Positions 1 through 64,000 of a DNA stretch of 64,000 bases are shown here, piece by piece. The DNA comes from Deltaproteobacteria bacterium (GTDB lineage: Bacteria; Myxococcota_A; Polyangia; Polyangiales; Polyangiaceae), in contig JACRCQ010000007.1 of the NCBI GenBank assembly GCA_016218915.1, positions 1-64,000 on the forward strand, written 5' to 3'. The notes under the pieces are model-generated. The model was not told the origin of the DNA. It searched no databases and was given only the letters and a program-made list of their open reading frames with translations. Each line of letters begins with the position of its first letter. Positions within the stretch are counted from its first letter, which is position 1. The translations under genes and the position numbers were made by a program.

Positions 1-146
1 AGCAAGCGAATTGTCCTTAGCACCACCCGTGCCGCATCGCGCCCCGCCGCTTCGGGCTTGTTCAATGTCGCACTTCACCGACGCACCCCTCAGCTCGTGG
101 TTGCCCGTGCTGCGGTGGCCGGTGAAGTGCTCACCATTCCCCATTC

Positions 147-1892
147 TCATTCCGTGTTCCCGTGTTCCCTGTTGCTAGTTCTCCTGCCCCCCAGCTCGAA
201 AAGCGCCGCCTCCGCGCATTGCGCCTTGAGCAAATAGTCCTGCCGTACCGCCTCGGCAAAGCCCGGCGTCGCTGCTGCCGCATCGTTCTCCATCACGAAG
301 TAGCGCGCGCCGCGACGCTCGAACTCCCCGAGCGCATCCAGACTCTGCCTCTGCTGGCACGTGTTGAATCCCTTGCGATCCAGCCAGTAGAACGCATAGG
401 AGGCGTTGAAAGCCACGGGCTTGCTCGTCTCGTCGATGCACGGACCGCCAGATGCCACGACCAGCGCGTCCTTCGGAATCAACGGCGAGAACTCTGTGGC
501 GCAGGAGAGCATCTTGGACGGTGGGGTGCCGTTTCGCTCCCGATGCGCGACGTGCGCCTCTTCCAGGAGACACAACGCGAGCAAGGCAACCGCACCAGCG
601 CGCTGCAACCTGCCGCCAACCCCTTGCTTCCCACCTTCCCATGCCGCGGACCTGAGCCATCTCCTGATTCCGGGTGGCATGGGCAAGCCGGAAGGTGATC
701 CACGGTCGTGGACACTCGGGGCTTGCCCGTGGTCCGCCAGCACGGGCAAGCCCTGCGAATTCACGATGCTTCCAATACCTTGGGGCTTGCCCATGGCACC
801 TGCCATGTCTGGCACGTGCCCGTGGACTGCCGCGCCAAACGAGGGGATTGCCCACGCGGCGGACAGGGCTCGACCGACCAGGAGCGCTGCTGGCGGCACC
901 GACGCTATGTGATAATAGAACGCCCACGAATCCGCTGTGGTGCGCGCTGCTGCGAGATAGTACAGCCACGTCGCGCCCAGCCAGACCAGCTCGAACCGGA
1001 ACGGGCGTGCGCTCCGAGCGCACGCGATCCCCAGCACGGCCATCGCTGCGCCGGTCCGCATGAAGACCCAGAGCAGCTCCGTGTGCGGAATGCCGAGCAG
1101 CGAGCTCGGGTGCGCCAGCAGGTCCAGCCCGAGCCAGTGGTATTCGTTGGACAGCCCCAGCGAGTTTCCATACGCCTTCCACAGGTGGTGCGCGTGCAGA
1201 TACCAGGCTGCGGCCGGCAGCAGCGCTCCGGCAGCGAGCAGCCATACCTTCCCCTGCTTCCAGGTCTCCCGGCCGTATCGCTGCAGGATCAGGATCGCGA
1301 ACACGAGCCCGATGTGAATCGCTGTCAGCTTCGCCAGCAGGGCGACAGCCAACGCGACCAGCGCAATCGCGTAGTCCAGATTACGCTGCCCTTCCAGCCA
1401 CCGGTGCAGCGCCAGAACCGCTGCGAGCGTGGCCGCCATCATGAACGGCTCAGGCTGAAGCGCTGAGGATAGCCAGATCGACAAGGGATTCAGCGCGTAG
1501 AACGCGGTCGCAGCCAGGGCCCCCACCCCTGGCAGCACGCGTCGCGCAAGGGCTGCGAAGAGCAGCAACGACAGCACCGACGCTGACAGCGAAAGGATCC
1601 GTCCGATCGCGATGTGCACGCCGAACACGTTGTAGAGACATGCTGTCGTCCAGGGCAGAAACGGGAACTCCATCTCTGCATACCCAGGGCCGTCACCTCG
1701 CCAATCCACGCGGGGATGCAGGGGGTCCATTCCTTCGCGAGAGAAGTTGCGGGCGATCGCTGCGATGTCCGCTTCCCGCCAGTTCTCCGTGGCCAGGCCC
1801 CGCGTGGTGCCGGGAAGCCGCACAGCGATCCCGAGCATCACGGTCGCAGCCAGAAGCAAGATCCCCAGGACCTTGTTCCGTTCAAGATTCAT
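147..1892 (-). CDS. Polytopic membrane protein, ArnT/GT39-like glycosyltransferase
   Basis: 581 aa with multiple hydrophobic segments; N-terminal ENWREADIAAIARNF resembles the acidic luminal loop of GT39-type enzymes; contains a low-complexity in-frame insert. Confidence 0.7.
   Translation of the reverse strand: MNLERNKVLGILLLAATVMLGIAVRLPGTTRGLATENWREADIAAIARNFSREGMDPLHPRVDWRGDGPGYAEMEFPFLPWTTACLYNVFGVHIAIGRILSLSASVLSLLLFAALARRVLPGVGALAATAFYALNPLSIWLSSALQPEPFMMAATLAAVLALHRWLEGQRNLDYAIALVALAVALLAKLTAIHIGLVFAILILQRYGRETWKQGKVWLLAAGALLPAAAWYLHAHHLWKAYGNSLGLSNEYHWLGLDLLAHPSSLLGIPHTELLWVFMRTGAAMAVLGIACARSARPFRFELVWLGATWLYYLAAARTTADSWAFYYHIASVPPAALLVGRALSAAWAIPSFGAAVHGHVPDMAGAMGKPQGIGSIVNSQGLPVLADHGQAPSVHDRGSPSGLPMPPGIRRWLRSAAWEGGKQGVGGRLQRAGAVALLALCLLEEAHVAHRERNGTPPSKMLSCATEFSPLIPKDALVVASGGPCIDETSKPVAFNASYAFYWLDRKGFNTCQQRQSLDALGEFERRGARYFVMENDAAAATPGFAEAVRQDYLLKAQCAEAALFELGGRRTSNREHGNTE
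679..856. repeat. Cluster of alternating inverted copies of CAYGGGCAAGCC / GGCTTGCCCRTG inside the membrane protein gene
   Basis: catgggcaagcc (679), ggcttgcccgtg (~719), cacgggcaagcc (741), ggcttgcccatg (~784), degenerate ggattgcccacg (~845). Confidence 0.75.
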
Positions 1893-2042
1893 TCCCCACC
1901 CCTTGCGATCGATTTGGCTTGCGTGCTTTCATGGAGCCTTGTGGCGCGAAGTCGAGGGGGATGGGACGCATTCCATGACCGGCTTGCGCTCAGCAGCGTC
2001 GAGCCCCAGGACCTACCCGTTGCATCAAGGGGAGGAGCGCAC

Positions 2043-2729
2043 ATGGCGGAGCACGACGTTGGCAGCGTTCTTGCGGCAGGCAGGTCGCAGTTCATGGGGA
2101 TCGAGCTTGCTGTCGCACCTGGCGCCCTGGTGCCCCGGGAAGAGACAGAGTTGATCGGGCGAGCCGCGGTCGACGTGCTGGCTGCCCTCGGCAGCCCGAG
2201 CCCACGCGTGGTGGACATGTGCTGTGGTGCCGGAAATCTCGCATGCGCCATTGCCATGCACGTTCCTTCCGCACGTGTATGGGCGAGCGATATCACCGAT
2301 GCCTGCGTGGAGCTCAGCCGACGCAACGTGGCAAGGCTCGGCCTGCAGGATCGGGTGAGCGTGCACCAGGGAGACCTGTTCGCATCGCTTGCGGGGCTCG
2401 AGCTCGAACGAACGATCGACGTGATCGTGTGCAATCCGCCCTACATATCCACGGGCAGGCTTGCGGCGGATCGTGCGGAGCTGCTCGCGAGCGAGCCGAG
2501 GGAAGCGTTCGACGGTGGCCCCTATGGCCTGTCGATCCACCAGCGGGTTGTCAAGGAGGCCAAGCCGTTTCTGCGAGCCGGTGGGTGGCTCATGTTCGAG
2601 TTCGGGCTGGGGCAGGAGCGGCAGATCGAGCTGCTGTTTGCGCGGTCCCGCTCCTACTCGGGCTTTGAGCTGAGAGCAGACCCGGCGTCGCGTCCTCGCG
2701 TGGCCCTGGCGCGCATGCAACCTGCTTGA
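2043..2729 (+). CDS. HemK/PrmC-like N5-glutamine methyltransferase family protein
   Basis: VVDMCCGAGNLACAIA SAM-binding motif and NPPY motif (VIVCNPPYIS). Confidence 0.75.
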   Translation: MAEHDVGSVLAAGRSQFMGIELAVAPGALVPREETELIGRAAVDVLAALGSPSPRVVDMCCGAGNLACAIAMHVPSARVWASDITDACVELSRRNVARLGLQDRVSVHQGDLFASLAGLELERTIDVIVCNPPYISTGRLAADRAELLASEPREAFDGGPYGLSIHQRVVKEAKPFLRAGGWLMFEFGLGQERQIELLFARSRSYSGFELRADPASRPRVALARMQPA

Positions 2730-2745
2730 AAGCGGGGCTGGCGCC

Positions 2746-3612
2746 CTACTCCTTGCGATACACCGCCCAGAAGAGGTCTTCAGAGGGGTACGGCAGAGCA
2801 AGGCTGTCCGGCAGCGCATTCGCGAACCAGGGGAGCGCGCCCAGCTTGTGGCGCAAGAGCGACTTCGCGTGCCCGGCTCCTAGCCACTTGTGGGGTGTGC
2901 CGGTGGCGAGCTGCCGATAGCCCAGACTCCCCAGCGTCTCGCCGAGCAGCCGCGGCGTCCACCAGTGCAACACGCTGGGCGGGCTGTACTCGTGCCACGC
3001 CCGCCCCAGGAGGCGCGCTGTCATGCTGCTGCAATCCCAAGTCTCCACAAGCCACAGTCCGCCCGGCAAGGTCATGGCGTCGGCGCGTCGAAACGCCGCC
3101 AGCGGGTCGCGGAAGTGGGCCACCACCTGCACGAAGCTCACCAGATCGAACATGCCCATGATTGCCGAGGACTCGAGAGTCCCTGTACGCACATCGAGCC
3201 CCAGCACTTCGCGGCCGTGAGCAGCCATGGCAGCGTTTGGCTCGACGCCGACGCCTTCCCATCCCTCGTTCGCAAAGCCTTTCAGGATGAACCCTGCGGC
3301 TGCGCCGACGTCAAGCACGCGGCCTGGCCCGTGCGCATGCGGGGCGACGATGCGAGCACACCGCTCGCCGTGGCGAATGAGCAACTCAGCTTCGCCCAGA
3401 TAGTCGGGATAGCCCGCACCGCCTCCGCTGAAGTAGGCGTCTCCATACACCGCCGCCACGTGGTCCTTCCGGGTGCGTTGCCCGGCATACCGGTGCCCGC
3501 AACGCAGGCAGTCGCACACGGGGTAGCCATCGGTCACGAACCGCACCCTGGGCGAGCTGCCGCACAGCGGACAAGCTGCCGGGCTCGACCCTGGAGCCGT
3601 TTGCGTTGTCAA
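2746..3612 (-). CDS. Class I SAM-dependent methyltransferase with N-terminal CxxC...CxxC zinc-binding-like segment
   Basis: CPLCGSSP...CDCLRCGHRY; VLDVGAAAGFILKGF; TTG start overlaps upstream stop (TTGA). Confidence 0.7.
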   Translation of the reverse strand: MTTQTAPGSSPAACPLCGSSPRVRFVTDGYPVCDCLRCGHRYAGQRTRKDHVAAVYGDAYFSGGGAGYPDYLGEAELLIRHGERCARIVAPHAHGPGRVLDVGAAAGFILKGFANEGWEGVGVEPNAAMAAHGREVLGLDVRTGTLESSAIMGMFDLVSFVQVVAHFRDPLAAFRRADAMTLPGGLWLVETWDCSSMTARLLGRAWHEYSPPSVLHWWTPRLLGETLGSLGYRQLATGTPHKWLGAGHAKSLLRHKLGALPWFANALPDSLALPYPSEDLFWAVYRKE

Positions 3613-4256
3613 CAGGGTCCCTGAGCGCGGAGCCGCAGCGCGCGATAGAGAGGCAGAGCACCTGAGGGCCAGTACGCTGTGCCGTCGCTGGTGAAGTGAT
3701 GCAGCAGCGCTGGGATGACCGCCTGACGCCGTCCCTCGAAGTCGCCCTCTGCATCGCGGCCGGTCAAAAGACGGAGCCCGACGTCCGCCACCTGGGAGGA
3801 GCTCGGGGTCACGACCAGCATCATGCCACCGGGCGCCAGCACACGAGCGCACTCCCTGGAAGCTGCTGCCACGTCAGGAACGAACTCCAGAGCGCTGATG
3901 GCGACAACGAGGTCGAACCATCGGTCTTCGTAGGGAAGTGCCTCTGCACTGCCTTGGACCAGGCTGGCCGGGCTGGACACGCCGCCCTTGACCAGAGATC
4001 GCTGCACTTCGTTCATGCAGTCGTGGATGTCGATGCCGAATACCTCCCGGGCGTGGCGCGTGAGCTCTGGGATGAAGATTCCGCTGCCGTAGCCAATCTC
4101 GAGCAGGCGCCCCACGGGCCCTTGCGGAAAAAGGGAGAGGGCGAGGGAATAGCGTTGGCGGATGATCCAGCCGAGGACCCAACGGCTGTTCCAGTCGGCG
4201 AAGTCCACTGGACCCGTCTTGACCAGCAGATCGTGAGGCAGCAGGAGGCCGTCCAT
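3609..4256 (-). CDS. Class I SAM-dependent methyltransferase
   Basis: LLEIGYGSGIFIPELTRHAREVFGIDIHD; ECARVLAPGGMMLVVTP. Confidence 0.75.
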   Translation of the reverse strand: MDGLLLPHDLLVKTGPVDFADWNSRWVLGWIIRQRYSLALSLFPQGPVGRLLEIGYGSGIFIPELTRHAREVFGIDIHDCMNEVQRSLVKGGVSSPASLVQGSAEALPYEDRWFDLVVAISALEFVPDVAAASRECARVLAPGGMMLVVTPSSSQVADVGLRLLTGRDAEGDFEGRRQAVIPALLHHFTSDGTAYWPSGALPLYRALRLRAQGPC

Positions 4257-4267
4257 GCAAACCCCTG

Positions 4268-4426
4268 TCACACGTGCATGGGGAAGTTGCCGGTGAAGTA
4301 GAGAATGGCCGCCAGAAGAAGTATCGCGCCTGCGGGCGTCATTCCGGCCCAGCCGTAGCGCTGGTATCCCCATCCTCCACCGCCGACCGCGAGCAGAGCC
4401 AACAGCAGAATGAGCAGCATCAACAT
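4268..4426 (-). CDS. Small hydrophobic protein (52 aa), DUF3309-like
   Basis: Translated by hand: MLMLLILLLALLAVGGGGWGYQRYGWAGMTPAGAILLLAAILYFTGNFPMHV*; below the length cutoff of the supplied ORF track. Confidence 0.55.
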   Translation of the reverse strand: MLMLLILLLALLAVGGGGWGYQRYGWAGMTPAGAILLLAAILYFTGNFPMHV

Positions 4427-4522
4427 TTCGTCTCCACGGCGCCTGTGTGCGCTCTCGATTTCTTCCTGGCATGCGTTCGGGACCCCCGCCCGGGCGGGGG
4501 TGCCCTACGTCACTGCTTGATC

Positions 4523-4612
4523 TCCAGCAGGTTTCGAGCCACTGGGCACGGCCGAGCCATTCCAGCCACTTGCAGCCAGGCGAGCAGTCCTGCTCCCTCA
4601 AGATGGAGTGCA
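4523..4612 (-). repeat. Copy A of three-copy dispersed leader element (possible structured RNA)
   Basis: Reverse strand CCATCTTGAGGG...TGCAAGTG...GTGGCTCGAAACCTGC shared with copies B and C; ~97 nt upstream of the 4426 start. Confidence 0.5.
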
Positions 4613-4775
4613 GCGTCGCTCAATACGATGGAGGGCGCAGGCAGATGCGCCGATGGAGCAGAAAGGCGACGAAGCGCCGCGCATGCGTTCATCCCATCGA
4701 GCTCTGATAAGAGACGCGGCGATGCCGCGTCGAACGCAGGCGCGCCAGTGGCGCGCCGACTACAGTGGCTCCGTC

Positions 4776-4824
4776 CCTGTAGCCTGTAGCCTGTAGCCTG
4801 TAGCCTGTAGCCTGTAGCCTGTAG
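4776..4824. repeat. Heptanucleotide tandem repeat (CCTGTAG)x7
   Basis: Seven exact head-to-tail copies immediately adjoining the stop codon (4826-4828) of the response-regulator gene. Confidence 0.97.
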
Positions 4825-4825
4825 C

Positions 4826-5734
4826 CTACGTCCCAGTGACTGCGCGGTTGCGCCCGAGATCCTTGGCCGCGTACAGGGCACCGTCAGCGGAGCGAAGGAG
4901 CTTCTCGCAAGTGAGCCCGGAGCCCGGCTTGAACGTGCTCACCCCGAAGCTGAGGGTGACGTAGACGGCGGGTTGGTCGTTGACCAGGATCCCCATCCCG
5001 ACTTCGGCGCGAAGCCGCTCGACCATGCGCTGCGCTTCGCGCGAATCGCAGCCAGGCAGCACGACGAGGAACTCCTCGCCGCCGTAGCGGCCCACCATGT
5101 CGTAGGGGCGCACGCGCGCGGACATCCGTCGCGCCACCTCGGACAGCACGACGTCACCGACCTGATGGCCGAGCCGGTCATTGACCGACTTGAAATAGTC
5201 GACATCGGCCATGGCGATCGAGAACGGCCTCTTCTCCCGCTCGCCTCGCTCCAGCTCCCGCGCCATGGCTTCGAGGATCGAGCCCCGGTTCCACACGCCT
5301 GTGAGCGAGTCGTGGGTGGCTTGCGCGCGCAGCTCTTCGCGCGCTGCCACGAGCTGCTCCTGAAGCTCAACGATGCGCCGTCCAGCCCGCAGACGCACGC
5401 GCAGCTCCTCTGGATCGAAAGGCTTGGCGAGGAAGTCGTCCGCTCCGGCCTCCATCGCCTGGATCAGGTCCTCGTGGTGTGAGCGTGCGGTCAAGAGCAG
5501 CAGGTAGGTGTACGGGTCGCGGGGGGGATCGCGCAGTCCCCGGATGATGTTGAGCCCATCTCTGCCCGGCATCATCCAATCCAGGACTGCCATCCTGGGA
5601 GGTTCACTTCCCTGCAGGACGCTCCAGGCTTCGTCTCCGTCCCGCGCCGATATCACCTCGTATCCCCACTCCACCAGCGCATGTTCCAGAATGAGCGAAG
5701 ACAACGGCTCGTCGTCGGCTATCAAGACTCTCAC
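4826..5734 (-). CDS. Response regulator with GGDEF output domain (PleD-like diguanylate cyclase)
   Basis: REC: VLIADDE...VLDWMMPG...K(PFD); GGEEF active site with RPYD inhibitory-site motif five residues upstream. Confidence 0.9.
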   Translation of the reverse strand: MRVLIADDEPLSSLILEHALVEWGYEVISARDGDEAWSVLQGSEPPRMAVLDWMMPGRDGLNIIRGLRDPPRDPYTYLLLLTARSHHEDLIQAMEAGADDFLAKPFDPEELRVRLRAGRRIVELQEQLVAAREELRAQATHDSLTGVWNRGSILEAMARELERGEREKRPFSIAMADVDYFKSVNDRLGHQVGDVVLSEVARRMSARVRPYDMVGRYGGEEFLVVLPGCDSREAQRMVERLRAEVGMGILVNDQPAVYVTLSFGVSTFKPGSGLTCEKLLRSADGALYAAKDLGRNRAVTGT

Positions 5735-5863
5735 GTTCGCGCCTTTCCAGGACCGGGCGCAACCCTTGCCGCAAGACGGAGCCCGAAAGCGATTGCGGAA
5801 TTGTCGTGGCCTGCTGCGTGAGCGTTCCTGGCATCAGTCATGGGTTCCTCGCACTTCGAGCCT

Positions 5864-5987
5864 GGTCCATCGCAGGTTTCGGGCCACGCGTGATGGCGAG
5901 CAAGTCCGTGCACTTGCAAAGCAGGGCGCTGCACCCAGAGGTGCTTCCCATCAAGATGGTGTCCCTTCACCTTCAATTCGAGGGTGG
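5864..5987 (-). repeat. Copy B of three-copy dispersed leader element
   Basis: Shares gcaggtttcgggccac, caagtccgtg, acccagag, ccatcaag, ccttcaattcgagg blocks with copy C in the same order and near-identical spacing. Confidence 0.7.
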
Positions 5988-6155
5988 AGGATGCACGGTT
6001 TGCAGCGACGGAAGCGGTCCCCCAGCTGAACGTTATTCCCGAGCAACGCTGGGAGGGGAAGGACGACTGCGAGCACAATGGCGCGGCGCAGCGACTACAG
6101 ATGATTACCTTGTATCTTGACTCGAGCGACGAGACACCCACGGGAGGGGAGCACC

Positions 6156-6623
6156 ATGACGACCCTGACGGTAAAGCGAGAATATGCACGCATCTACGGC
6201 GGTGAGCGGTTCAGCGGCAGGCTCGCGGCCAAGCCGGGGCTGCATCACGGCGCGTGGATCTGCCATTTGCTCATCAAGACGGATCAGCCAGCCGTGCTCT
6301 TTCGGCTCGGCCATCTGGAGCAGCTCGTGGAAGGCAGCGTGGACCTCCTGGATGAAGCTCGCAGAGCCGGTTGGAGTACGGCCCTGGCTTCGGACACGCG
6401 GCGGGTGACCCAGTGGACTGCCCGCGAGCGCGCCAGGCTTCTGGCCGAGCTTGCAGGCCATGTGCGTCTCGGTCAGGGACTTGCCGACCATCCGGGCGAA
6501 GCAGAGTGGCGCGCGCTGCAGGACAATCTCGGTACCCCGCCCGATGCCCTGGAGCGGGCACTGTTCGAGGCTGAGTTCCGCAAAGCGATTCAGGAGCCAA
6601 GCCAGCCAGACCCGCTGCCGTAG
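6156..6623 (+). CDS. Conserved hypothetical protein
   Basis: ATG preceded by gggaggggagcacc; MTTLTVKREYARIYGGERFSGRLAAK...; coding-like composition. Confidence 0.6.
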   Translation: MTTLTVKREYARIYGGERFSGRLAAKPGLHHGAWICHLLIKTDQPAVLFRLGHLEQLVEGSVDLLDEARRAGWSTALASDTRRVTQWTARERARLLAELAGHVRLGQGLADHPGEAEWRALQDNLGTPPDALERALFEAEFRKAIQEPSQPDPLP

Positions 6624-6724
6624 GGCTCTTCGGTGTGCTCCGCGTCTGCGGCCCATGGGCTTGCCCGCCTGTCGTCTCCAGGCATGGGTCCGCGAACGAT
6701 CACGGCATCGATCGTGCACGTCGC

Positions 6725-7417
6725 ATGCGACGAACACCGGAGATCGTCACCGTGACCCAAGCAGCTTCATCCGCCTCTTCCGACCATCCCCCCCGAACGC
6801 TGTTCGTCGGCGTGGCAGGTGGCACGGGCTCGGGCAAGACGACCATGGCCCATGCGCTGCTGGCTGGACTGCCGTCTTCGCGATGCACGCACGTCCAGTA
6901 CGACAGCTACTACCGTGACCATCCGGAGCTCGACGAAGAGGCTCGAGACGCACTCAACTTCGATCACCCCTCTGCGCTCGAAACCGAGCTGATGGTCAAG
7001 CACCTGGACCAGCTGCGTGCAGGAAAGCCCGTGGACATTCCTGTCTACGACTTCGCTTCTCACCGGCGCAAGACCGAGACCGTCCGCCTGCACCCCTCAC
7101 CGGTGATCGTCGTGGAGGGAATTCTGGTGCTCGCAGAGCCGAGCATCCGGGAGCGCCTCGACGTCAAGCTTTTCGTGGAAGCCGCCGCGGACATCCGCCT
7201 CATGCGTCGAATCAGCCGCGACATGGAGGTCCGTGGACGGACTTTCGCCCAGGTCCGCGCTCAGTACTTCGAGAGTGTGCGCCCTATGCACCTTGCCTTC
7301 GTCGAGCCATCCAAGGCGTTCGCCGACGTGATCATCCCGGAAGGCGGCGAAAACCGGGTGGCTGTCGACATGATTCTGTCCAAGGTTCAGCATTGGCTTC
7401 AACGTCTCGGCGTCTGA
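6725..7417 (+). CDS. udk: Uridine kinase
   Basis: GVAGGTGSGKTTMA Walker A, YDSYYRDH, NFDHPSALETELMVKHL, PVYDFASHRR, VVEGILVL. Confidence 0.92.
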   Translation: MRRTPEIVTVTQAASSASSDHPPRTLFVGVAGGTGSGKTTMAHALLAGLPSSRCTHVQYDSYYRDHPELDEEARDALNFDHPSALETELMVKHLDQLRAGKPVDIPVYDFASHRRKTETVRLHPSPVIVVEGILVLAEPSIRERLDVKLFVEAAADIRLMRRISRDMEVRGRTFAQVRAQYFESVRPMHLAFVEPSKAFADVIIPEGGENRVAVDMILSKVQHWLQRLGV

Positions 7418-7760
7418 CCCCCAAGCCGACATTGTCTTTCAGATCATTCACCAGGAGTATCGTGTCACGCACGAGCCTGGTGGACATCCAGAGCATCTCG
7501 GCGTGGCACACGGATTCGCAGGCGGATTCGAGCTGCTCAGCGGCTTTCAACGATGCGGATGCGCCCAGCATCGACACCGTGCCCAGCAGCGTCTGGCAGC
7601 CAACCGTCACGCCTTGCGCGTCGTTGCGTTGCGCTGCGCTCACGATCCTCGAGATCCACACGGCGCAATCGATGAGCAGGAAGTCCCGGGTGCGGTCGCT
7701 TGCAGTCAGCTCCTGCTGGGGATCGAAGTCAGGCTGCAGTCGCTGAGAGGTTGCTGCCAT
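7332..7760 (-). CDS. Degenerate Hpt-like protein
   Basis: Helical segment GCQTLLGTVSMLGASASLKAAEQLE resembles the Hpt HxLKG..LGA..L...LE signature with the phosphoacceptor His replaced. Confidence 0.4.
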   Translation of the reverse strand: MAATSQRLQPDFDPQQELTASDRTRDFLLIDCAVWISRIVSAAQRNDAQGVTVGCQTLLGTVSMLGASASLKAAEQLESACESVCHAEMLWMSTRLVRDTILLVNDLKDNVGLGVRRRDVEANAEPWTESCRQPPGFRRLPG

Positions 7761-7908
7761 GCGGGCCTCCGGCCAAGGGACTAGCCATACAAGATGCGCG
7801 CCACCTGAGGCGTCCCCCCATTTCGGGTGGTGAGTCAGGCTCGCCGTCGCTTGGGGGTTGCACTTGCAGTGCAGAAGCCCTTCGTGTGCGTCGAGAAGCG
7901 AGGGGGGC

Positions 7909-8478
7909 CTACATCGCGGCGTGATGACGCGCTGCCTGGTGGGTCACGATGGTGCGACACACGGTTTCCTCGGTGCCGCGTGGAAAGGGGTCACTGACGA
8001 GCCTTACCCGGACCACCTCTCCGCCGTGGCGGCAGAGGTCCAGCTCGCAGCTGCCGAGCTCGCCTCGCTCGATGCAGTTGCGAACATGCTCCAAGAACGC
8101 CGCGTGGTCCTTGCCGAGCAGGAACGCAATGAAGCTCTTTCCGATGAGATAGGCCCGCTCGACTCCCACCATCGCCGCGCCGGTAAGATTGATTTCCAGA
8201 ACGACCCCGTGGGCATCCAAGGTCAGGTACGCGGCAGGCGAAAAGTCGTAGAGCGCAACATAACGCTCCCGGGAGTGTTCGATCTCGCGCTGGGTGCGTC
8301 GAAGCTCCTCGTTCTGCATCTCCAGGCTGGCGCAATGCAACTCGAGGTCCTGGACATGACTTCGGCGCTGATCGGCCGAGAGCGGCTGGACCTGGGACGA
8401 TGGATCGCCGACGAGTCGCTGCGCGCGTTCACCAGGCTCATCGGTCGGTTCATGCCCTCGGTTGCTCAGCGGCTTCAT
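7909..8478 (-). CDS. PAS domain protein
   Basis: SRERYVALYDFSPAAYLTLDAHGVVLEINLTGAAMVGVERAYLIGKSF. Confidence 0.75.
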   Translation of the reverse strand: MKPLSNRGHEPTDEPGERAQRLVGDPSSQVQPLSADQRRSHVQDLELHCASLEMQNEELRRTQREIEHSRERYVALYDFSPAAYLTLDAHGVVLEINLTGAAMVGVERAYLIGKSFIAFLLGKDHAAFLEHVRNCIERGELGSCELDLCRHGGEVVRVRLVSDPFPRGTEETVCRTIVTHQAARHHAAM

Positions 8479-8752
8479 TCGCACCGTCCCTTCAGGCGTA
8501 TCGCGATTGCTCAAACGCGGATCGCGTATTCGCGCGCGACGCAGTACGCAGGTTCTGTGCCGGACCGGGTCGCAAGGACGATCGAGCCAAAAGCAAGGCC
8601 GGCGCCCGGTGCGCGTGCAGTGCGACGCGTGACCGCAAAGCTGGCTCACTCAGGATGAGGCACGCGCTCCATCAGATTGACGGCCCCGCTGCCACTGCCA
8701 TTGGACACTTTCGCGTCCTACGATCACTCCCGCAACCGTCTGGAGGCACATT

Positions 8753-9070
8753 GTGAAGGAACGACGATCATCCAAGCGCGCGAGAGTTGATCTGCTTTTC
8801 AACAAGTTCATCGACGGCTATCCCTACACGTGCCACGTGTTGGACCTGGGCATGGGGGGAATGCGCGTTCGTCGGATCAACGAGCGTGACACGCGGTCCA
8901 AACGCTACCCGCTGGAGCTCGTCCTGCCGGGATTCGAGGACGCGATCTGGATCTGGTCGCGTCCCGTCTGGAACCAGGGGGACCAGCAGGCGCTGCGATT
9001 CGTGGCGATGGACGCCAACGACCGGGCCCATCTTGCCACGTACCTCGGCACGTTGCGAAAAGCGGCATAG
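8753..9070 (+). CDS. PilZ-like domain protein
   Basis: RRSSKRARVD start and VLDLGMGGMRV motif; 105 aa. Confidence 0.6.
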   Translation: MKERRSSKRARVDLLFNKFIDGYPYTCHVLDLGMGGMRVRRINERDTRSKRYPLELVLPGFEDAIWIWSRPVWNQGDQQALRFVAMDANDRAHLATYLGTLRKAA

Positions 9071-9130
9071 CTGCACGAAGGCTGCGGGCTGCAGGCTGCA
9101 GCGGGAAGATGAGCTCAGTGCCGCGTTGAA

Positions 9131-9162
9131 CGCCGGCGCCCGTGGCACAAACGCGGCAGTGC
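9131..9162 (+). repeat. 32-bp direct repeat, copy 1
   Basis: cgccggcgcccgtggcacaaacgcggcagtgc. Confidence 0.95.
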
Positions 9163-9171
9163 CGTTTTGAT

Positions 9172-9203
9172 CGCCGGCGCCCGTGGCACAAACGCGGCAG
9201 TGC
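9172..9203 (+). repeat. 32-bp direct repeat, copy 2
   Basis: Identical 32 bp to 9131-9162, 9-bp spacer. Confidence 0.95.
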
Positions 9204-9333
9204 GGCGTCTCTGCAACCAGCGCATGCTGCCCTGCGCGACCCTGAAGGGCTGGCCCGATGGACCGGAAGTTGCTCGTGTCGTTTGCTTCGGGCCGCAGCT
9301 TCCGGGCTGCAGCATCCGAATGTGGTGATCCCA

Positions 9334-10152
9334 ATGCAATCATACCAGGCGTCCGTGACCTCGCTGCGCGTGTATTCGGACGCGAGAGCAGCGGAGTGGG
9401 CAGAGATTCAGGAGGCGTTCTCCTTGCCGCTCTACAAGAGCATTCTCAGCTGCATTCCCATGCTGGGCCGATGCAGGTTGCTCGACCTCGGATGCGGCTC
9501 CGGCGCGTTCTGCGCCCAGGCCGCGTCGGTCGGCCTGACCGTCACCGGCCTCGATTCCGCCACCGCGTTGATCCGAATCGCGCGTGAGCGCCAATGCGGC
9601 GCTACCTTCGTGGTGGGAGCGGTCGAGCGTCTGCGCTTCATCAGGAGCAGCTTCGACTCCATCACGGCCATCAACGCGTTCCGGCATGTTGCCTCAGCAC
9701 GCGCGGTGCTGATGGACGCCCGGCGGCTCGTGCGCCGGGGCGGCGCTATCGTCATTTCCTCGCGCGCGCCGCTGGAGCACTGCGATGCCGCGAAGGTGCT
9801 GGGCGCGCTTGATGCTCTGCGCCCCGCAGGAACCGGCCCGAGACCCGATCGATTCGCACTATCGCCTGATGGTGTGCTTGAGAAGCTGGCCACGACCGCA
9901 GGACTGACCCCGGTTCTCGTCGAAGACGTCGAATGCCCGTGGACGTACGAGAACGCGAGTGCAGCCGTCAGCGCATTGATGGCGAGCGGGACTGGGGCCC
10001 GCGCCATCGCCGTAGTCGGCGAAAGCAATGCAAGGCGCGCCGTACTCGAAGCGCTGCGGCCTTTTCGGGATTCGGCCGGTGGGATCGTGCTCAGCAACCG
10101 GTGCCGGTACGTCATGGCCATCGCTCATGACGATCCACCGGATGTTGCGTGA
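9334..10152 (+). CDS. Class I SAM-dependent methyltransferase
   Basis: LLDLGCGSGAFCAQAASVGLTVTGLDSA. Confidence 0.8.
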   Translation: MQSYQASVTSLRVYSDARAAEWAEIQEAFSLPLYKSILSCIPMLGRCRLLDLGCGSGAFCAQAASVGLTVTGLDSATALIRIARERQCGATFVVGAVERLRFIRSSFDSITAINAFRHVASARAVLMDARRLVRRGGAIVISSRAPLEHCDAAKVLGALDALRPAGTGPRPDRFALSPDGVLEKLATTAGLTPVLVEDVECPWTYENASAAVSALMASGTGARAIAVVGESNARRAVLEALRPFRDSAGGIVLSNRCRYVMAIAHDDPPDVA

Positions 10153-10339
10153 CCCTGCCCGCGGCCCTTCTTCGCTTCCCTTGCGCCCGACTCCGATGGA
10201 GCTCTGGCACAGCGGGTGCACTGCCCATTAGCGTCGACGATCGGATTTGCTGCTTCGTCGATTTTGGTGCTCGCCTGATGCGCAGGCCCGCACGAGCCAT
10301 CCAGAACCAGTGAAACGCAGAAGAGCGAGTAGGATTGAC

Positions 10340-10525
10340 ATGGGAAAGAACATCGACAAGGCCAAGGGCAAGATCAAGCAGGCGGTAGGCGCACTCACCG
10401 GCAACGCCGCTTTGAAGAAGGAAGGGGAGCGCGACGAGCGCAAAGGTAAGGTCGAAGGGGCGGTGGACGGCGTCAAGAAGGCCGCCAAGGACGCATCCAA
10501 GGCTGTCGGCGACGCTGTGAAGTAG
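10340..10525 (+). CDS. CsbD family stress-response protein
   Basis: MGKNIDKAKGKIKQAVGALTGNAALKKEGERDERKGKVEGAVDGVKKAAK. Confidence 0.88.
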   Translation: MGKNIDKAKGKIKQAVGALTGNAALKKEGERDERKGKVEGAVDGVKKAAKDASKAVGDAVK

Positions 10526-10562
10526 TCTGATTGAGTCGATACCACGGCTCGCTCCGGCCGCT

Positions 10563-10592
10563 GCACAAGCGGCCCGAGCGGGTCGCTTGTGC
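10563..10592. terminator. Hairpin downstream of the CsbD gene, candidate terminator
   Basis: gcacaagcg-N12-cgcttgtgc perfect 9-bp stem; no T tract. Confidence 0.45.
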
Positions 10593-10793
10593 GCCAATTA
10601 CCTACACGCCGGCCCGTTGCTTCGTTCAATTTGAGACGCAACTCATCCATTTCGATTGAACCCCTCGGGGTGCCCGGACTTCCTTCTCTCAGGGAGCAGG
10701 CTCTTGCGAGCGCCGGTCTGCCCTGTGCGCCACGGCACGGTTCGTGCTGAGCCACGGGCTATCCGACGTCAACCGCAGCAGGGAATCGGTCGC

Positions 10794-11279
10794 ATGTCAT
10801 TGGCTCGTGCTCCGCGAATCGTCTTGTTTCCGTATGGCCAGCCGGTCGCTGCCGATCACCGGAACCATTGCGCGCGGTTCGCGCTGGAGCTCGGGGGCGA
10901 CATGCGACGCATGATCGACGGACCTGCCACGACGCTGGAGCGCTTCGGCGCGTATGTGCGGCATTTCGAGGAGGCCATGTCCCCTCCTGAGGCACCGGCC
11001 ATCGTGGTCCTCACCAAGGCGAACCCGCTGGGGCTGGCAGTGATCAGCGCACGAAGGAAGCTCGAGCAGCTGATCCCGGCACTGCTGCGCGCCACGTGGG
11101 TCTTGTTCGTGGACCCGGTCTATGACCCGTTCTTCACGGAAACCGCACGAAGCCATGGGACATTCGTGCTCGGTACGGATCGCGCCATGGAGTGGGTCGG
11201 CCCTGGCGATGCTACGTTCCTCGTTGCGATGGCGAGTTTCACCATCACAGAGCGAGTCAGATCTGACTGCCCGCCGTGA
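10794..11279 (+). CDS. Hypothetical protein
   Basis: MSLARAPRIVLFPYGQPVAADHRNHCARFALELG... Confidence 0.5.
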   Translation: MSLARAPRIVLFPYGQPVAADHRNHCARFALELGGDMRRMIDGPATTLERFGAYVRHFEEAMSPPEAPAIVVLTKANPLGLAVISARRKLEQLIPALLRATWVLFVDPVYDPFFTETARSHGTFVLGTDRAMEWVGPGDATFLVAMASFTITERVRSDCPP

Positions 11280-11372
11280 TGCCGCGTGGGCCCGATACGG
11301 GCTCTGGCTATCGAACGATCGGATGAACGACTTGAAGCTGGCGTGAATGCACGCTGCAGAACGGAGACGACA

Positions 11373-12599
11373 TTGAAAAAGGTTCCTTCGATCAGGTTGG
11401 GGGCGTGGGTCGCGATCGCGTGCGGCGCCATGGCAGGATGCAGCTCCGACAGCTCCGGAGGAAGCACACCTTCCGCTGGGGGCAGCGGCGGCAGCGCAGG
11501 TGAGTCCGGGTCGGGTGGAGCCGACCTCGACGGCTCAGCGGACGCAGATGCGTCGATCGATCCAGATGCCGCCGGGGGAACCGGTGGAGGCCAGGCAGAA
11601 GCAGGGCAGGACGGTGCCTGCACGCCAGGCGCTACCCAGTGCGAGGGGAATGCGGTGCTCACCTGCCTTGCAACCGCGCAGTGGGATACCGCGAAGGAGT
11701 GCATCGGACTGACCCCTACCTGCAAAGCCGGCGTGTGCGAGCCGCTCGCCTCCGGACCGAGCTGCGTAGGGCTGGCCCCCACCTGCGGTCCCGCGGGCAA
11801 CGCAAGCTGCTGCGCGTCGAGCCTGGTGCCGGGTGGCACATTCAAGCGTAGCTACGACGCTGTCACGTTCGTAGACGACACGTATCCTGCCACGGTGAGC
11901 ACCTTCGTGCTCGACGTGTACGAGGTCACCGTCGGCAGATTCCGCAAGTTCATTGATGGGCATCCGGCCCATCTCCCTGCTGCGGGGGCCGGAAAGAACC
12001 CGAACAACCCTGCGGACACCGGCTGGGACCTGGCCTGGAATGGGAACATTCCGCTGGATCAGTCTGCGCTTTCGTCGGCGATCAAGTGCGGAGGCACCAA
12101 CCAGACGTGGACCGACGATGCTGGCCTGAACGAATCACGGCCCATCACGTGCGTCACATGGTACGAGGCGCTCGCATTCTGCATCTGGGACGGCGGTCGC
12201 ATGCCGACCGAGGCGGAATGGAACTACGCAGCCTCGGGCGGCGCCGAGCAGAGGGTATTCCCGTGGTCGAATCCGCCCACCGCTGAGCTGGTGGACGCAA
12301 CGTATGCGGTGTACGCAAAGGTGCCGATCGCTGCCGTGGGAACGAAGTCGCCCCTGGGCGATGGACGATGGGGGCACGCGGACCTCGGGGGCAATGCCTG
12401 GGAATGGGTGCTGGATTCGTACGTGACTCCGTATGCCAATCCCTGCACCGATTGCTCGAACCAGACCACCGCGGCAGCGAGAGTCTTTCGCGGCGGGGGC
12501 GCCAGCTTCGATGCCAGCGGCCTGCTTGCCTCGAAGCGCAACGACTACTCGCCGTCGAGCCGAACCGACGTCGGCATCCGCTGCGCCAGGCAGCCGTAG
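11373..12599 (+). CDS. Lipoprotein with SUMF1/formylglycine-generating-enzyme-like domain
   Basis: TTG start after ggagacga; lipobox AMAGC; TFVLDVYEVTVGRFRKFID...GRMPTEAEWNYAASGG...GGNAWEWVLD...VGIRCAR. Confidence 0.85.
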   Translation: MKKVPSIRLGAWVAIACGAMAGCSSDSSGGSTPSAGGSGGSAGESGSGGADLDGSADADASIDPDAAGGTGGGQAEAGQDGACTPGATQCEGNAVLTCLATAQWDTAKECIGLTPTCKAGVCEPLASGPSCVGLAPTCGPAGNASCCASSLVPGGTFKRSYDAVTFVDDTYPATVSTFVLDVYEVTVGRFRKFIDGHPAHLPAAGAGKNPNNPADTGWDLAWNGNIPLDQSALSSAIKCGGTNQTWTDDAGLNESRPITCVTWYEALAFCIWDGGRMPTEAEWNYAASGGAEQRVFPWSNPPTAELVDATYAVYAKVPIAAVGTKSPLGDGRWGHADLGGNAWEWVLDSYVTPYANPCTDCSNQTTAAARVFRGGGASFDASGLLASKRNDYSPSSRTDVGIRCARQP

Positions 12600-12619
12600 C
12601 GCCAGCGAGTCACGTACCC

Positions 12620-12749
12620 CCGGCAACGCCGGCCCTGAATCCCACTTCTCGCCCGTTCCACCGTAGCCGTCTCGTCGGACCGTCAGCGCCCGAATGGGGG
12701 CTTGGCTAACCTCGCAGCTGACTTGCATCAGCCCCCGGCTTTCAGCCGG
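12620..12749. terminator. Two short GC-rich hairpins in a convergent intergenic gap
   Basis: ccggc-aac-gccgg (12620-12632) and ccggct-ttc-agccgg (12735-12749). Confidence 0.45.
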
Positions 12750-12795
12750 CTGCTTCAACGCCAGGTACCCAATGCACCGGGCAACGGATCAATCG

Positions 12796-14295
12796 TCACT
12801 CCGACTCGCTCCCGGCGATGCGCGCTGGACGCGTCGGGTCATCGGTGGACGGATTCGGCTCCACGTGCCGAGGCTGATACAAGAATAGGTCGTTGCCCAT
12901 CGCCCGCCGGAGACGATAGTGCGCAAGGATGGTCTCGCGCATGGCAGGAGACCAGGCTGGCGCAGTCCCCCGCTCCAGATCCGTGCCGGTGGCGATTACA
13001 TCCACCTTCTCCTCGCGGATCATTGCGAGGACCGCGTCAGGGTCGATGCGATGGCTCTCCACCAGCCGCGTGAAGATGTACGGCTCGATCACCATCAGCT
13101 CCGCTCCCACCCGCAAGGCTGGGGAGCAGTCCACAGTGAGCACACGCTTGCCTGTCATGATCCGTCGAAGCTCTGGCTCCCAGCCCATTCGCTCTTCCCG
13201 GTCCCGGTGCCCGTCCTGCAAGCCGCGCGCTGAAGCCACGAGCGTGATCGCCCCTGCTGCGAGGGCAACGCAATGGATCTCCACGTTGCGTCTCTGGCGG
13301 AACAGGACCGAGGAGAGGACAGGCCCCATGATCATTCCGCTCTCGAGGAACACGTTCAAGTACGCACCCACGTTGAGCACGACCAGAAATGCAACGCACG
13401 TCGCGAGTAGAAGATAGACCGAAACGGGGCGCTCCATCTCCTTGCCATTGGCCAGGCTGGACAGGGCCAGCGCACAGGCTAGGGGCAGCGTCAGTGCAGC
13501 GGCTGCGAGCTGGATTCGGTCCAGGCCCCCCTGGACATGGAGGTGATTCCGATTGAAGACAAAGACCGCGGTCACAAATCCCCCGTCGCTCTGCAGCCAG
13601 AGCCCGGCCAATGCTATCGCGGCCAAGGCCACGCAGCTGACCGCAAAAGCCATGGCCGCACGTCGTTGATTCCGCCACAGACGGGTCATGAACACAGCGG
13701 CCGGAGCTGCGATCGCCGTGGGCTTGGTGTACAGGGCCAGCACGAGCAGCACAGGCGAAAACCACGACTTCTTGCCCCGCTCCTGGGCCAGGACGAATCC
13801 GCAAATGGCCAATGCAACGGCCACCATGTCGACCCGGTTGAGCACGGCATGCATGGAGACCACCGGGTAGCCCATGGACAGGACGAGCGCGCCCGCAGCA
13901 TAGGCTCGCGGCAGCTGCAGGTGATGACGCGAGAAGCGCCAGAGCGCTGCCAGACAGGCCATCAGGGCGCACAGAGACACGAGCCGTCCCGGAAGAAACG
14001 ACACTCCTTGCCCCAAGCCGCGCAGCGCCCAGGCTCCCAGATAGTAGAAGACTGGACCGTAGAGATTGACCTGATACGGAGGCGCCTGCCAGCTCGACGA
14101 CGCGTAGAGCGGCACTCCATGGCTCAGCCCGACCTGGGCTGCGAGGATCGTTGGCTCCACCGGATCGCTCGGAATGTCATGGGCGAGGACGTCGATGCAC
14201 GCGGCAATCCCGCACAAGGCTGCCAGGCCAAGGGTGGTCCATACCGCCACCCGAAGCCACATGGCCGCCTTGGGTTGCGCCACTGCCGCGATCAT
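12796..14295 (-). CDS. Polytopic membrane protein, GT39-like
   Basis: 499 aa, many TM segments; N-terminal DVLAHDIPSDPVEPTILAAQVGLSHGVPLY. Confidence 0.6.
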   Translation of the reverse strand: MIAAVAQPKAAMWLRVAVWTTLGLAALCGIAACIDVLAHDIPSDPVEPTILAAQVGLSHGVPLYASSSWQAPPYQVNLYGPVFYYLGAWALRGLGQGVSFLPGRLVSLCALMACLAALWRFSRHHLQLPRAYAAGALVLSMGYPVVSMHAVLNRVDMVAVALAICGFVLAQERGKKSWFSPVLLVLALYTKPTAIAAPAAVFMTRLWRNQRRAAMAFAVSCVALAAIALAGLWLQSDGGFVTAVFVFNRNHLHVQGGLDRIQLAAAALTLPLACALALSSLANGKEMERPVSVYLLLATCVAFLVVLNVGAYLNVFLESGMIMGPVLSSVLFRQRRNVEIHCVALAAGAITLVASARGLQDGHRDREERMGWEPELRRIMTGKRVLTVDCSPALRVGAELMVIEPYIFTRLVESHRIDPDAVLAMIREEKVDVIATGTDLERGTAPAWSPAMRETILAHYRLRRAMGNDLFLYQPRHVEPNPSTDDPTRPARIAGSESE

Positions 14296-14729
14296 CCGCG
14301 AGCTGTTCGCGTCTCGGCCCAGCTCACGGCGAGAGCGAGCTCACGCTCCATCGGAAGAAACGCAGCGAAGAAGTCTCCTGGGAGCCCATCGCGTGCCACC
14401 TGTTCCAGGTTGGCGCACGCTGCTGCTGCGCGCTTCGCATGCACGTTCAGGCTCATGCCTCGGAGACGATGCGCGATACGGGCAAGGCCTGGCGCATCGC
14501 CACTGAGCAACGCCTGCCGAGCAAGCTCCACGTGCTCGGGGCACTCCTTCTTCATCACGGAAAGCACGAGCTGCAGCAGCTCCTGGTCCCCGCCAAGCTG
14601 TCGGAGCGCGCCTTCGTAGTCGATCGGGGCGCTATCGGCTGGCGAGACGACCGCATGCAGACGTGGTTTGTCCGCGGCCAGAGTCGAAGGCTCGATGCTC
14701 TCTGCGTGGGCGTGGTTGGAGTGGGGCAT
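14292..14729 (-). CDS. Hpt (histidine phosphotransfer) domain protein
   Basis: LARIAHRLRGMSLNVHAKRAAAACANLEQVA; overlaps the next gene by 4 bp. Confidence 0.8.
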   Translation of the reverse strand: MPHSNHAHAESIEPSTLAADKPRLHAVVSPADSAPIDYEGALRQLGGDQELLQLVLSVMKKECPEHVELARQALLSGDAPGLARIAHRLRGMSLNVHAKRAAAACANLEQVARDGLPGDFFAAFLPMERELALAVSWAETRTARG

Positions 14730-14751
14730 GATTTCCTCGCGCTTCAGACCC

Positions 14752-14872
14752 AGTCTCAGGCAGGTTTCGGGCCACAGCGGGTGCGCGTACAAGTCCGTGT
14801 ACTTATGCGAGCTGCGCCTGCGGACCCAGAGCCACTCCATCAAGCTGGCGCTCTGGCTCCTTCAATTCGAGG
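14752..14872 (-). repeat. Copy C of three-copy dispersed leader element
   Basis: Block-wise identity to copy B (see 5864-5987); ends ~22 nt upstream of the Hpt start. Confidence 0.7.
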
Positions 14873-14997
14873 CAGCAAAGCGCCCCAGAATCCAACATGG
14901 TCGCGGATGGGAAAAGGACGTGGACTTGACGATCCGGATTGCCGCTGCATGGGCCAGCTGCGATCGCCGCGCGTGTTTCGGCGGGGGGAGAGAATCG

Positions 14998-15456
14998 ATG
15001 ACGAGCCGCAAGCGGGTGCTGGTCGCGGACGACGAGGAGACGACGCGTCTCATCCTGCACTCCACCCTGGTGCACTGGGGCTACGACGTGACGGTGTGCG
15101 AGGATGGGGAGGAGGCGTACCGGTTGCTCAACCAGGAGGGCTCGCCTGATGTGGCGTTGCTCGATTGGATGATGCCTGGCATGGATGGCGTGTCGCTGTG
15201 CAGGGAGCTTCGGAAGCGCGAGCGGACCGCGAACAAGTACTTGATCCTGCTGACGACGCGCACGGAGAAGGAAGACCTGGTCCAGGGGCTGCAGTCCGGC
15301 GCGGACGACTATGTGACCAAGCCTTTTGACATGCGGGAGCTCAAGGAGCGTCTGCTGGTGGGCCAGCGTACGGCGTCGTTCAGCCCGAGGCAGGAAAGCC
15401 CTGGCTCTGTCCATCCTCGGCCGATGGGACTGTCGCGAGTCTCTCCATCGAAGTGA
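14998..15456 (+). CDS. Single-domain response regulator with short tail
   Basis: VLVADDEETTRLIL...VALLDWMMPGMDG...LLTTRTEKEDL...VTKPFD. Confidence 0.9.
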   Translation: MTSRKRVLVADDEETTRLILHSTLVHWGYDVTVCEDGEEAYRLLNQEGSPDVALLDWMMPGMDGVSLCRELRKRERTANKYLILLTTRTEKEDLVQGLQSGADDYVTKPFDMRELKERLLVGQRTASFSPRQESPGSVHPRPMGLSRVSPSK

Positions 15457-15601
15457 CGCGGACGGTCCATCAATATGAAGGAGCAAAGCCGCCCCGCAGG
15501 AGCGTCCAGGGCGTAAGTGCGCGGACTTGCTATGGGGCGGCTGGTGGCGCGGAACCTGCAGCAACTGGGGGGAACCTTGCTCACGGGCGGAGGATGCGTT
15601 T

Positions 15602-16018
15602 GTGGGATACGACAATTCAGGCGCGCGCTCTCTCGCCAATGCGCTGTTCGACGCGAGCCTCAAGCCGCTGCCCGCGCAGCCAGGCAGCCGCGAGCTGTGC
15701 GTGGCCTATGAGGCCCTGTTCGGCGACCTGTACCACAAGCTGCGCCTGATGATCGGACACCGCGGCGTCACGGTCGTGCTCCGCCGCGCCATCGTGCTCA
15801 GCTCGCGCGATCACGCGATCCTCGATGTGCTCACCACCACGGACGGGGGCATTGCGTTCGCGGCGCTGCGCGGCCGGCGTCCCGCCGCGGATCCCGCTGA
15901 GCTGCAGCCTGCGGTCCTGGACCTGCTGACCACGGCGCTGGACGATCTCTGCCGGCTCATCGGTGCAGATCTGCTGTCGGTCATCCTCAGAGGCTCGGCT
16001 CAACCCCAAAGGACGTAG
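15602..16018 (+). CDS. Small helical protein, KaiC-operon partner family (member 1)
   Basis: GTG start with GGAGG upstream; colinear similarity to 17735-18148; ends 3 nt before the KaiC-like gene. Confidence 0.6.
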   Translation: MGYDNSGARSLANALFDASLKPLPAQPGSRELCVAYEALFGDLYHKLRLMIGHRGVTVVLRRAIVLSSRDHAILDVLTTTDGGIAFAALRGRRPAADPAELQPAVLDLLTTALDDLCRLIGADLLSVILRGSAQPQRT

Positions 16019-16021
16019 CTT

Positions 16022-17731
16022 GTGCTCGAATCCGGAAGCGTGAAGATCGCCGTGATACCCACGGGCATCCCGAACCTGGACCCGGTGCTTGGCGGTGGCT
16101 TGCCCGAGCTGTCCACCACAGTCGTGGGAGGTCTGGTTGGCACGGGCAAGACCACGCTTGCCCAGCAGATATCGTTTCACGTGGGCACGCCTGAGCATCC
16201 GACGATCTACTTCACGACGCTGGGCGAGCCCACGCTCAAGCTGCTCCGCTACCAGCAGCAGTTCAGCTTCTTCGACTCCTCCAAGGTGGGGACCTCGGTG
16301 CACATCATCGATGTCGGCTCCGAGGCTGCGGACAAGGGCACCATCGGCGCACTGCAGGAGATCGGGTCGCACGTCGAACGTCTTTCCCCTCGCCTGGTCG
16401 TGGTGGACTCGTACCGGGCCATTGACGACCTCAGCGGAGGGAATCCTGCCCGGTGGCGTCTGTTCACCCGCGAGCTGGTGGAGCTGTTGGCCGGCTGGCA
16501 GTGTACAGCGCTGCTTCTCGGCGAATACACGGAGGAGCAAGTGGGCGTGGGACCTGAGTTCACGGTGGTGGACAATGTCATCTACCTGTCACAGGAGATG
16601 CACCACAACTCGGTCCTGCGCAGGCTGCGGGTGATCAAGATGCGGGGGCAGGCGCCCCAACCTGGACGTCACGCTTTCCGCGTTCTGGACCGGGGGCTCG
16701 AGGTCTACCCCCATTTGCCGGTGATCGCAGATGCGCCGCGACGTCGCAAGGGCGGACGCGCCAGCACCGGAATCCCCGGGCTCGACGAGATGATGACAGG
16801 GGGTATTCCGCGCGGGCAGACCTGCGTGGTGGCTGGCAGCTCCGGGGTCGGCAAGACGCTGATGGCACTGCACTTTGCAGTAGCAGGCGCACGAGCGGGC
16901 GAGCCTTGCGTGATGGTGACCTTTGAGGAGAGTCCGGCCGAGCACGCGGAGAAGATGGCAGCCTTTGGGTGGGACCTCGCGGATCTCGAGAAGCGCGGAT
17001 TGATTCGGATGGTCTATCTTCGACCGGTCGATCTATCCCTGGACGAGGTGATGTACACGATCAGCGCCGCGGTCGACGACTTCAAGGCCAGGCGGGTCGT
17101 CATCAACTCCATCTCGGGCATGGAGACGGCGCTGCCCCAGACCGAGCAACCCGAGCTGGTGGAAGGGCTCTACCGGCTATGCGCCAATCTGACTGCCCGT
17201 GGTCTGGTGGTGATGCTCACCACCGAGGTACCTGACAGCTTCGGCGGTATCCGCCTCTCCGGGCAAGGGCTGTCGTTCCTCTCCGACAACGCGATCCTCT
17301 TGCGATACGTGGAGATCGCCGGGGAGCTGCGTCGCGCGCTGATCATCGTCAAGATGCGCACCTCGAAGCACGAGGGCACGCTCCGCGAGTACCGGATCGA
17401 CGCACAGGGGATCGTCCTCGACAAGTCGTTCAGGGACTACTACGGGGTATTGACCGGAGCGCCGACGTTGCGCGCCGTCCAGGAGCCTCGACCTTTCACC
17501 AAGGGGCTGGCTCCCAACGAGGAGGCTGCGATGAACACGCTTCTCTCGCTCAAGCGAGCCGACCCCCAGCAGGTCGCTGACGCGCTGGGCAGCGACCTCC
17601 ACGAGACCCGCCACCTGCTCGATCGCCTCGAGGAGACAGGCTATGTCATCCGTACGGACAAGGATGGCGCTCACACCTATCGGGTCGCACTGCTCGCGCA
17701 GCCTGGACCGCCCGGACGCAAGAAGGTGTAG
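16022..17731 (+). CDS. Two-domain KaiC-like ATPase with C-terminal winged-helix-like extension
   Basis: Walker A motifs GGLVGTGKTT and GSSGVGKT; GIPNLDPVLGGGLP and GIPGLDEMMTGGIPRGQ; CVMVTFEESPAEH...FGWDL. Confidence 0.9.
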   Translation: MLESGSVKIAVIPTGIPNLDPVLGGGLPELSTTVVGGLVGTGKTTLAQQISFHVGTPEHPTIYFTTLGEPTLKLLRYQQQFSFFDSSKVGTSVHIIDVGSEAADKGTIGALQEIGSHVERLSPRLVVVDSYRAIDDLSGGNPARWRLFTRELVELLAGWQCTALLLGEYTEEQVGVGPEFTVVDNVIYLSQEMHHNSVLRRLRVIKMRGQAPQPGRHAFRVLDRGLEVYPHLPVIADAPRRRKGGRASTGIPGLDEMMTGGIPRGQTCVVAGSSGVGKTLMALHFAVAGARAGEPCVMVTFEESPAEHAEKMAAFGWDLADLEKRGLIRMVYLRPVDLSLDEVMYTISAAVDDFKARRVVINSISGMETALPQTEQPELVEGLYRLCANLTARGLVVMLTTEVPDSFGGIRLSGQGLSFLSDNAILLRYVEIAGELRRALIIVKMRTSKHEGTLREYRIDAQGIVLDKSFRDYYGVLTGAPTLRAVQEPRPFTKGLAPNEEAAMNTLLSLKRADPQQVADALGSDLHETRHLLDRLEETGYVIRTDKDGAHTYRVALLAQPGPPGRKKV

Positions 17732-17734
17732 CGC

Positions 17735-18148
17735 ATGGTCAACAAGAGCACGGCCTCCAAGCGCGTCCGACCCCTCCCCACCGCCGCGGCGTTGGAGGCG
17801 GTCCGCCAGGATTCTCTGAGCACCTACCGCCGGGTCACGGACATCATCTGGCAGCGTCTTTCCCCTACCTTCGGCATTCGCACCATCAACGCCATCGCGC
17901 GCAGCGTGATCGTCCGCGAGCAAGGCAAGCACCCGCTGCTTGGCCACCTCGGAGTCAACGACAGCGGATTGGACTGGAGCGAGTTCGAGCGCCGCGCGCA
18001 GGCGGTCACTCCGAGGAGCATGCAGCAATCCATCGACTGCTTCATCAATGCGTACTTCGAGGCACTGGCCAACATGATCGGACACATCGTCGTGAGCAAG
18101 CTGTTCAACGATGCGGAGGGGACCGCGATCGAGGAGGCCAGACCTTGA
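17735..18148 (+). CDS. Small helical protein, KaiC-operon partner family (member 2)
   Basis: 137 aa immediately upstream of and overlapping the second KaiC-like gene. Confidence 0.65.
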   Translation: MVNKSTASKRVRPLPTAAALEAVRQDSLSTYRRVTDIIWQRLSPTFGIRTINAIARSVIVREQGKHPLLGHLGVNDSGLDWSEFERRAQAVTPRSMQQSIDCFINAYFEALANMIGHIVVSKLFNDAEGTAIEEARP

Positions 18149-19569
18149 GCCGGACGCGCAAGCCCGGGCTGCGGCGCTTCGCCACTGGCGTGGCTCCGCT
18201 CGATCAGCTCCTGGGCGGAGGACTGCCTGCGTATTCCGTGGTGATCCTCGCGGGCGAGCCTGGCACTGGCAAGACCATCCTCTCGCAGCAGATGCTCTTT
18301 GCCAACGCTGCGCAGGGACGCAAGGGGATGTACTTCACCACGGTTTCGGAGTCGCCGATCAAGGTAGCGCGCTACCAGTCGGAGTTCTCCTTCTTCGACC
18401 CGGACAAGTTCGGCGAATCCGTGGTCTACACCGATCTGGGCGAGATCATCCGGCGCCATCAGCTCGGCAATGCTGTGGAGATGATCGCCGAATCTCTCCG
18501 GCAGCACCAACCCGCCCTGGTCGTGATCGATTCCTTCCGGGCGATTCACGATCTGTCTCCCTCGCCCAAGGAGATGCGCACATTCTCCTATGACCTTGCG
18601 GTGGAGCTGTCAGCGATCCAGACCACCACGATCCTGATCGGTGAATACACCACAGATGAGATCGGCACGGCGCCAGAGTTCGCGGTAGCCGACGGCATCA
18701 TCTGGATGACTCTGCACCGAACCGATCCAGGTGGGTCGCGCTCCCTGCAGATCCTGAAGATGCGCGGCGCAGCTCCGCCGATCACGCCGTTCAGCTTTGA
18801 CATCAGCCGCGATGGGCTCACCATTCATGCCCTGATTGCCAAGCCTGGCAGCGACGAGCTGCCGCCGACCGGGCAAAGAGAGCCGGCACAGACCGGCGTG
18901 TCAGGCCTCGACGAGCTGCTCCGCGGCGGCATCCCGTCCGGCGCACCGGTGCTGATCTCGGGTGAAGCCGGCACAGGCAAGTCCACGCTCGGAATGCAAT
19001 TCCTTCATCACGGCGCTGCGGCTCTGGGCGAGGTCGGCCTGTACTTCTCCTACGAGGAGCAGCCCCCGCAGCTCATCGCCAATGCTCGCAAGTTCGGATG
19101 GGATCTCGTGCCGTTGATTCAGCAGAGCCTGGTCCAGATCCATCACACGCCGCTATCGCACGTGAACCTCGACGCCGAGAATCTCCGCGTGCAGGACCTT
19201 TTGGCCAAAACCGGCGCCAAGCGCGTGTTCATCGACTCGCTCACCATGATGGGCCACGCGATCCTCAAGCCCGAGGCGCTCCGAAGCCACGTGTTCAGCC
19301 TCACGCGCGTGCTGCGGGCCTCGGGTGCCACGGCCCTGGTCACCACGGATCCCCCGGCTGGCTCTGGGTTGATCAGCCGGTTCGGGGTCGAGGAGTCGAT
19401 CCTGGACGGGGTCATTCTGCTGCGCAATGTCAAGGTTGCCCGTGACCGCAAGCGACAGATCGAGGTCTACAAGATGCGAGGCGTGGCGCACGCGACCGGC
19501 GAGCACTTGATGCGCATCACCTCCAAGGGAATGCAGGTCTTCCCGCGCTGCGAGGAGGTGGGGCTATGA
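18145..19569 (+). CDS. Two-domain KaiC-like ATPase
   Basis: GEPGTGKTI and GEAGTGKST; VAPLDQLLGGGLP and VSGLDELLRGGIPSG; LYFSYEEQPPQLIANARKFGWDL. Confidence 0.9.
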   Translation: MSRTRKPGLRRFATGVAPLDQLLGGGLPAYSVVILAGEPGTGKTILSQQMLFANAAQGRKGMYFTTVSESPIKVARYQSEFSFFDPDKFGESVVYTDLGEIIRRHQLGNAVEMIAESLRQHQPALVVIDSFRAIHDLSPSPKEMRTFSYDLAVELSAIQTTTILIGEYTTDEIGTAPEFAVADGIIWMTLHRTDPGGSRSLQILKMRGAAPPITPFSFDISRDGLTIHALIAKPGSDELPPTGQREPAQTGVSGLDELLRGGIPSGAPVLISGEAGTGKSTLGMQFLHHGAAALGEVGLYFSYEEQPPQLIANARKFGWDLVPLIQQSLVQIHHTPLSHVNLDAENLRVQDLLAKTGAKRVFIDSLTMMGHAILKPEALRSHVFSLTRVLRASGATALVTTDPPAGSGLISRFGVEESILDGVILLRNVKVARDRKRQIEVYKMRGVAHATGEHLMRITSKGMQVFPRCEEVGL

Positions 19570-20330
19570 AGGGCAGGCATCTTCCACGAGCTACCAAGGC
19601 CGGGACCGCGCCCTACGGGGCAGCTGGAGCGCCCTGCTGGATCGGAGTCCCTGGCATCGACGAGCTGCTTCCGGATGGAGTCCGGTACGGCAACCAGATC
19701 ATGTGCATGGGCGACACGGGCATTGGCAAGACCGTGCTTGCGGCGCAGTTCCTGTACGAGGGTCTGCTCGTGGGCGACCGGTGCATCTACGTCGCATGCG
19801 ACGAATCGCCGGAGAGCATGCGGATGAACATGGCGGGCCTGCGAATCGGCACGCTCGCCTATGAGAGGGCGAATCGTCTGATGTTTCTCGATGCCTATGG
19901 CCGGGAGCGATCCACCGAGCCGTTCTCCGTCTCCTCGCCCAATGACCTCGACGAGTACTTTGCCAGCGAGCGTCTCGCGATCAAGCATGTAGGCACGGAC
20001 CGGCCCGTACGGCTGGTGGTCGACTCACTGTCCACCATCTTCGGCACTGCGGATCGGAGCGCCATCCTGGCGTTCAATCGCATCCGGCTGCGGTTCTTGA
20101 CAGCCCACGGCGTGCTGACGCTCGACAACTACGTAACCGGCCTGCTGGACGATCAGACTCTTGCCGGGCTCTCCCATGCCTATCCGCTGATCCTCAAGTT
20201 CAGCTATCACGAGTCCAACGGAGACATGCAGCGGGTCCTGCAGCTCGGCAAGCTGCGCAGCGGCATGTTCAGCGGGCAGAAGCGCAACTTCCGCATCGAC
20301 AAACGCGTGGGCATCGTGGCCCAGGGCTGA
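19566..20330 (+). CDS. Single-domain KaiC/RAD55-like ATPase
   Basis: GVPGIDELLPDGVRYGNQIMCMGDTGIGKTVLAAQFLYEGLLVGDRCIYVACDESPESM. Confidence 0.85.
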   Translation: MKGRHLPRATKAGTAPYGAAGAPCWIGVPGIDELLPDGVRYGNQIMCMGDTGIGKTVLAAQFLYEGLLVGDRCIYVACDESPESMRMNMAGLRIGTLAYERANRLMFLDAYGRERSTEPFSVSSPNDLDEYFASERLAIKHVGTDRPVRLVVDSLSTIFGTADRSAILAFNRIRLRFLTAHGVLTLDNYVTGLLDDQTLAGLSHAYPLILKFSYHESNGDMQRVLQLGKLRSGMFSGQKRNFRIDKRVGIVAQG

Positions 20331-20347
20331 GCCGAAAGGAGCACTGC

Positions 20348-20908
20348 ATGCCGGTAGCCAGCAAGAGATCCCGCAGGCCTGACCCTGGAATCCAGGACAT
20401 CCTCAGCGCCGAGGCTGGACAGCTCAAGGTCGGCACCGCCCGCGCCATGGTCATGACCGAGACCGCCTTCAACGTGCTGCAGCAGGTCATCAGCGAGCAG
20501 ACGCCCGAATTCCTGGTCTACGGCTTCTACGAGATGGGCTACCGCGTAGGGCTGGACATCGCCGCATCGAGTGCTCTGGAGGCGGACGCTCCGGAGGACG
20601 CGTTCCGCGTCTGCGTGGATACCTATCGAAAATCCGGGTACGGAGAGGTCGAGGTCGTGGAGTTCGACATCCGCGAGCCGAGCGCGCGGCTGCGTGGCAC
20701 GAACCTGCTGGAAGCCGCGGCCGCTCGTGGCGGCAGCATGGTCCGATCGCCCCGGGCGATATGCCACTACAGCCGGGGCATGTTCGCAGGCCTCTTCTCC
20801 CGAATCCTCGGCAAGGAAGTGGTCTGCGAAGAGCTTGCCTGCGAGTACCGCAACGACCCCTGCTGCGAGTTCACCGTGCTCGCCTTTGGCGGCCAGCCCA
20901 CCGGCTGA
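20348..20908 (+). CDS. V4R (4-vinyl-reductase-type) domain protein
   Basis: HYSRGMFAGLFSRILGKEVVCEELACEYRNDPCCEFTV. Confidence 0.8.
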   Translation: MPVASKRSRRPDPGIQDILSAEAGQLKVGTARAMVMTETAFNVLQQVISEQTPEFLVYGFYEMGYRVGLDIAASSALEADAPEDAFRVCVDTYRKSGYGEVEVVEFDIREPSARLRGTNLLEAAAARGGSMVRSPRAICHYSRGMFAGLFSRILGKEVVCEELACEYRNDPCCEFTVLAFGGQPTG

Positions 20909-21055
20909 GCAGCCTGAACGCACAAGGCGCGCGCATCATTCTGATGGGTTCGAGGCGCCAACCGGACCCGCACGGGCGAATTGCCGCCGAACGCGCTCTG
21001 CAGACGGCTGGCCCGGTTCCTGCTCACGGCTCACCATGCCCCCACAAAGGGACCC

Positions 21056-22456
21056 ATGACCATCTCGTGCAATCAGCCGCTCGACCTTCCTGCCATGGCA
21101 CGGGAAGGCGACGTCATTGCCGAGAAGTACCGCGTCGACCGCGTCATTGGCGAAGGCGGGATGGCCTTCGTGCTCGCCGCCCGCCACCTGCAGCTCGACC
21201 GAGTCGTTGCGCTCAAGATCCTCAAGCCCGAGCTGTTCTCGAGCCCCGGCGCAGTCGAGCGCTTCGCACGCGAGGCACGGTCGGTCGCAGGCCTGTCCAG
21301 CGAGCATGTTGCCAGGGTGCTGGACGTCGGCACCTTGGACAGCGGCGTTCCTTTCCTGGTCATGGAGCACCTGCAGGGCTTGGACCTCGGGTTCGTGCTC
21401 GACGCGCGTGGACGACTTCCGCTGGCCGAGGCGGTTGATCTCGTGCTGCAGGCCATTGACGCAATCGCAGAAGCGCACGCGCAGGGGATCGTGCACCGGG
21501 ACCTCAAGCCCGAGAACCTGTTTCTCACCCGGCGATCCGACGGCGCTCCGTTCATCAAGGTGCTGGACTTCGGAATTGCCACGGCTGCAGCAACGCAGGA
21601 GCAGCCAGAGACAAGCGTGACGCGGTCCAGCAGGACCTTCGGATCGCCCGCGTACATGTCGCCCGAGCAGATCCGCTCTGCCCATGACGTGGATGCGAGG
21701 TCGGACGTATGGGCGTTGGGCGTGATTCTCTACGAGCTGGTGTCAGGCAAGCGGCCCTTTGTCGCGGAATCCGATGCAGACACGTGCGCCATCGTGCTGC
21801 GCGACGAGCCGCCCGCGCTCGACGGGGTGTGCCCGGAGCTTCCCGCTGACTTCGTGTCCATCGTCCATCAATGCCTTGACAAGGACCCTGGCCTGCGCAT
21901 CGCCGACGTCGCCAGGCTCGCCAGCGCGATTGCGCCTTTTGGCTCGGCCTCTGCCCTCGAATCCGCAGAGAGAGTCCGCGCAATCCTCGATAGCGGCTCT
22001 CGCCCCTTTCGGCAGCTGCGCATCGTTGCGGGCAAGGAACGCAAGGTGTCGGGCAACGCAGTGACCGAGGACGGCAACCCTCGAGCCTCCGACGAGCTGC
22101 AAGGAGCGGCCAAGCCGTCACGAAGCAAGGCGGCGCTATTCGCAGCGGCAGCAGTCGGGCTGTTGACCCTGGCCATGGTGGGTATTCACGGCGCCAACCG
22201 CGGCATTGCCCGTGCAGCCACGACCTCCGGTGCCGCGCTCAGCCCAGGCCTGGCGTCCAGGGCCGCTGTGGAGACTTCTGGGTCGTATCGACCTGTACCG
22301 CTGCTGATCGCCGTGGCTGCCCCGGTGGGCAACGCGTCGGCAGCGCCGTCGCCCGAGCCGGTGACCCCAATCGTCTTGCTCTCGCGAATCCCCTCCTCCC
22401 CTGTCGCCGCGTCCCCCCCACGCAAGCGCCCTGATCTCTACGGCACCCGAAGGTAG
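21056..22456 (+). CDS. Ser/Thr protein kinase (Hanks type), membrane-anchored
   Basis: [50 protein letters not shown] helix [20 protein letters not shown]. Confidence 0.93.
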
Positions 22457-22459
22457 GCG

Positions 22460-23446
22460 TTGCCCATGCGTGTTGGCCTTGGTTCCTGGACAGCGGCTTT
22501 TATCCTGGCCGAAGCGCTCATCGCGATGACACCGTGCACAGCGCACGCCCAGAGCCCAGGGGACAAGGCTGGCGCAGAGACGCTCTTCCAGGAAGCGCGG
22601 CAGCTCATCACAGCCGGCGATGTCGAGCAGGGGTGCAGGAAGCTCGCAGCCAGCCAACGCCTGGATCCTGCGATCGGCTCTCTGCTCAATCTTGGGGACT
22701 GCTACGACAAGCTGGGGCGCACAGCCAGTGCTTGGGCGAGCTTCCGAGAGGCGTCGGATCTCGCGCGCGCGGCAGGCGACGGTCCGCGCGAAGCGGAAGC
22801 GGCCCGTCGCGCTTCCGAGCTCACTCCCAAGCTGCTGCGCGTGCGCATCGTTTCCAGCACGCCAGCCCCACGGGGCATGGTCGTCAGTCGCGACGGTGTG
22901 GTGGTGGATGCTGCCATGCTCGGCTCCGCGATACCGGTGGATCCGGGCACGCACAGCGTAGAGGCAGCAGCTCCTGGCATGCAGTCGTGGCGTAGGGCCT
23001 TCTGGGTCGCAAAGCCCGGGCAGACCTTGGAAGTGACGCTGCCGCAGCTCACGCCGCTGCCCCCGGGTTCAGGCGCGGAGCCGGGTGCCAACGGATCCAT
23101 GCCCACCCAGCGTTGGGCAGCGCTCGTGGTCGGCGGAGCTGGCGCTCTGAGCATCGGGGTTGGAGCTGCATTCTGGCTCAAGAGCCGGTCGACGTGGCAA
23201 GACGCGCAGGCCCGCTGCCCTGGCAATGTCTGCCCGGACGCACGAGACGTGGAGCTCGAGCACGATGCACGCGCGCAGGCATCTGCGGCCAGCGTGGGGG
23301 TGGGCGTGGGCATTGTCGCATTGGGCGTCGGAACTGCGCTTTGGTTCACCACGCCCGTGGCGAGCAGAGCGTCGCGCGCCCCTGTGGGTGCAACGATGTC
23401 GATTGGCCCCTGGGGGAACGGCTTGATGCTGCGAGGCCAATACTGA
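22460..23446 (+). CDS. TPR/PEGA-like membrane protein
   Basis: ETLFQEARQLITAGDVEQGCRKLAASQRLDPAIGSLLNLGDCYDKLGR..; C-terminal TM segments. Confidence 0.65.
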   Translation: MPMRVGLGSWTAAFILAEALIAMTPCTAHAQSPGDKAGAETLFQEARQLITAGDVEQGCRKLAASQRLDPAIGSLLNLGDCYDKLGRTASAWASFREASDLARAAGDGPREAEAARRASELTPKLLRVRIVSSTPAPRGMVVSRDGVVVDAAMLGSAIPVDPGTHSVEAAAPGMQSWRRAFWVAKPGQTLEVTLPQLTPLPPGSGAEPGANGSMPTQRWAALVVGGAGALSIGVGAAFWLKSRSTWQDAQARCPGNVCPDARDVELEHDARAQASAASVGVGVGIVALGVGTALWFTTPVASRASRAPVGATMSIGPWGNGLMLRGQY

Positions 23447-23946
23447 TGCGCGCCAGCTACTTCCAAAAAGCTCTCGCAGGGATGGGCCTGGCAGCAGCAC
23501 TGGGGCCCTTCGTGCTTTCCTGTGCGAGCGTCGTGGGGATCGAAACGCTCACAGCAGCGCCACAGGACGGCGCCGTGGCTTCACCATCGGACAGCGCATG
23601 TCCGAAGGCTCCGCCCGCAGCCCATCCGTGCGCTGCACCTGAGGAATGCCTGTACAGCTGCATGTCGCCGCATGGCCAATTCGCCTATGCTGTCTGTCTT
23701 TCCGGTACGTGGAATACGACCACGCTCGCCTGTGGAACCGTGCACTGCGGAATGTCGGTCTGTGAAACCCCCGGCAAGCTGTGCATGAGGAGAGGCAAGC
23801 ACGAAGAGTCGTGCGTTCCCAATCCCTGTCGCGGCCCGTCGATGCACGCCGATTGCGCATGTGCAGCCGCGCTGTGCGAGGGAGAATCCCCGGACTGCAA
23901 TAGCGAAGAAACGGGGGCATTCGTGGTGACGTGCGATGGGGGCTGA
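23446..23946 (+). CDS. Cys-rich lipoprotein, hypothetical
   Basis: ATG overlaps upstream stop; signal peptide PFVLSC. Confidence 0.55.
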   Translation: MRASYFQKALAGMGLAAALGPFVLSCASVVGIETLTAAPQDGAVASPSDSACPKAPPAAHPCAAPEECLYSCMSPHGQFAYAVCLSGTWNTTTLACGTVHCGMSVCETPGKLCMRRGKHEESCVPNPCRGPSMHADCACAAALCEGESPDCNSEETGAFVVTCDGG

Positions 23947-24051
23947 GTCCCCGCTAGGTCGCCTGATCGACTCGTAGGCGGATCCCGGAGAACTAGGACT
24001 GCGTGCCCGAAGTGCATCGCGGGATCATTGGCGACCACCGCCTTCCGCCGA

Positions 24052-24137
24052 CCGTAGCGACACGGCACCGCCATGCCTGCGTTGGGCACGGCATGCCGTG
24101 CCCAACGCAGGCACGCCGTGGCGTGCCGCTACCGGGA
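24052..24137. repeat. Large imperfect inverted repeat containing a 40-bp perfect palindrome (24074-24113)
   Basis: TGCCTGCGTTGGGCACGGCA|TGCCGTGCCCAACGCAGGCA; convergent intergenic region. Confidence 0.9.
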
Positions 24138-24253
24138 CCCACGCGCCCGGTGCCTTGCGCGGCTGGGTTGCGCCGGGTCCCGCATTCCGTGTTCGCGTTG
24201 GCATTCCCCCTGTTGCCTATTGCTAGTTGTCCTGTGACCTAGCGGATCCTTGC

Positions 24254-25894
24254 TCAAGAATCCAGCAGCCCGCCCGCGCCGTAGGCCTTGAGCTTTCGGT
24301 ACAGCGTCGCTGACCCGATCTTCAGCTGCTTGGCTGTGTGGGTATGATTCCCTCCGTTCAGCTCCAGCGCCGCAAGGATGTACTCCTTTTCGATGTCGCC
24401 GAGCGGGCGCACGCTTCCCTGCGCTGCGATGCGCGAAGGACGCGCGTTTCGGATCTCCTCGGGCAGGTCGTCGAGCTCCACGCGCGCGCCGCGCGCCAGG
24501 GCGACCACGTGCTCCATCGCGTTCTCCAGCTCGCGCACGTTGCCTGGCCAATCATAGCGCAGGAGCTGATCCGCTGCTTCTGGCGCCAGGCCCACGAGCT
24601 TGCACTGGGTCCGCGCTGTCGCGTCTGCCAGCAGCGCCCGCGCCAGCGGCAGGATGTCGTCCCTGCGATCCCGCAGCGGTGGAACGAGCAGCTCCACGAC
24701 CTTGAGGCGGTAATACAGGTCCTGTCGGAACGTGCCGTCCAGAACGCCTTGGCCGAGGTCGCGGTTCGTGACAGCCACGACGCGGACATCGACGCTTCGG
24801 CTCTTGCTCTCGCCCACGCGGCGGATGTCCCGCTCCTGCAACGCCCGAAGGAGCTTGACCTGCATGCCGGGTGAGACCTCGCCCACCTCGTCGAGCAGGA
24901 GCGTGCCGTTGTTGGCAGCCTCGAACAGGCCCGGACGATCCTGCATCGCGCCGGTGAACGCCCCGCGCGCGTGTCCGAACAGCTCGCTTTCCAGGAGCGT
25001 CTCCGTGATGGCGCCGCAGTTGACCGCCACGAAGGGGCCGGCCGCCCGCGCGGACTCGTCGTGAACGAGCCGAGCGATACGCTCCTTGCCTGACCCGCTT
25101 TCGCCGGTGATCAGCACGGTGGAGTCGACTCGAGCCACGCGACGCGCCAGGTCCACGACCTGCAGCATCGAGGCGCTCTTTGCGACAATCCCTGCGGGCT
25201 CCAGGACCGTGGGAGCAACGCACACCAGCGCCCGGCGGTGCTCACGGAGCTTTCGCTCGGCGAGCTTGAGCGTGTCGATGACCTGGCGCAGGGAAATGTC
25301 GAGGCTCGCACGGAGGCGCTTCCGATCGAAGAACCGAAGCTCCTCGGCGCGCTTGTCCCCCCACTCGTCGCGGGTTCGCCCGATCAGGTGGCAAGCCGCA
25401 TCGCCCTTGCCCAGGCACCGATCCTCCAGGACATAGAGCTCCTTGCCGCTGCTCTTGCTGTGGTAGCCGCTGATGAGGCCGGAAACCGTCCAGCAGACAG
25501 GCTCGTCCGCCGGGCCGAAGTGCAGCAGATGCTGCTCCGCCTCGTACGAGGCAACGAGCGTCACGCCCTCCTTGGACAGCGGGCTGCCGTCCCCTGGCTC
25601 CACCTTGAAGAGGCCTTCCAGGGCGTAGATGCGAGCAGCACGACGCCAGTGCTCGGAGCCGTCGTGGTTGGACTCGGAAGCCATCGCTTCGGCCATGCGC
25701 CAACCTTGCGCAAAGCCGAACTGGGTGAGCACCGATCGGGCAGCGACCGTGCCGAAGTTGTCGACAAGGTACTTTCGCAAGATCCCCATCGCCACCGCGT
25801 CGAGCAGCAGCGCACGCTGGCCCGCGAAGCGGATTGTGCCGCCCGCCGGGTCGAGCTCCAGGAGCTCGTGGTGATCCAGGTCCTCTGCCCGCAT
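24254..25894 (-). CDS. Sigma54-dependent regulator with XylR-N and V4R sensory domains
   Basis: [26 protein letters not shown] motif, ARIYALEG / [23 protein letters not shown]4R region, C-terminal Fis-type HTH. Confidence 0.92.
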
Positions 25895-26369
25895 CGTGCT
25901 CCTTCGATCTGAGAGAGCGTCTCTTTCAATTTGATTGTACCCGACCCCGGCCGCGGCAAGTCCATGAAGTGCAGTGCGGCGAAGAAAGGAGTCCGAGGAC
26001 GGCAGACGCTGGTGCCCGCGCGCTAGGACGGAATCGGTCGTCGGGTCCCAGGCTCTGGACATTGCACAGCTTTCGCCACGTTCGAGTGCCTGGACGCTCC
26101 CAGTCATTCCGCGAGAATCTTGTTTGAGAATTCCTCGCTGGACACTTCTGACCTCGCGCTGACGCCGCTTGTCCGCGTAGTCGGCATTTGCCTCTCACCC
26201 GTGTCACGCTCGCGCAACGGTGTTCTCGCGGCGCGACGCTTGCACTGCGATGTCGTCCTCGCGAGCTGGCGTGCACGCGTCGACGCTGGGGCAATGCCCG
26301 TACAGGTCCTTTTCGGGACGAGTGCGGCCGCGGCTCGAATTCACTGCAGCAAGAAAGGGTTCGCTTACG

Positions 26370-29300
26370 ATGGCAGCGGTTGCCGAGATTGCTTCTACCA
26401 CCACGGTGGTCGGTGTGGGCGCATCGGCCGGCGGAATCGAGGCGCTTCGCCTCCTGTTCCAGCAAATGCCGATCGACACCGCGATGGCCTTTGTGGTCGT
26501 CCAGCATCTGCTCCCGTCCCACGCCAGCATGCTGCGCGACACGATCGCGGCTGTGACCCGTCTTCCGGTAGTCGAAGCGACCGACCGTATGATCGTGGAG
26601 CCGGATCATGTCTACGTGATCACGCCCAACGTCGAGCTTCGACTGCTCCGGGGTGCGCTCGAGCTGAGCCCCCGCCGCGACGGCGTCAAACGGCACTTGC
26701 CCATTGACCTGCTGTTCCAGTCGCTTGCGACCGAGCTGGGTGCGCGGGCCATTGGAGTGGTTCTATCAGGCACGGGGAGCGACGGCACCGAGGGCCTGAA
26801 AGCCATCAAGGACAAGGATGGGATCACCATGGCGCAGACGCCGCAGTCTGCGCAATTCCCCGGTATGCCGGAGAGCGCCCTTGCATCCGGCGCGGTGGAC
26901 TATGAGCTAGCGCCGGAAGCGATGGCCGTGGAGCTGGCTCGGCTTGCCAAGGATCCGCACTTCAACGGGGCGATGGAACCTGCTGTGGAGCCTGCGGACG
27001 ACGAGAGCTACGCAACCATTCTCCAGATGCTGCACGAGGCTTCAGGAACCGACTTCTCCGGCTACCGGAGCACGACGCTCGCCCGACGGATCGCCCGTCG
27101 CATGGCCATATGCGGCGTGGTCGAGCTCCCGAGCTATGCGGACCGTCTGCGCCACGACCCGGGCGAATGCAAGCTCCTGGCCGAAGACATCCTCGTGCAT
27201 GTCACCGCGTTCTTTCGGGATCCCGAGGTCTTCGACGCGTTCAAGCAGCACGTCTTCCCCGCGATCACCGCTTCCAAGAAGCCAGGGGACGTGATCAAGA
27301 TCTGGATCCCGGGGTGCTCCACAGGCGAAGAGGTCTACTCCACAGCCATCGCGCTTCTGGAGTTTCTCGACGACACCTCGTCCGACTTCAACGTTCAGAT
27401 CTTTGCCACCGATCTCAGTGCGCCTGCGATCGACAGGGCTCGCGCTGGGCAGTACAGCGCAGACAGCCTTCGCGACTTGGGAGCTGAGCGCCTCCAGCGG
27501 TTCTTCACGGCGAGCGAGCGTGGCTATCGGATCAGCAGACGCGTCCGCGACCTCTGCGTATTCGTGGTCCACGATGTGACGCGCGATCCGCCGTTCGCAG
27601 CGCTGGACCTGATCAGCTTCCGCAACGTTCTCATCTACCTCGGCCCGGAGCTGCAGAAGCGGGTCCTTCCCATGTTCCACGCGTGCCTGAACTCGCCAGG
27701 CTTCCTGTCGCTGGGACGCAACGAGGGGGTGTTCGGCTTCCGCGAGCTGTTCGCTCCGATCAGCGGCGACCGTCGCATCTTCTCCAAGACCGGCGAGAGC
27801 AGCCGCAAGACCTATACCATGTCCCATTCGCGCCCTGGAATCAGGGTTCCTTCAGGCGCGTTCGGGGTCCCCTCGCAGCGGCCTCGACCGGTGGCAGACG
27901 CAGTACGGCAGGTCGACCACATCCTTCTCGATCGCTACGCCCCGCCTGGCGTCATCGTCAACGACAAGCTCGAGGTCGTGCAGTTCCGAGGCCGCACCGG
28001 GCGCTTCCTGGAGTCTCCTCAGGGCCACCCGCAGACCGAAGTGCTCAAGATGGCGCGAGATGGGCTGCTCATGGAGCTTCGGCCCCTTCTGGACGAAGCG
28101 ATTCGCACAGGCGCGGCTGCGCGCAAAGAAGGTATTCGGATTGAGCAGGATGCAGGCGAAGTCACGGTCACGGTCGAGGTCTTGCCTTTGCCGAAGCTCT
28201 TGGACGCGAGCCAGAAGCACTACCTGGTCTTGTTCGAGAGCGCGCAGGAAGTCGTGGCGGTCCACCCGCCGCTCCCCCTTGCAGACCTGTCCGGCGTCGA
28301 GCACCAGGAGCTGGCTCGGACCAGGCAGGAGTTGGGGGGAATGCGGCAGTTCGTGCAATCGCTCACAGAGGAGTACCAGCGGGCCGATGACGATCTCGCT
28401 GCTGCCAACGAGGAGCTGGTTGCCTCCAACGAGGAGCTTCAGAGCACCAACGAGGAGCTGGAGAGCGCCAAGGAGGAGCTTCAGGCGGCCAACGAAGAGC
28501 TGTCCACGCTCAACGACGAGCTGCGCTCGCGCAACAAGGAGCTCGACCAGAGCGCGTCCGACCTCGTCAATGTGCAGGACAGCGCAGGCATCCCGCTCGT
28601 CATCGTCGACGCGAGCAGGAAGGTCCGCCGCTACACCCCGCTCGCGGTGGACATGTTCCACATCCTGCCGTCCGACATCGACCGACCCATCTCCGAGATC
28701 AAGCCCAGAATCACCGTGGGCGACCTGGATCAACGGATCAGCCTCGTCATCCAGGACGGGGTGGCGCGCGAGTGGGAGGTGCAGGACCGCGACGGCCACT
28801 GGCAGCGCCTGCAGATTCATCCCTACCGCTCTGCGGACGGGCATGTGGATGGAGCGGTCATCTCGCTGGTGGAGATCGATCAGCTCAAGCGGGCCGTGGC
28901 CGAGGCAGAGCGCGCGAGCAGGGCCAAGGACATGTTCCTGGCGACGCTTTCGCACGAGCTGCGCACGCCGCTCGGAGCGATCCTTTTGCAGGCCCAGCTC
29001 CTGCAAGGATCGAGCGACAAGAAGACACTCGACGTGAGCGCTGCGATCGCCCGCGCTGTCAAGCTGCAGACCACGCTCATCGAGGATCTTCTCGACGTCT
29101 CGCGCATCACCGCGGACAAGCTCGTGCTCGATGTCCGGCCTGTCGAGCTGGCCGAGCTGGTGCGTGAGGCGGCGGAGCTGCAGCGCCCTGCCGCTGACAT
29201 CAAGAAGGTCCAACTCGAGCTGACGATTCCGGACGGAGTGGGCCAGGTGATGGGAGACTCGGTCCGCATCCAGCAGGTGGTGTTCAACCTGCTCAGCAAT

Positions 29301-30032
29301 GCCATCAAGTTCACGCCGAGCGGAGGCCACGTTGCACTTGTTCTCAATTGCGCTGCAGGCACGGCCTTCATCCGGGTGAGCGACACGGGCGTCGGGATCG
29401 ATCCCGTGTTCTTGCCTCGCGTCTTTGACACCTTCACCCAGGCGGACAGCTCTTCAGCGCGACACCACGGCGGGCTCGGGCTCGGGTTGTCCATCGTACG
29501 ACGCCTGGTGGAGATGCACGGTGGAACGGTCCGCGCCGAGAGCCTCGGCAAGGACCAGGGGGCCAAGCTCACCGTCAGCTTCCCCCTGCTCAGCGACAGA
29601 CCTTCGGCATTGCCACCCCCTGCTTCGACCGAGCGGCTGAGCCTGAGGGGAATCCGCGTGCTCGTGGTCGACGACGACGGTGTGACGCGTGCCGGATTGG
29701 CAGGCGTGCTCCGGATGCATGACGCAGAAGTCCGTGCTGCCTCCACAGCAGCAGAAGGGTTGCAGGCCTTGATCGAATTCCGTCCCCAAGCGCTCCTCAG
29801 CGATCTCGCGATGCCCGGCGAAGACGGCCTCGCATTCATCTCCAAGGTGAGGGCGTTGCCGCCTGAGCACGGGGGGAGCACCCCGGCAGCAGCCCTGAGC
29901 GCCATGGCCGCTGGCAAGGACAGCGAGCGGGCGCTCGCTGCTGGATTCCAGACATATCTGACCAAGCCGATTGATGTGGACACGCTCGTATCCGCAGTCA
30001 CGAAGCTCGCCCGGACCACGGTGGCCGCGTGA
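26370..30032 (+). CDS. CheB-CheR-PAS hybrid sensor histidine kinase with C-terminal receiver
   Basis: GVGASAGGIEALR (CheB), IWIPGCSTGEEVYS (CheR), NEELxSxNEELxS coiled coil, SHELRTPLGAIL H-box, GLGLGLSIVRRLVEMHGG, LVVDDD...SDLAMPGEDG. Confidence 0.95.
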   Translation: MAAVAEIASTTTVVGVGASAGGIEALRLLFQQMPIDTAMAFVVVQHLLPSHASMLRDTIAAVTRLPVVEATDRMIVEPDHVYVITPNVELRLLRGALELSPRRDGVKRHLPIDLLFQSLATELGARAIGVVLSGTGSDGTEGLKAIKDKDGITMAQTPQSAQFPGMPESALASGAVDYELAPEAMAVELARLAKDPHFNGAMEPAVEPADDESYATILQMLHEASGTDFSGYRSTTLARRIARRMAICGVVELPSYADRLRHDPGECKLLAEDILVHVTAFFRDPEVFDAFKQHVFPAITASKKPGDVIKIWIPGCSTGEEVYSTAIALLEFLDDTSSDFNVQIFATDLSAPAIDRARAGQYSADSLRDLGAERLQRFFTASERGYRISRRVRDLCVFVVHDVTRDPPFAALDLISFRNVLIYLGPELQKRVLPMFHACLNSPGFLSLGRNEGVFGFRELFAPISGDRRIFSKTGESSRKTYTMSHSRPGIRVPSGAFGVPSQRPRPVADAVRQVDHILLDRYAPPGVIVNDKLEVVQFRGRTGRFLESPQGHPQTEVLKMARDGLLMELRPLLDEAIRTGAAARKEGIRIEQDAGEVTVTVEVLPLPKLLDASQKHYLVLFESAQEVVAVHPPLPLADLSGVEHQELARTRQELGGMRQFVQSLTEEYQRADDDLAAANEELVASNEELQSTNEELESAKEELQAANEELSTLNDELRSRNKELDQSASDLVNVQDSAGIPLVIVDASRKVRRYTPLAVDMFHILPSDIDRPISEIKPRITVGDLDQRISLVIQDGVAREWEVQDRDGHWQRLQIHPYRSADGHVDGAVISLVEIDQLKRAVAEAERASRAKDMFLATLSHELRTPLGAILLQAQLLQGSSDKKTLDVSAAIARAVKLQTTLIEDLLDVSRITADKLVLDVRPVELAELVREAAELQRPAADIKKVQLELTIPDGVGQVMGDSVRIQQVVFNLLSNAIKFTPSGGHVALVLNCAAGTAFIRVSDTGVGIDPVFLPRVFDTFTQADSSSARHHGGLGLGLSIVRRLVEMHGGTVRAESLGKDQGAKLTVSFPLLSDRPSALPPPASTERLSLRGIRVLVVDDDGVTRAGLAGVLRMHDAEVRAASTAAEGLQALIEFRPQALLSDLAMPGEDGLAFISKVRALPPEHGGSTPAAALSAMAAGKDSERALAAGFQTYLTKPIDVDTLVSAVTKLARTTVAA

Positions 30033-30937
30033 GCCAGGCCATCGATCAGAAAGACCTGGGCCTCGCGCTCCTGGGCAGATCGATGCCTCGCAAGTGCGGA
30101 GTTGCCGACGTATCCTCTGGGCGGCCCGACGCCCTCCCGGCTGGGGCGCTCCATCCGGCAGTCGGAGAATGGGTCGATGCGGACGGGCCAGGCCCCTACG
30201 CTTCGTCGACGATTGCTCGCATGCACACGCGGCGATCGCACGGTCTTCTGGTGGCTCCCGCTGGGCCCCAGGGAGCCTCCCACGTGCTCCTGTCGAATGT
30301 CGCAGCAACGGTCTTCGTGAACGGCGCGACGTTCTCCCTCGCGACAGACAAGTTCCCAGGCATCGAGCCCACCGGAGGCTACAAGCACGTATCGGTCTTT
30401 GCCGAAGACCCTCTGCCGCGCTGGGAATACTTGGTGGGCGGCTACAAGCTCGAGCACACCCTCGGGATCGTGCGCGGCCACGCAGCGGTGGTCCTGCGCT
30501 ACACGTGGCGCGGGCCCCTGGGCGCGGTTCTCGAAGCCCGCCCTTTGCTCGCCATGCGGCCTGCAGACGAGCTCATGAGCGAGCACGGTGGTCTGATCAA
30601 CGAAGTGCGCATACGCTCCGGCGAAGCGGTCGTGCGCCCGGTTGCCTCCCTGCCCACCATGGCGTTCCGCTACCAGGGAACGTTCGTCGGGTCGCCGGAC
30701 TGGTGGCGGCGCTTCGAGTATGTCGGTGACCGTGATTGCGGGCTGAGCTACCAGGAGGATCTCTGGACCCCTGGCGTGATTCGCAAGGTCCTCGTTCCTG
30801 ACCAGGATGTGTTCATCGTGTGCGCAATGCATTCCCTGCCGGGCGATACGGGAGAGGAGCTGCTGCAGCGATCTGCCGAGATCGCCCAGCAGGGCGTTGA
30901 CACGGTCTCTCCTGCCAAAGCGTTCACGCAGGGATGA
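30029..30937 (+). CDS. Standalone glycogen-debranching-enzyme N-terminal (GDE_N) domain protein
   Basis: GEWVDADGPGPYASSTIARMHTRRSHGLLVA, KFPGIEPTGGYKHV, WEYLVGGYKLEHTL; no catalytic C-terminal domain follows. Confidence 0.75.
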   Translation: MSQAIDQKDLGLALLGRSMPRKCGVADVSSGRPDALPAGALHPAVGEWVDADGPGPYASSTIARMHTRRSHGLLVAPAGPQGASHVLLSNVAATVFVNGATFSLATDKFPGIEPTGGYKHVSVFAEDPLPRWEYLVGGYKLEHTLGIVRGHAAVVLRYTWRGPLGAVLEARPLLAMRPADELMSEHGGLINEVRIRSGEAVVRPVASLPTMAFRYQGTFVGSPDWWRRFEYVGDRDCGLSYQEDLWTPGVIRKVLVPDQDVFIVCAMHSLPGDTGEELLQRSAEIAQQGVDTVSPAKAFTQG

Positions 30938-31135
30938 CTCGCTCGCTCGCGCGCCGGAATCAGCAACACGCAAGTCCATGAAACCATGCTGGTTGGCGAA
31001 TGAGCCTCTTGACGATCGCTCCCCTCTCCCACAACTCGATAGTGTGCATCCTGTCGCAGACCGGCGTGGGAGCCAGTTTCGCGAACGCAGCGTCGAGCCC
31101 ACATGCGCGGCGCATCGGTGCATGGGGGGACCATC

Positions 31136-32251
31136 ATGAGCTGGAGAAACAAGAAGCGCGCGCCAGACCGGGATCCTGTCGACGAGGTCGGCATTCCGTT
31201 GAGCTGGCTGGCAGCCCGCGATTCCGGGGCTCCGCAACGACCGAGCGGGCGAGGCTCTGCTCCCGGGTCCCGCGACCCTCGAGGGCGGGCACCGCCGTCG
31301 AGCTTCGAGATACTCTTTGACGAAGAGTGGCCGGCGCTGCGAGGCTCATCCGCACTGCCTCCGCCGCATCGCAACGCGATCCGTCCCCCGCCTGCGCGCG
31401 ATTCGCTTCCGCGATTCGCTGACGAGCTCGAGGCGGCGAGCCTGCCCGTGGAGAAGGGCGGAGAGGCTCCGGCTGCACCGCTCCCGGAGGCGCAGCTCGC
31501 GCAGGGAGAGTCCGTTGCGCCTGTGGCGATGCCTTCCGGGCTTCCCCTGGACCAATTCATCGCCCGTCGCCACAAGGTCCACAAAATCGCCTACACGGCC
31601 ATGGTCGGCACACTGTGCCTCGTTGCCATTGGTGTGTACCGCTGGGAGCCCAGCCGCGCTTCGCCCTCCGTTTCGATGATCACCGCTGCGGCGATGCCCG
31701 CTGCGGCGACAGCTGCGGCGGCGGTGATCAAGGCGGTGTGGACGTTCGCCCCGCCCACGGCCCCGACATCCGATCCGGCGCCTGCCCAAGGAGACTTCCG
31801 CAGGACGGGCATTGGCACGATCCAATGCGCCGAGGTCAGCATCCACGCCTCTCGTCCCCGTATCAGCAGCTTCGGCCCGAATTCACCGGCCACCCGCCCC
31901 CCGCCAGCGTCGCTGCCTGCCGCTGCCGGTGACGCCCCTACGGCGGATGGGACCAATCCAGCCTTGGCGCCATTCGATCCGACCCAGGCGACTTCTGCCA
32001 TGATCGAATCTGCAGAGTCCGCTTCGGCGTGCCTGCGCCCAACCGATCCGATCGCGTTGGTGAACGTCCACGTCGTGTTCGCTCCTGCTGGGACCGTCAC
32101 GACCGCATGGGTGGATGCCCCCCCGTACAGCGGAACCCCGGTCGGAGGCTGCATCGCACGAGCGTTCCGGTCCGCAAGGATGGAGCCGTTCACCGGGCCG
32201 AGCGTGACCGTACACAGGGTCTTCCAGATCCAGGCGCGTCACCCGCTGTGA
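31136..32251 (+). CDS. Membrane-anchored protein with C-terminal TonB/AgmX-like domain
   Basis: TM near residue 160; LVNVHVVFAPAGTVTTAWVDAP...GCIARAFRSARMEPFTGPSVTVHRVFQI. Confidence 0.6.
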   Translation: MSWRNKKRAPDRDPVDEVGIPLSWLAARDSGAPQRPSGRGSAPGSRDPRGRAPPSSFEILFDEEWPALRGSSALPPPHRNAIRPPPARDSLPRFADELEAASLPVEKGGEAPAAPLPEAQLAQGESVAPVAMPSGLPLDQFIARRHKVHKIAYTAMVGTLCLVAIGVYRWEPSRASPSVSMITAAAMPAAATAAAAVIKAVWTFAPPTAPTSDPAPAQGDFRRTGIGTIQCAEVSIHASRPRISSFGPNSPATRPPPASLPAAAGDAPTADGTNPALAPFDPTQATSAMIESAESASACLRPTDPIALVNVHVVFAPAGTVTTAWVDAPPYSGTPVGGCIARAFRSARMEPFTGPSVTVHRVFQIQARHPL

Positions 32252-32331
32252 GCCTCGGTAGCGGGTTCTCCCCACGGGCGGGGAATGCACCGATGCGCCA
32301 GCTCGACTCGCTGCAAGGCAATGGCAATACG

Positions 32332-32463
32332 ATGCACGACCACGAGGTGCTCGTTCCCGCAGGGCACCAGGACTGGCTGCTGGTGGCAGCGATGACTGCG
32401 GGCATATTCGCGCTCGATGGAGTGCTGGTATGGCTCGCAACGCAGCTACCGCGTGGATTCTAG
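32332..32463 (+). CDS. Possible 43-aa single-TM protein
   Basis: MHDHEVLVPAGHQDWLLVAAMTAGIFALDGVLVWLATQLPRGF*. Confidence 0.25.
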   Translation: MHDHEVLVPAGHQDWLLVAAMTAGIFALDGVLVWLATQLPRGF

Positions 32464-32595
32464 CGGGTACCGCCGCGCCAATGGATGAAACAGGACTCCG
32501 CGCGCAGCGTCGCCGCGGCCTCGTTGACGTGGATTTGGTCGTTGTCGTGAACCTTGACGGCAACGGCAACGTGGACCGGGACGAGCTACTTCGGT

Positions 32596-32627
32596 CCTTG
32601 CCCCTGCCCTTGCCCTTGCCCCTGCCC
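32596..32627. repeat. Hexanucleotide-like low-complexity repeat (CCYTGC)n
   Basis: ccttgcccctgcccttgcccttgcccctgccc. Confidence 0.85.
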
Positions 32628-32654
32628 GACGCGTGCGCCGCGGGTTTCGCTGCA

Positions 32655-32705
32655 GCACGGCATGCCGTGCCAAACGTAGGCACGCCTTGGCGTGCCGCTA
32701 CCGGG
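32655..32705. repeat. Second copy of the palindromic repeat family at 24086-24137
   Basis: gcacggcatgccgtgccaaacgtaggcacgccttggcgtgccgctaccggga, near-identical to 24086-24137. Confidence 0.9.
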
Positions 32706-32735
32706 ATTCCCCCTGTGGACTTCGGGCAGGCGGTA

Positions 32736-33299
32736 CTACCGTACCGCGAACGACTTGTGGATCACTTCCGATGGCCCATCGAAGGATGCGACTCGGACAT
32801 CCGCATAAGCCTGCGCCACGCAGTCGCGTGCCGCATCCGATGCATGCTCCGGCTGCTCCAGGGTCACCGCGCTGATCAGGCCCGAGGGCTCGACGTTGAG
32901 CTCGACACGCACGGCCGCTGGCTTCGGATCCTGGCCCAAGCAAGCTACCATCGCCGCCTCGACGTCGTCGGTCGCAGAAGCGAAGGCTGCCAGATCGAGC
33001 GGACCCAGGGCATCGTGCTCGACGAATCGACCCACTGCGCTGTTGACCTGGGTGTAGCCTGCGCCCGGCCCCATCGAGGCCGCGGTGGCCCTGTCGAGGT
33101 TCGCCTGCAGAGCCCGCGGGGGCTTGCGAGTGTCGTAGACCAGCACGCCGGCGCCCACGACGACCAATGCAGCCAGGGACATGGCCCACGGCAGCAGGTC
33201 AGCGGTTCGTTTCCGTGGCTGAGGAACTACGACAGAATCCATCGCGGCTGGTGCGAGAGATTCCTTTTCGCCATGTTTGAGGTCGTTGCTTGGGTCCAT
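32736..33299 (-). CDS. Membrane-anchored protein with C-terminal TonB/AgmX-like domain
   Basis: TM LLPWAMSLAALVVVGAGVLVY; AAVRVELNVEPSGLISAVTLEQP...CVAQAYADVRVASFDGPSEVIHKSFAV. Confidence 0.55.
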   Translation of the reverse strand: MDPSNDLKHGEKESLAPAAMDSVVVPQPRKRTADLLPWAMSLAALVVVGAGVLVYDTRKPPRALQANLDRATAASMGPGAGYTQVNSAVGRFVEHDALGPLDLAAFASATDDVEAAMVACLGQDPKPAAVRVELNVEPSGLISAVTLEQPEHASDAARDCVAQAYADVRVASFDGPSEVIHKSFAVR

Positions 33300-33688
33300 G
33301 GATCCCTCCCATTGACGCCGATTGGCGCGTCCGATTTGCACGGCAGTCGCGCTCACCTCGAGCTCCCCTTGCGACTACCGCACCTTGTATCCTGTGTATG
33401 CAATTCTACACGTCAAGCCACATTCTCACACCATCCCGGTCGGGCTCGGGGTCGCCTTGTGGCGTCCCTTCGATCTGGTGGAGTTGTTCTATCAACCTGA
33501 TTGACCCTGAGCCCCTGCCGAGGTTGAGCCGCGCAAGCGGTTGAACTCGTTCACATCCGCTGGCGGGCCCGAAAGGTGCTGCCCTCGGGTCGGACCACAG
33601 CAACTGCGGAGCCTGCGATCATACGTGCTTTAGGACGAGCGGCGGTCGGTGGGGGGGTGAAGCCCGACAGACGGCATCCCGCTCTGCG

Positions 33689-33742
33689 CCCCCTCCGGCT
33701 GCCGCATCGAGTACCAACGGGATGCGGCAGATCCGGAGGGGG
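33689..33742. repeat. Long GC-rich hairpin
   Basis: ccccctccgg-ct-gccgcatc / N12 / gatgcggcagatccggaggggg. Confidence 0.75.
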
Positions 33743-33917
33743 TCGGCCGACAGGCCGGGGGGCGGTGAATATCCTACGCGCCGGCAGTCCAACCCGCCGC
33801 CCACGCCTCCCAGCGCCACATTCCCTCATCGAAGTCCCATACCGGTGCAAGCAGGTGTCTGCACCCATCAGTCTTCGGCGTGCACTGTCGACGCCACCGT
33901 GATACCTTGAACCCACC

Positions 33918-34394
33918 ATGGATTGTCCGGGTTGTGGGGAGTTCAACTCGCAATTGGCCGAATCCTGCTGCAGGTGCGGGAAGGAGTTCCACCCGCCCAA
34001 ACGCAAGAGAGTCAAACCTCCGCCGCGTTACAGGCCGCCCACCCCATCGCACGTTATCGATGTGGCCGATGCGCCGGCAGCTACCTCTCGCTTGCTCGCG
34101 AGTGGGGAAGCTCCTGCGCAGGTGTGTGCTGACCTGATCGGGGCCGGCCTTACGGAGGAAGATGCGGTCCGTATGGTCACCGAACAGCGCGACAGGCTCT
34201 ACGAGACGGCAGAGCGATTCAAGGCGCTTTGCTGGATCGTGCTCGGAGTGGTGTTGACCGTTGGGACCTTCCTGGTGGTTCCAGGTGGATATGTGGTTTT
34301 TTGCGTGGGGGCCGATCGCCTGGGGGATCGGTCGCTATGTTCGGCCCGGAAGGCCGAGGCCGTGGCCGGCGCCCAAGCCGAAAGCCAAGCTTGA
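33918..34394 (+). CDS. Zinc-ribbon plus TM protein, 5' part (probably frameshifted)
   Basis: MDCPGCGEFNSQLAESCCRCGKEF; TM ALCWIVLGVVLTVGTFLVVPGGYVVF. Confidence 0.55.
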   Translation: MDCPGCGEFNSQLAESCCRCGKEFHPPKRKRVKPPPRYRPPTPSHVIDVADAPAATSRLLASGEAPAQVCADLIGAGLTEEDAVRMVTEQRDRLYETAERFKALCWIVLGVVLTVGTFLVVPGGYVVFCVGADRLGDRSLCSARKAEAVAGAQAESQA

Positions 34395-35343
34395 ACCTAC
34401 TGGAAAAGCGACGAGCCCCACGAAGGAGCAACTGCCCGAGGCAGAACCCGCGAACAGATTGCCGTTCGACATCGACACGGTGTCCGTCACCCGCCGCAGG
34501 GTGTCCAGCAACTATTCCCAGGAGGAGTGCTTCGTAGCTCGAAGTGAAGAAGCGGGCGGTCTCGACATTGCGGTCGGCCCGCCGCGACCCAGAAGCCGCT
34601 GGTTTTCGGGGGATCCGTTCGAGACCGGAGATAGCCAGTTCGATACGCTGTTCTCCGTGGAAACCAATGATCCAATCTTGGCTCGTGCATGGCTGGGCCC
34701 GCACGTGCGTGAAGCCATGATTCGGGCCAATGGATGTTCTTTTCGGCTGATCAACAGAATCGCAGAAGTTCGGTCCAGCCCCTGGGGTAATCTCGAAGAA
34801 GCGCGGCGCGCGGCGGCGGTTCTATCAAAGGGAAGCGCCCTCATCGCTGCCGAGTGGAATCGCCTTGCATCCGGCCTGTCCGCCGAACTCGAGGAGCCAG
34901 CCGAACGGCACGACCGACTCCCCGTCATCCAGGTAGACCTCGGCGGATTCTCCTACTCCATCCAGACGACGCAGAGCTCGGCCCCGAGCGGACGCACCAG
35001 GCCTGCCATCTTCACGCGGATCGACGTGCAACATCGGAAGCCCGGCGGGCCGACGCTTGCCATCGTAGCTGATGCTCACAAGGAGGACATTCTCGCGATC
35101 ACCAACATGGGTGGTCCTTCCCACACGTTCGTCAAGGGCTTCTCCTCGTTCGGCGAACACGGTGCTGTACAGGCCGGCGCTATTCTCGATGCCACGACCC
35201 ACGCAGAGTTCGCCGGAGCTGTCTCGGACGACCGCACCATGTCGGTGTTCCTGCGGGGGGTGGTACTGGAGCCAACCCTGGTCCAAGCCGCGATGAAGAA
35301 CGTGAGGCAACTCTCCGAGCGGATTGAGCATCCGTATCGTTGA
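34261..35343 (+). CDS. Hypothetical protein, probable 3' part of the frameshifted zinc-ribbon membrane protein
   Basis: Frame continues WFFAWGPIAWGIGRYVRPGRPRP after overlapping the previous ORF at a poly-T run. Confidence 0.5.
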   Translation: MGPSWWFQVDMWFFAWGPIAWGIGRYVRPGRPRPWPAPKPKAKLEPTGKATSPTKEQLPEAEPANRLPFDIDTVSVTRRRVSSNYSQEECFVARSEEAGGLDIAVGPPRPRSRWFSGDPFETGDSQFDTLFSVETNDPILARAWLGPHVREAMIRANGCSFRLINRIAEVRSSPWGNLEEARRAAAVLSKGSALIAAEWNRLASGLSAELEEPAERHDRLPVIQVDLGGFSYSIQTTQSSAPSGRTRPAIFTRIDVQHRKPGGPTLAIVADAHKEDILAITNMGGPSHTFVKGFSSFGEHGAVQAGAILDATTHAEFAGAVSDDRTMSVFLRGVVLEPTLVQAAMKNVRQLSERIEHPYR

Positions 35344-35376
35344 GCCGCGCTGGCACGTCTGAAGCCGTGGAGGTCG

Positions 35377-37659
35377 CTACGGCACCACCCCCAGCAGCAA
35401 GTTCGAGCACTCCGCTGGCACGCTCGGCAACGTCGCCGTGCCGCAGCTCTGCGCCGGCGCCTCGATGCCGTGCAGCTGCAGGAACCGGACGTACGCCGGC
35501 AGCTGGAACCCCGCATGCGTCACCATGCTCCCGCTCGTCCCATAGGTCCCAAGGGTCGGCGAAAGCGCGTAGTACTGGAACGCATGGGTCACGTACGGCG
35601 TAGTCGCGTTGCTCCCGTCCACCCACGGCCAGGTGTAGCTCCCGAAGAACGCGGGCTTGCCGCACAGGTAGAGCGACGTCGGCAGGACTTGCGCCGCACC
35701 TGCCCAGTGCACTGCCTTGGTCGCGTAGTCGTAGTTGCCGTCTCTCCACGCCGTGTTCGCTACGCCCTGGTCTGTCGTGTTGTCGCCAAAGCCGAGCCAC
35801 CACATCGAGACCGGATCCCACTCCCACCCTGGCCCCGTGTTCTCATACGCGAACCCCTTGGTCTGAGGCGCATTCGGCATGTCGATGAAGCCCAGCACGT
35901 TGCCCACGAAATTCTGGAACACATGACCCTGCGATGCGCCCCCTGGCACGCGCGGCCCCACGTCAGAGTAGGGGATGCATGTGAAGTCGTCAGGCCCGCC
36001 CGAGGTGCATCCGGTCGTCTGCGCGTTCGCATCGAATGTATAGGTGTTGAGCGGCGGCCAGGCAGATCGATGACCTGTGGACACGTTGCGGTGCCAGCTG
36101 TCGAAGATCGCTCCGCCCCAGGTGTCGTCGCCCCCAAGGCTGAAGGAGAGGTTCCCCTCGAACAGCTCGAAGTGCGGCGTGGTCATGTGCCCGTCGTTCA
36201 GCCCTGATTCAGGCCAATTCGGCTGATAGTTGATCCAGGCGTCGTCCATGTAGCTGTACGCAATGACATTGCCGCCCCCAGATGCCCGCATCACCATCAA
36301 CTTGTTGAAGTTCCAGGAGATCGTGTTCTCCACCAGATTGTCGGCCGACCCTGCGGAGAACTCGAGCCCATAGCCGCCTCCACCCGGGGACGGGTTGATG
36401 GTGCTGTGCAGATAGCAGTCGCGCACCACGCAGCGGAATGCGCTGTCGATTCCCATGCTGTAGCCGTTCGATTGATCGGACTCGATGTTCCTCACCCACG
36501 AGTACTTCGCATCCGTGATCACCACGTTGTTGTATTGCGAGGCTCCGCCCGGAGCCGGAGCCCCTGCCACGTAGACATCCTCAAGGCCTGCGTGATCCAC
36601 AGGTGTGGTCTGCCCGCCATTGTACGTGATCTGGGCAACCTGGGCGCTGTGCGCCAGGTCGAACGTCATGTGAAACGGCGTGGAGAAGGTGAGGGTGTTC
36701 CCGTTGATCGACTGGATCTCCATCACCTGCGATAGCGGGCGATTCATACGGTTGAACCAGCCGCGCGATGCATCGCCCACCGGCGAGTTCGTCGGATTGT
36801 ACTCAGCATACGGGTAGACCAGACCCGTGCCCCCAGGCGGAGCGTCCACGATCCAGGCGCCTGTGTCGTCCGCAGGATCCACGGTCATGTCGATGATGAC
36901 CAGGTCGCCAACCTGGAAGCCCGCCACGCTCGCCACGGTCACCGAGCTTGCGCCCTGCATCGCGTCAGCGGTGCAATCGGTGGACGCGCCCTCCATGTGC
37001 GGGAACAGGTCAGGGCCGATGTTGACCACCGGCCCATAGAGCGACGGATCGGCCATCAGGCGGGTCTGCACCGCGGGCCCGGCTCCAGGACCCCCGCTAC
37101 CGCGTAGCACCACGCCGCTCTTGGAGAGCATGATCGCGTTCTTGATGTTGTAGATGCCCGGATTGAGCTGCACGACCTGGCTTGCTGGACAGTTCTCGAT
37201 CGCCTGGTTGATCGCAGCGTCATCGCCGTTGCCAGTAGCCGAAAGCGTGGCGCAGATCGTGGTCAGGTGCGGCACGCCACCTGGAACGCCCGGGTCCCAT
37301 GCGGTGATGCGCGACAGGGTCGCAGAGCCGTTGGCGGTGTTGTAGGTGGGTCCAGCAGGGAAGACATAGGAACCGAGCCCGCAAGGGGGCTGGCCGCCGG
37401 TCCCTCCGACACCGCCCTGGCCGCCTTGGCCTCCCTGGCCGGCTGCGCCCGCAGAGCCGCCCTGTCCCGCCTGACCACCTTGACCGGCCTTGCCGCCCTG
37501 TCCTGCCTGACCACCTTGCCCGGCCTGCCCGGCTTGGCCCGCTTGGGCTGCTTGCCCTTCCACTGCCGGGGAATCGGTGTCGCCACAGGCCACGACCAGC
37601 CCTGTCAGGCCGCAGACAGCGCACAGCAACGCGGTGATCCGAGCGTGATGGATGTTCAT
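35377..37659 (-). CDS. Secreted lipoprotein with Gly/Gln/Ala-rich linker and parallel-beta-helix (pectate-lyase-like) domain
   Basis: Lipobox GLVVAC; QAGQGGQAGQGGKAGQGG linker; repeated right-handed beta-helix-like segments. Confidence 0.75.
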   Translation of the reverse strand: MNIHHARITALLCAVCGLTGLVVACGDTDSPAVEGQAAQAGQAGQAGQGGQAGQGGKAGQGGQAGQGGSAGAAGQGGQGGQGGVGGTGGQPPCGLGSYVFPAGPTYNTANGSATLSRITAWDPGVPGGVPHLTTICATLSATGNGDDAAINQAIENCPASQVVQLNPGIYNIKNAIMLSKSGVVLRGSGGPGAGPAVQTRLMADPSLYGPVVNIGPDLFPHMEGASTDCTADAMQGASSVTVASVAGFQVGDLVIIDMTVDPADDTGAWIVDAPPGGTGLVYPYAEYNPTNSPVGDASRGWFNRMNRPLSQVMEIQSINGNTLTFSTPFHMTFDLAHSAQVAQITYNGGQTTPVDHAGLEDVYVAGAPAPGGASQYNNVVITDAKYSWVRNIESDQSNGYSMGIDSAFRCVVRDCYLHSTINPSPGGGGYGLEFSAGSADNLVENTISWNFNKLMVMRASGGGNVIAYSYMDDAWINYQPNWPESGLNDGHMTTPHFELFEGNLSFSLGGDDTWGGAIFDSWHRNVSTGHRSAWPPLNTYTFDANAQTTGCTSGGPDDFTCIPYSDVGPRVPGGASQGHVFQNFVGNVLGFIDMPNAPQTKGFAYENTGPGWEWDPVSMWWLGFGDNTTDQGVANTAWRDGNYDYATKAVHWAGAAQVLPTSLYLCGKPAFFGSYTWPWVDGSNATTPYVTHAFQYYALSPTLGTYGTSGSMVTHAGFQLPAYVRFLQLHGIEAPAQSCGTATLPSVPAECSNLLLGVVP

Positions 37660-37856
37660 GATGAGCCTCGTCCTGGCATCCAGCCGATCTACATTCGACG
37701 CCAAGGGTACACCGGTTCGGGAAATGACCCAAGGGGCGGGTGAACAGCGGGTGAACGGGCTCATCGCTGACCCCGCGGCGTATGGATCGACTCGACGAGG
37801 GCCCGCACGCACGCGTATCCTACGAACTGCTGCGGTCCGCTCTCGAAGGGAGCAAC

Positions 37857-38444
37857 GTGCAGGTGAGCCTTCAACCGAAATCGTTGAGGTTCGTTGTTTC
37901 ATCTGCTGGGCTCCTGTGTGCGTGCGGCGGAAATATCAATCCCATTTCGGCAACGGAGTTGCTCAATTCCCAGGAGCCGCCGCGCCAGCTGTTCTGCAGC
38001 ACCTTCTTGAGAGTGGTGGACGACGACATCTTCGGAGGGAGCGGGCCGAGCAAAGAAGACTTCTCCGCGTGCCGTCACCAGCTCTCGGCCCTGGGCCTAC
38101 TGACGGTTCAGTGTCGTCCCACGGACGAATTCTCTGCCCAGGCTACCTGCGAACCTGTGGGGGGCGGGTTGGGGCATCCTGTGAGCATCCCGACGCATTC
38201 GCGAACCAGGATTGTCGGAGGCGTTCTCTTTGTCGAGTGCGGCAGAGCGCCCAAGCACGCGACCCGAGTCTCTGCTGCCAAAGGCCCCAATCCGCAGGTC
38301 GACATCGAGTACTCCGAGCTCGCAGAGGCGGACCAGGAGCTCGTGCGCCGAATTGCACCGTGCAGCCCGCAGCCGTACCTGGATCTGCGGAGTGGTCGCA
38401 AGGCGGCGGAACGAACAAGTCGTGGGTGGCGGTTGGTGCGGTGA
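37857..38444 (+). CDS. Hypothetical lipoprotein
   Basis: GTG start; signal VSSAGLLCAC. Confidence 0.45.
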   Translation: MQVSLQPKSLRFVVSSAGLLCACGGNINPISATELLNSQEPPRQLFCSTFLRVVDDDIFGGSGPSKEDFSACRHQLSALGLLTVQCRPTDEFSAQATCEPVGGGLGHPVSIPTHSRTRIVGGVLFVECGRAPKHATRVSAAKGPNPQVDIEYSELAEADQELVRRIAPCSPQPYLDLRSGRKAAERTSRGWRLVR

Positions 38445-38492
38445 TTCCTTCTGTTGCTCAGCTCGAACGGCGCGGGTGTTTCATCCTTCGCC

Positions 38493-39554
38493 CTACGGGC
38501 AGGTCGGCGTGATCGGTTCAACGCACTTGCCGTTCACGCAGCTCAGAATGTCGTTGCAGTTGGATCCAAACCCATAGTTGCCTGCAGAGCACGCTTCGCC
38601 CAGCCCTGCACCAACGATGCATACCTGATTCTCAAGGTCGCACACGAGGCCGTGCGCGCAGAACATCGTGCACGGTTGCCCTTCCGTGGCCGAGCTGGAG
38701 AAGCCCTTGCAGGTCAGGGTGCCCTGATCGCAGGTGAGATAGCCACCGCACTCGCCTGTCTTGCAGGCCTCCCCCTCTTTTGCCTGTCCAGCCTTGACGC
38801 ACACGCCGGACGCGTTGCACGCCAGCCCGGACGCGCACGGAAGCCCAGGACCGCACACCCCCCCTTCTTCTGCAGTCGGTTTCACACAGGTGTTATCCGG
38901 CCCAATGCAGACTTGTCCGCTGATGCACTTGCCCTCCCAGCAGGGCTCCCCGGATTTCGGAGGCGCGCAGCACGTGCCGCATTCGGGCCATTTCGCGCAG
39001 CAGAACTGGCTCGCACACTGCGTGTCAGCGCCGCACGGCGCTCCGAGCTCCCTGGTGCCAGGTCCAGGTATGCAGGCGCTGATCACCCCCGGCCCGCACC
39101 GACGCTCCGGATCTTGCGCAGCAACGCACGCATTCATGTCGGCCACCGTGAAGCTCGATCCTGGCGCGAACCACCAGGCAAGGCAGTAGCGGGTGTCCAG
39201 GTCCAGACACCCGGCGTCGCTTCCGTACATGGCTGCGGAAACTTCGCTTCCCCAGCAAGCCTTGTACTCTTGACACGCAATTGCGGCCCACGCCGCACAA
39301 GCTGCCTCAGCCCCTTCAGGCACACCCGCCTCCAAGGGCGCGCCGCCACCGCCCGCCTGCCCACCTCCGCCCCCTGTCGCTCCGCTCATTCCCGCGCTTC
39401 CCGCGCTTCCGGAGCTGCCCCCGATGCCAGCGCTCCCCCCTGCCGCTGCATCGTTGTCGTGGATCGCCTCGGTGCTGTCGGTACACGCCATGGCACCCGC
39501 AGCGACCAGGATCAACACTGCGGTCACGCCTGGCTTCCGGTTCTTGGATTTCAT
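38493..39554 (-). CDS. Cys-rich lipoprotein (Dickkopf-N-like Cys pattern)
   Basis: Lipobox AGAMAC; CGADTQCASQFCC...; many paired Cys. Confidence 0.7.
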   Translation of the reverse strand: MKSKNRKPGVTAVLILVAAGAMACTDSTEAIHDNDAAAGGSAGIGGSSGSAGSAGMSGATGGGGGQAGGGGAPLEAGVPEGAEAACAAWAAIACQEYKACWGSEVSAAMYGSDAGCLDLDTRYCLAWWFAPGSSFTVADMNACVAAQDPERRCGPGVISACIPGPGTRELGAPCGADTQCASQFCCAKWPECGTCCAPPKSGEPCWEGKCISGQVCIGPDNTCVKPTAEEGGVCGPGLPCASGLACNASGVCVKAGQAKEGEACKTGECGGYLTCDQGTLTCKGFSSSATEGQPCTMFCAHGLVCDLENQVCIVGAGLGEACSAGNYGFGSNCNDILSCVNGKCVEPITPTCP

Positions 39555-39607
39555 GTTGTCCCTCGTGTCTCATCCATGGTGACTCTGGGCAGGGCTCGCG
39601 GCTCACG

Positions 39608-40606
39608 TCAGTCAAGCGCAACCTCCACCTGAAGACTCGCAGCCCCCACGAAACCTCCCCAGGTCGATACCTCTCGACCTGCCGCGCGCACCTCTTCACG
39701 AGGAAGAAGCGTTCCGCACAAGGCTCCAAGCCCGACCCGAAATCGCCCGGGAAGCACCATCACGCGAGCGCCCGCCAAGGGCATGGCTGCGTAGCGTGTG
39801 GAGTTCTCGCTCCAGTGGCCCGGGTTCGCTTGCGCCGATATCGATACCGCAACCCCAGCCACTCCGCCTTCCAGCTCCAGCTCTGCGTACCGCCCCCGCA
39901 GCGCTGCCCACCCGACCGACGGTCCGACCAAGGTGGTGCTCAGCCGCAGCTCCCCCTCTGGTGCCTGGCTGCTGGCAGCTGCCATCGGGACCATCCCGAA
40001 CACCCGCGCACGAACCGATGTCGCAACAGGAAGAGAGAGACCTACCGTGAACCAGGGCTGTGCGCTGAATCCTCCGGTCGAGTATCCCAAGGCTCCGCCT
40101 GCGTACATCCCGATTCCAGGCCCGCGCAGCGGGGCATCCTTGTGCACCGCATGCCGAACCATAGGCTTGGGCTTGTCCTCGAACGGCAGAACCGTGGGCG
40201 GTGGCTCAGGGCGCGCCGGTGCCTCAGCGCCGAGATCCAGCAGACTCACGCGCAGGAACTCGGCCGCGCGCAGCGCTGCCGTGGTCTGCTCCTCCTCGGT
40301 CTGCCCAAGCTCGATCTCGGCTTCCCGGCGCTCGTAGTGCCCGCGCCGACGCACGATCACGCGCACCACGATGCTCCGCCCCTGCACGATCAGGCGGGCC
40401 GAGAGCGGCCGCGTGCCATCCTCCTGGACTTGCCCCGGCTCGCGGACATCATAGCCTTGCGACCGAAGCTCCTCCACGACCTTTGCGCGTGCCGGGTTGT
40501 CCGACGCGTCGCCTTCCACACCGACCTGCGCAGTCATCTGTGCGCGCGCATTCGACGCCGCCAAAGAGGCGGCCACGAACACGCAGCTGATCAGCCAAGG
40601 CTTCAA
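39608..40606 (-). CDS. Exported protein, possible outer-membrane-associated component of the ECF/FecR operon
   Basis: Signal peptide LKPWLISCVFVAASLAASNARAQ; TTG start overlaps FecR stop. Confidence 0.6.
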   Translation of the reverse strand: MKPWLISCVFVAASLAASNARAQMTAQVGVEGDASDNPARAKVVEELRSQGYDVREPGQVQEDGTRPLSARLIVQGRSIVVRVIVRRRGHYERREAEIELGQTEEEQTTAALRAAEFLRVSLLDLGAEAPARPEPPPTVLPFEDKPKPMVRHAVHKDAPLRGPGIGMYAGGALGYSTGGFSAQPWFTVGLSLPVATSVRARVFGMVPMAAASSQAPEGELRLSTTLVGPSVGWAALRGRYAELELEGGVAGVAVSISAQANPGHWSENSTRYAAMPLAGARVMVLPGRFRVGLGALCGTLLPREEVRAAGREVSTWGGFVGAASLQVEVALD

Positions 40607-41889
40607 CGGCCCACCAGCGTGCGTGCCAGCTCCGCGTGCGGCCCCTGCGGATATCGCTCCAGATACTGTACCGCTCGCGCCCGCGCACCAGCGACGTTCC
40701 CTGCAGCCCGGTCCATCTCCATGAGCCGTCCCATCGCTTCGCGCGCAAGGACTCCAGAAGGCGCCTCGGCAAGACACGTCTCGAACCATTGACGAGCCTC
40801 TGCCACAGCTCCCCTCTGGTCCGCTGCCATCCTGCCAAGCTTGAACGCTGCTGTCGCGCTCGATCCGGATCCTGGGAATCTCTTGCGGAGCGCCAGCAGG
40901 GCACGCATGCAGCGGTCGCTTCTGCCCGCAAACTGAGCAACATCTGCGAGCTCCATCAGCTCCCTGGCGCTCAGGCTGTCGCATTGGGCGTCAAACCCTG
41001 CGAGGTCCGCTGCCATGTAGGCTTCACGGAACTTGCCTTGCGACGCCAATGCCTGCCAGGTAACTGCGCCTGCTGCTGCGTCGGACGACGCGATAGGCGC
41101 GGTCGGCTCTTCCGGCGCTTCGCCCATCGGACCAGGCCTTCTGGCACTGGCTTCCGGGGCAGAGCCTTGGGGCGCCACCGCGGGCGGCACCGGGACCGGA
41201 TCCCCTGGCGCGCCCGAGGACTGCGCTGGGAGCGCCTGTTCAACGGTGTTCACACGAGGCCTGGCGCCATCACAGGAGAGCGTCGCCGATTGCCCTGCAG
41301 CGAGACGCAGCTCATCCAGTGCGCATCCCGAGATCCGCACCGAGCCCTCCTCCATTCGCACGGTTAGCGCGCCCGTCCCGCTTTCGAGCGCAAGGCTGAA
41401 TCGTGTGCCCGTGACCCATACCTCGAAGAACCCAGCCTTGAATCGCCAGCTGGACTTGGACCGCGGGATGATGCTGGCCTTCAGCTGCCCCTGATCGAGG
41501 CGCACCATCGCTCCGTTCGCCTGCACAGAATCGAGCCTCGCGCGCGACCCCTGCCGCACTTCGACGACGGATCCATCCGAGAACCGAAGCATGCCGTTCG
41601 AGGAAGGTGCCTGCCACGCCGGCGCGTCGCTGTCCCGAATCTGCTCCAAAGCCTGCGCCTCGAACCCGAGCGCCCGCGTCTGCCACCACACCAGAACCGC
41701 GGCCGCTGCTGCGGCGCCCGCAACCGCCCATCCAGCCAGGCCGAGCCATTGCCGGGCTCGCCATCGGGCTCCTGGGCGAACCCACACGGAAGCGTCGAGG
41801 GTACCCAGCTCAAGCTGATCGAGGGCCGGATCCTGCTCTTGTCGAATTGCGCCCGCGAGTCGGGCAAGCGGATCAATTCGCGGCTTCAT
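40603..41889 (-). CDS. FecR-domain protein with TPR-like C-terminus
   Basis: TM WAVAGAAAAAAVLVWW; LRFSDGSVVEVRQGSRARLD, FEVWVTGTRFSLAL; ATGA overlap with sigma gene. Confidence 0.82.
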   Translation of the reverse strand: MKPRIDPLARLAGAIRQEQDPALDQLELGTLDASVWVRPGARWRARQWLGLAGWAVAGAAAAAAVLVWWQTRALGFEAQALEQIRDSDAPAWQAPSSNGMLRFSDGSVVEVRQGSRARLDSVQANGAMVRLDQGQLKASIIPRSKSSWRFKAGFFEVWVTGTRFSLALESGTGALTVRMEEGSVRISGCALDELRLAAGQSATLSCDGARPRVNTVEQALPAQSSGAPGDPVPVPPAVAPQGSAPEASARRPGPMGEAPEEPTAPIASSDAAAGAVTWQALASQGKFREAYMAADLAGFDAQCDSLSARELMELADVAQFAGRSDRCMRALLALRKRFPGSGSSATAAFKLGRMAADQRGAVAEARQWFETCLAEAPSGVLAREAMGRLMEMDRAAGNVAGARARAVQYLERYPQGPHAELARTLVGR

Positions 41890-42434
41890 GGTTCCTCTCC
41901 ACGGATCCAGTCCTGCAAGGCCGGATGCTCTGCGGCGAGCGCCAGAAATCTCTCGCGCCCCCTGGCAATCCGTCGCTTGATCGTGGCAAGCGAGACTCCG
42001 CATGCCGATGCCGTGTCGGTCAGCTCCATCCCCTCGAAGACGTGAAGCGACAACGCGATGCGATCGTCAGGGTCGATCTTGTCGAGCAGCGCATAGGTGG
42101 CACGCACAGCCTCTCGCGCACAATGGTCTGCCGCCTGCACAGCGGGCTCGACGACGTGCGTCTGCGACAGCAGCACCGGCCACCAGCGCCGCCTCCTGCG
42201 ACGGATCACCTCCCGGGCTGCGTAGACCGCGGTCGACATCAGCCAGCCCCGCAACCGGCACGGGTCGTCGATCCGCTCGATCCCTTCCAGGGCACGCAAG
42301 AAGACCTCTTGCGTGAGGTCGGGCAGCTCGGAGTCGACACCCAGGATGCGGCCCAGGATCCGCTGGACGTCGCGTCCGTAACGCTGGAACAGGGCGGCCG
42401 GGGCTGCCGCGCGTTTCTGCAGCAGCCCGTCCAC
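41886..42434 (-). CDS. ECF-type RNA polymerase sigma factor
   Basis: LPDLTQEVFLRALEGIERIDDPCRLRGWLMSTAVYAAREVIRR; DRIALSLHVFEGMELTDTASACGVSLATIKRRIARGRERF. Confidence 0.9.
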   Translation of the reverse strand: MDGLLQKRAAAPAALFQRYGRDVQRILGRILGVDSELPDLTQEVFLRALEGIERIDDPCRLRGWLMSTAVYAAREVIRRRRRRWWPVLLSQTHVVEPAVQAADHCAREAVRATYALLDKIDPDDRIALSLHVFEGMELTDTASACGVSLATIKRRIARGRERFLALAAEHPALQDWIRGEEP

Positions 42435-42615
42435 GATCGCTTCGTCATCCCACTCCAGGGTAGCCTCGCGTGCCTTCGCCGTCCGGGCGCGGTCCCCGGG
42501 CTGCGAGCCGCGCCCTTCCCTGGCAAGAATCGTGGTTTCATATGGGTGATCCTGACCCCTCCTGGAGGCTCATCGCCCTCACGCGCACGCGCTGGGGGCC
42601 GCCCTCGACCGACGA

Positions 42616-44358
42616 TCACTTCTCGGCTCTCCAGATGGATCCGTCATACGTGACAATGCCCATCGATTCGTGAGCGAATCCTGCGGACCAGAACACGGCG
42701 TCAGAGCTCACCCCGAGCCCGGTCAGGCCGTTCACGTCAGAGGCAAGCTTGACGAGCCCGCCTCCGGACAGACCCATACGGTTGACGACTCTCGTGATGT
42801 TGTTGTACCAGAAGACAGCGGCAGGCCCAAGAGCGAGTGGCGACTCCAAACCCTCGAACTGTACGAGAGTCATCGGGGACTCTCCGGACAGCCCGATCTT
42901 CTGAATACCACCCAGTGCGGTCCAGTACAAAGCGTCGGCACTCACCGCAATGGCAGATCCCTGGAGCTGATTCGTCGCAAGCGTGACTGCCGTGCCACCA
43001 GCGAGCGCGACCTTCATCACTGTGCCGTCCGTTGCCCAGTAGACGTAGCTCCCATCCACTGCGATGCCTCGCGCCTCCTTCTGATTGCTCGCGATCGTCT
43101 CCGGCGTTCCGCCGTCCAGCCCGACCTTCATGACCCTGTCGTCCAGCGTCCAGTACACTGCGTCCGCGTCCACTGCGATGCCGTTGGCCCGGCTCCCGGT
43201 GTCGGCCAGCACCACAGGAACCTCCCCGGACTTTCCGACCTTCAAGATGGTGCCGTACTCGTCGCAGATGTAGATCGCATTCGCATCCAACGCGAGTGGG
43301 CGGGCGTGGGGGACCGACGTGTCCTGCTTGGGCCCGAGCGGGACAGCGGGGCCTCCTGCGAGCCCGCGCTTCCAGACCGCACCAGCAGGCTGCGCAGCGC
43401 CACAGCGGTAGTGCGTCCAATACACTGCACTGGAGTCCACCGCGACAACGCCGGGCCAGCAGGAGTCAGAGCTGGCAAAGGTGGTTGGCGCGCAGACCCC
43501 AAATTGGCACAAACCACTGCGGCACGCGCGACCACACGCTCCGCAATTCAGCGGGTCGAACTGCTTGACGACACACTTTCCCGAGCAGATGGCCGTGGCG
43601 CATGGCGTGCAGACAGCTCCCACGCACGTGTCGCCAGACGTGCAGGCATTGCCACAGGCGCCGCATTTCGCGGAATCGTTGGCGAGGTCGCTGCACTTGC
43701 CCGCGCAAAGGCTCAGCGCACAGGTGCACGCGCCTCCCACGCACGATTCGCTCGCCGCGCAGGCCTTGCCGCATGCACCGCAGTTAAGGACGTCACTCCC
43801 CAGGTCCACGCAGCGATCGTCACAGAGTGCCTGACCTGCGGGGCACGAGCAGGCAGCGCCCACGCACGTCGCTTCGACAGGGCACCAGGCACCGCACCCT
43901 CCGCAATGGTCCAGGCTGGTGGCAGTATCGACGCACGTTCCCATGCAACAGGAACGGGAGGCTGGGCACACATTGCCGCAGGTCCCACAGTTGCTTGTGT
44001 CAGACCCCGTATGCACGCATACATTCCCGCAGATGGTAAGATGACACTTCGCGCATGCGCCCGCATTGCAGGGTTCCCAGGGGTTGCACGCTGCACCGCA
44101 TGCGCCGCAGTTCTGCGGATCGATCGAGGTGTCAACGCAGCTCCCTTGGCACGCCGTTCGACCTGCAGGGCAGCCTCCGCCGTCTGCCGTGTCATCAACC
44201 TCCCCATTGGCGTCCACGCCTGACTCGCCCCCGTCCTGGCCCGTGCCGCCCGGCATCCCCGCGTCCTGCTCGACGTCCAGGAAGCTTCTGCCACCGCAAG
44301 AAGGCGTAGCGATCACCCAAGCGAGAGCCATGGGGACGATCGATGCGCGAGCTCTCAT
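42616..44358 (-). CDS. Lipoprotein with tandem Cys-rich repeats and beta-propeller-like C-terminus
   Basis: Repeats CxGxCVDxxxDPxNCGACGxxC...; ANGIAVDADAVYWTLDD-type repeats. Confidence 0.8.
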   Translation of the reverse strand: MRARASIVPMALAWVIATPSCGGRSFLDVEQDAGMPGGTGQDGGESGVDANGEVDDTADGGGCPAGRTACQGSCVDTSIDPQNCGACGAACNPWEPCNAGACAKCHLTICGNVCVHTGSDTSNCGTCGNVCPASRSCCMGTCVDTATSLDHCGGCGAWCPVEATCVGAACSCPAGQALCDDRCVDLGSDVLNCGACGKACAASESCVGGACTCALSLCAGKCSDLANDSAKCGACGNACTSGDTCVGAVCTPCATAICSGKCVVKQFDPLNCGACGRACRSGLCQFGVCAPTTFASSDSCWPGVVAVDSSAVYWTHYRCGAAQPAGAVWKRGLAGGPAVPLGPKQDTSVPHARPLALDANAIYICDEYGTILKVGKSGEVPVVLADTGSRANGIAVDADAVYWTLDDRVMKVGLDGGTPETIASNQKEARGIAVDGSYVYWATDGTVMKVALAGGTAVTLATNQLQGSAIAVSADALYWTALGGIQKIGLSGESPMTLVQFEGLESPLALGPAAVFWYNNITRVVNRMGLSGGGLVKLASDVNGLTGLGVSSDAVFWSAGFAHESMGIVTYDGSIWRAEK

Positions 44359-44400
44359 GATTCCGACGCTTCCAGAGATTGCTTAACAGCCGCGAGCCTG

Positions 44401-44883
44401 ATGATAGTGCGTCGCGCGATGGAAGCGCAACAGGCAGAGACTCGCACGAGGCCGGAGCGCCGAGACGCGACGGTCACCCACTTGGCTTCCGCGGCTGTCC
44501 TTCAGACCGCTCGCGCCATGCCCTCAGCGGCGTGCCACGAAGCAGTGCGCGAAAGGGGAGGGCACGGGAGACGCGACGTAGGATACGAAAGTCTGATCTC
44601 CTGTAGCGGGTGTGGGACAGGAAACGTGGGACGGGTCTTCTCTGCATCAAGACGCACGGCGGGGACGGGTATCACAGGGAGTCCAACCTGGACCCAGGCG
44701 GCAAGCAGCATCTTCGGCAAGATTCAGGGCAAGGTGCTGGTGAACGGCCACGAGCAAGGCATCATCTCTTGGGGCGATGAGAGCATCGAGACGGCTCCGG
44801 CGTCCGACTTCAACCCGGACGTCACGCTCGAGTGGGATCAGGTGATCCCGAAGTCTCCGCCCGACGCCAATTCTGCTCGCTGA
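44401..44883 (+). CDS. Hypothetical ORF, possibly a gene fragment
   Basis: Only plausible ORF in the gap; ...SIFGKIQGKVLVNGHEQGIISWGDESIETAPASDFNPDVTLEWDQV. Confidence 0.25.
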   Translation: MIVRRAMEAQQAETRTRPERRDATVTHLASAAVLQTARAMPSAACHEAVRERGGHGRRDVGYESLISCSGCGTGNVGRVFSASRRTAGTGITGSPTWTQAASSIFGKIQGKVLVNGHEQGIISWGDESIETAPASDFNPDVTLEWDQVIPKSPPDANSAR

Positions 44884-44945
44884 TGCCGTGGTGGACGGGT
44901 CGTGCGCCAGAGCCTGGCCCTCGCGCCCGGCGAGGCTGTCGCTCC

Positions 44946-45395
44946 TCAGCCGTAGGGATACATCCCCTTCTTCACCCCTTCGAGCTTGGCGAGCAGTGCA
45001 TCGTGCTTCTCCTCGTCGAGGAGCAAGTACTCCAGCAGGTACTGCTGCACGACCAGTCCCCGCCCTTTGAGCAACCCGAGCGCCTCGCGCACCCGGGCTA
45101 CCATGTCCTGCTCGGACTTGATGTGGTTCTCGATCGCCGGCCAGACCTTGGCCAGATCATCGGGGGACAACGAGATCGCCGACTTCTCGAACGAATCGAT
45201 GATCAGCTGTTGAATCGCAGCGTGTCGCTGCGAGTCAGAGCGGATGATCTCAGCGACGTTCTTGATCACGGGATTCTCCGTGGAGCTCGCGAGCTTCTCG
45301 CCAAACTGTACCGCCGCTCCTTCGGTTCGCTGCCACTGCTTCAGGTCTTCGGTCAGCTTCGCCTGCAGCTCCTTCATGACGATCTTGTCCATCAT
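44946..45395 (-). CDS. Ferritin-like domain protein
   Basis: 149 aa helical; DLKQWQRTEGAAVQF...SDSQRHAAIQQLI...YLLLDEEKHDALLAKLEGVKKGMYPYG. Confidence 0.65.
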   Translation of the reverse strand: MMDKIVMKELQAKLTEDLKQWQRTEGAAVQFGEKLASSTENPVIKNVAEIIRSDSQRHAAIQQLIIDSFEKSAISLSPDDLAKVWPAIENHIKSEQDMVARVREALGLLKGRGLVVQQYLLEYLLLDEEKHDALLAKLEGVKKGMYPYG

Positions 45396-45516
45396 CCACA
45401 CTCCTTCTTGCCGCCTGCGGAGCAGGTGCCGGCGTTTCGTCCCACAACCCCCAGCAGCCTGCAGCGGCCGCGTGGGTCGATTGCTTCGATTGTCGAACGA
45501 CATGTTGCGTTGCGAA

Positions 45517-46203
45517 CTAAATCTCGGGTGGAGCCCCGCCCCCCCAACGCAAGCGCTCGACAGCCTCTGCGGCAAGCTGCGCCACGGTCGTCGGGCGCAT
45601 CCGTCCCTCTGCGTAGATGTCGAGCGGCGCGACGTCAGAACACAGCGCAGCCACCGCGTCCATCGTGTCGCGTGCGCGCAGGATGCCGAGCACGCGCGCG
45701 GCCAGCCCTCGCGTCGCGGCGTCTGGATCCGCCAGCCGAGCGATGACCCCAGGCACTGCAGGTTGCACGGCCTCCGGGCGATTCTCTCCAACGCGCCCGA
45801 TGGCAAAGAGCAGCCCGCGCACCATCAGCCTGTTGTCGAGCTCCACCTCAGCATCCCCCAGCCACGATGCCAGCAGCGGACCATGGTCGTCCGAGAGCTG
45901 CCTGTCCTGGCGCACCACCTCGCCGATGGCCTGCGGCACGCCCCACCCTGTGGTCCCCGACTCGTCGTTCAGCGCCCACACGAGGCGTTGCAGCACACGT
46001 TCGACACGGGGTCGCTGCGATGGCAGCCAGTGACCTGCGGCGCGTCCCAGGGCGTCCGCCGCGCCCCACCGGATCGACGCCTCCGGATGGTAGAGGCCGC
46101 GCACCAGCGAGGCAACGACGCCAGAGTCCGTTGCAGCCAGCTCGCCCAGTGCCTCCACATTCCCGTTGCGCAGATGCTCGGCAACGATCTGTCGGTTGCC
46201 CAT
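45517..46203 (-). CDS. HEAT-repeat protein
   Basis: Repeats VVASLVRGLYHPEASIRWGAADALGRAAG; VIARLADPDAATRGLAARVLG. Confidence 0.75.
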   Translation of the reverse strand: MGNRQIVAEHLRNGNVEALGELAATDSGVVASLVRGLYHPEASIRWGAADALGRAAGHWLPSQRPRVERVLQRLVWALNDESGTTGWGVPQAIGEVVRQDRQLSDDHGPLLASWLGDAEVELDNRLMVRGLLFAIGRVGENRPEAVQPAVPGVIARLADPDAATRGLAARVLGILRARDTMDAVAALCSDVAPLDIYAEGRMRPTTVAQLAAEAVERLRWGGGAPPEI

Positions 46204-46287
46204 GGGTTGGGATCCTACCATGTCGTCGCTGGCGAGCGCCGAACGGTCGTGGTTGTCCCAGCGGGGCAGGTCGGATACATCCTGATC

Positions 46288-47556
46288 ATGCGCCGAGAAT
46301 TCCTGGCAGCCACGCCGCTCGTGCTGACACTCTGGCTCGGGTGCAACTCGCTGCTCGGCATCAATGACCCGGAGCGCGCGGACAGCGGTGCTGCCGGCAC
46401 AGCGGGCGTCGGTGGCAGCGCAGGCGCTGCAGGCGCAGCAGGCGCCGACGCAGGCATGGGCGGCACGTCGTCCGGTGGCGCGGCCGGAACCGCTGGCACC
46501 AGTGGCAGCGGCGGGGCAGCGGGAAGCGCCGGCGCATGGGGCGACAGCGGAGCTCCTTGCACGGACACCGCGACAGACGCCAAGAACTGCGGTTGGTGCG
46601 GCCACGATTGCGGCGCCTTCAAGTGCACCAACGGCGAGTGCAAAGCCGAGGAGGTCAGCGGGATCGACGCTTTCGGCTCGTCGATGGTGGCTGACGACGC
46701 GTCGCTGTTCATCACCGGCGGCTCGGAGCACCAGTTCGAGCGGGTCGCAAAGGCCGGAGGCAAGCTCGACAAGTGGCCGAGCGCCGATGAGCTCTACGAT
46801 CTCGCGATCTACAACGGCTTCGTCTACTTCAGCCAGTACACCACGCCTGTCATCTACCGTGCTGCCACCACGGGCGTCCTGGCACCCACCGCATTCATCA
46901 CCCCACCCAACGACGCCGAAGGGCTGGCTGCGGACGACAGCGGCTTGTACTGGCACGACGGCACGACCAAGGTGATGCATCGATCGGCGCTCGACGGCTC
47001 CAGCACCACGGACTTCGTCACTGGGATCTACAACGTCTGGTATGCGCGGCTCGATGCGACGGACCTGTACATGGGTTCGATCAACGACGCGATCTATCGC
47101 GTTGCCAAGAACGCCACGCTGCCTGTGGACGGCTCTACGCTCTCTCCATTCTACAACATCCTGGGCAACGGCCCGGCCGCCATGACCCTGGATCAGGACG
47201 CGGTGTACTTCTCGTCCGGCGATCCGTCAGGAACGTTCCCGCTCTCCAAGAGCGAGCTGCTGCGTGTCACCAAGACCGGCGCCCAGCTGAGCCACCTCGC
47301 CGTGGCGCCCACGCTGATCCTCGGGATCGCCGTCTCCGATGGATACGCGTACTGGGTCGAGGAAGGCACGATGCAGCAGGACTACACCGACGGGGCGGTG
47401 CGACGCATCAAGATCGGCGACGCTGCGGCCAGCGTCGAGACCTATGCCACGGCTCAATCTCACCCGACCCAGATCGTGGTCGATGCCACGCACGTCTACT
47501 GGATGAACATCGGGTGGACCAGCATCGCCGGCAGCGTCATGCGCGTGCCGAAGTGA
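46288..47556 (+). CDS. Lipoprotein with Gly/Ala-rich linker and beta-propeller-like repeats
   Basis: Lipobox TLWLGC; GTAGVGGSAGAAGAAG linker; repeated YWxxxxT segments. Confidence 0.7.
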   Translation: MRREFLAATPLVLTLWLGCNSLLGINDPERADSGAAGTAGVGGSAGAAGAAGADAGMGGTSSGGAAGTAGTSGSGGAAGSAGAWGDSGAPCTDTATDAKNCGWCGHDCGAFKCTNGECKAEEVSGIDAFGSSMVADDASLFITGGSEHQFERVAKAGGKLDKWPSADELYDLAIYNGFVYFSQYTTPVIYRAATTGVLAPTAFITPPNDAEGLAADDSGLYWHDGTTKVMHRSALDGSSTTDFVTGIYNVWYARLDATDLYMGSINDAIYRVAKNATLPVDGSTLSPFYNILGNGPAAMTLDQDAVYFSSGDPSGTFPLSKSELLRVTKTGAQLSHLAVAPTLILGIAVSDGYAYWVEEGTMQQDYTDGAVRRIKIGDAAASVETYATAQSHPTQIVVDATHVYWMNIGWTSIAGSVMRVPK

Positions 47557-47580
47557 CCCGTCGCGTGCTATGCCATCCCG

Positions 47581-47817
47581 GTGAGCTCCGTTCGCGTACA
47601 CTTCCACGGCCCCATCGATCGACGCGGTCATCCTCAGGACCACGACGTTGCGATCGAGCCGGGCGCCACCATCGATCAGCTTCTCACCACGCTTGGCTAC
47701 CCTGAGACCCAGCGCAAGGTCATCATGGCCACGGTCGCCGGCGAGCAGCGCAAGCGCAGCTACGTCATCTCCGACGGCGATGTGGTCGAAATCTTCGTGG
47801 TGGCGAGCGGCGGCTGA
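47581..47817 (+). CDS. MoaD/ThiS-like ubiquitin-fold protein
   Basis: 78 aa; GATIDQLLTTLGYP..., VISDGDVVEIFVVASGG with C-terminal GG. Confidence 0.7.
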   Translation: MSSVRVHFHGPIDRRGHPQDHDVAIEPGATIDQLLTTLGYPETQRKVIMATVAGEQRKRSYVISDGDVVEIFVVASGG

Positions 47818-47829
47818 CGAGCGCCCGAG

Positions 47830-48315
47830 TCAGGTCCACCGTCGCCAGCGTCGCGCGCTGTAGAAGGGGTCGCTCTGGGCAAGCTTCCGACGAAGCCGCT
47901 GGCTGCGCCCTGTGATGAGCCCGACCATGAAGTTGGTCACATCAAAGAGCGAGGCGAGCTTGTCCGCGATCACCAGGACCCATCCTTCGCGGCTGGTAGG
48001 CGCAGGGCCGACCGGGAACATGTGTGGGACAATTGCCCGGCACACTGGCTCAGGCTCTCCCATTTGCGCTGCGACCCGCGCAGCGATGTGCCCGTGATTC
48101 GACCACGTGCCGAGCCTCGAGTCGATGTCATGCAACAGTGCCGCCCTCGCACATATCCCGCGGTCGGCTCCAAACACCGGAGCGAGCCGGTACGAGATCC
48201 GTGCAGAGCGCAACAGATGCTCTTGTTTCGACACGTTGTGATGCATCAGGTGCCGGGTTTCAGCCACCTTGGGGTGGGCAACCAGGTCACGGATGTAGGA
48301 CTCGCAGCTCTTCAT
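47830..48315 (-). CDS. HD-domain phosphohydrolase-like protein
   Basis: HHNVSKQEHLLRSARISYRLA...RAALLHDIDSRLG...GHIAARVA; VLVIADKLASL. Confidence 0.75.
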   Translation of the reverse strand: MKSCESYIRDLVAHPKVAETRHLMHHNVSKQEHLLRSARISYRLAPVFGADRGICARAALLHDIDSRLGTWSNHGHIAARVAAQMGEPEPVCRAIVPHMFPVGPAPTSREGWVLVIADKLASLFDVTNFMVGLITGRSQRLRRKLAQSDPFYSARRWRRWT

Positions 48316-48567
48316 CGGTTGTGCATCAGGGACAAGGAGTCGTAGCCCGCCTCGGTCGGTGCGCTGGGCATGCATCTCCCGTGCGCATCGTGAGCTCAGG
48401 ACGATTTGCGCATCGTCCCACGGATCTCTCCCGCCACCCTGCGCCCCGTTGACGCTCCAACAAGAGCGTTTCGAATGCACCCGCCGCGACGCGTCTGCTC
48501 TGGCTGCGCCCTGCGTTGCGTCTTCTTCCCTCCAAGATCGGCTCCGCGCCTTGCAATGCTGCGAGGG

Positions 48568-48587
48568 ACCTTTCAGGAGTGAAAGGT
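48568..48587. promoter_or_regulatory. Perfect 8-bp stem hairpin upstream of a lipoprotein gene
   Basis: acctttca-ggag-tgaaaggt. Confidence 0.4.
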
Positions 48588-48642
48588 AGGCGTCGCGTGT
48601 GGTCGGAATCGGCTATGCTCCGTGGGATCAGGAGGGCTCACC

Positions 48643-49830
48643 ATGCTCCACTTGCTGCGTCGCCGTTCGCCCACTTCCTTCGACCCGTTCCTTGGCACCC
48701 GCGGCTCTGCGCAGAACCTCGCACCCCTCGCCGCTCTCGCTGCAATTGCAGCAGCTTGCTGCGCTCTCGGCTGCTCGAGCTCCGACTCCGATGCCGGAGG
48801 TGTGAATGTGCCGAACCCTCTTACCAATCCCAAGGATGGGCCACCGGCTGGCAACCAGAACCCAGAAGCCACGTGCACCATCCCTGCTGAGGCGGGCCTC
48901 GCTGACGTCTCCCACCCCACCACGGTCGTGGGCACCGGCACTCCGGCAAGCTGCACCAGCGACGCCTTCGTCAACGCGGTCGCCGCTGGCGGTGTGATCA
49001 CGTTCAACTGCGGTCCAGTCCCGGTGACCATCACGCTCGACAAGACCGCGAAGGTCTTCAACGACAAGGGGCCGGAGATCGTCATCGACGGCGCTGGCCT
49101 GGTCACGCTCAGCGGCGCCGGGGCTCGTCGCATCCTGTACATGAACACCTGCGACGAGGCCCAGAAGTGGACCACGTCGCACTGCCAGAACCAGGATCAC
49201 CCGCGGCTGACGATCCAGAACATCACGTTCGTCGACGGCAACTCCAAGAGCGAGACCGAGTACGACGGCGGTGGCGCGATCTGGGTCCGCGGTGGACGCT
49301 TCAAGGTGATCAACTCGAGGTTCTTCAACAACGTCTGCGTGGACAACGGGCCGGACGTGGGCGGCGCCGCGATCCGCGTGTTCAGCCAGTACGAGAACCA
49401 ACCCGTGTACGTGGTGAACACCACGTTCGGAGGCAAGGACGGGTACGGAGGAACCTGCGCGAACGGTGGCGGGATCAGCAGCATCGGCGTGTCGTGGACG
49501 ATCATCAACAGCTTGTTCGCGAACAACAAGGCCATCGGCAGCGGCGGCAACCCGGCGAAGTCCGGCACACCGGGCGGCGGGAGCGGTGGCGGCATCTACA
49601 ACGACGGCAACAAGATGACGCTATCGTTGTGCGGCACGCGGATGGAGTACAACGAGGTCAATGCCTTCGGCAGCGCCATCTTCTTCGTGAGCAACGATCA
49701 CAGCGGGGACATCCGCATCGACAAGTCGGTGATCAAGAACAACAAGGGCGGGTCGTGGTACCCGAAGTACCCGCAGATCTCCGGCCACGAAGACACGCCG
49801 ATCGTGGTGACCGACTCGGTCATCGAGTAG
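48643..49830 (+). CDS. Lipoprotein with right-handed parallel beta-helix
   Basis: Lipobox CALGC; LTIQNITFVDGNSK, FKVINSRFFNNV, WTIINSLFANNKAIG. Confidence 0.8.
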   Translation: MLHLLRRRSPTSFDPFLGTRGSAQNLAPLAALAAIAAACCALGCSSSDSDAGGVNVPNPLTNPKDGPPAGNQNPEATCTIPAEAGLADVSHPTTVVGTGTPASCTSDAFVNAVAAGGVITFNCGPVPVTITLDKTAKVFNDKGPEIVIDGAGLVTLSGAGARRILYMNTCDEAQKWTTSHCQNQDHPRLTIQNITFVDGNSKSETEYDGGGAIWVRGGRFKVINSRFFNNVCVDNGPDVGGAAIRVFSQYENQPVYVVNTTFGGKDGYGGTCANGGGISSIGVSWTIINSLFANNKAIGSGGNPAKSGTPGGGSGGGIYNDGNKMTLSLCGTRMEYNEVNAFGSAIFFVSNDHSGDIRIDKSVIKNNKGGSWYPKYPQISGHEDTPIVVTDSVIE

Positions 49831-49857
49831 AGAACCCCGACCACCCAGCGCCGAGCG

Positions 49858-50766
49858 TCAGAGGCAAACGCGATTCTTCCCGCCGCGCTTTGCGCGGTAC
49901 AGCGCCTCGTCGGCCCGCTGGAACAGCGACGCAGAATCTTTCGCTGACTCCGGAAACGCCGCCGCTCCGATCGAAATCCCCGGATGGAGCAATACGCCGT
50001 CCTTCTCGAACCGGTTCGAGCCGATCGCAGCCAGGATCTCACCGCCCACCGCTGCCGTCTCCGCGACCCCGAGACCTGGCAACGCCGCACAGAACTCGTC
50101 GCCACCGAATCGCGTCGCAACGCCACGCCCTTCCACCAGCTTGCCGATCACGTGCCCGGCCTCGCCGATGACGTAGGCACCGAACAGATGCCCGTGCGTG
50201 TCGTTGATCGCCTTGATCCCGTCCAGGTCCATCACCAGGAGCCCGGCCTTGCCCCCGGATGCCCGCGCTGCCAGCAGCATCGCTTCCATCTCCGCGTCGA
50301 ACCTGCGTCCAACGTAGAGCCCCGACAGCTCGTCGATGTTCAGCATGCGCGCGACGCCGTCGTCGTACGCCTGCGTCAGCGCATCCTGCAGCTCGTAGCG
50401 AGCGACCACGGATCCGAACGCGATGCGATCCGTGGGTACCAGGACCCGCTCGGTCACCTTCGTGGCATTGACGAACGTCCCATTGGTGCTGCCCAGATCC
50501 ACGACAACCCATTCGTCGCCGCGCGGCTCGATGCGCGCATGGTGCCACGACACACTCGGGTCCGTGAGCGCCACCTCTGCTCCCGGATCGCGTCCCACCG
50601 TGACCGTCCCTTCGAGCTTCTGGGATTGCCCCATCTGCTTGCCGAACATGATCACCAGCACCGGCCGTCGCGTCGCCTTGAGGGACTCTGCGAGCCGCGC
50701 ACCGATGCTCGTCTTGTCCTCGAGCGGAACCGTCTTGAGAGGAGCGTGCTTGTCCGACGTGCCCAC
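49858..50766 (-). CDS. FHA-GGDEF protein (diguanylate cyclase)
   Basis: FHA: VTVGRDPGAEVALTDPSVSWHHARIE..VVVDLGSTNGTFVN; GGDEF: TRFGGDEFCAAL. Confidence 0.93.
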   Translation of the reverse strand: MGTSDKHAPLKTVPLEDKTSIGARLAESLKATRRPVLVIMFGKQMGQSQKLEGTVTVGRDPGAEVALTDPSVSWHHARIEPRGDEWVVVDLGSTNGTFVNATKVTERVLVPTDRIAFGSVVARYELQDALTQAYDDGVARMLNIDELSGLYVGRRFDAEMEAMLLAARASGGKAGLLVMDLDGIKAINDTHGHLFGAYVIGEAGHVIGKLVEGRGVATRFGGDEFCAALPGLGVAETAAVGGEILAAIGSNRFEKDGVLLHPGISIGAAAFPESAKDSASLFQRADEALYRAKRGGKNRVCL

Positions 50767-50901
50767 AAAGGGACCCTAGCACGAACCGACGCCGTTTTCT
50801 GCACCGCGTTCAATCCAGTGCGCCAGGCCGACCTTCGACGCTACGCGGCAGTCGTCAGCGCTTTACCTGTCCGAACGTCCGTGTTTCCATTCGCCGGTCG
50901 C

Positions 50902-52677
50902 ATGCTGCCCGAGCCCCTTCTCGATGCGCTTCGGCCTCCACGCCTCCGCCCGGCGCTCTGGCATGCGCTCGCGGATCTTGCCCGACGCCGCGACCCATGT
51001 CAGGTCCATCACCACCAGGCTGTCTGGTTCGACTTCCTGCGGCGACACCGCCAGTGGCACGGCCAGTGGGCCCGTACCCCCGAGCTGGCCTGCGTCGGCC
51101 TCGACCTGCTCTCCTCGTCCCGTCCCAAGCACGAGCGCGTCGAAGCGTGCATCTGGCTCACCCTATTTCCCTCCCTGCAGACGGTCGAAGCGTTGGCGCG
51201 CATTGCACTCGACCCCGGCGAGGATCGCGACGTCCGCAATCAGGCGGTCTGGACGCTGGGCTATCGGCAGCTGCAGGAAGTGGATGACACGCTGCGCTGG
51301 AAGCCGGATGTGGTGGCCGCCGCTGACGATGCGCTCCTCGCGGTGTGGCGCTCGCCCGATCGCAACGAGCTCGATGAGCTGCTACCGACCTTGCGCCACG
51401 TCTCTTCGCCGCTCGTGCTCGATGCGCTCGCGCAGGACGTGATCGCAGCTGCCCCGGCGATCGAGGCCTACGCAACGCCTACCCTGGCGCATGCCCTGGT
51501 GGACCGACTCGAGCAGCTGCCGAGCCCGGATGCCCCGCGCATCCTGCGGCTCGTCGGGCATGTGCTGGGATGCGACGTGGCCCCGCGCCTCCTGTCCTAC
51601 GCCGCGTCAGCACCGTTGACCGAGCGCGTGGAAGCGATGATGACAGCGCTTGCACTGGATGCAGACCGTGCTCGCGGACCTGTGGAAGCCTGGCTGTCGA
51701 CGCTGATGTTCGACCGCGTGGCTCGTGATCGAGCAGCGTGGCACCAGGCCAATCCGGGCGTGCTTCCCACGGTGCGCGCTCTGGCAGTGGCGCGTCAGAC
51801 CGCTGCCATCGAGCCCGATCAGAGAACCGCACTCTGCCTGCAGGCCGCGCGCAACTTCGCATCCTCGGCCGCAATCGAGCCGTTCCCCGAAGAGTACCTC
51901 TACGCCATGTGGCGGCACGTCGCCTATCGAGCCTGGGACGACGCCGCCGTGGTGGCTTGCGTCGAATCGTTGCCCTCCATGCTCGAGCAGGGCCCGTTTC
52001 TGGTCGCGCCCTACATCGATGCGCTCGCCCATGCAGGGAGGTTCGATAGGCTCGCACAAGCTGCGCGGGAACACGCATGTACGGCGCACGCGACCTGGCT
52101 CCTTGCCACCCACGGACGTCCGTTTGCCGCGCTGGCCATGCGACGGCTGGCGACCGCCGATGGCACGGATCCCGAGGCAGTGGCAGGGGGAATCCTAGCG
52201 CTGTTCCTTGCAGGAAGGCCGGATCTGGCATCCCTGGCTCTCGAGCGTGATCGCCCGCGTGCCGAGTATCTCGCGGGCGAAGGCATCCCCGCATTCCCTG
52301 GCCCCGACGAGCTCTGGCGGATCGAGCACGAGCCTGCGCGCTGTCCGGCTCTGGCTGCGCTCGTGAGCGGGGGGCTTCCGGGCCTTCTGTCCTGCATTCG
52401 CGGCGCACCGGAAGGATCGGACCCGGACCCCATCGATTTCGCCCTGGTCACGGCTCGCGAGCAGGATCTGCGTCTCGACCTGTCCGGTGCCACCGTCTGC
52501 TTCGTGGGCTCTGTCCCGGATGCCCGCAGGGTCATCGACTGGCTCCAGGCCCAAGGGGCCATTGTCGTGGACGGTCCTTTTGCCAACACCAGCTACTTCG
52601 TGGCTGCACCGGATGCAGACCCTGCCAAGGTCTCCCGGCTTCGCGCCATGGGTGTGCGAGAGCTCCCTATCCCATGA
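50902..52677 (+). CDS. HEAT-like repeat protein with C-terminal BRCT-like domain
   Basis: C-terminus LDLSGATVCFVGSVPDARRVIDWLQAQGAIVVDGPFANTSYFVAAPDADPAKVSRLRAMGVRELPI. Confidence 0.65.
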   Translation: MLPEPLLDALRPPRLRPALWHALADLARRRDPCQVHHHQAVWFDFLRRHRQWHGQWARTPELACVGLDLLSSSRPKHERVEACIWLTLFPSLQTVEALARIALDPGEDRDVRNQAVWTLGYRQLQEVDDTLRWKPDVVAAADDALLAVWRSPDRNELDELLPTLRHVSSPLVLDALAQDVIAAAPAIEAYATPTLAHALVDRLEQLPSPDAPRILRLVGHVLGCDVAPRLLSYAASAPLTERVEAMMTALALDADRARGPVEAWLSTLMFDRVARDRAAWHQANPGVLPTVRALAVARQTAAIEPDQRTALCLQAARNFASSAAIEPFPEEYLYAMWRHVAYRAWDDAAVVACVESLPSMLEQGPFLVAPYIDALAHAGRFDRLAQAAREHACTAHATWLLATHGRPFAALAMRRLATADGTDPEAVAGGILALFLAGRPDLASLALERDRPRAEYLAGEGIPAFPGPDELWRIEHEPARCPALAALVSGGLPGLLSCIRGAPEGSDPDPIDFALVTAREQDLRLDLSGATVCFVGSVPDARRVIDWLQAQGAIVVDGPFANTSYFVAAPDADPAKVSRLRAMGVRELPIP

Positions 52678-52728
52678 AAGCCCTCTACGTCTGAACCACG
52701 GCTGCAGGTCCTCGGAGGATGACGAATC

Positions 52729-55700
52729 ATGGCAATCCCGCCCCCCCTTCCACATCGTGTCACGTTCCTTGCGCCAGTGATGACGCTTCCCGCCGGCGCC
52801 GATCACCTCGAGCAGCCTGCGGCGCTCCTGCTCTACATCACAGTGTTCGAGCACTTCCTGAGGCACCCCAGCGTGTCGATGACCGATCCGGACGATCACC
52901 GTCTGGTGGATGGCGACGATCGTCTGATCACGATCAACCATCCGGAGATCGGAGACATCCGGGACGCGGAGTACGGCAGCGGGCGTCGCGACGAGCTGAT
53001 CTGGTTCGAGCTGTCGCTGGATCCGTCGCGGCCCGCGCCGGTGAGGCTCAAGGCCGAGCGCTACGACGGTCGCAGCCGGGAGTTCGTGGCCGTTGGTCAA
53101 GCTCCTGTGGGCGCCCAAATCGCCAATTGCATCGTGCAGTGGCTCTCGTCGATGGGGCATCCACAGGCTCCGCGTCCCATCGAGCCATTCACCGCTGAAG
53201 AGTTTCTCAACGCGACCCTGTGCGGCTACGAAGCCATCCGCAATCGTACGCCGGACGGCGGCGTGAATCTGACCATTCCAGCGCGGCTCAAGGTGCCCTT
53301 CTTCCGATTCGTGTACGTGACCCTGAACCTGTACACCTGGCGCGAGATCCTTCAGCTCGAGCCGGACAATGCGTGGGCGATTCGCGATCAGTTCCTCGAT
53401 GGGCTGCACAACGACGGTCCGACGACTCGAGATCCGATCCGGGCTGCAATCCGGACGTCGCCGATGTTCGGCAAGCTCTATCTGTCGATGTTCGGCGATG
53501 GTGTGAGCGACGAGGAGAAGCTTCACGCCTTTGCCATGGCCACGGTTCTCATCCCAGCCAACTCGTACGCCCTCAAGGACTACGGCTACACGCTCGACAG
53601 CTTCGCACGCTGGCCAGAGGCCTCGCGGTGGGCCGAGCGCGCTTGCGGAAATACGCCCACATTCATCTACGCGCATCAGCTGGCCTTTGACGTCTACGAT
53701 CTGTGCAGGTACGGCGCACTGCTGGAAACCGCGCAGCACCACATGGGATTCCTGCAGCATCTGGTGCAGCGCGAGGTGCTGGAGCCCGGCGATCCGGATC
53801 TGCGCCATTGCCACCTGCGCTACGCAGACACGCTCATGCGGACAGGGCGCCTCGACGAAGCCATCGAGCTTCGTACCCAGGGGCTGCGCGGCGTGGAGGG
53901 CAGCTGGCCCAACCAGATGAAGGTGCTCGACAAGTGGCGCACCGACCCGTCGATGTTCGCTACCCTCTATTCGCGCGAAGCGAGCTTGCGTGGCGATCCC
54001 GGGCGCGTTCTGGAGGGGTTCAGCGCAGCTCCACCCGACGGAGCCGCCGAGCTGGGCATGATGATCGATGCCCTGATCGCCCTGGGCAAGGAGGACCTCG
54101 GCGCTATTGCATATTCCCACTACAGCCGCACCAACTACGTGGTCAATCCAGTGGCGCGTCTGGCTGGTGCCCGGGCCCTGGCCCTCACCGGCTCCACCGC
54201 TTCGGCCATCGACGCGCTCCAGAGAGTCAGCCTGAGCTTCTGCCACACCGGCTGGGACACGGCCGTCAATCGCGTGCTCCGGCTGCTCGCAACCCGGCCG
54301 CCCGCCGAATGGGAAGCGGTCGTGCAGTCGCACCTCGCCTGCGGCGCGCGACGTCTGGCAAAGCTCGTCGCGCGCGACGCAGCGGACTTCGTTCCCGGGA
54401 TCGCCCCCAACTCCCCGATCGTGCAGGCTCTCGCAGGACAGCAGCCCTTCGGCTTTGATCCGTCCTTCTTCGCGGCTTTGCGCGCCTCGGTCGAGCCACA
54501 CGGTATCAGCGATTGCGATCAGCTCTTTGCCCAGCTCTCCCAGCCCACCCTCGAGCACGCGGATCGCCTCGCGAACGAGTGGCCCAAGCTCGTTCCGGCT
54601 GAGCCCGTCGACGGCGCACCCGAGCCGGTCGCGGTCGCACGGGCAGCCAAGATTCTCTGGGGCTTCGCCTCAGCGTTCGGCCGCTATCTCGCTCTGACGA
54701 CCCAGCCTCCGAACGTGCTGGCTGGGGGATATCGGCAAGTGGCCAGCGACGCGCTCGAGCTGCTGCGGAGCGCTCGCGGGGTGTTGCCGAGAATCGTGAT
54801 CCGGCAGCTGCTCGAGGGAATCGAGCGGATGGCCGGCGCCGTCGACCCCTGGTTGCTCGACTTCTGGATGCTTCGGTTCGAGCGCGCGCTCGATCTGGAA
54901 GCCAACGAAGGCGGACACCTGGAGCCGCTGGTAGCCGGCCTTCAGTGGATGTCCTGGCTGCTGCGGGGCGACGAGCGGGTGGGATACGAGTACAAGGTCG
55001 GAACCGAGGCGCTGGCCGACCCCGCTCGCGCTGGCGATGCGCTCGGTCTTCTTGAGCGAAGCGTGCGCGCCGTGGGACGCGGTGCAGCTCCCAAGTGGTC
55101 CCAAGCCGCGTCCGCGTGTCTCCCCCCTGACCAGGCCATCGACGTGCACATGACAGCGGCCTTCATGCACCCCGGCTTTGCCGGACCCGCGGTCGCTGCG
55201 GCCAAGATCCTGATTCCGCACGGCTTGGGGCAGGCCGCCTTTGACGTGCTGTGCAGCAATCTGCCCGGCGCAGGCAAGCAGTGGCGGGAGCAGCGCGTGG
55301 CCGAGCTGGCACCGCTGTGGAACCAGGCGCGCATGCCGTGCCCAATCGACTGGAACCAGTGCTTCCAGGCTGGCATGGCTGCCTTCCAGCAGGGCAATTT
55401 CCAGCTGGCGATCGACGCGCATCGCTGGTGCCTGGCCATCGACCCGGACAACGGACAGGCCTGGAAGAACCTTGGAATGGCCTATGCCCGCGCGGGCCGG
55501 GAGCACGAGTCCATCGCAGCGTTTGCCCGGGCGGATCGCAATGAAGCCCCGAAGTGGGCCGGCCAGGCGCTGCGCGAAGCAAAGCACTACGACAAGTCGA
55601 TCCTCGTGTATCGCTACGCATCGTTGCGATTCAACGCCTGGGACGACTGGCTGGCGTTGGCCGGCTCCGCAGCCATGGCGGAGAACCCGGAAGTGGCGGC

Positions 55701-56631
55701 AGAAGCCTATGGCCGGGCGCTGGCGCTCAATCCCCAAGGGGCCACGCTCAACATGCTGCACCAGCTCGCGGATGCGCTCGGAGAGACGGGCGAGTACGCG
55801 AAGTGCGGCGAGATCGCCCAGCGCTTGCTCGGCATGGCCAAAGGGGATGCGACCTACACGACCTGCGCCAACTATCACATGGCAACTGCCCTGCTCGGTC
55901 TGAGGCGCTTCCAGGAAGCAGCGCAGTATGCCGAGGTCGCGCTTGCCCAGAACCAGTACCCAGAGAACCAGGCGCCCTACGCCGAGAAGCTCGACCGCGC
56001 ACGACGGGGCGATCCCCCTGCGCCCAAGCCGACCCGCGCCGCGTCCGTGGAAGGGCGCATGTGGAACGCGCTCGCGGACGGCGACTTCAAGGGCCTATCG
56101 AGCTTCCAGGCCGGGAATGCCTGGAAGCAGCGTCGTGCCGTGCTCTCTGCGGTGGAGTTCAGGTTCGAGTCCGAGAACGATGTGACCGTGACCCCGCGCG
56201 CGCGTGAGGCTGCCCTGGCCGCCTTGGCCGAGACCGTGGGGCAGACCGATCCGCATGCTGCACATTGCAGGCTTCAGGCCCTGCGAATCCGCGAGAACGA
56301 CGTGTTCCCCGTGGACGTTCCGTGCAAGATGGGAGCCCGGGTTCCACGCGAGCAGTTCCGCCAGCTCTTCGCGCAGCGCTCAGGCCAGGGGATGGCAGCC
56401 CAAGCCCCGGCTGCAGGCGAGCCGGATCCCGTGGTGTTTCCCGGACAGCGCATCGCACGGCTGAGCGACTACGTCCGAGTCGTCAAGGGAATGCAGACCG
56501 GCAACGTGGCAGGGGCGCTTCAGGCCGCAGGGCTGGACATGAACGCCTGGGGTCAGGTCGCTGCAGCGTGGGGGCAGCGGCTCTCCCAGGATCAGGGATT
56601 GGCGCAGCAGTTCCAGATGATGATGAGATGA
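52729..56631 (+). CDS. 1300-aa TPR-repeat protein
   Basis: FQLAIDAHRWCLAIDPDNGQAWKNLGMAYARAGREHESIAAFARADR; further TPR-like units. Confidence 0.75.
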   Translation: MAIPPPLPHRVTFLAPVMTLPAGADHLEQPAALLLYITVFEHFLRHPSVSMTDPDDHRLVDGDDRLITINHPEIGDIRDAEYGSGRRDELIWFELSLDPSRPAPVRLKAERYDGRSREFVAVGQAPVGAQIANCIVQWLSSMGHPQAPRPIEPFTAEEFLNATLCGYEAIRNRTPDGGVNLTIPARLKVPFFRFVYVTLNLYTWREILQLEPDNAWAIRDQFLDGLHNDGPTTRDPIRAAIRTSPMFGKLYLSMFGDGVSDEEKLHAFAMATVLIPANSYALKDYGYTLDSFARWPEASRWAERACGNTPTFIYAHQLAFDVYDLCRYGALLETAQHHMGFLQHLVQREVLEPGDPDLRHCHLRYADTLMRTGRLDEAIELRTQGLRGVEGSWPNQMKVLDKWRTDPSMFATLYSREASLRGDPGRVLEGFSAAPPDGAAELGMMIDALIALGKEDLGAIAYSHYSRTNYVVNPVARLAGARALALTGSTASAIDALQRVSLSFCHTGWDTAVNRVLRLLATRPPAEWEAVVQSHLACGARRLAKLVARDAADFVPGIAPNSPIVQALAGQQPFGFDPSFFAALRASVEPHGISDCDQLFAQLSQPTLEHADRLANEWPKLVPAEPVDGAPEPVAVARAAKILWGFASAFGRYLALTTQPPNVLAGGYRQVASDALELLRSARGVLPRIVIRQLLEGIERMAGAVDPWLLDFWMLRFERALDLEANEGGHLEPLVAGLQWMSWLLRGDERVGYEYKVGTEALADPARAGDALGLLERSVRAVGRGAAPKWSQAASACLPPDQAIDVHMTAAFMHPGFAGPAVAAAKILIPHGLGQAAFDVLCSNLPGAGKQWREQRVAELAPLWNQARMPCPIDWNQCFQAGMAAFQQGNFQLAIDAHRWCLAIDPDNGQAWKNLGMAYARAGREHESIAAFARADRNEAPKWAGQALREAKHYDKSILVYRYASLRFNAWDDWLALAGSAAMAENPEVAAEAYGRALALNPQGATLNMLHQLADALGETGEYAKCGEIAQRLLGMAKGDATYTTCANYHMATALLGLRRFQEAAQYAEVALAQNQYPENQAPYAEKLDRARRGDPPAPKPTRAASVEGRMWNALADGDFKGLSSFQAGNAWKQRRAVLSAVEFRFESENDVTVTPRAREAALAALAETVGQTDPHAAHCRLQALRIRENDVFPVDVPCKMGARVPREQFRQLFAQRSGQGMAAQAPAAGEPDPVVFPGQRIARLSDYVRVVKGMQTGNVAGALQAAGLDMNAWGQVAAAWGQRLSQDQGLAQQFQMMMR

Positions 56632-56632
56632 C

Positions 56633-58963
56633 CTAGGCCTGCTTGGCCGCCTGGATGGCTGCCAGCACCTTCTCCGGCGTGAAGGGCGCGTGACGAATGC
56701 GCACGCCCACAGCGTCGAAGATCGCGTTCGCAATCGCAGGGCACGCCCCGTTGATCCCGATCTCCGACACGCTCTTGGCCCCGAACGGACCCGTCTCCTC
56801 CCAGGTGGGAATGAGCCGGGTCACCATCTCCGGCATGTCGGCCGTGCTCAGGATCTTGTAGTCCGCGAACCCGGTGTTCCGCATCCTGCCCTTCTCGTCG
56901 AAGATGTACTCCTCGGTCATCGCGAACGAGATCCCGTTGACCACCGCGCCTTCGACCTGCCCCTCGGCCAGCTTCGGATTGATGGCTGTGCCGCAATCGA
57001 GCATGGTCACGTACTTGAGCAGCTTGACGTATCCCGTCTCGGTATCGACCTCCACCTCCACGAAGTGCGCCGAGAAGGGCGGGGGAGACTTCTTCGAGAT
57101 CGCCGACTCGACCGACGAGATCTGGTGCTGCTTGGACTCGTAGAGCGAGCGAAGCGCGATCTGGCCCAGCGTGACCGATGACCCGTCCGGGCCGAACGCA
57201 GCCTTGTTGCGAAGCTCGATCGTCTCCGGCGCCGGGTGCGACTCGAGCATCTCCGAGGCGACCTTCTTGATCTGCTCGGCCACGGTCGTCGCTGCCCGCC
57301 TTGCCGCCTCGCCCGACAGGTACGTCGTGCTCGAAGCATAGGCACCCACGTCAAAGGGCGTCAGATCCGTATCCGACGACGTCACGATGATGTCGCTGGT
57401 CTCGATCCCCAGCACCTCTGCAGCAATCTGCGCCAGGATCGTGTCCGACCCCGTGCCCAGATCCGTCGCGCCCGCAGCGAGGTTGAACGATCCGTCGTCG
57501 TTCATCTTCATGCTCACAGCTGCCATGTCGATGTCCGGGATCGACGAGCCCTGCATCAGGGCGCACATGCCGAATCCTCGCTTCTTGGCGCCTGGCGCCT
57601 TGGGCTCCTTGCGGCGGTGCCAGCCAATGGCCTCAGCGCCCTGGGTGAGGCATTCAGCGAGCCCCGACGAGCCGATCTTCTGCTCGACGCCGGGCTTGCC
57701 TTCGCCGAGCGCCGCGAACACGGGCGAGCCTTCGCCAGGCAGGATGTGGTTGATTCGCCGCATCTCGACCGGGTCGATTCCCATCTCGTGGGCGACCTCG
57801 TCGAGGAAGCTCTCCATCGCAAAGGCGGCCTGGGTCGCGCCATATCCACGATAGGCTCCGCCGACCGGCAGGTTCGTGTAGACCGCTGTCGCGTCGAACG
57901 CCACGGTCTTCATCCGGTAGAGCGGCAGCACCTTGGAGCCGCAATTGCACATCACGGTCAGGCCGTGCGAGCCGTACGCGCCCGTGTTGGACAGCGCCGT
58001 CATCCGCACGCCCGTGATGGTCCCGTCCTTGTTGAATCCACCCTCGATCGTGACCTTGATCGGGTGGCGCGTGCGCGACAGGAACTCCTCTGCGCGCGTG
58101 AACTGCATCAGCACCTTGCGTCGCGTCGCCAGCACCAGGGCACCCACCATCTGCTCGAGGAGCACCTCCTGCTTGGTGCCGAATCCGCCTCCCACGCGCG
58201 GCTTGATGACCCTCACACGCTTGACCGGGATGCCCAGCGCCTGCGCCGTGATCCGGCGCGCATGGAACGGAACCTGCGTCGAGCTGACCAACGTGAGACG
58301 GTCGCGCGGATCCAGGTAGCCCATGCACACGTGCGGCTCGATCGGGCAGTGCTGCGCATAGTGCGTGGAGTAGACCTGCTTGCGCGCCAGATGCGAGCCC
58401 TTGAGCACTGCATCGATGTCCCCGACTCCCATGCTCGCCGACGCAGCCATGTTCTTCTTGGCGTCGTAGGGCACAGGAATCGGCATGTGCGCCTCCGGCT
58501 CGTCGTGGATGACCGGCGCACCCGGCTCCATCGCCTTGTCCGGGTCGAGCACCGGCTCGAGCACCTCCCACTCGATGTCCAGGGCCCGTCCCGCTTCCTC
58601 GGCAATCTCACGCGTATCCGCTGCCACGAGCGCCACGCGGTCGCCCACGAAGCGTACCTTCTTGTCGAGCACGAAGCTGTCGTAGGCCGAGGGCTCCACG
58701 AACCCCTGCCCGGCCGTGGTGTGCACGATCCGTGGCACGTCCTCCCACGTCAGCACCGCATGCACGCCCGGAATCGCCCTTGCCCGCGTCGCGTCGATCT
58801 TCTTGATCCGCGCGTGCGCATGGGGGCTCGGCACCACGTAGCCGATCAGCGCGCCGGTCGTGTCGTAGTCGGCGACGTACTGCTCGAGTCCGCACGCCAT
58901 CCCCATGGAATCGATCTTGGCGACCGAGGTCCCTACCACGTTGAGCTTCTGCGGGGCGGTCAT
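56633..58963 (-). CDS. Xanthine dehydrogenase family, molybdopterin-binding subunit
   Basis: RVIKPRVGGGFGTKQEVLLEQMVGAL; GGAYRGYGATQAAFAMES. Confidence 0.92.
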   Translation of the reverse strand: MTAPQKLNVVGTSVAKIDSMGMACGLEQYVADYDTTGALIGYVVPSPHAHARIKKIDATRARAIPGVHAVLTWEDVPRIVHTTAGQGFVEPSAYDSFVLDKKVRFVGDRVALVAADTREIAEEAGRALDIEWEVLEPVLDPDKAMEPGAPVIHDEPEAHMPIPVPYDAKKNMAASASMGVGDIDAVLKGSHLARKQVYSTHYAQHCPIEPHVCMGYLDPRDRLTLVSSTQVPFHARRITAQALGIPVKRVRVIKPRVGGGFGTKQEVLLEQMVGALVLATRRKVLMQFTRAEEFLSRTRHPIKVTIEGGFNKDGTITGVRMTALSNTGAYGSHGLTVMCNCGSKVLPLYRMKTVAFDATAVYTNLPVGGAYRGYGATQAAFAMESFLDEVAHEMGIDPVEMRRINHILPGEGSPVFAALGEGKPGVEQKIGSSGLAECLTQGAEAIGWHRRKEPKAPGAKKRGFGMCALMQGSSIPDIDMAAVSMKMNDDGSFNLAAGATDLGTGSDTILAQIAAEVLGIETSDIIVTSSDTDLTPFDVGAYASSTTYLSGEAARRAATTVAEQIKKVASEMLESHPAPETIELRNKAAFGPDGSSVTLGQIALRSLYESKQHQISSVESAISKKSPPPFSAHFVEVEVDTETGYVKLLKYVTMLDCGTAINPKLAEGQVEGAVVNGISFAMTEEYIFDEKGRMRNTGFADYKILSTADMPEMVTRLIPTWEETGPFGAKSVSEIGINGACPAIANAIFDAVGVRIRHAPFTPEKVLAAIQAAKQA

Positions 58964-59436
58964 GGCTTCTGCTCCTCGGTGAGGGCGGCCGCGGCATTGC
59001 GCACCGCCTCGACGATCTTCACGTAGCCCGTGCATCGGCACAGGTTGCCCGACAGCGCAGTAGCGATCTGCTCGTCGGTGGGCTTCTTGTTGCGGTCGAG
59101 CAACGCCTTGGTGGACAGCAGCATCCCGGGCGTGCAGTACCCGCATTGCACAGCGCCCGCGTTCACGAACGCAGCCTGGATGGGGTGCGGACGGCTCGGA
59201 TCGCCGAGCGCCTCCACGGTCGTGACTTCGCGTCCCGCCACCCTGGGCGCAGGCGTGATGCACGACAGGATCGGCGTGCCATCGAGCAGCACCGTGCAGG
59301 CCCCGCAGGTGCCCTCGCGGTCGCATCCTTGCTTGACGCTCTTGTAGCCCATGAGACGGAGCACTTCGAGCAGCGTGGCGCCGGGAGCGCACTCGATCTC
59401 GCGCTTGAGGCCATTGATCTTTGCATTGAAACGCAT
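58960..59436 (-). CDS. Xanthine dehydrogenase family, [2Fe-2S] subunit
   Basis: CDREGTCGACTVLLDG; QCGYCTPGMLLS; NLCRCTGY. Confidence 0.95.
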   Translation of the reverse strand: MRFNAKINGLKREIECAPGATLLEVLRLMGYKSVKQGCDREGTCGACTVLLDGTPILSCITPAPRVAGREVTTVEALGDPSRPHPIQAAFVNAGAVQCGYCTPGMLLSTKALLDRNKKPTDEQIATALSGNLCRCTGYVKIVEAVRNAAAALTEEQKP

Positions 59437-59440
59437 GACT

Positions 59441-60277
59441 TCAGCTCTCCCTTGCCCACTCGTACGCCGTCATCAGAGCCCTTCGGGACAACACGCCGGC
59501 CAGCTGCCGACGATAGCCCGGTGACGCCCGGAAGTTGGGCGCGACAGGAAGATCCCCGAGCGTGGCGATCGCTTCGTCCACGGCCGCAGCGTCGTACGCC
59601 TTGCCCTCCAGCTTCGCCTCGGCCTTCGCCGCCCTGTGCGGACGCGCCTGCAACGCGCCGATCACCAGATGCACATTGCGCATCAACGCGCCATCGCGCG
59701 TCATCGTCACGCACGCGGTCGCAAGCGAGTAGTCCGTCACCGTACGCACGAAGCGCTCGTAGCCGAACACCTGCGCAGCCTGGGTCAGCGGTACCGTCAC
59801 CGCCGCGATCATCCCGCCCTCCCACGGATGCTTGCCTGCCTCCAGGCAGGCTGCGATCGGGTGAGCTGAAGGCGCCTGGCCCTGCTTGCGCACTTCGACG
59901 GTCGCATCGAGCGCCAGGAGCACTGGCGGAAGATCGGCCCAGTAGTTCAACCCCGCCACGTTGCCCGCCACGGTGATCATGTTGCGAAGGGGCTCCGACG
60001 CCACGGCCCTGGCCGCCTTGCGGAGCAACGCGCCCGGCATGCCCGGGATGTCCGCCGCGGCGCCGAGTCGAGACAGCGTCACGCCCGCGCCGATTACGAC
60101 CTTGTCCTTGTCCACCGTGATCTGATCGAGCCCGAGCCGGGTCACGTCCACCAGCTCGATGTCGCGGCTCGACTTCGCCGTGTACAGCGCAGTGGCGCCG
60201 CCCACCGCGACCGCTCCTCGCGCCAGCAGCGCCAGCGCATCTTCCACTCGTTCCGGAGAATGATAGTCACGTATCAT
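59441..60277 (-). CDS. Xanthine dehydrogenase family, FAD-binding subunit
   Basis: MIRDYHSPERVEDALALLARGAVAVGGATALY; NMITVAGNVAG. Confidence 0.92.
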   Translation of the reverse strand: MIRDYHSPERVEDALALLARGAVAVGGATALYTAKSSRDIELVDVTRLGLDQITVDKDKVVIGAGVTLSRLGAAADIPGMPGALLRKAARAVASEPLRNMITVAGNVAGLNYWADLPPVLLALDATVEVRKQGQAPSAHPIAACLEAGKHPWEGGMIAAVTVPLTQAAQVFGYERFVRTVTDYSLATACVTMTRDGALMRNVHLVIGALQARPHRAAKAEAKLEGKAYDAAAVDEAIATLGDLPVAPNFRASPGYRRQLAGVLSRRALMTAYEWARES

Positions 60278-60313
60278 GATCGCTCCGATCAGGCTTTCCA
60301 GACGGGAAAGCCG

Positions 60314-61723
60314 CTACTTCAAAGTCAGAATAGGAAGGTTCGTGCGTGCCACCGCACGCTCGATCATGCCGGCCGAAAGGCGATTCGCCTTCTCGAACAG
60401 CTCCCGCGCATCCACGCCCAGGAGCCTGCCGCCATCCACCACCAGCTCGCCGTTGACCATCACCTTGTCTGCACGACGCATTCCCGTCGTGAAGGCAAGC
60501 GCTGCCAACGGGTCGTGCATCGCTCCTGCAAGGCCGATGTCGTCGAGCCGCAGCATCACGATGTCCGCGGCCATGCCCGGTGCGAGCTGCCCGATGTCGT
60601 CGCGCCCGAGCACCTTGGCCCCGCCTCGCGTCGCGATCTCCAGCGCCTTTCGCGCGGGCATCGCTGTCACGCCTGTGCCCACCCGGTGCACCATCGTGCA
60701 CATCTGCAGCTCGCGAATCATGTCCGAAGCGTCGTTCGAGGCGGATCCATCCACCGCAAGCCCGACCGGCACGCCCAGCTCCACCGCTCGCGGGATTGGC
60801 GCGATCCCCGAGCCAAGCCGCAGGTTCGAAGTCGGGCAGTGCGCAATCCCGGTCCCGGTCTTCGCCATCAGCTTGAGCTCGTCGTCGTTCAGATACACCC
60901 CGTGCGCGTACCAGACGTCACTGCCGATCCAGCCCACCCGCTCCATGTAGGCCAGCGGACGGCACCCCACCATCTGCTGGCAGAAGTCGTCCTCGTCCTT
61001 GGTCTCGGCCAGGTGCGTGTGAAGGCGCACGCCGTGCTTGCGTGCAAGCTCCGCCGAAGCCACGAGCAGATCGTCGGTCACCGAGAAGGGCGAGCAGGGC
61101 GCCAGCGCGATACGGCACATGCTGAACCGGTTCGGGTCGTGGAACTGCTGGATCACCCGCTCGCTGTCCCGCAGGATCGCCTCCGGCTCCTGCACCACGT
61201 CGTCCGGCGGAAGCCCTCCCTTGGACCGGCCGCGCGACATCGACCCGCGGCTCGGGTGGAACCGCACTCCGAGCTGGCGCGCAGCCGTGATCGTCTCGTC
61301 GAGCAGCTTGTCGGTCTGGCCGTTCGGGAACACGTAGAAGTGGTCCGCCACGGTCGTGCACCCGGTCAGAAGAAGCTCGCCGATGCCAAGCAGCGCGCTG
61401 GTGTGCACGTCTTCAGGACGCAGCTCACGCCAGATCTCGTACAGACCCACGAGCCAGTCGAACAGCTTCGCATCCTGCACGAACGGCACGTTTCGCTGGA
61501 ACGTCTGGTAGAGGTGGTGGTGCGTGTTGACCATGCCCGGGATCGCCATCGCCCCCTGGGCGTCGATCACGCGGCAACCCGGCTGCTTCGCAGCGTCAGG
61601 CAGCGGGCCTTCGCCGATCGCGGAGATGGAAGGCCCTTCCACCACGATCCACCCGTCGCGCAGCTCCCGACGGGCGTCATCCATGGTGGCAATGACTGCG
61701 AGGTTCTTGATGACCGTGGTCAT
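60314..61723 (-). CDS. Amidohydrolase, 8-oxoguanine deaminase / SsnA-like
   Basis: PGMVNTHHHLYQTFQRN, VRLHTHLAETKDED, VGLAVDGSASND. Confidence 0.85.
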   Translation of the reverse strand: MTTVIKNLAVIATMDDARRELRDGWIVVEGPSISAIGEGPLPDAAKQPGCRVIDAQGAMAIPGMVNTHHHLYQTFQRNVPFVQDAKLFDWLVGLYEIWRELRPEDVHTSALLGIGELLLTGCTTVADHFYVFPNGQTDKLLDETITAARQLGVRFHPSRGSMSRGRSKGGLPPDDVVQEPEAILRDSERVIQQFHDPNRFSMCRIALAPCSPFSVTDDLLVASAELARKHGVRLHTHLAETKDEDDFCQQMVGCRPLAYMERVGWIGSDVWYAHGVYLNDDELKLMAKTGTGIAHCPTSNLRLGSGIAPIPRAVELGVPVGLAVDGSASNDASDMIRELQMCTMVHRVGTGVTAMPARKALEIATRGGAKVLGRDDIGQLAPGMAADIVMLRLDDIGLAGAMHDPLAALAFTTGMRRADKVMVNGELVVDGGRLLGVDARELFEKANRLSAGMIERAVARTNLPILTLK

Positions 61724-61997
61724 GGCACTGGGGCCTGGATGGGTTGGCGTCCAGGCAGCCGCGCATCATAGGGCGAAGGGGCCCGCGTCACAGCCTAAAA
61801 ATGGGCGTCACCATTGCTATTGCCCGACCACACGCCGCCTGACCGGTCGTGCCGTGATCCCTTGCGATCACGCTTCCTGCCTTCGTTCGCAGAAGCGCTC
61901 GGTGGCTGCCCCTGCAGTGGCCACCCTCCCGGCGCCGGATGCGGTAGGCTCCCCCTCTGCCACCTGCACCTGATCGCTGAGACGAAAGAGATCGAAC

Positions 61998-62912
61998 ATG
62001 AAGATCCGCTCGCAAGTTGCCCTCCTTGGCGTCGTGTTGGCAGCCAGCCTCCCAGCCTGCGGCAGCGATAGCAGCGACACGCAACCCGCCGCCGGATCGG
62101 GCGGAGGAGATGCGGGCAGCGACGCGAGCACGGACGCTGCCGGTGAGCTCGATGGCGCGACCGGCACGCCTTGCGGATCTTTCTTCTGCGGCCCGTTGGA
62201 GCAGTGCTTCAACAACCAGCTCTGTACCGCGAGGCAGGTCCCGGTCACCGGTGGATATTCGATCGACGCGACCGAAGTGACCCGCGATCAGTACAACGCA
62301 TGGCTCGGGTCCAAGCCCGCGTCAGCCGGGCAGCCTTCGTTCTGCGCCGGCAACGACACGTTCGAGCCCGACACCGCAACCCAGGAAACAGGCTGCGCTC
62401 CGTCGACCATGCCGTCCGGGACCCAGGGGAACTACCCGGTCGTGTGCGTCGACTGGTGCGATGCGTTCGCCTACTGCAAGGCGATCGGCAAGCGGCTCTG
62501 CGGGAAGATCGGCGGAGGGGCGAACGACTTCGGCGATTGCGCGAATCCAGCCACGAGCCAGTGGTTCAACGCATGCAGCTCCAACGGGCAGAACGACTTC
62601 CCCTACGGCGACACGTACGACGGGAAGCTGTGCAACGGCAACGACAATGCTGGCGGCTCCATGCTCCCCGTGGGCAGCCTTGCGGGTTGTCAGTCGTCGG
62701 TCGCAGGATTCGAGGGCGTCTACGATCTGAGCGGCAACGTGCTCGAGTGGGAAGATTCGTGCGACGCGGCCAACGGCGCCCAAGACCTCTGCCACAACCG
62801 CGCAGGTGCCAGCTTCAACACCCCAGACTATCTCCGCTGCGACGTCGACGGCAGCGACAAGCGTGGGAGCCACAACGGCGGGATCGGCTTCCGCTGCTGC
62901 TCTGAACCGTGA
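61998..62912 (+). CDS. Lipoprotein with SUMF1/formylglycine-generating-enzyme-like domain
   Basis: Lipobox SLPAC; YSIDATEVTRDQYNAWL; PVVCVDWCDAFAYCKAIGKRLCGKIGGG; GFRCC. Confidence 0.85.
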   Translation: MKIRSQVALLGVVLAASLPACGSDSSDTQPAAGSGGGDAGSDASTDAAGELDGATGTPCGSFFCGPLEQCFNNQLCTARQVPVTGGYSIDATEVTRDQYNAWLGSKPASAGQPSFCAGNDTFEPDTATQETGCAPSTMPSGTQGNYPVVCVDWCDAFAYCKAIGKRLCGKIGGGANDFGDCANPATSQWFNACSSNGQNDFPYGDTYDGKLCNGNDNAGGSMLPVGSLAGCQSSVAGFEGVYDLSGNVLEWEDSCDAANGAQDLCHNRAGASFNTPDYLRCDVDGSDKRGSHNGGIGFRCCSEP

Positions 62913-62924
62913 TCGCGGGCGGCC

Positions 62925-63932
62925 CTACGTCGGCTTGAACGCCTCCACCAAACCATCCATATGGGAATCAGCGTGAATCAGCTTCACACGCTCGAACCCG
63001 GCTTGCGTGAGCCCGTCAGCGATCTCCGCATACGTGTACGAGTTGCCGCCTCCCGTGCCCACCAGCATGTTCACCGCGAACATCGCCCCTCGACGGGGCT
63101 GCGTCCGGTCCTCGCTCAGCACGTGATCGCGCACCACGATCCTGCCCCCCGCGTCCAGCGCAGCGTAGACCTTGCGGAACAGCTCCACGTTCTGAGCGGG
63201 CGAGTTCTGGTGGATGATCGCGGACACGAAGGCGAGGTCATGGCCCGTTGGCAACGGGTCGACATAGAAGTCGCCGGCAGCCAGCGTGACCCTATCCGTC
63301 ATCCCCTCGGTGGTCAGCAGCGCGCGCGCCATCGAGAGGACCGCTGGCCGATCGAAGATCGTCGCATGCAATCCGGGTGATGCACGCATGAACGCAACCG
63401 CATAGGTCCCTGACGCGCCACCCACGTCGATCAGGCGACGGGCCGGGCCTGGATCCACGAGCGCCACGATCCGTGGCGTGATCGGCGAGGCAACCACGTG
63501 CATCGCGCCGATGAATGCTTCGAGGCTGTTCTCCGTCGCCTTGCGCGTGGCCGCGGGCCCAGCCACGATGCTCGTGAGCTTGCCCCATCGATCCCAGAGA
63601 TTGACGCTGTGCAGGACCATGGGAAGCACGGTCTGCGGGCTGTCCGAGGACAGGTAGCATGCAGCCGACGGCACGCTCCGGTACGTACCCTCGCTCTTGG
63701 ACAGCAGCCCCAGGGCCGCGAGCGCATCGAGCAGGATCGTCAGAGCCCGAACGTTCGCGCCGAGCTCTGCGGCGAGCTGCTCAGCGGACCGCGACGCACG
63801 CGACAGCGCTGTGAACAGGTCGAGCTCGGCTGCTGTGAGCAGCACGCGCACCTCCTGGAAGCCCCGCGCTGCAGCGAGGATCGACTCCTGCGTCCAAGGG
63901 CAAGCCGTGTCATCTGTCTCTGGATGGGTCAT
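62925..63932 (-). CDS. O-methyltransferase family 2-like SAM methyltransferase
   Basis: RRLIDVGGASGTYAVAFMRASPGLHATIFDRPAVLS; N-terminal winged helix LFTALSRASRSAEQLAAELG. Confidence 0.88.
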   Translation of the reverse strand: MTHPETDDTACPWTQESILAAARGFQEVRVLLTAAELDLFTALSRASRSAEQLAAELGANVRALTILLDALAALGLLSKSEGTYRSVPSAACYLSSDSPQTVLPMVLHSVNLWDRWGKLTSIVAGPAATRKATENSLEAFIGAMHVVASPITPRIVALVDPGPARRLIDVGGASGTYAVAFMRASPGLHATIFDRPAVLSMARALLTTEGMTDRVTLAAGDFYVDPLPTGHDLAFVSAIIHQNSPAQNVELFRKVYAALDAGGRIVVRDHVLSEDRTQPRRGAMFAVNMLVGTGGGNSYTYAEIADGLTQAGFERVKLIHADSHMDGLVEAFKPT

Positions 63933-64000
63933 GCGCCGAGTCTACACGCAAGCATAGATGCTTTGGGCGTCGCGTACTTGGGGCCGGCTATCGGCTGCGC

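Follow-up and report, generated by a model that had tools for sequence, protein, structure and literature searches.

To our knowledge, most KaiC-bearing bacteria lack KaiA, and many lack KaiB. In the cyanobacterial clock, KaiA binds the A-loop (Glu487-Ile497) and the C-tail of KaiC (PMC6549140). For myxobacteria, passages of a KaiC survey (PMC11832031) describe KaiCs with A-loop homology, no KaiA and no KaiB-binding B-loop, which are mostly without kaiB and many of which have a single phosphosite. In archaea, KaiC-like ATPases have been proposed as signalling hubs (Makarova, Galperin and Koonin 2017, as cited in PMC5847659). KaiC signalling is already known; what is new at the locus described here is an unnamed and widespread small partner protein (sp). 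We regard it as somewhat probable that the two sp-KaiC modules of this locus, together with a third KaiC (KaiC3) and a V4R protein, form a KaiC signalling system that works without KaiA and KaiB, in which sp would be a dedicated regulator of KaiC.

The locus lies in a 64,000-nucleotide stretch of DNA (the whole of which is called the window) and belongs to a genome of 9.2 Mb in 81 contigs. It consists of six plus-strand genes at 15602-20908, in the order sp1, KaiC1, sp2, KaiC2, KaiC3 and V4R, with gaps of 3, 3, -4, -4 and 17 nt exactly as the first-pass annotation had listed them. The first gene, sp1 (15602-16018, GTG start), encodes a mostly helical protein of 138 aa from the unnamed KaiC-linked family and pairs with KaiC1; its start is uncertain, the frame being open from a TTG at 15527. 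KaiC1 (16022-17731, GTG start) contains two copies of Pfam PF06745 (5e-79) and a C-terminal winged-helix-like segment at approximately residues 495-554. The second small gene, sp2 (17735-18148, ATG start, 137 aa), pairs with KaiC2 (18145-19569, TTG start), which has two PF06745 domains (8e-89) and no A-loop. KaiC3 (19566-20330, ATG start) carries a single divergent KaiC domain (PF06745, 2e-26), and the last gene (20348-20908, ATG start) encodes the V4R protein of 186 aa (Pfam V4R 3e-11, XylR_N 0.003). These Pfam searches bore out the KaiC-like and V4R assignments that had been made from the letters. All five KaiC domains of the operon scored above the cut-off of the KaiC superfamily (PF06745), with Walker A intact in every one, and a purine-rich Shine-Dalgarno-like sequence is present 5' of most of the starts. 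The six genes are coding beyond doubt: each has an orthologue in another phylum, where the order is unchanged.

A scan of the operon and of flanking genes gave no match to KaiA or KaiB, in agreement with the earlier remark that neither gene is recognisable. In addition, KaiC1 fell below the cut-offs for canonical circadian KaiC (258 bits vs 408 for NF006799; 173.5 vs 546 for TIGR02655). The view that this is not a canonical clock is supported. For the comparison of sequence features, 104 KaiCs were aligned, almost all of them from the KaiC1/sp-linked clade. In this clade, the 'FEE' motif of the CI domain is replaced by 'LGEP/LSEP' (the CI domain of KaiC1 is of the SEP type), and the FEE of CII is retained in most of the aligned proteins, KaiC1 included. 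The S431 position is occupied by Ser in 89 of the 104 KaiCs and the T432 position by Phe in 94. The paired phosphosites Ser431/Thr432 were found in neither two-domain KaiC of the operon: KaiC1 keeps the Ser and has Phe for Thr, and KaiC2 is without either. The G.P motif of the A-loop, present in 87 of the 104, is missing from KaiC2 and from three receiver-type KaiCs. The KaiC1 tail 'VLTGAPTLRAV' aligns over the A-loop 'ILSGSPTRIAA' of a solved KaiC and, judged from this alignment, KaiC1 appears to retain an A-loop of the KaiA-binding type. Replacement of the CII Walker-B Asp by Asn occurs, within the 104, only in the operon KaiC1 proteins and in the KaiC of locus L075, which clusters with them (support 0.96). 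In KaiC3, Walker A and B are retained and CDE replaces FEE.

The two small proteins are paralogues, with 20% identity over 114 residues (pair E 2e-8). Their paralogy and the widespread KaiC-linked family to which they belong, neither of which had been recognised in the first-pass annotation, are the most informative feature of the locus. When 101 family members were searched singly against Pfam and NCBIfam, just scattered chance-level matches were obtained; the first ten members gave no match in PHROGs, and no match was found among PDB sequences, including by a PDB profile search. In RefSeq, a member on a Paracoccus plasmid is annotated as 'hypothetical protein'; next in order come genes for KaiC, an HWE kinase and a response regulator. 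AlphaFold (AF2) models of sp1 (pLDDT 89.7, pTM 0.83, 101 sequences) and sp2 (pLDDT 89, pTM 0.71, 20 sequences) agree in predicting a protein that is mostly helical and has a short beta hairpin, and a Foldseek search of both models against the PDB gave no match at E<=0.001. An identity of sp with KaiA (PF07688), KaiB (PF07689) or another known fold was rejected, given no Pfam match in the 101 members and no Foldseek match.

Profiles built outward from sp1 and sp2 found family members directly 5' of KaiC genes in other Myxococcota. A GTDB genome scan for the KaiC1 clade gave at least 558 loci; the 80 with the highest scores, which were used here, are distributed over Chloroflexota, Myxococcota, Acidobacteriota, Gemmatimonadota, Planctomycetota, Verrucomicrobiota, Pseudomonadota, Nitrospirota and Armatimonadota, as well as Syntrophobacterales and Oligoflexus. 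An sp gene lies directly upstream of KaiC in 79 of these 80 loci, in at least 10 phyla (78 pairs were recognised by iterated profile and the 79th, L080, by gene annotation). The loci were chosen by KaiC and not by sp, which keeps the association free of circularity. Measured from the stop codon of sp to the start of KaiC, the gap is -4 nt in 41 of 76 loci and ranges from -17 to +22 over all of them, values biased to short gaps by picking the KaiC start nearest to the sp stop. Neither the KaiB-type KaiCs of the window's own genome nor the three receiver-type KaiC loci were found to have an sp gene nearby. Moreover, sp-KaiC pairs appear to have been inherited together, since the clades of KaiC2 and sp2 travel together: KaiC2 falls in a clade with three-domain KaiCs from other Myxococcota (support 0.994), and sp2 groups with the small proteins of three-domain KaiCs (support 0.841). 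We also considered whether KaiC2 and KaiC3 represent a simple split of a three-domain KaiC (712-723 aa; L017, L019 and L065). This was rejected: KaiC3 is no closer to the third domain than to other KaiC domains, so that, beside the grouping of KaiC2, position alone agrees with such an origin for KaiC3.

Members of the family are also found beside kinases. In Chloroflexota (L176-L191), sp genes stand 5' of GAF-PAS kinases without KaiC (domain names by inspection and kinase profile); these matches are weak, at E-values between 1e-7 and 1e-11. It may therefore be the kinase, and not KaiC, on which sp acts. These loci, a receiver domain fused to an sp domain in L174, and three loci (L042, L043 and L047) in which a receiver gene takes the sp position upstream of KaiC all favour a different reading, in which sp docks as a partner on two-component proteins (histidine kinases or receivers), with the KaiC ring as a target further downstream or in parallel; the response regulator encoded upstream of the operon would then act through sp1. 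We take this to be possible though unlikely, considering that the kinase-linked sp matches are weak compared with the KaiC-linked ones, that sp adjoins KaiC and not the kinase in sp-KaiC-histidine kinase loci, and that sp sub-lineages track KaiC sub-lineages.

The operon was found in three Chloroflexota genomes, whole in two of them and with KaiC2 and KaiC3 truncated in the third. A Ktedonobacterales MAG (L074) has the same six-gene order, with identities of 29, 51, 47, 53, 54 and 48% from sp1 to V4R. All six genes are present in L159 (genome G613), where sp1 is 28% identical and the others 45-53%. L160 (genome G581) has the same order, with shortened KaiC2 and KaiC3 fused in one frame, a joint explained by a deletion or else by collapse in the assembly. 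Most operon genes are 44-56% identical to their Chloroflexota orthologues (44-47% for sp2 at the three loci and 48-56% for V4R), and orthologues of KaiC3, 51-54% identical, were found only in these three Chloroflexota. At E<=1e-20, KaiC3 was detected in 3 of 400 sampled Chloroflexota, and at E<=1e-25 the genome of the window was the only one among 237 sampled Myxococcota to contain it, which argues for a rare, conserved and probably horizontally moved operon. The first-pass annotation had made its reading depend on conservation of the neighbourhood in a related genome; the gene order was not found in the related Myxococcota sampled, and conservation is seen only through another phylum, Chloroflexota. 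Transfer of the operon between phyla is likely. Its composition is nonetheless that of the host (GC 0.644 vs 0.653 for the window, with GC3 resembling that of neighbouring genes), and it thus gives no sign of recent transfer. A phage element was rejected, as no phage match to KaiC2 was found, and so was a plasmid element, as the plasmid matches to KaiC3 were distant KaiCs (28-31% identical among the matches listed).

Several neighbouring genes bear on a possible output. The response regulator gene noted earlier is present upstream of the operon on the plus strand (14998-15456), 145 nt before sp1, and encodes a receiver domain only (152 aa; Pfam Response_reg 1e-28); it is a candidate upstream partner and may be included in the operon transcript. 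The Hpt gene (14292-14840) is also present, but it lies on the minus strand and is divergent from the operon. Downstream, the predicted Hanks-type kinase (21056-22456) and CheB/CheR hybrid kinase (26370-30032) genes were both located on the plus strand. The suggested coupling to a phosphorelay is supported by genomic linkage: two histidine kinases lie upstream of the operon in L074 and a receiver gene downstream, a convergent histidine kinase/response regulator pair adjoins it in L159, kinases flank both ends in L160, and a histidine kinase was found within 3-4 kb in at least 55 of the 80 sp-KaiC loci, an undercount because the kinase profile does not cover HWE types. The kinases that flank or adjoin the three homologous operons also speak against a reading in which a KaiC1 ring with winged-helix tails is a direct DNA-binding transcription factor, its assembly tuned to a ligand by sp, KaiC3 and V4R with no phosphorelay. 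Such a role would fit the winged-helix-like tail, which gives weak Pfam matches to TrmB/MarR in KaiC1 of the window and is kept in all four KaiC1 orthologues, and the fact that no histidine kinase gene adjoins the operon in the window. However, most sp-linked KaiCs of 450-510 aa have no winged-helix-like tail, and we find this reading decidedly improbable.

The V4R domain (PF02830) of the last gene scored 43.8 bits against a Pfam cut-off of 31. Its Cys139, Cys165 and Cys173 are spaced like Cys151, Cys177 and Cys185, the zinc ligands of DmpR (Cys-x25-Cys-x7-Cys); assignment of a fourth ligand is ambiguous, Asp takes the place of Cys139 in L074 and L159, and the Trp of the DmpR phenol pocket is not evident in the operon V4R. 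The protein is a candidate soluble ligand sensor. A sigma54-dependent output of such a V4R-sensing KaiC system had been put forward earlier, and the XylR_N-V4R sigma54 activator is indeed encoded downstream (24254-25894), with a sigma54-like site (TGGCGCGGAACCTGCA, 15545-15560) upstream of sp1. However, the activator gene is 3.3 kb away on the minus strand, opposite to the operon and with other genes in between, and its V4R domain and that of the operon are just distantly alike. Around the three homologous operons no such activator gene was recognised; the site, which was picked post hoc, is absent 5' of all three. A sigma54 output was therefore not upheld, and we judge it very improbable.

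Gene content, gene order in two phyla, near-obligate sp-KaiC pairing and the KaiC sequence features were established directly. For the mechanism of the KaiC signalling system proposed above, we infer every physical interaction, ring formation, the signal and the output. KaiC1 and KaiC2 would form ATPase rings, and each sp would bind its own KaiC and set its nucleotide or phosphorylation state in a KaiA-like manner. The simplest route for sp1 would be the A-loop tail of KaiC1, and sp2 would act on KaiC2, which has no such tail, through another surface. The V4R protein may bind a small ligand and pass the signal into KaiC3/KaiC2, and, for the output, KaiC1 may act on DNA with its winged-helix tail, the linked histidine kinases and response regulators may relay the signal, or both may contribute. 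Several points were counted against this reading: KaiC2 has an sp partner yet no A-loop, sp also stands beside kinases in loci without KaiC, the operon has no histidine kinase next to it in the window, and the DmpR phenol-pocket Trp is not evident in V4R. In addition, as the sp fold is unlike KaiA or any PDB entry, the two features that point to a KaiA-like role are gene position and the A-loop. A bolder version, which we consider quite unlikely, is that the sp family stands in for KaiA without being homologous to it: a so far unrecognised, dedicated activator that would hold the A-loop of a widespread KaiC clade in at least 10 phyla. If so, bacterial KaiC timers or integrators would run without KaiA or KaiB, and the operon would represent a more elaborate arrangement, with two sp-KaiC pairs and a ligand sensor.

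The description of the locus as a previously undescribed KaiC/V4R operon stands: its order is kept in Myxococcota and Chloroflexota, and its small proteins are unnamed in Pfam, NCBIfam and PHROGs. We found no description of KaiC with V4R in open-access full text, and one may exist elsewhere or under another name. Almost throughout one large KaiC clade, the sp gene is translationally adjacent to KaiC, which makes sp a direct candidate, open to testing, for the missing KaiC regulator; the six-gene operon shows how sp-KaiC modules are put together with a candidate ligand sensor and with two-component proteins.

Compared with known systems, the operon V4R shares its domain with the sensors DmpR, MopR and XylR and has three cysteines at the DmpR spacing (with Asp for Cys139 in L074 and L159), but stands alone without a sigma54 AAA domain. 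The archaeal hub proposal is alike in its central idea; here, a bacterial operon contains an unnamed small partner and V4R. In the survey of myxobacterial KaiCs (PMC11832031), a small partner protein is absent from the passages covered, and V4R appears nowhere in the text. The KaiC-KaiB-histidine kinase loci known outside cyanobacteria, found in the same genome on contig C72 (L016), likewise have a two-domain KaiC linked to hybrid kinases, but kaiB genes (three on that contig) are in place of sp, and no sp member was found there. The receiver-KaiC-histidine kinase loci of Myxococcota (L042, L043 and L047) have a KaiC of the same SEP-motif clade and the same three-part layout; they differ in that a receiver replaces sp and the KaiC end is without an A-loop. 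Finally, KaiC1 shares with the cyanobacterial KaiABC clock (KaiC PF06745; structures such as 1tf7 and 8zn5) the two KaiC domains, the CII FEE, the Ser at the Ser431 position and the A-loop-like tail. Unlike that clock, the operon has no KaiA or KaiB, LGEP/LSEP for the CI FEE, Phe for Thr432 and, in KaiC1, Asn for the CII Walker-B Asp, and it adds small partners, a third KaiC and V4R.

In the Chloroflexota genome G505, a receiver domain and a domain of the sp family (the small proteins usually encoded directly upstream of KaiC) are naturally fused in a single 240-aa frame (locus L174, reverse strand), which is followed by a pentapeptide-repeat-like protein. In further Chloroflexota genomes (loci L176-L191), genes with weak, recurrent matches to sp immediately precede GAF-PAS histidine kinases, and KaiC was not recognised within the 1.5-kb flanks of these loci. 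Three receiver-KaiC-histidine kinase loci of Myxococcota (L042 9009-10791, L043 8389-10190, and L047 9217-10976) have a receiver gene at the sp position, and their KaiC proteins lack the A-loop tail.

Tandem sp pairs were found to precede one KaiC in seven loci, mostly from Acidobacteriota (L090, L096, L098, L100, L107, L113, and L121), and seven sp matches within the single 3.5-Mb Chloroflexota genome G613, which carries the homologous operon L159, suggest a strong expansion of the family there. In another of the homologous Chloroflexota operons, L160, shortened KaiC2 and KaiC3 are joined in frame (8681-9552), reflecting either a deletion or an assembly collapse.

In the window, a sigma54-like site (TGGCGC-N5-CTGCA, 15545-15560) lies upstream of sp1 and showed no conservation in homologous operons; a CheB/CheR hybrid kinase gene and then a glycogen debranching enzyme gene occupy 26370-30937. 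Alongside the six-gene operon, the same genome harbors KaiB-type KaiC systems on contig C72 (L016 3477-14357), where hybrid histidine kinases and three KaiB genes belong to two KaiC loci.
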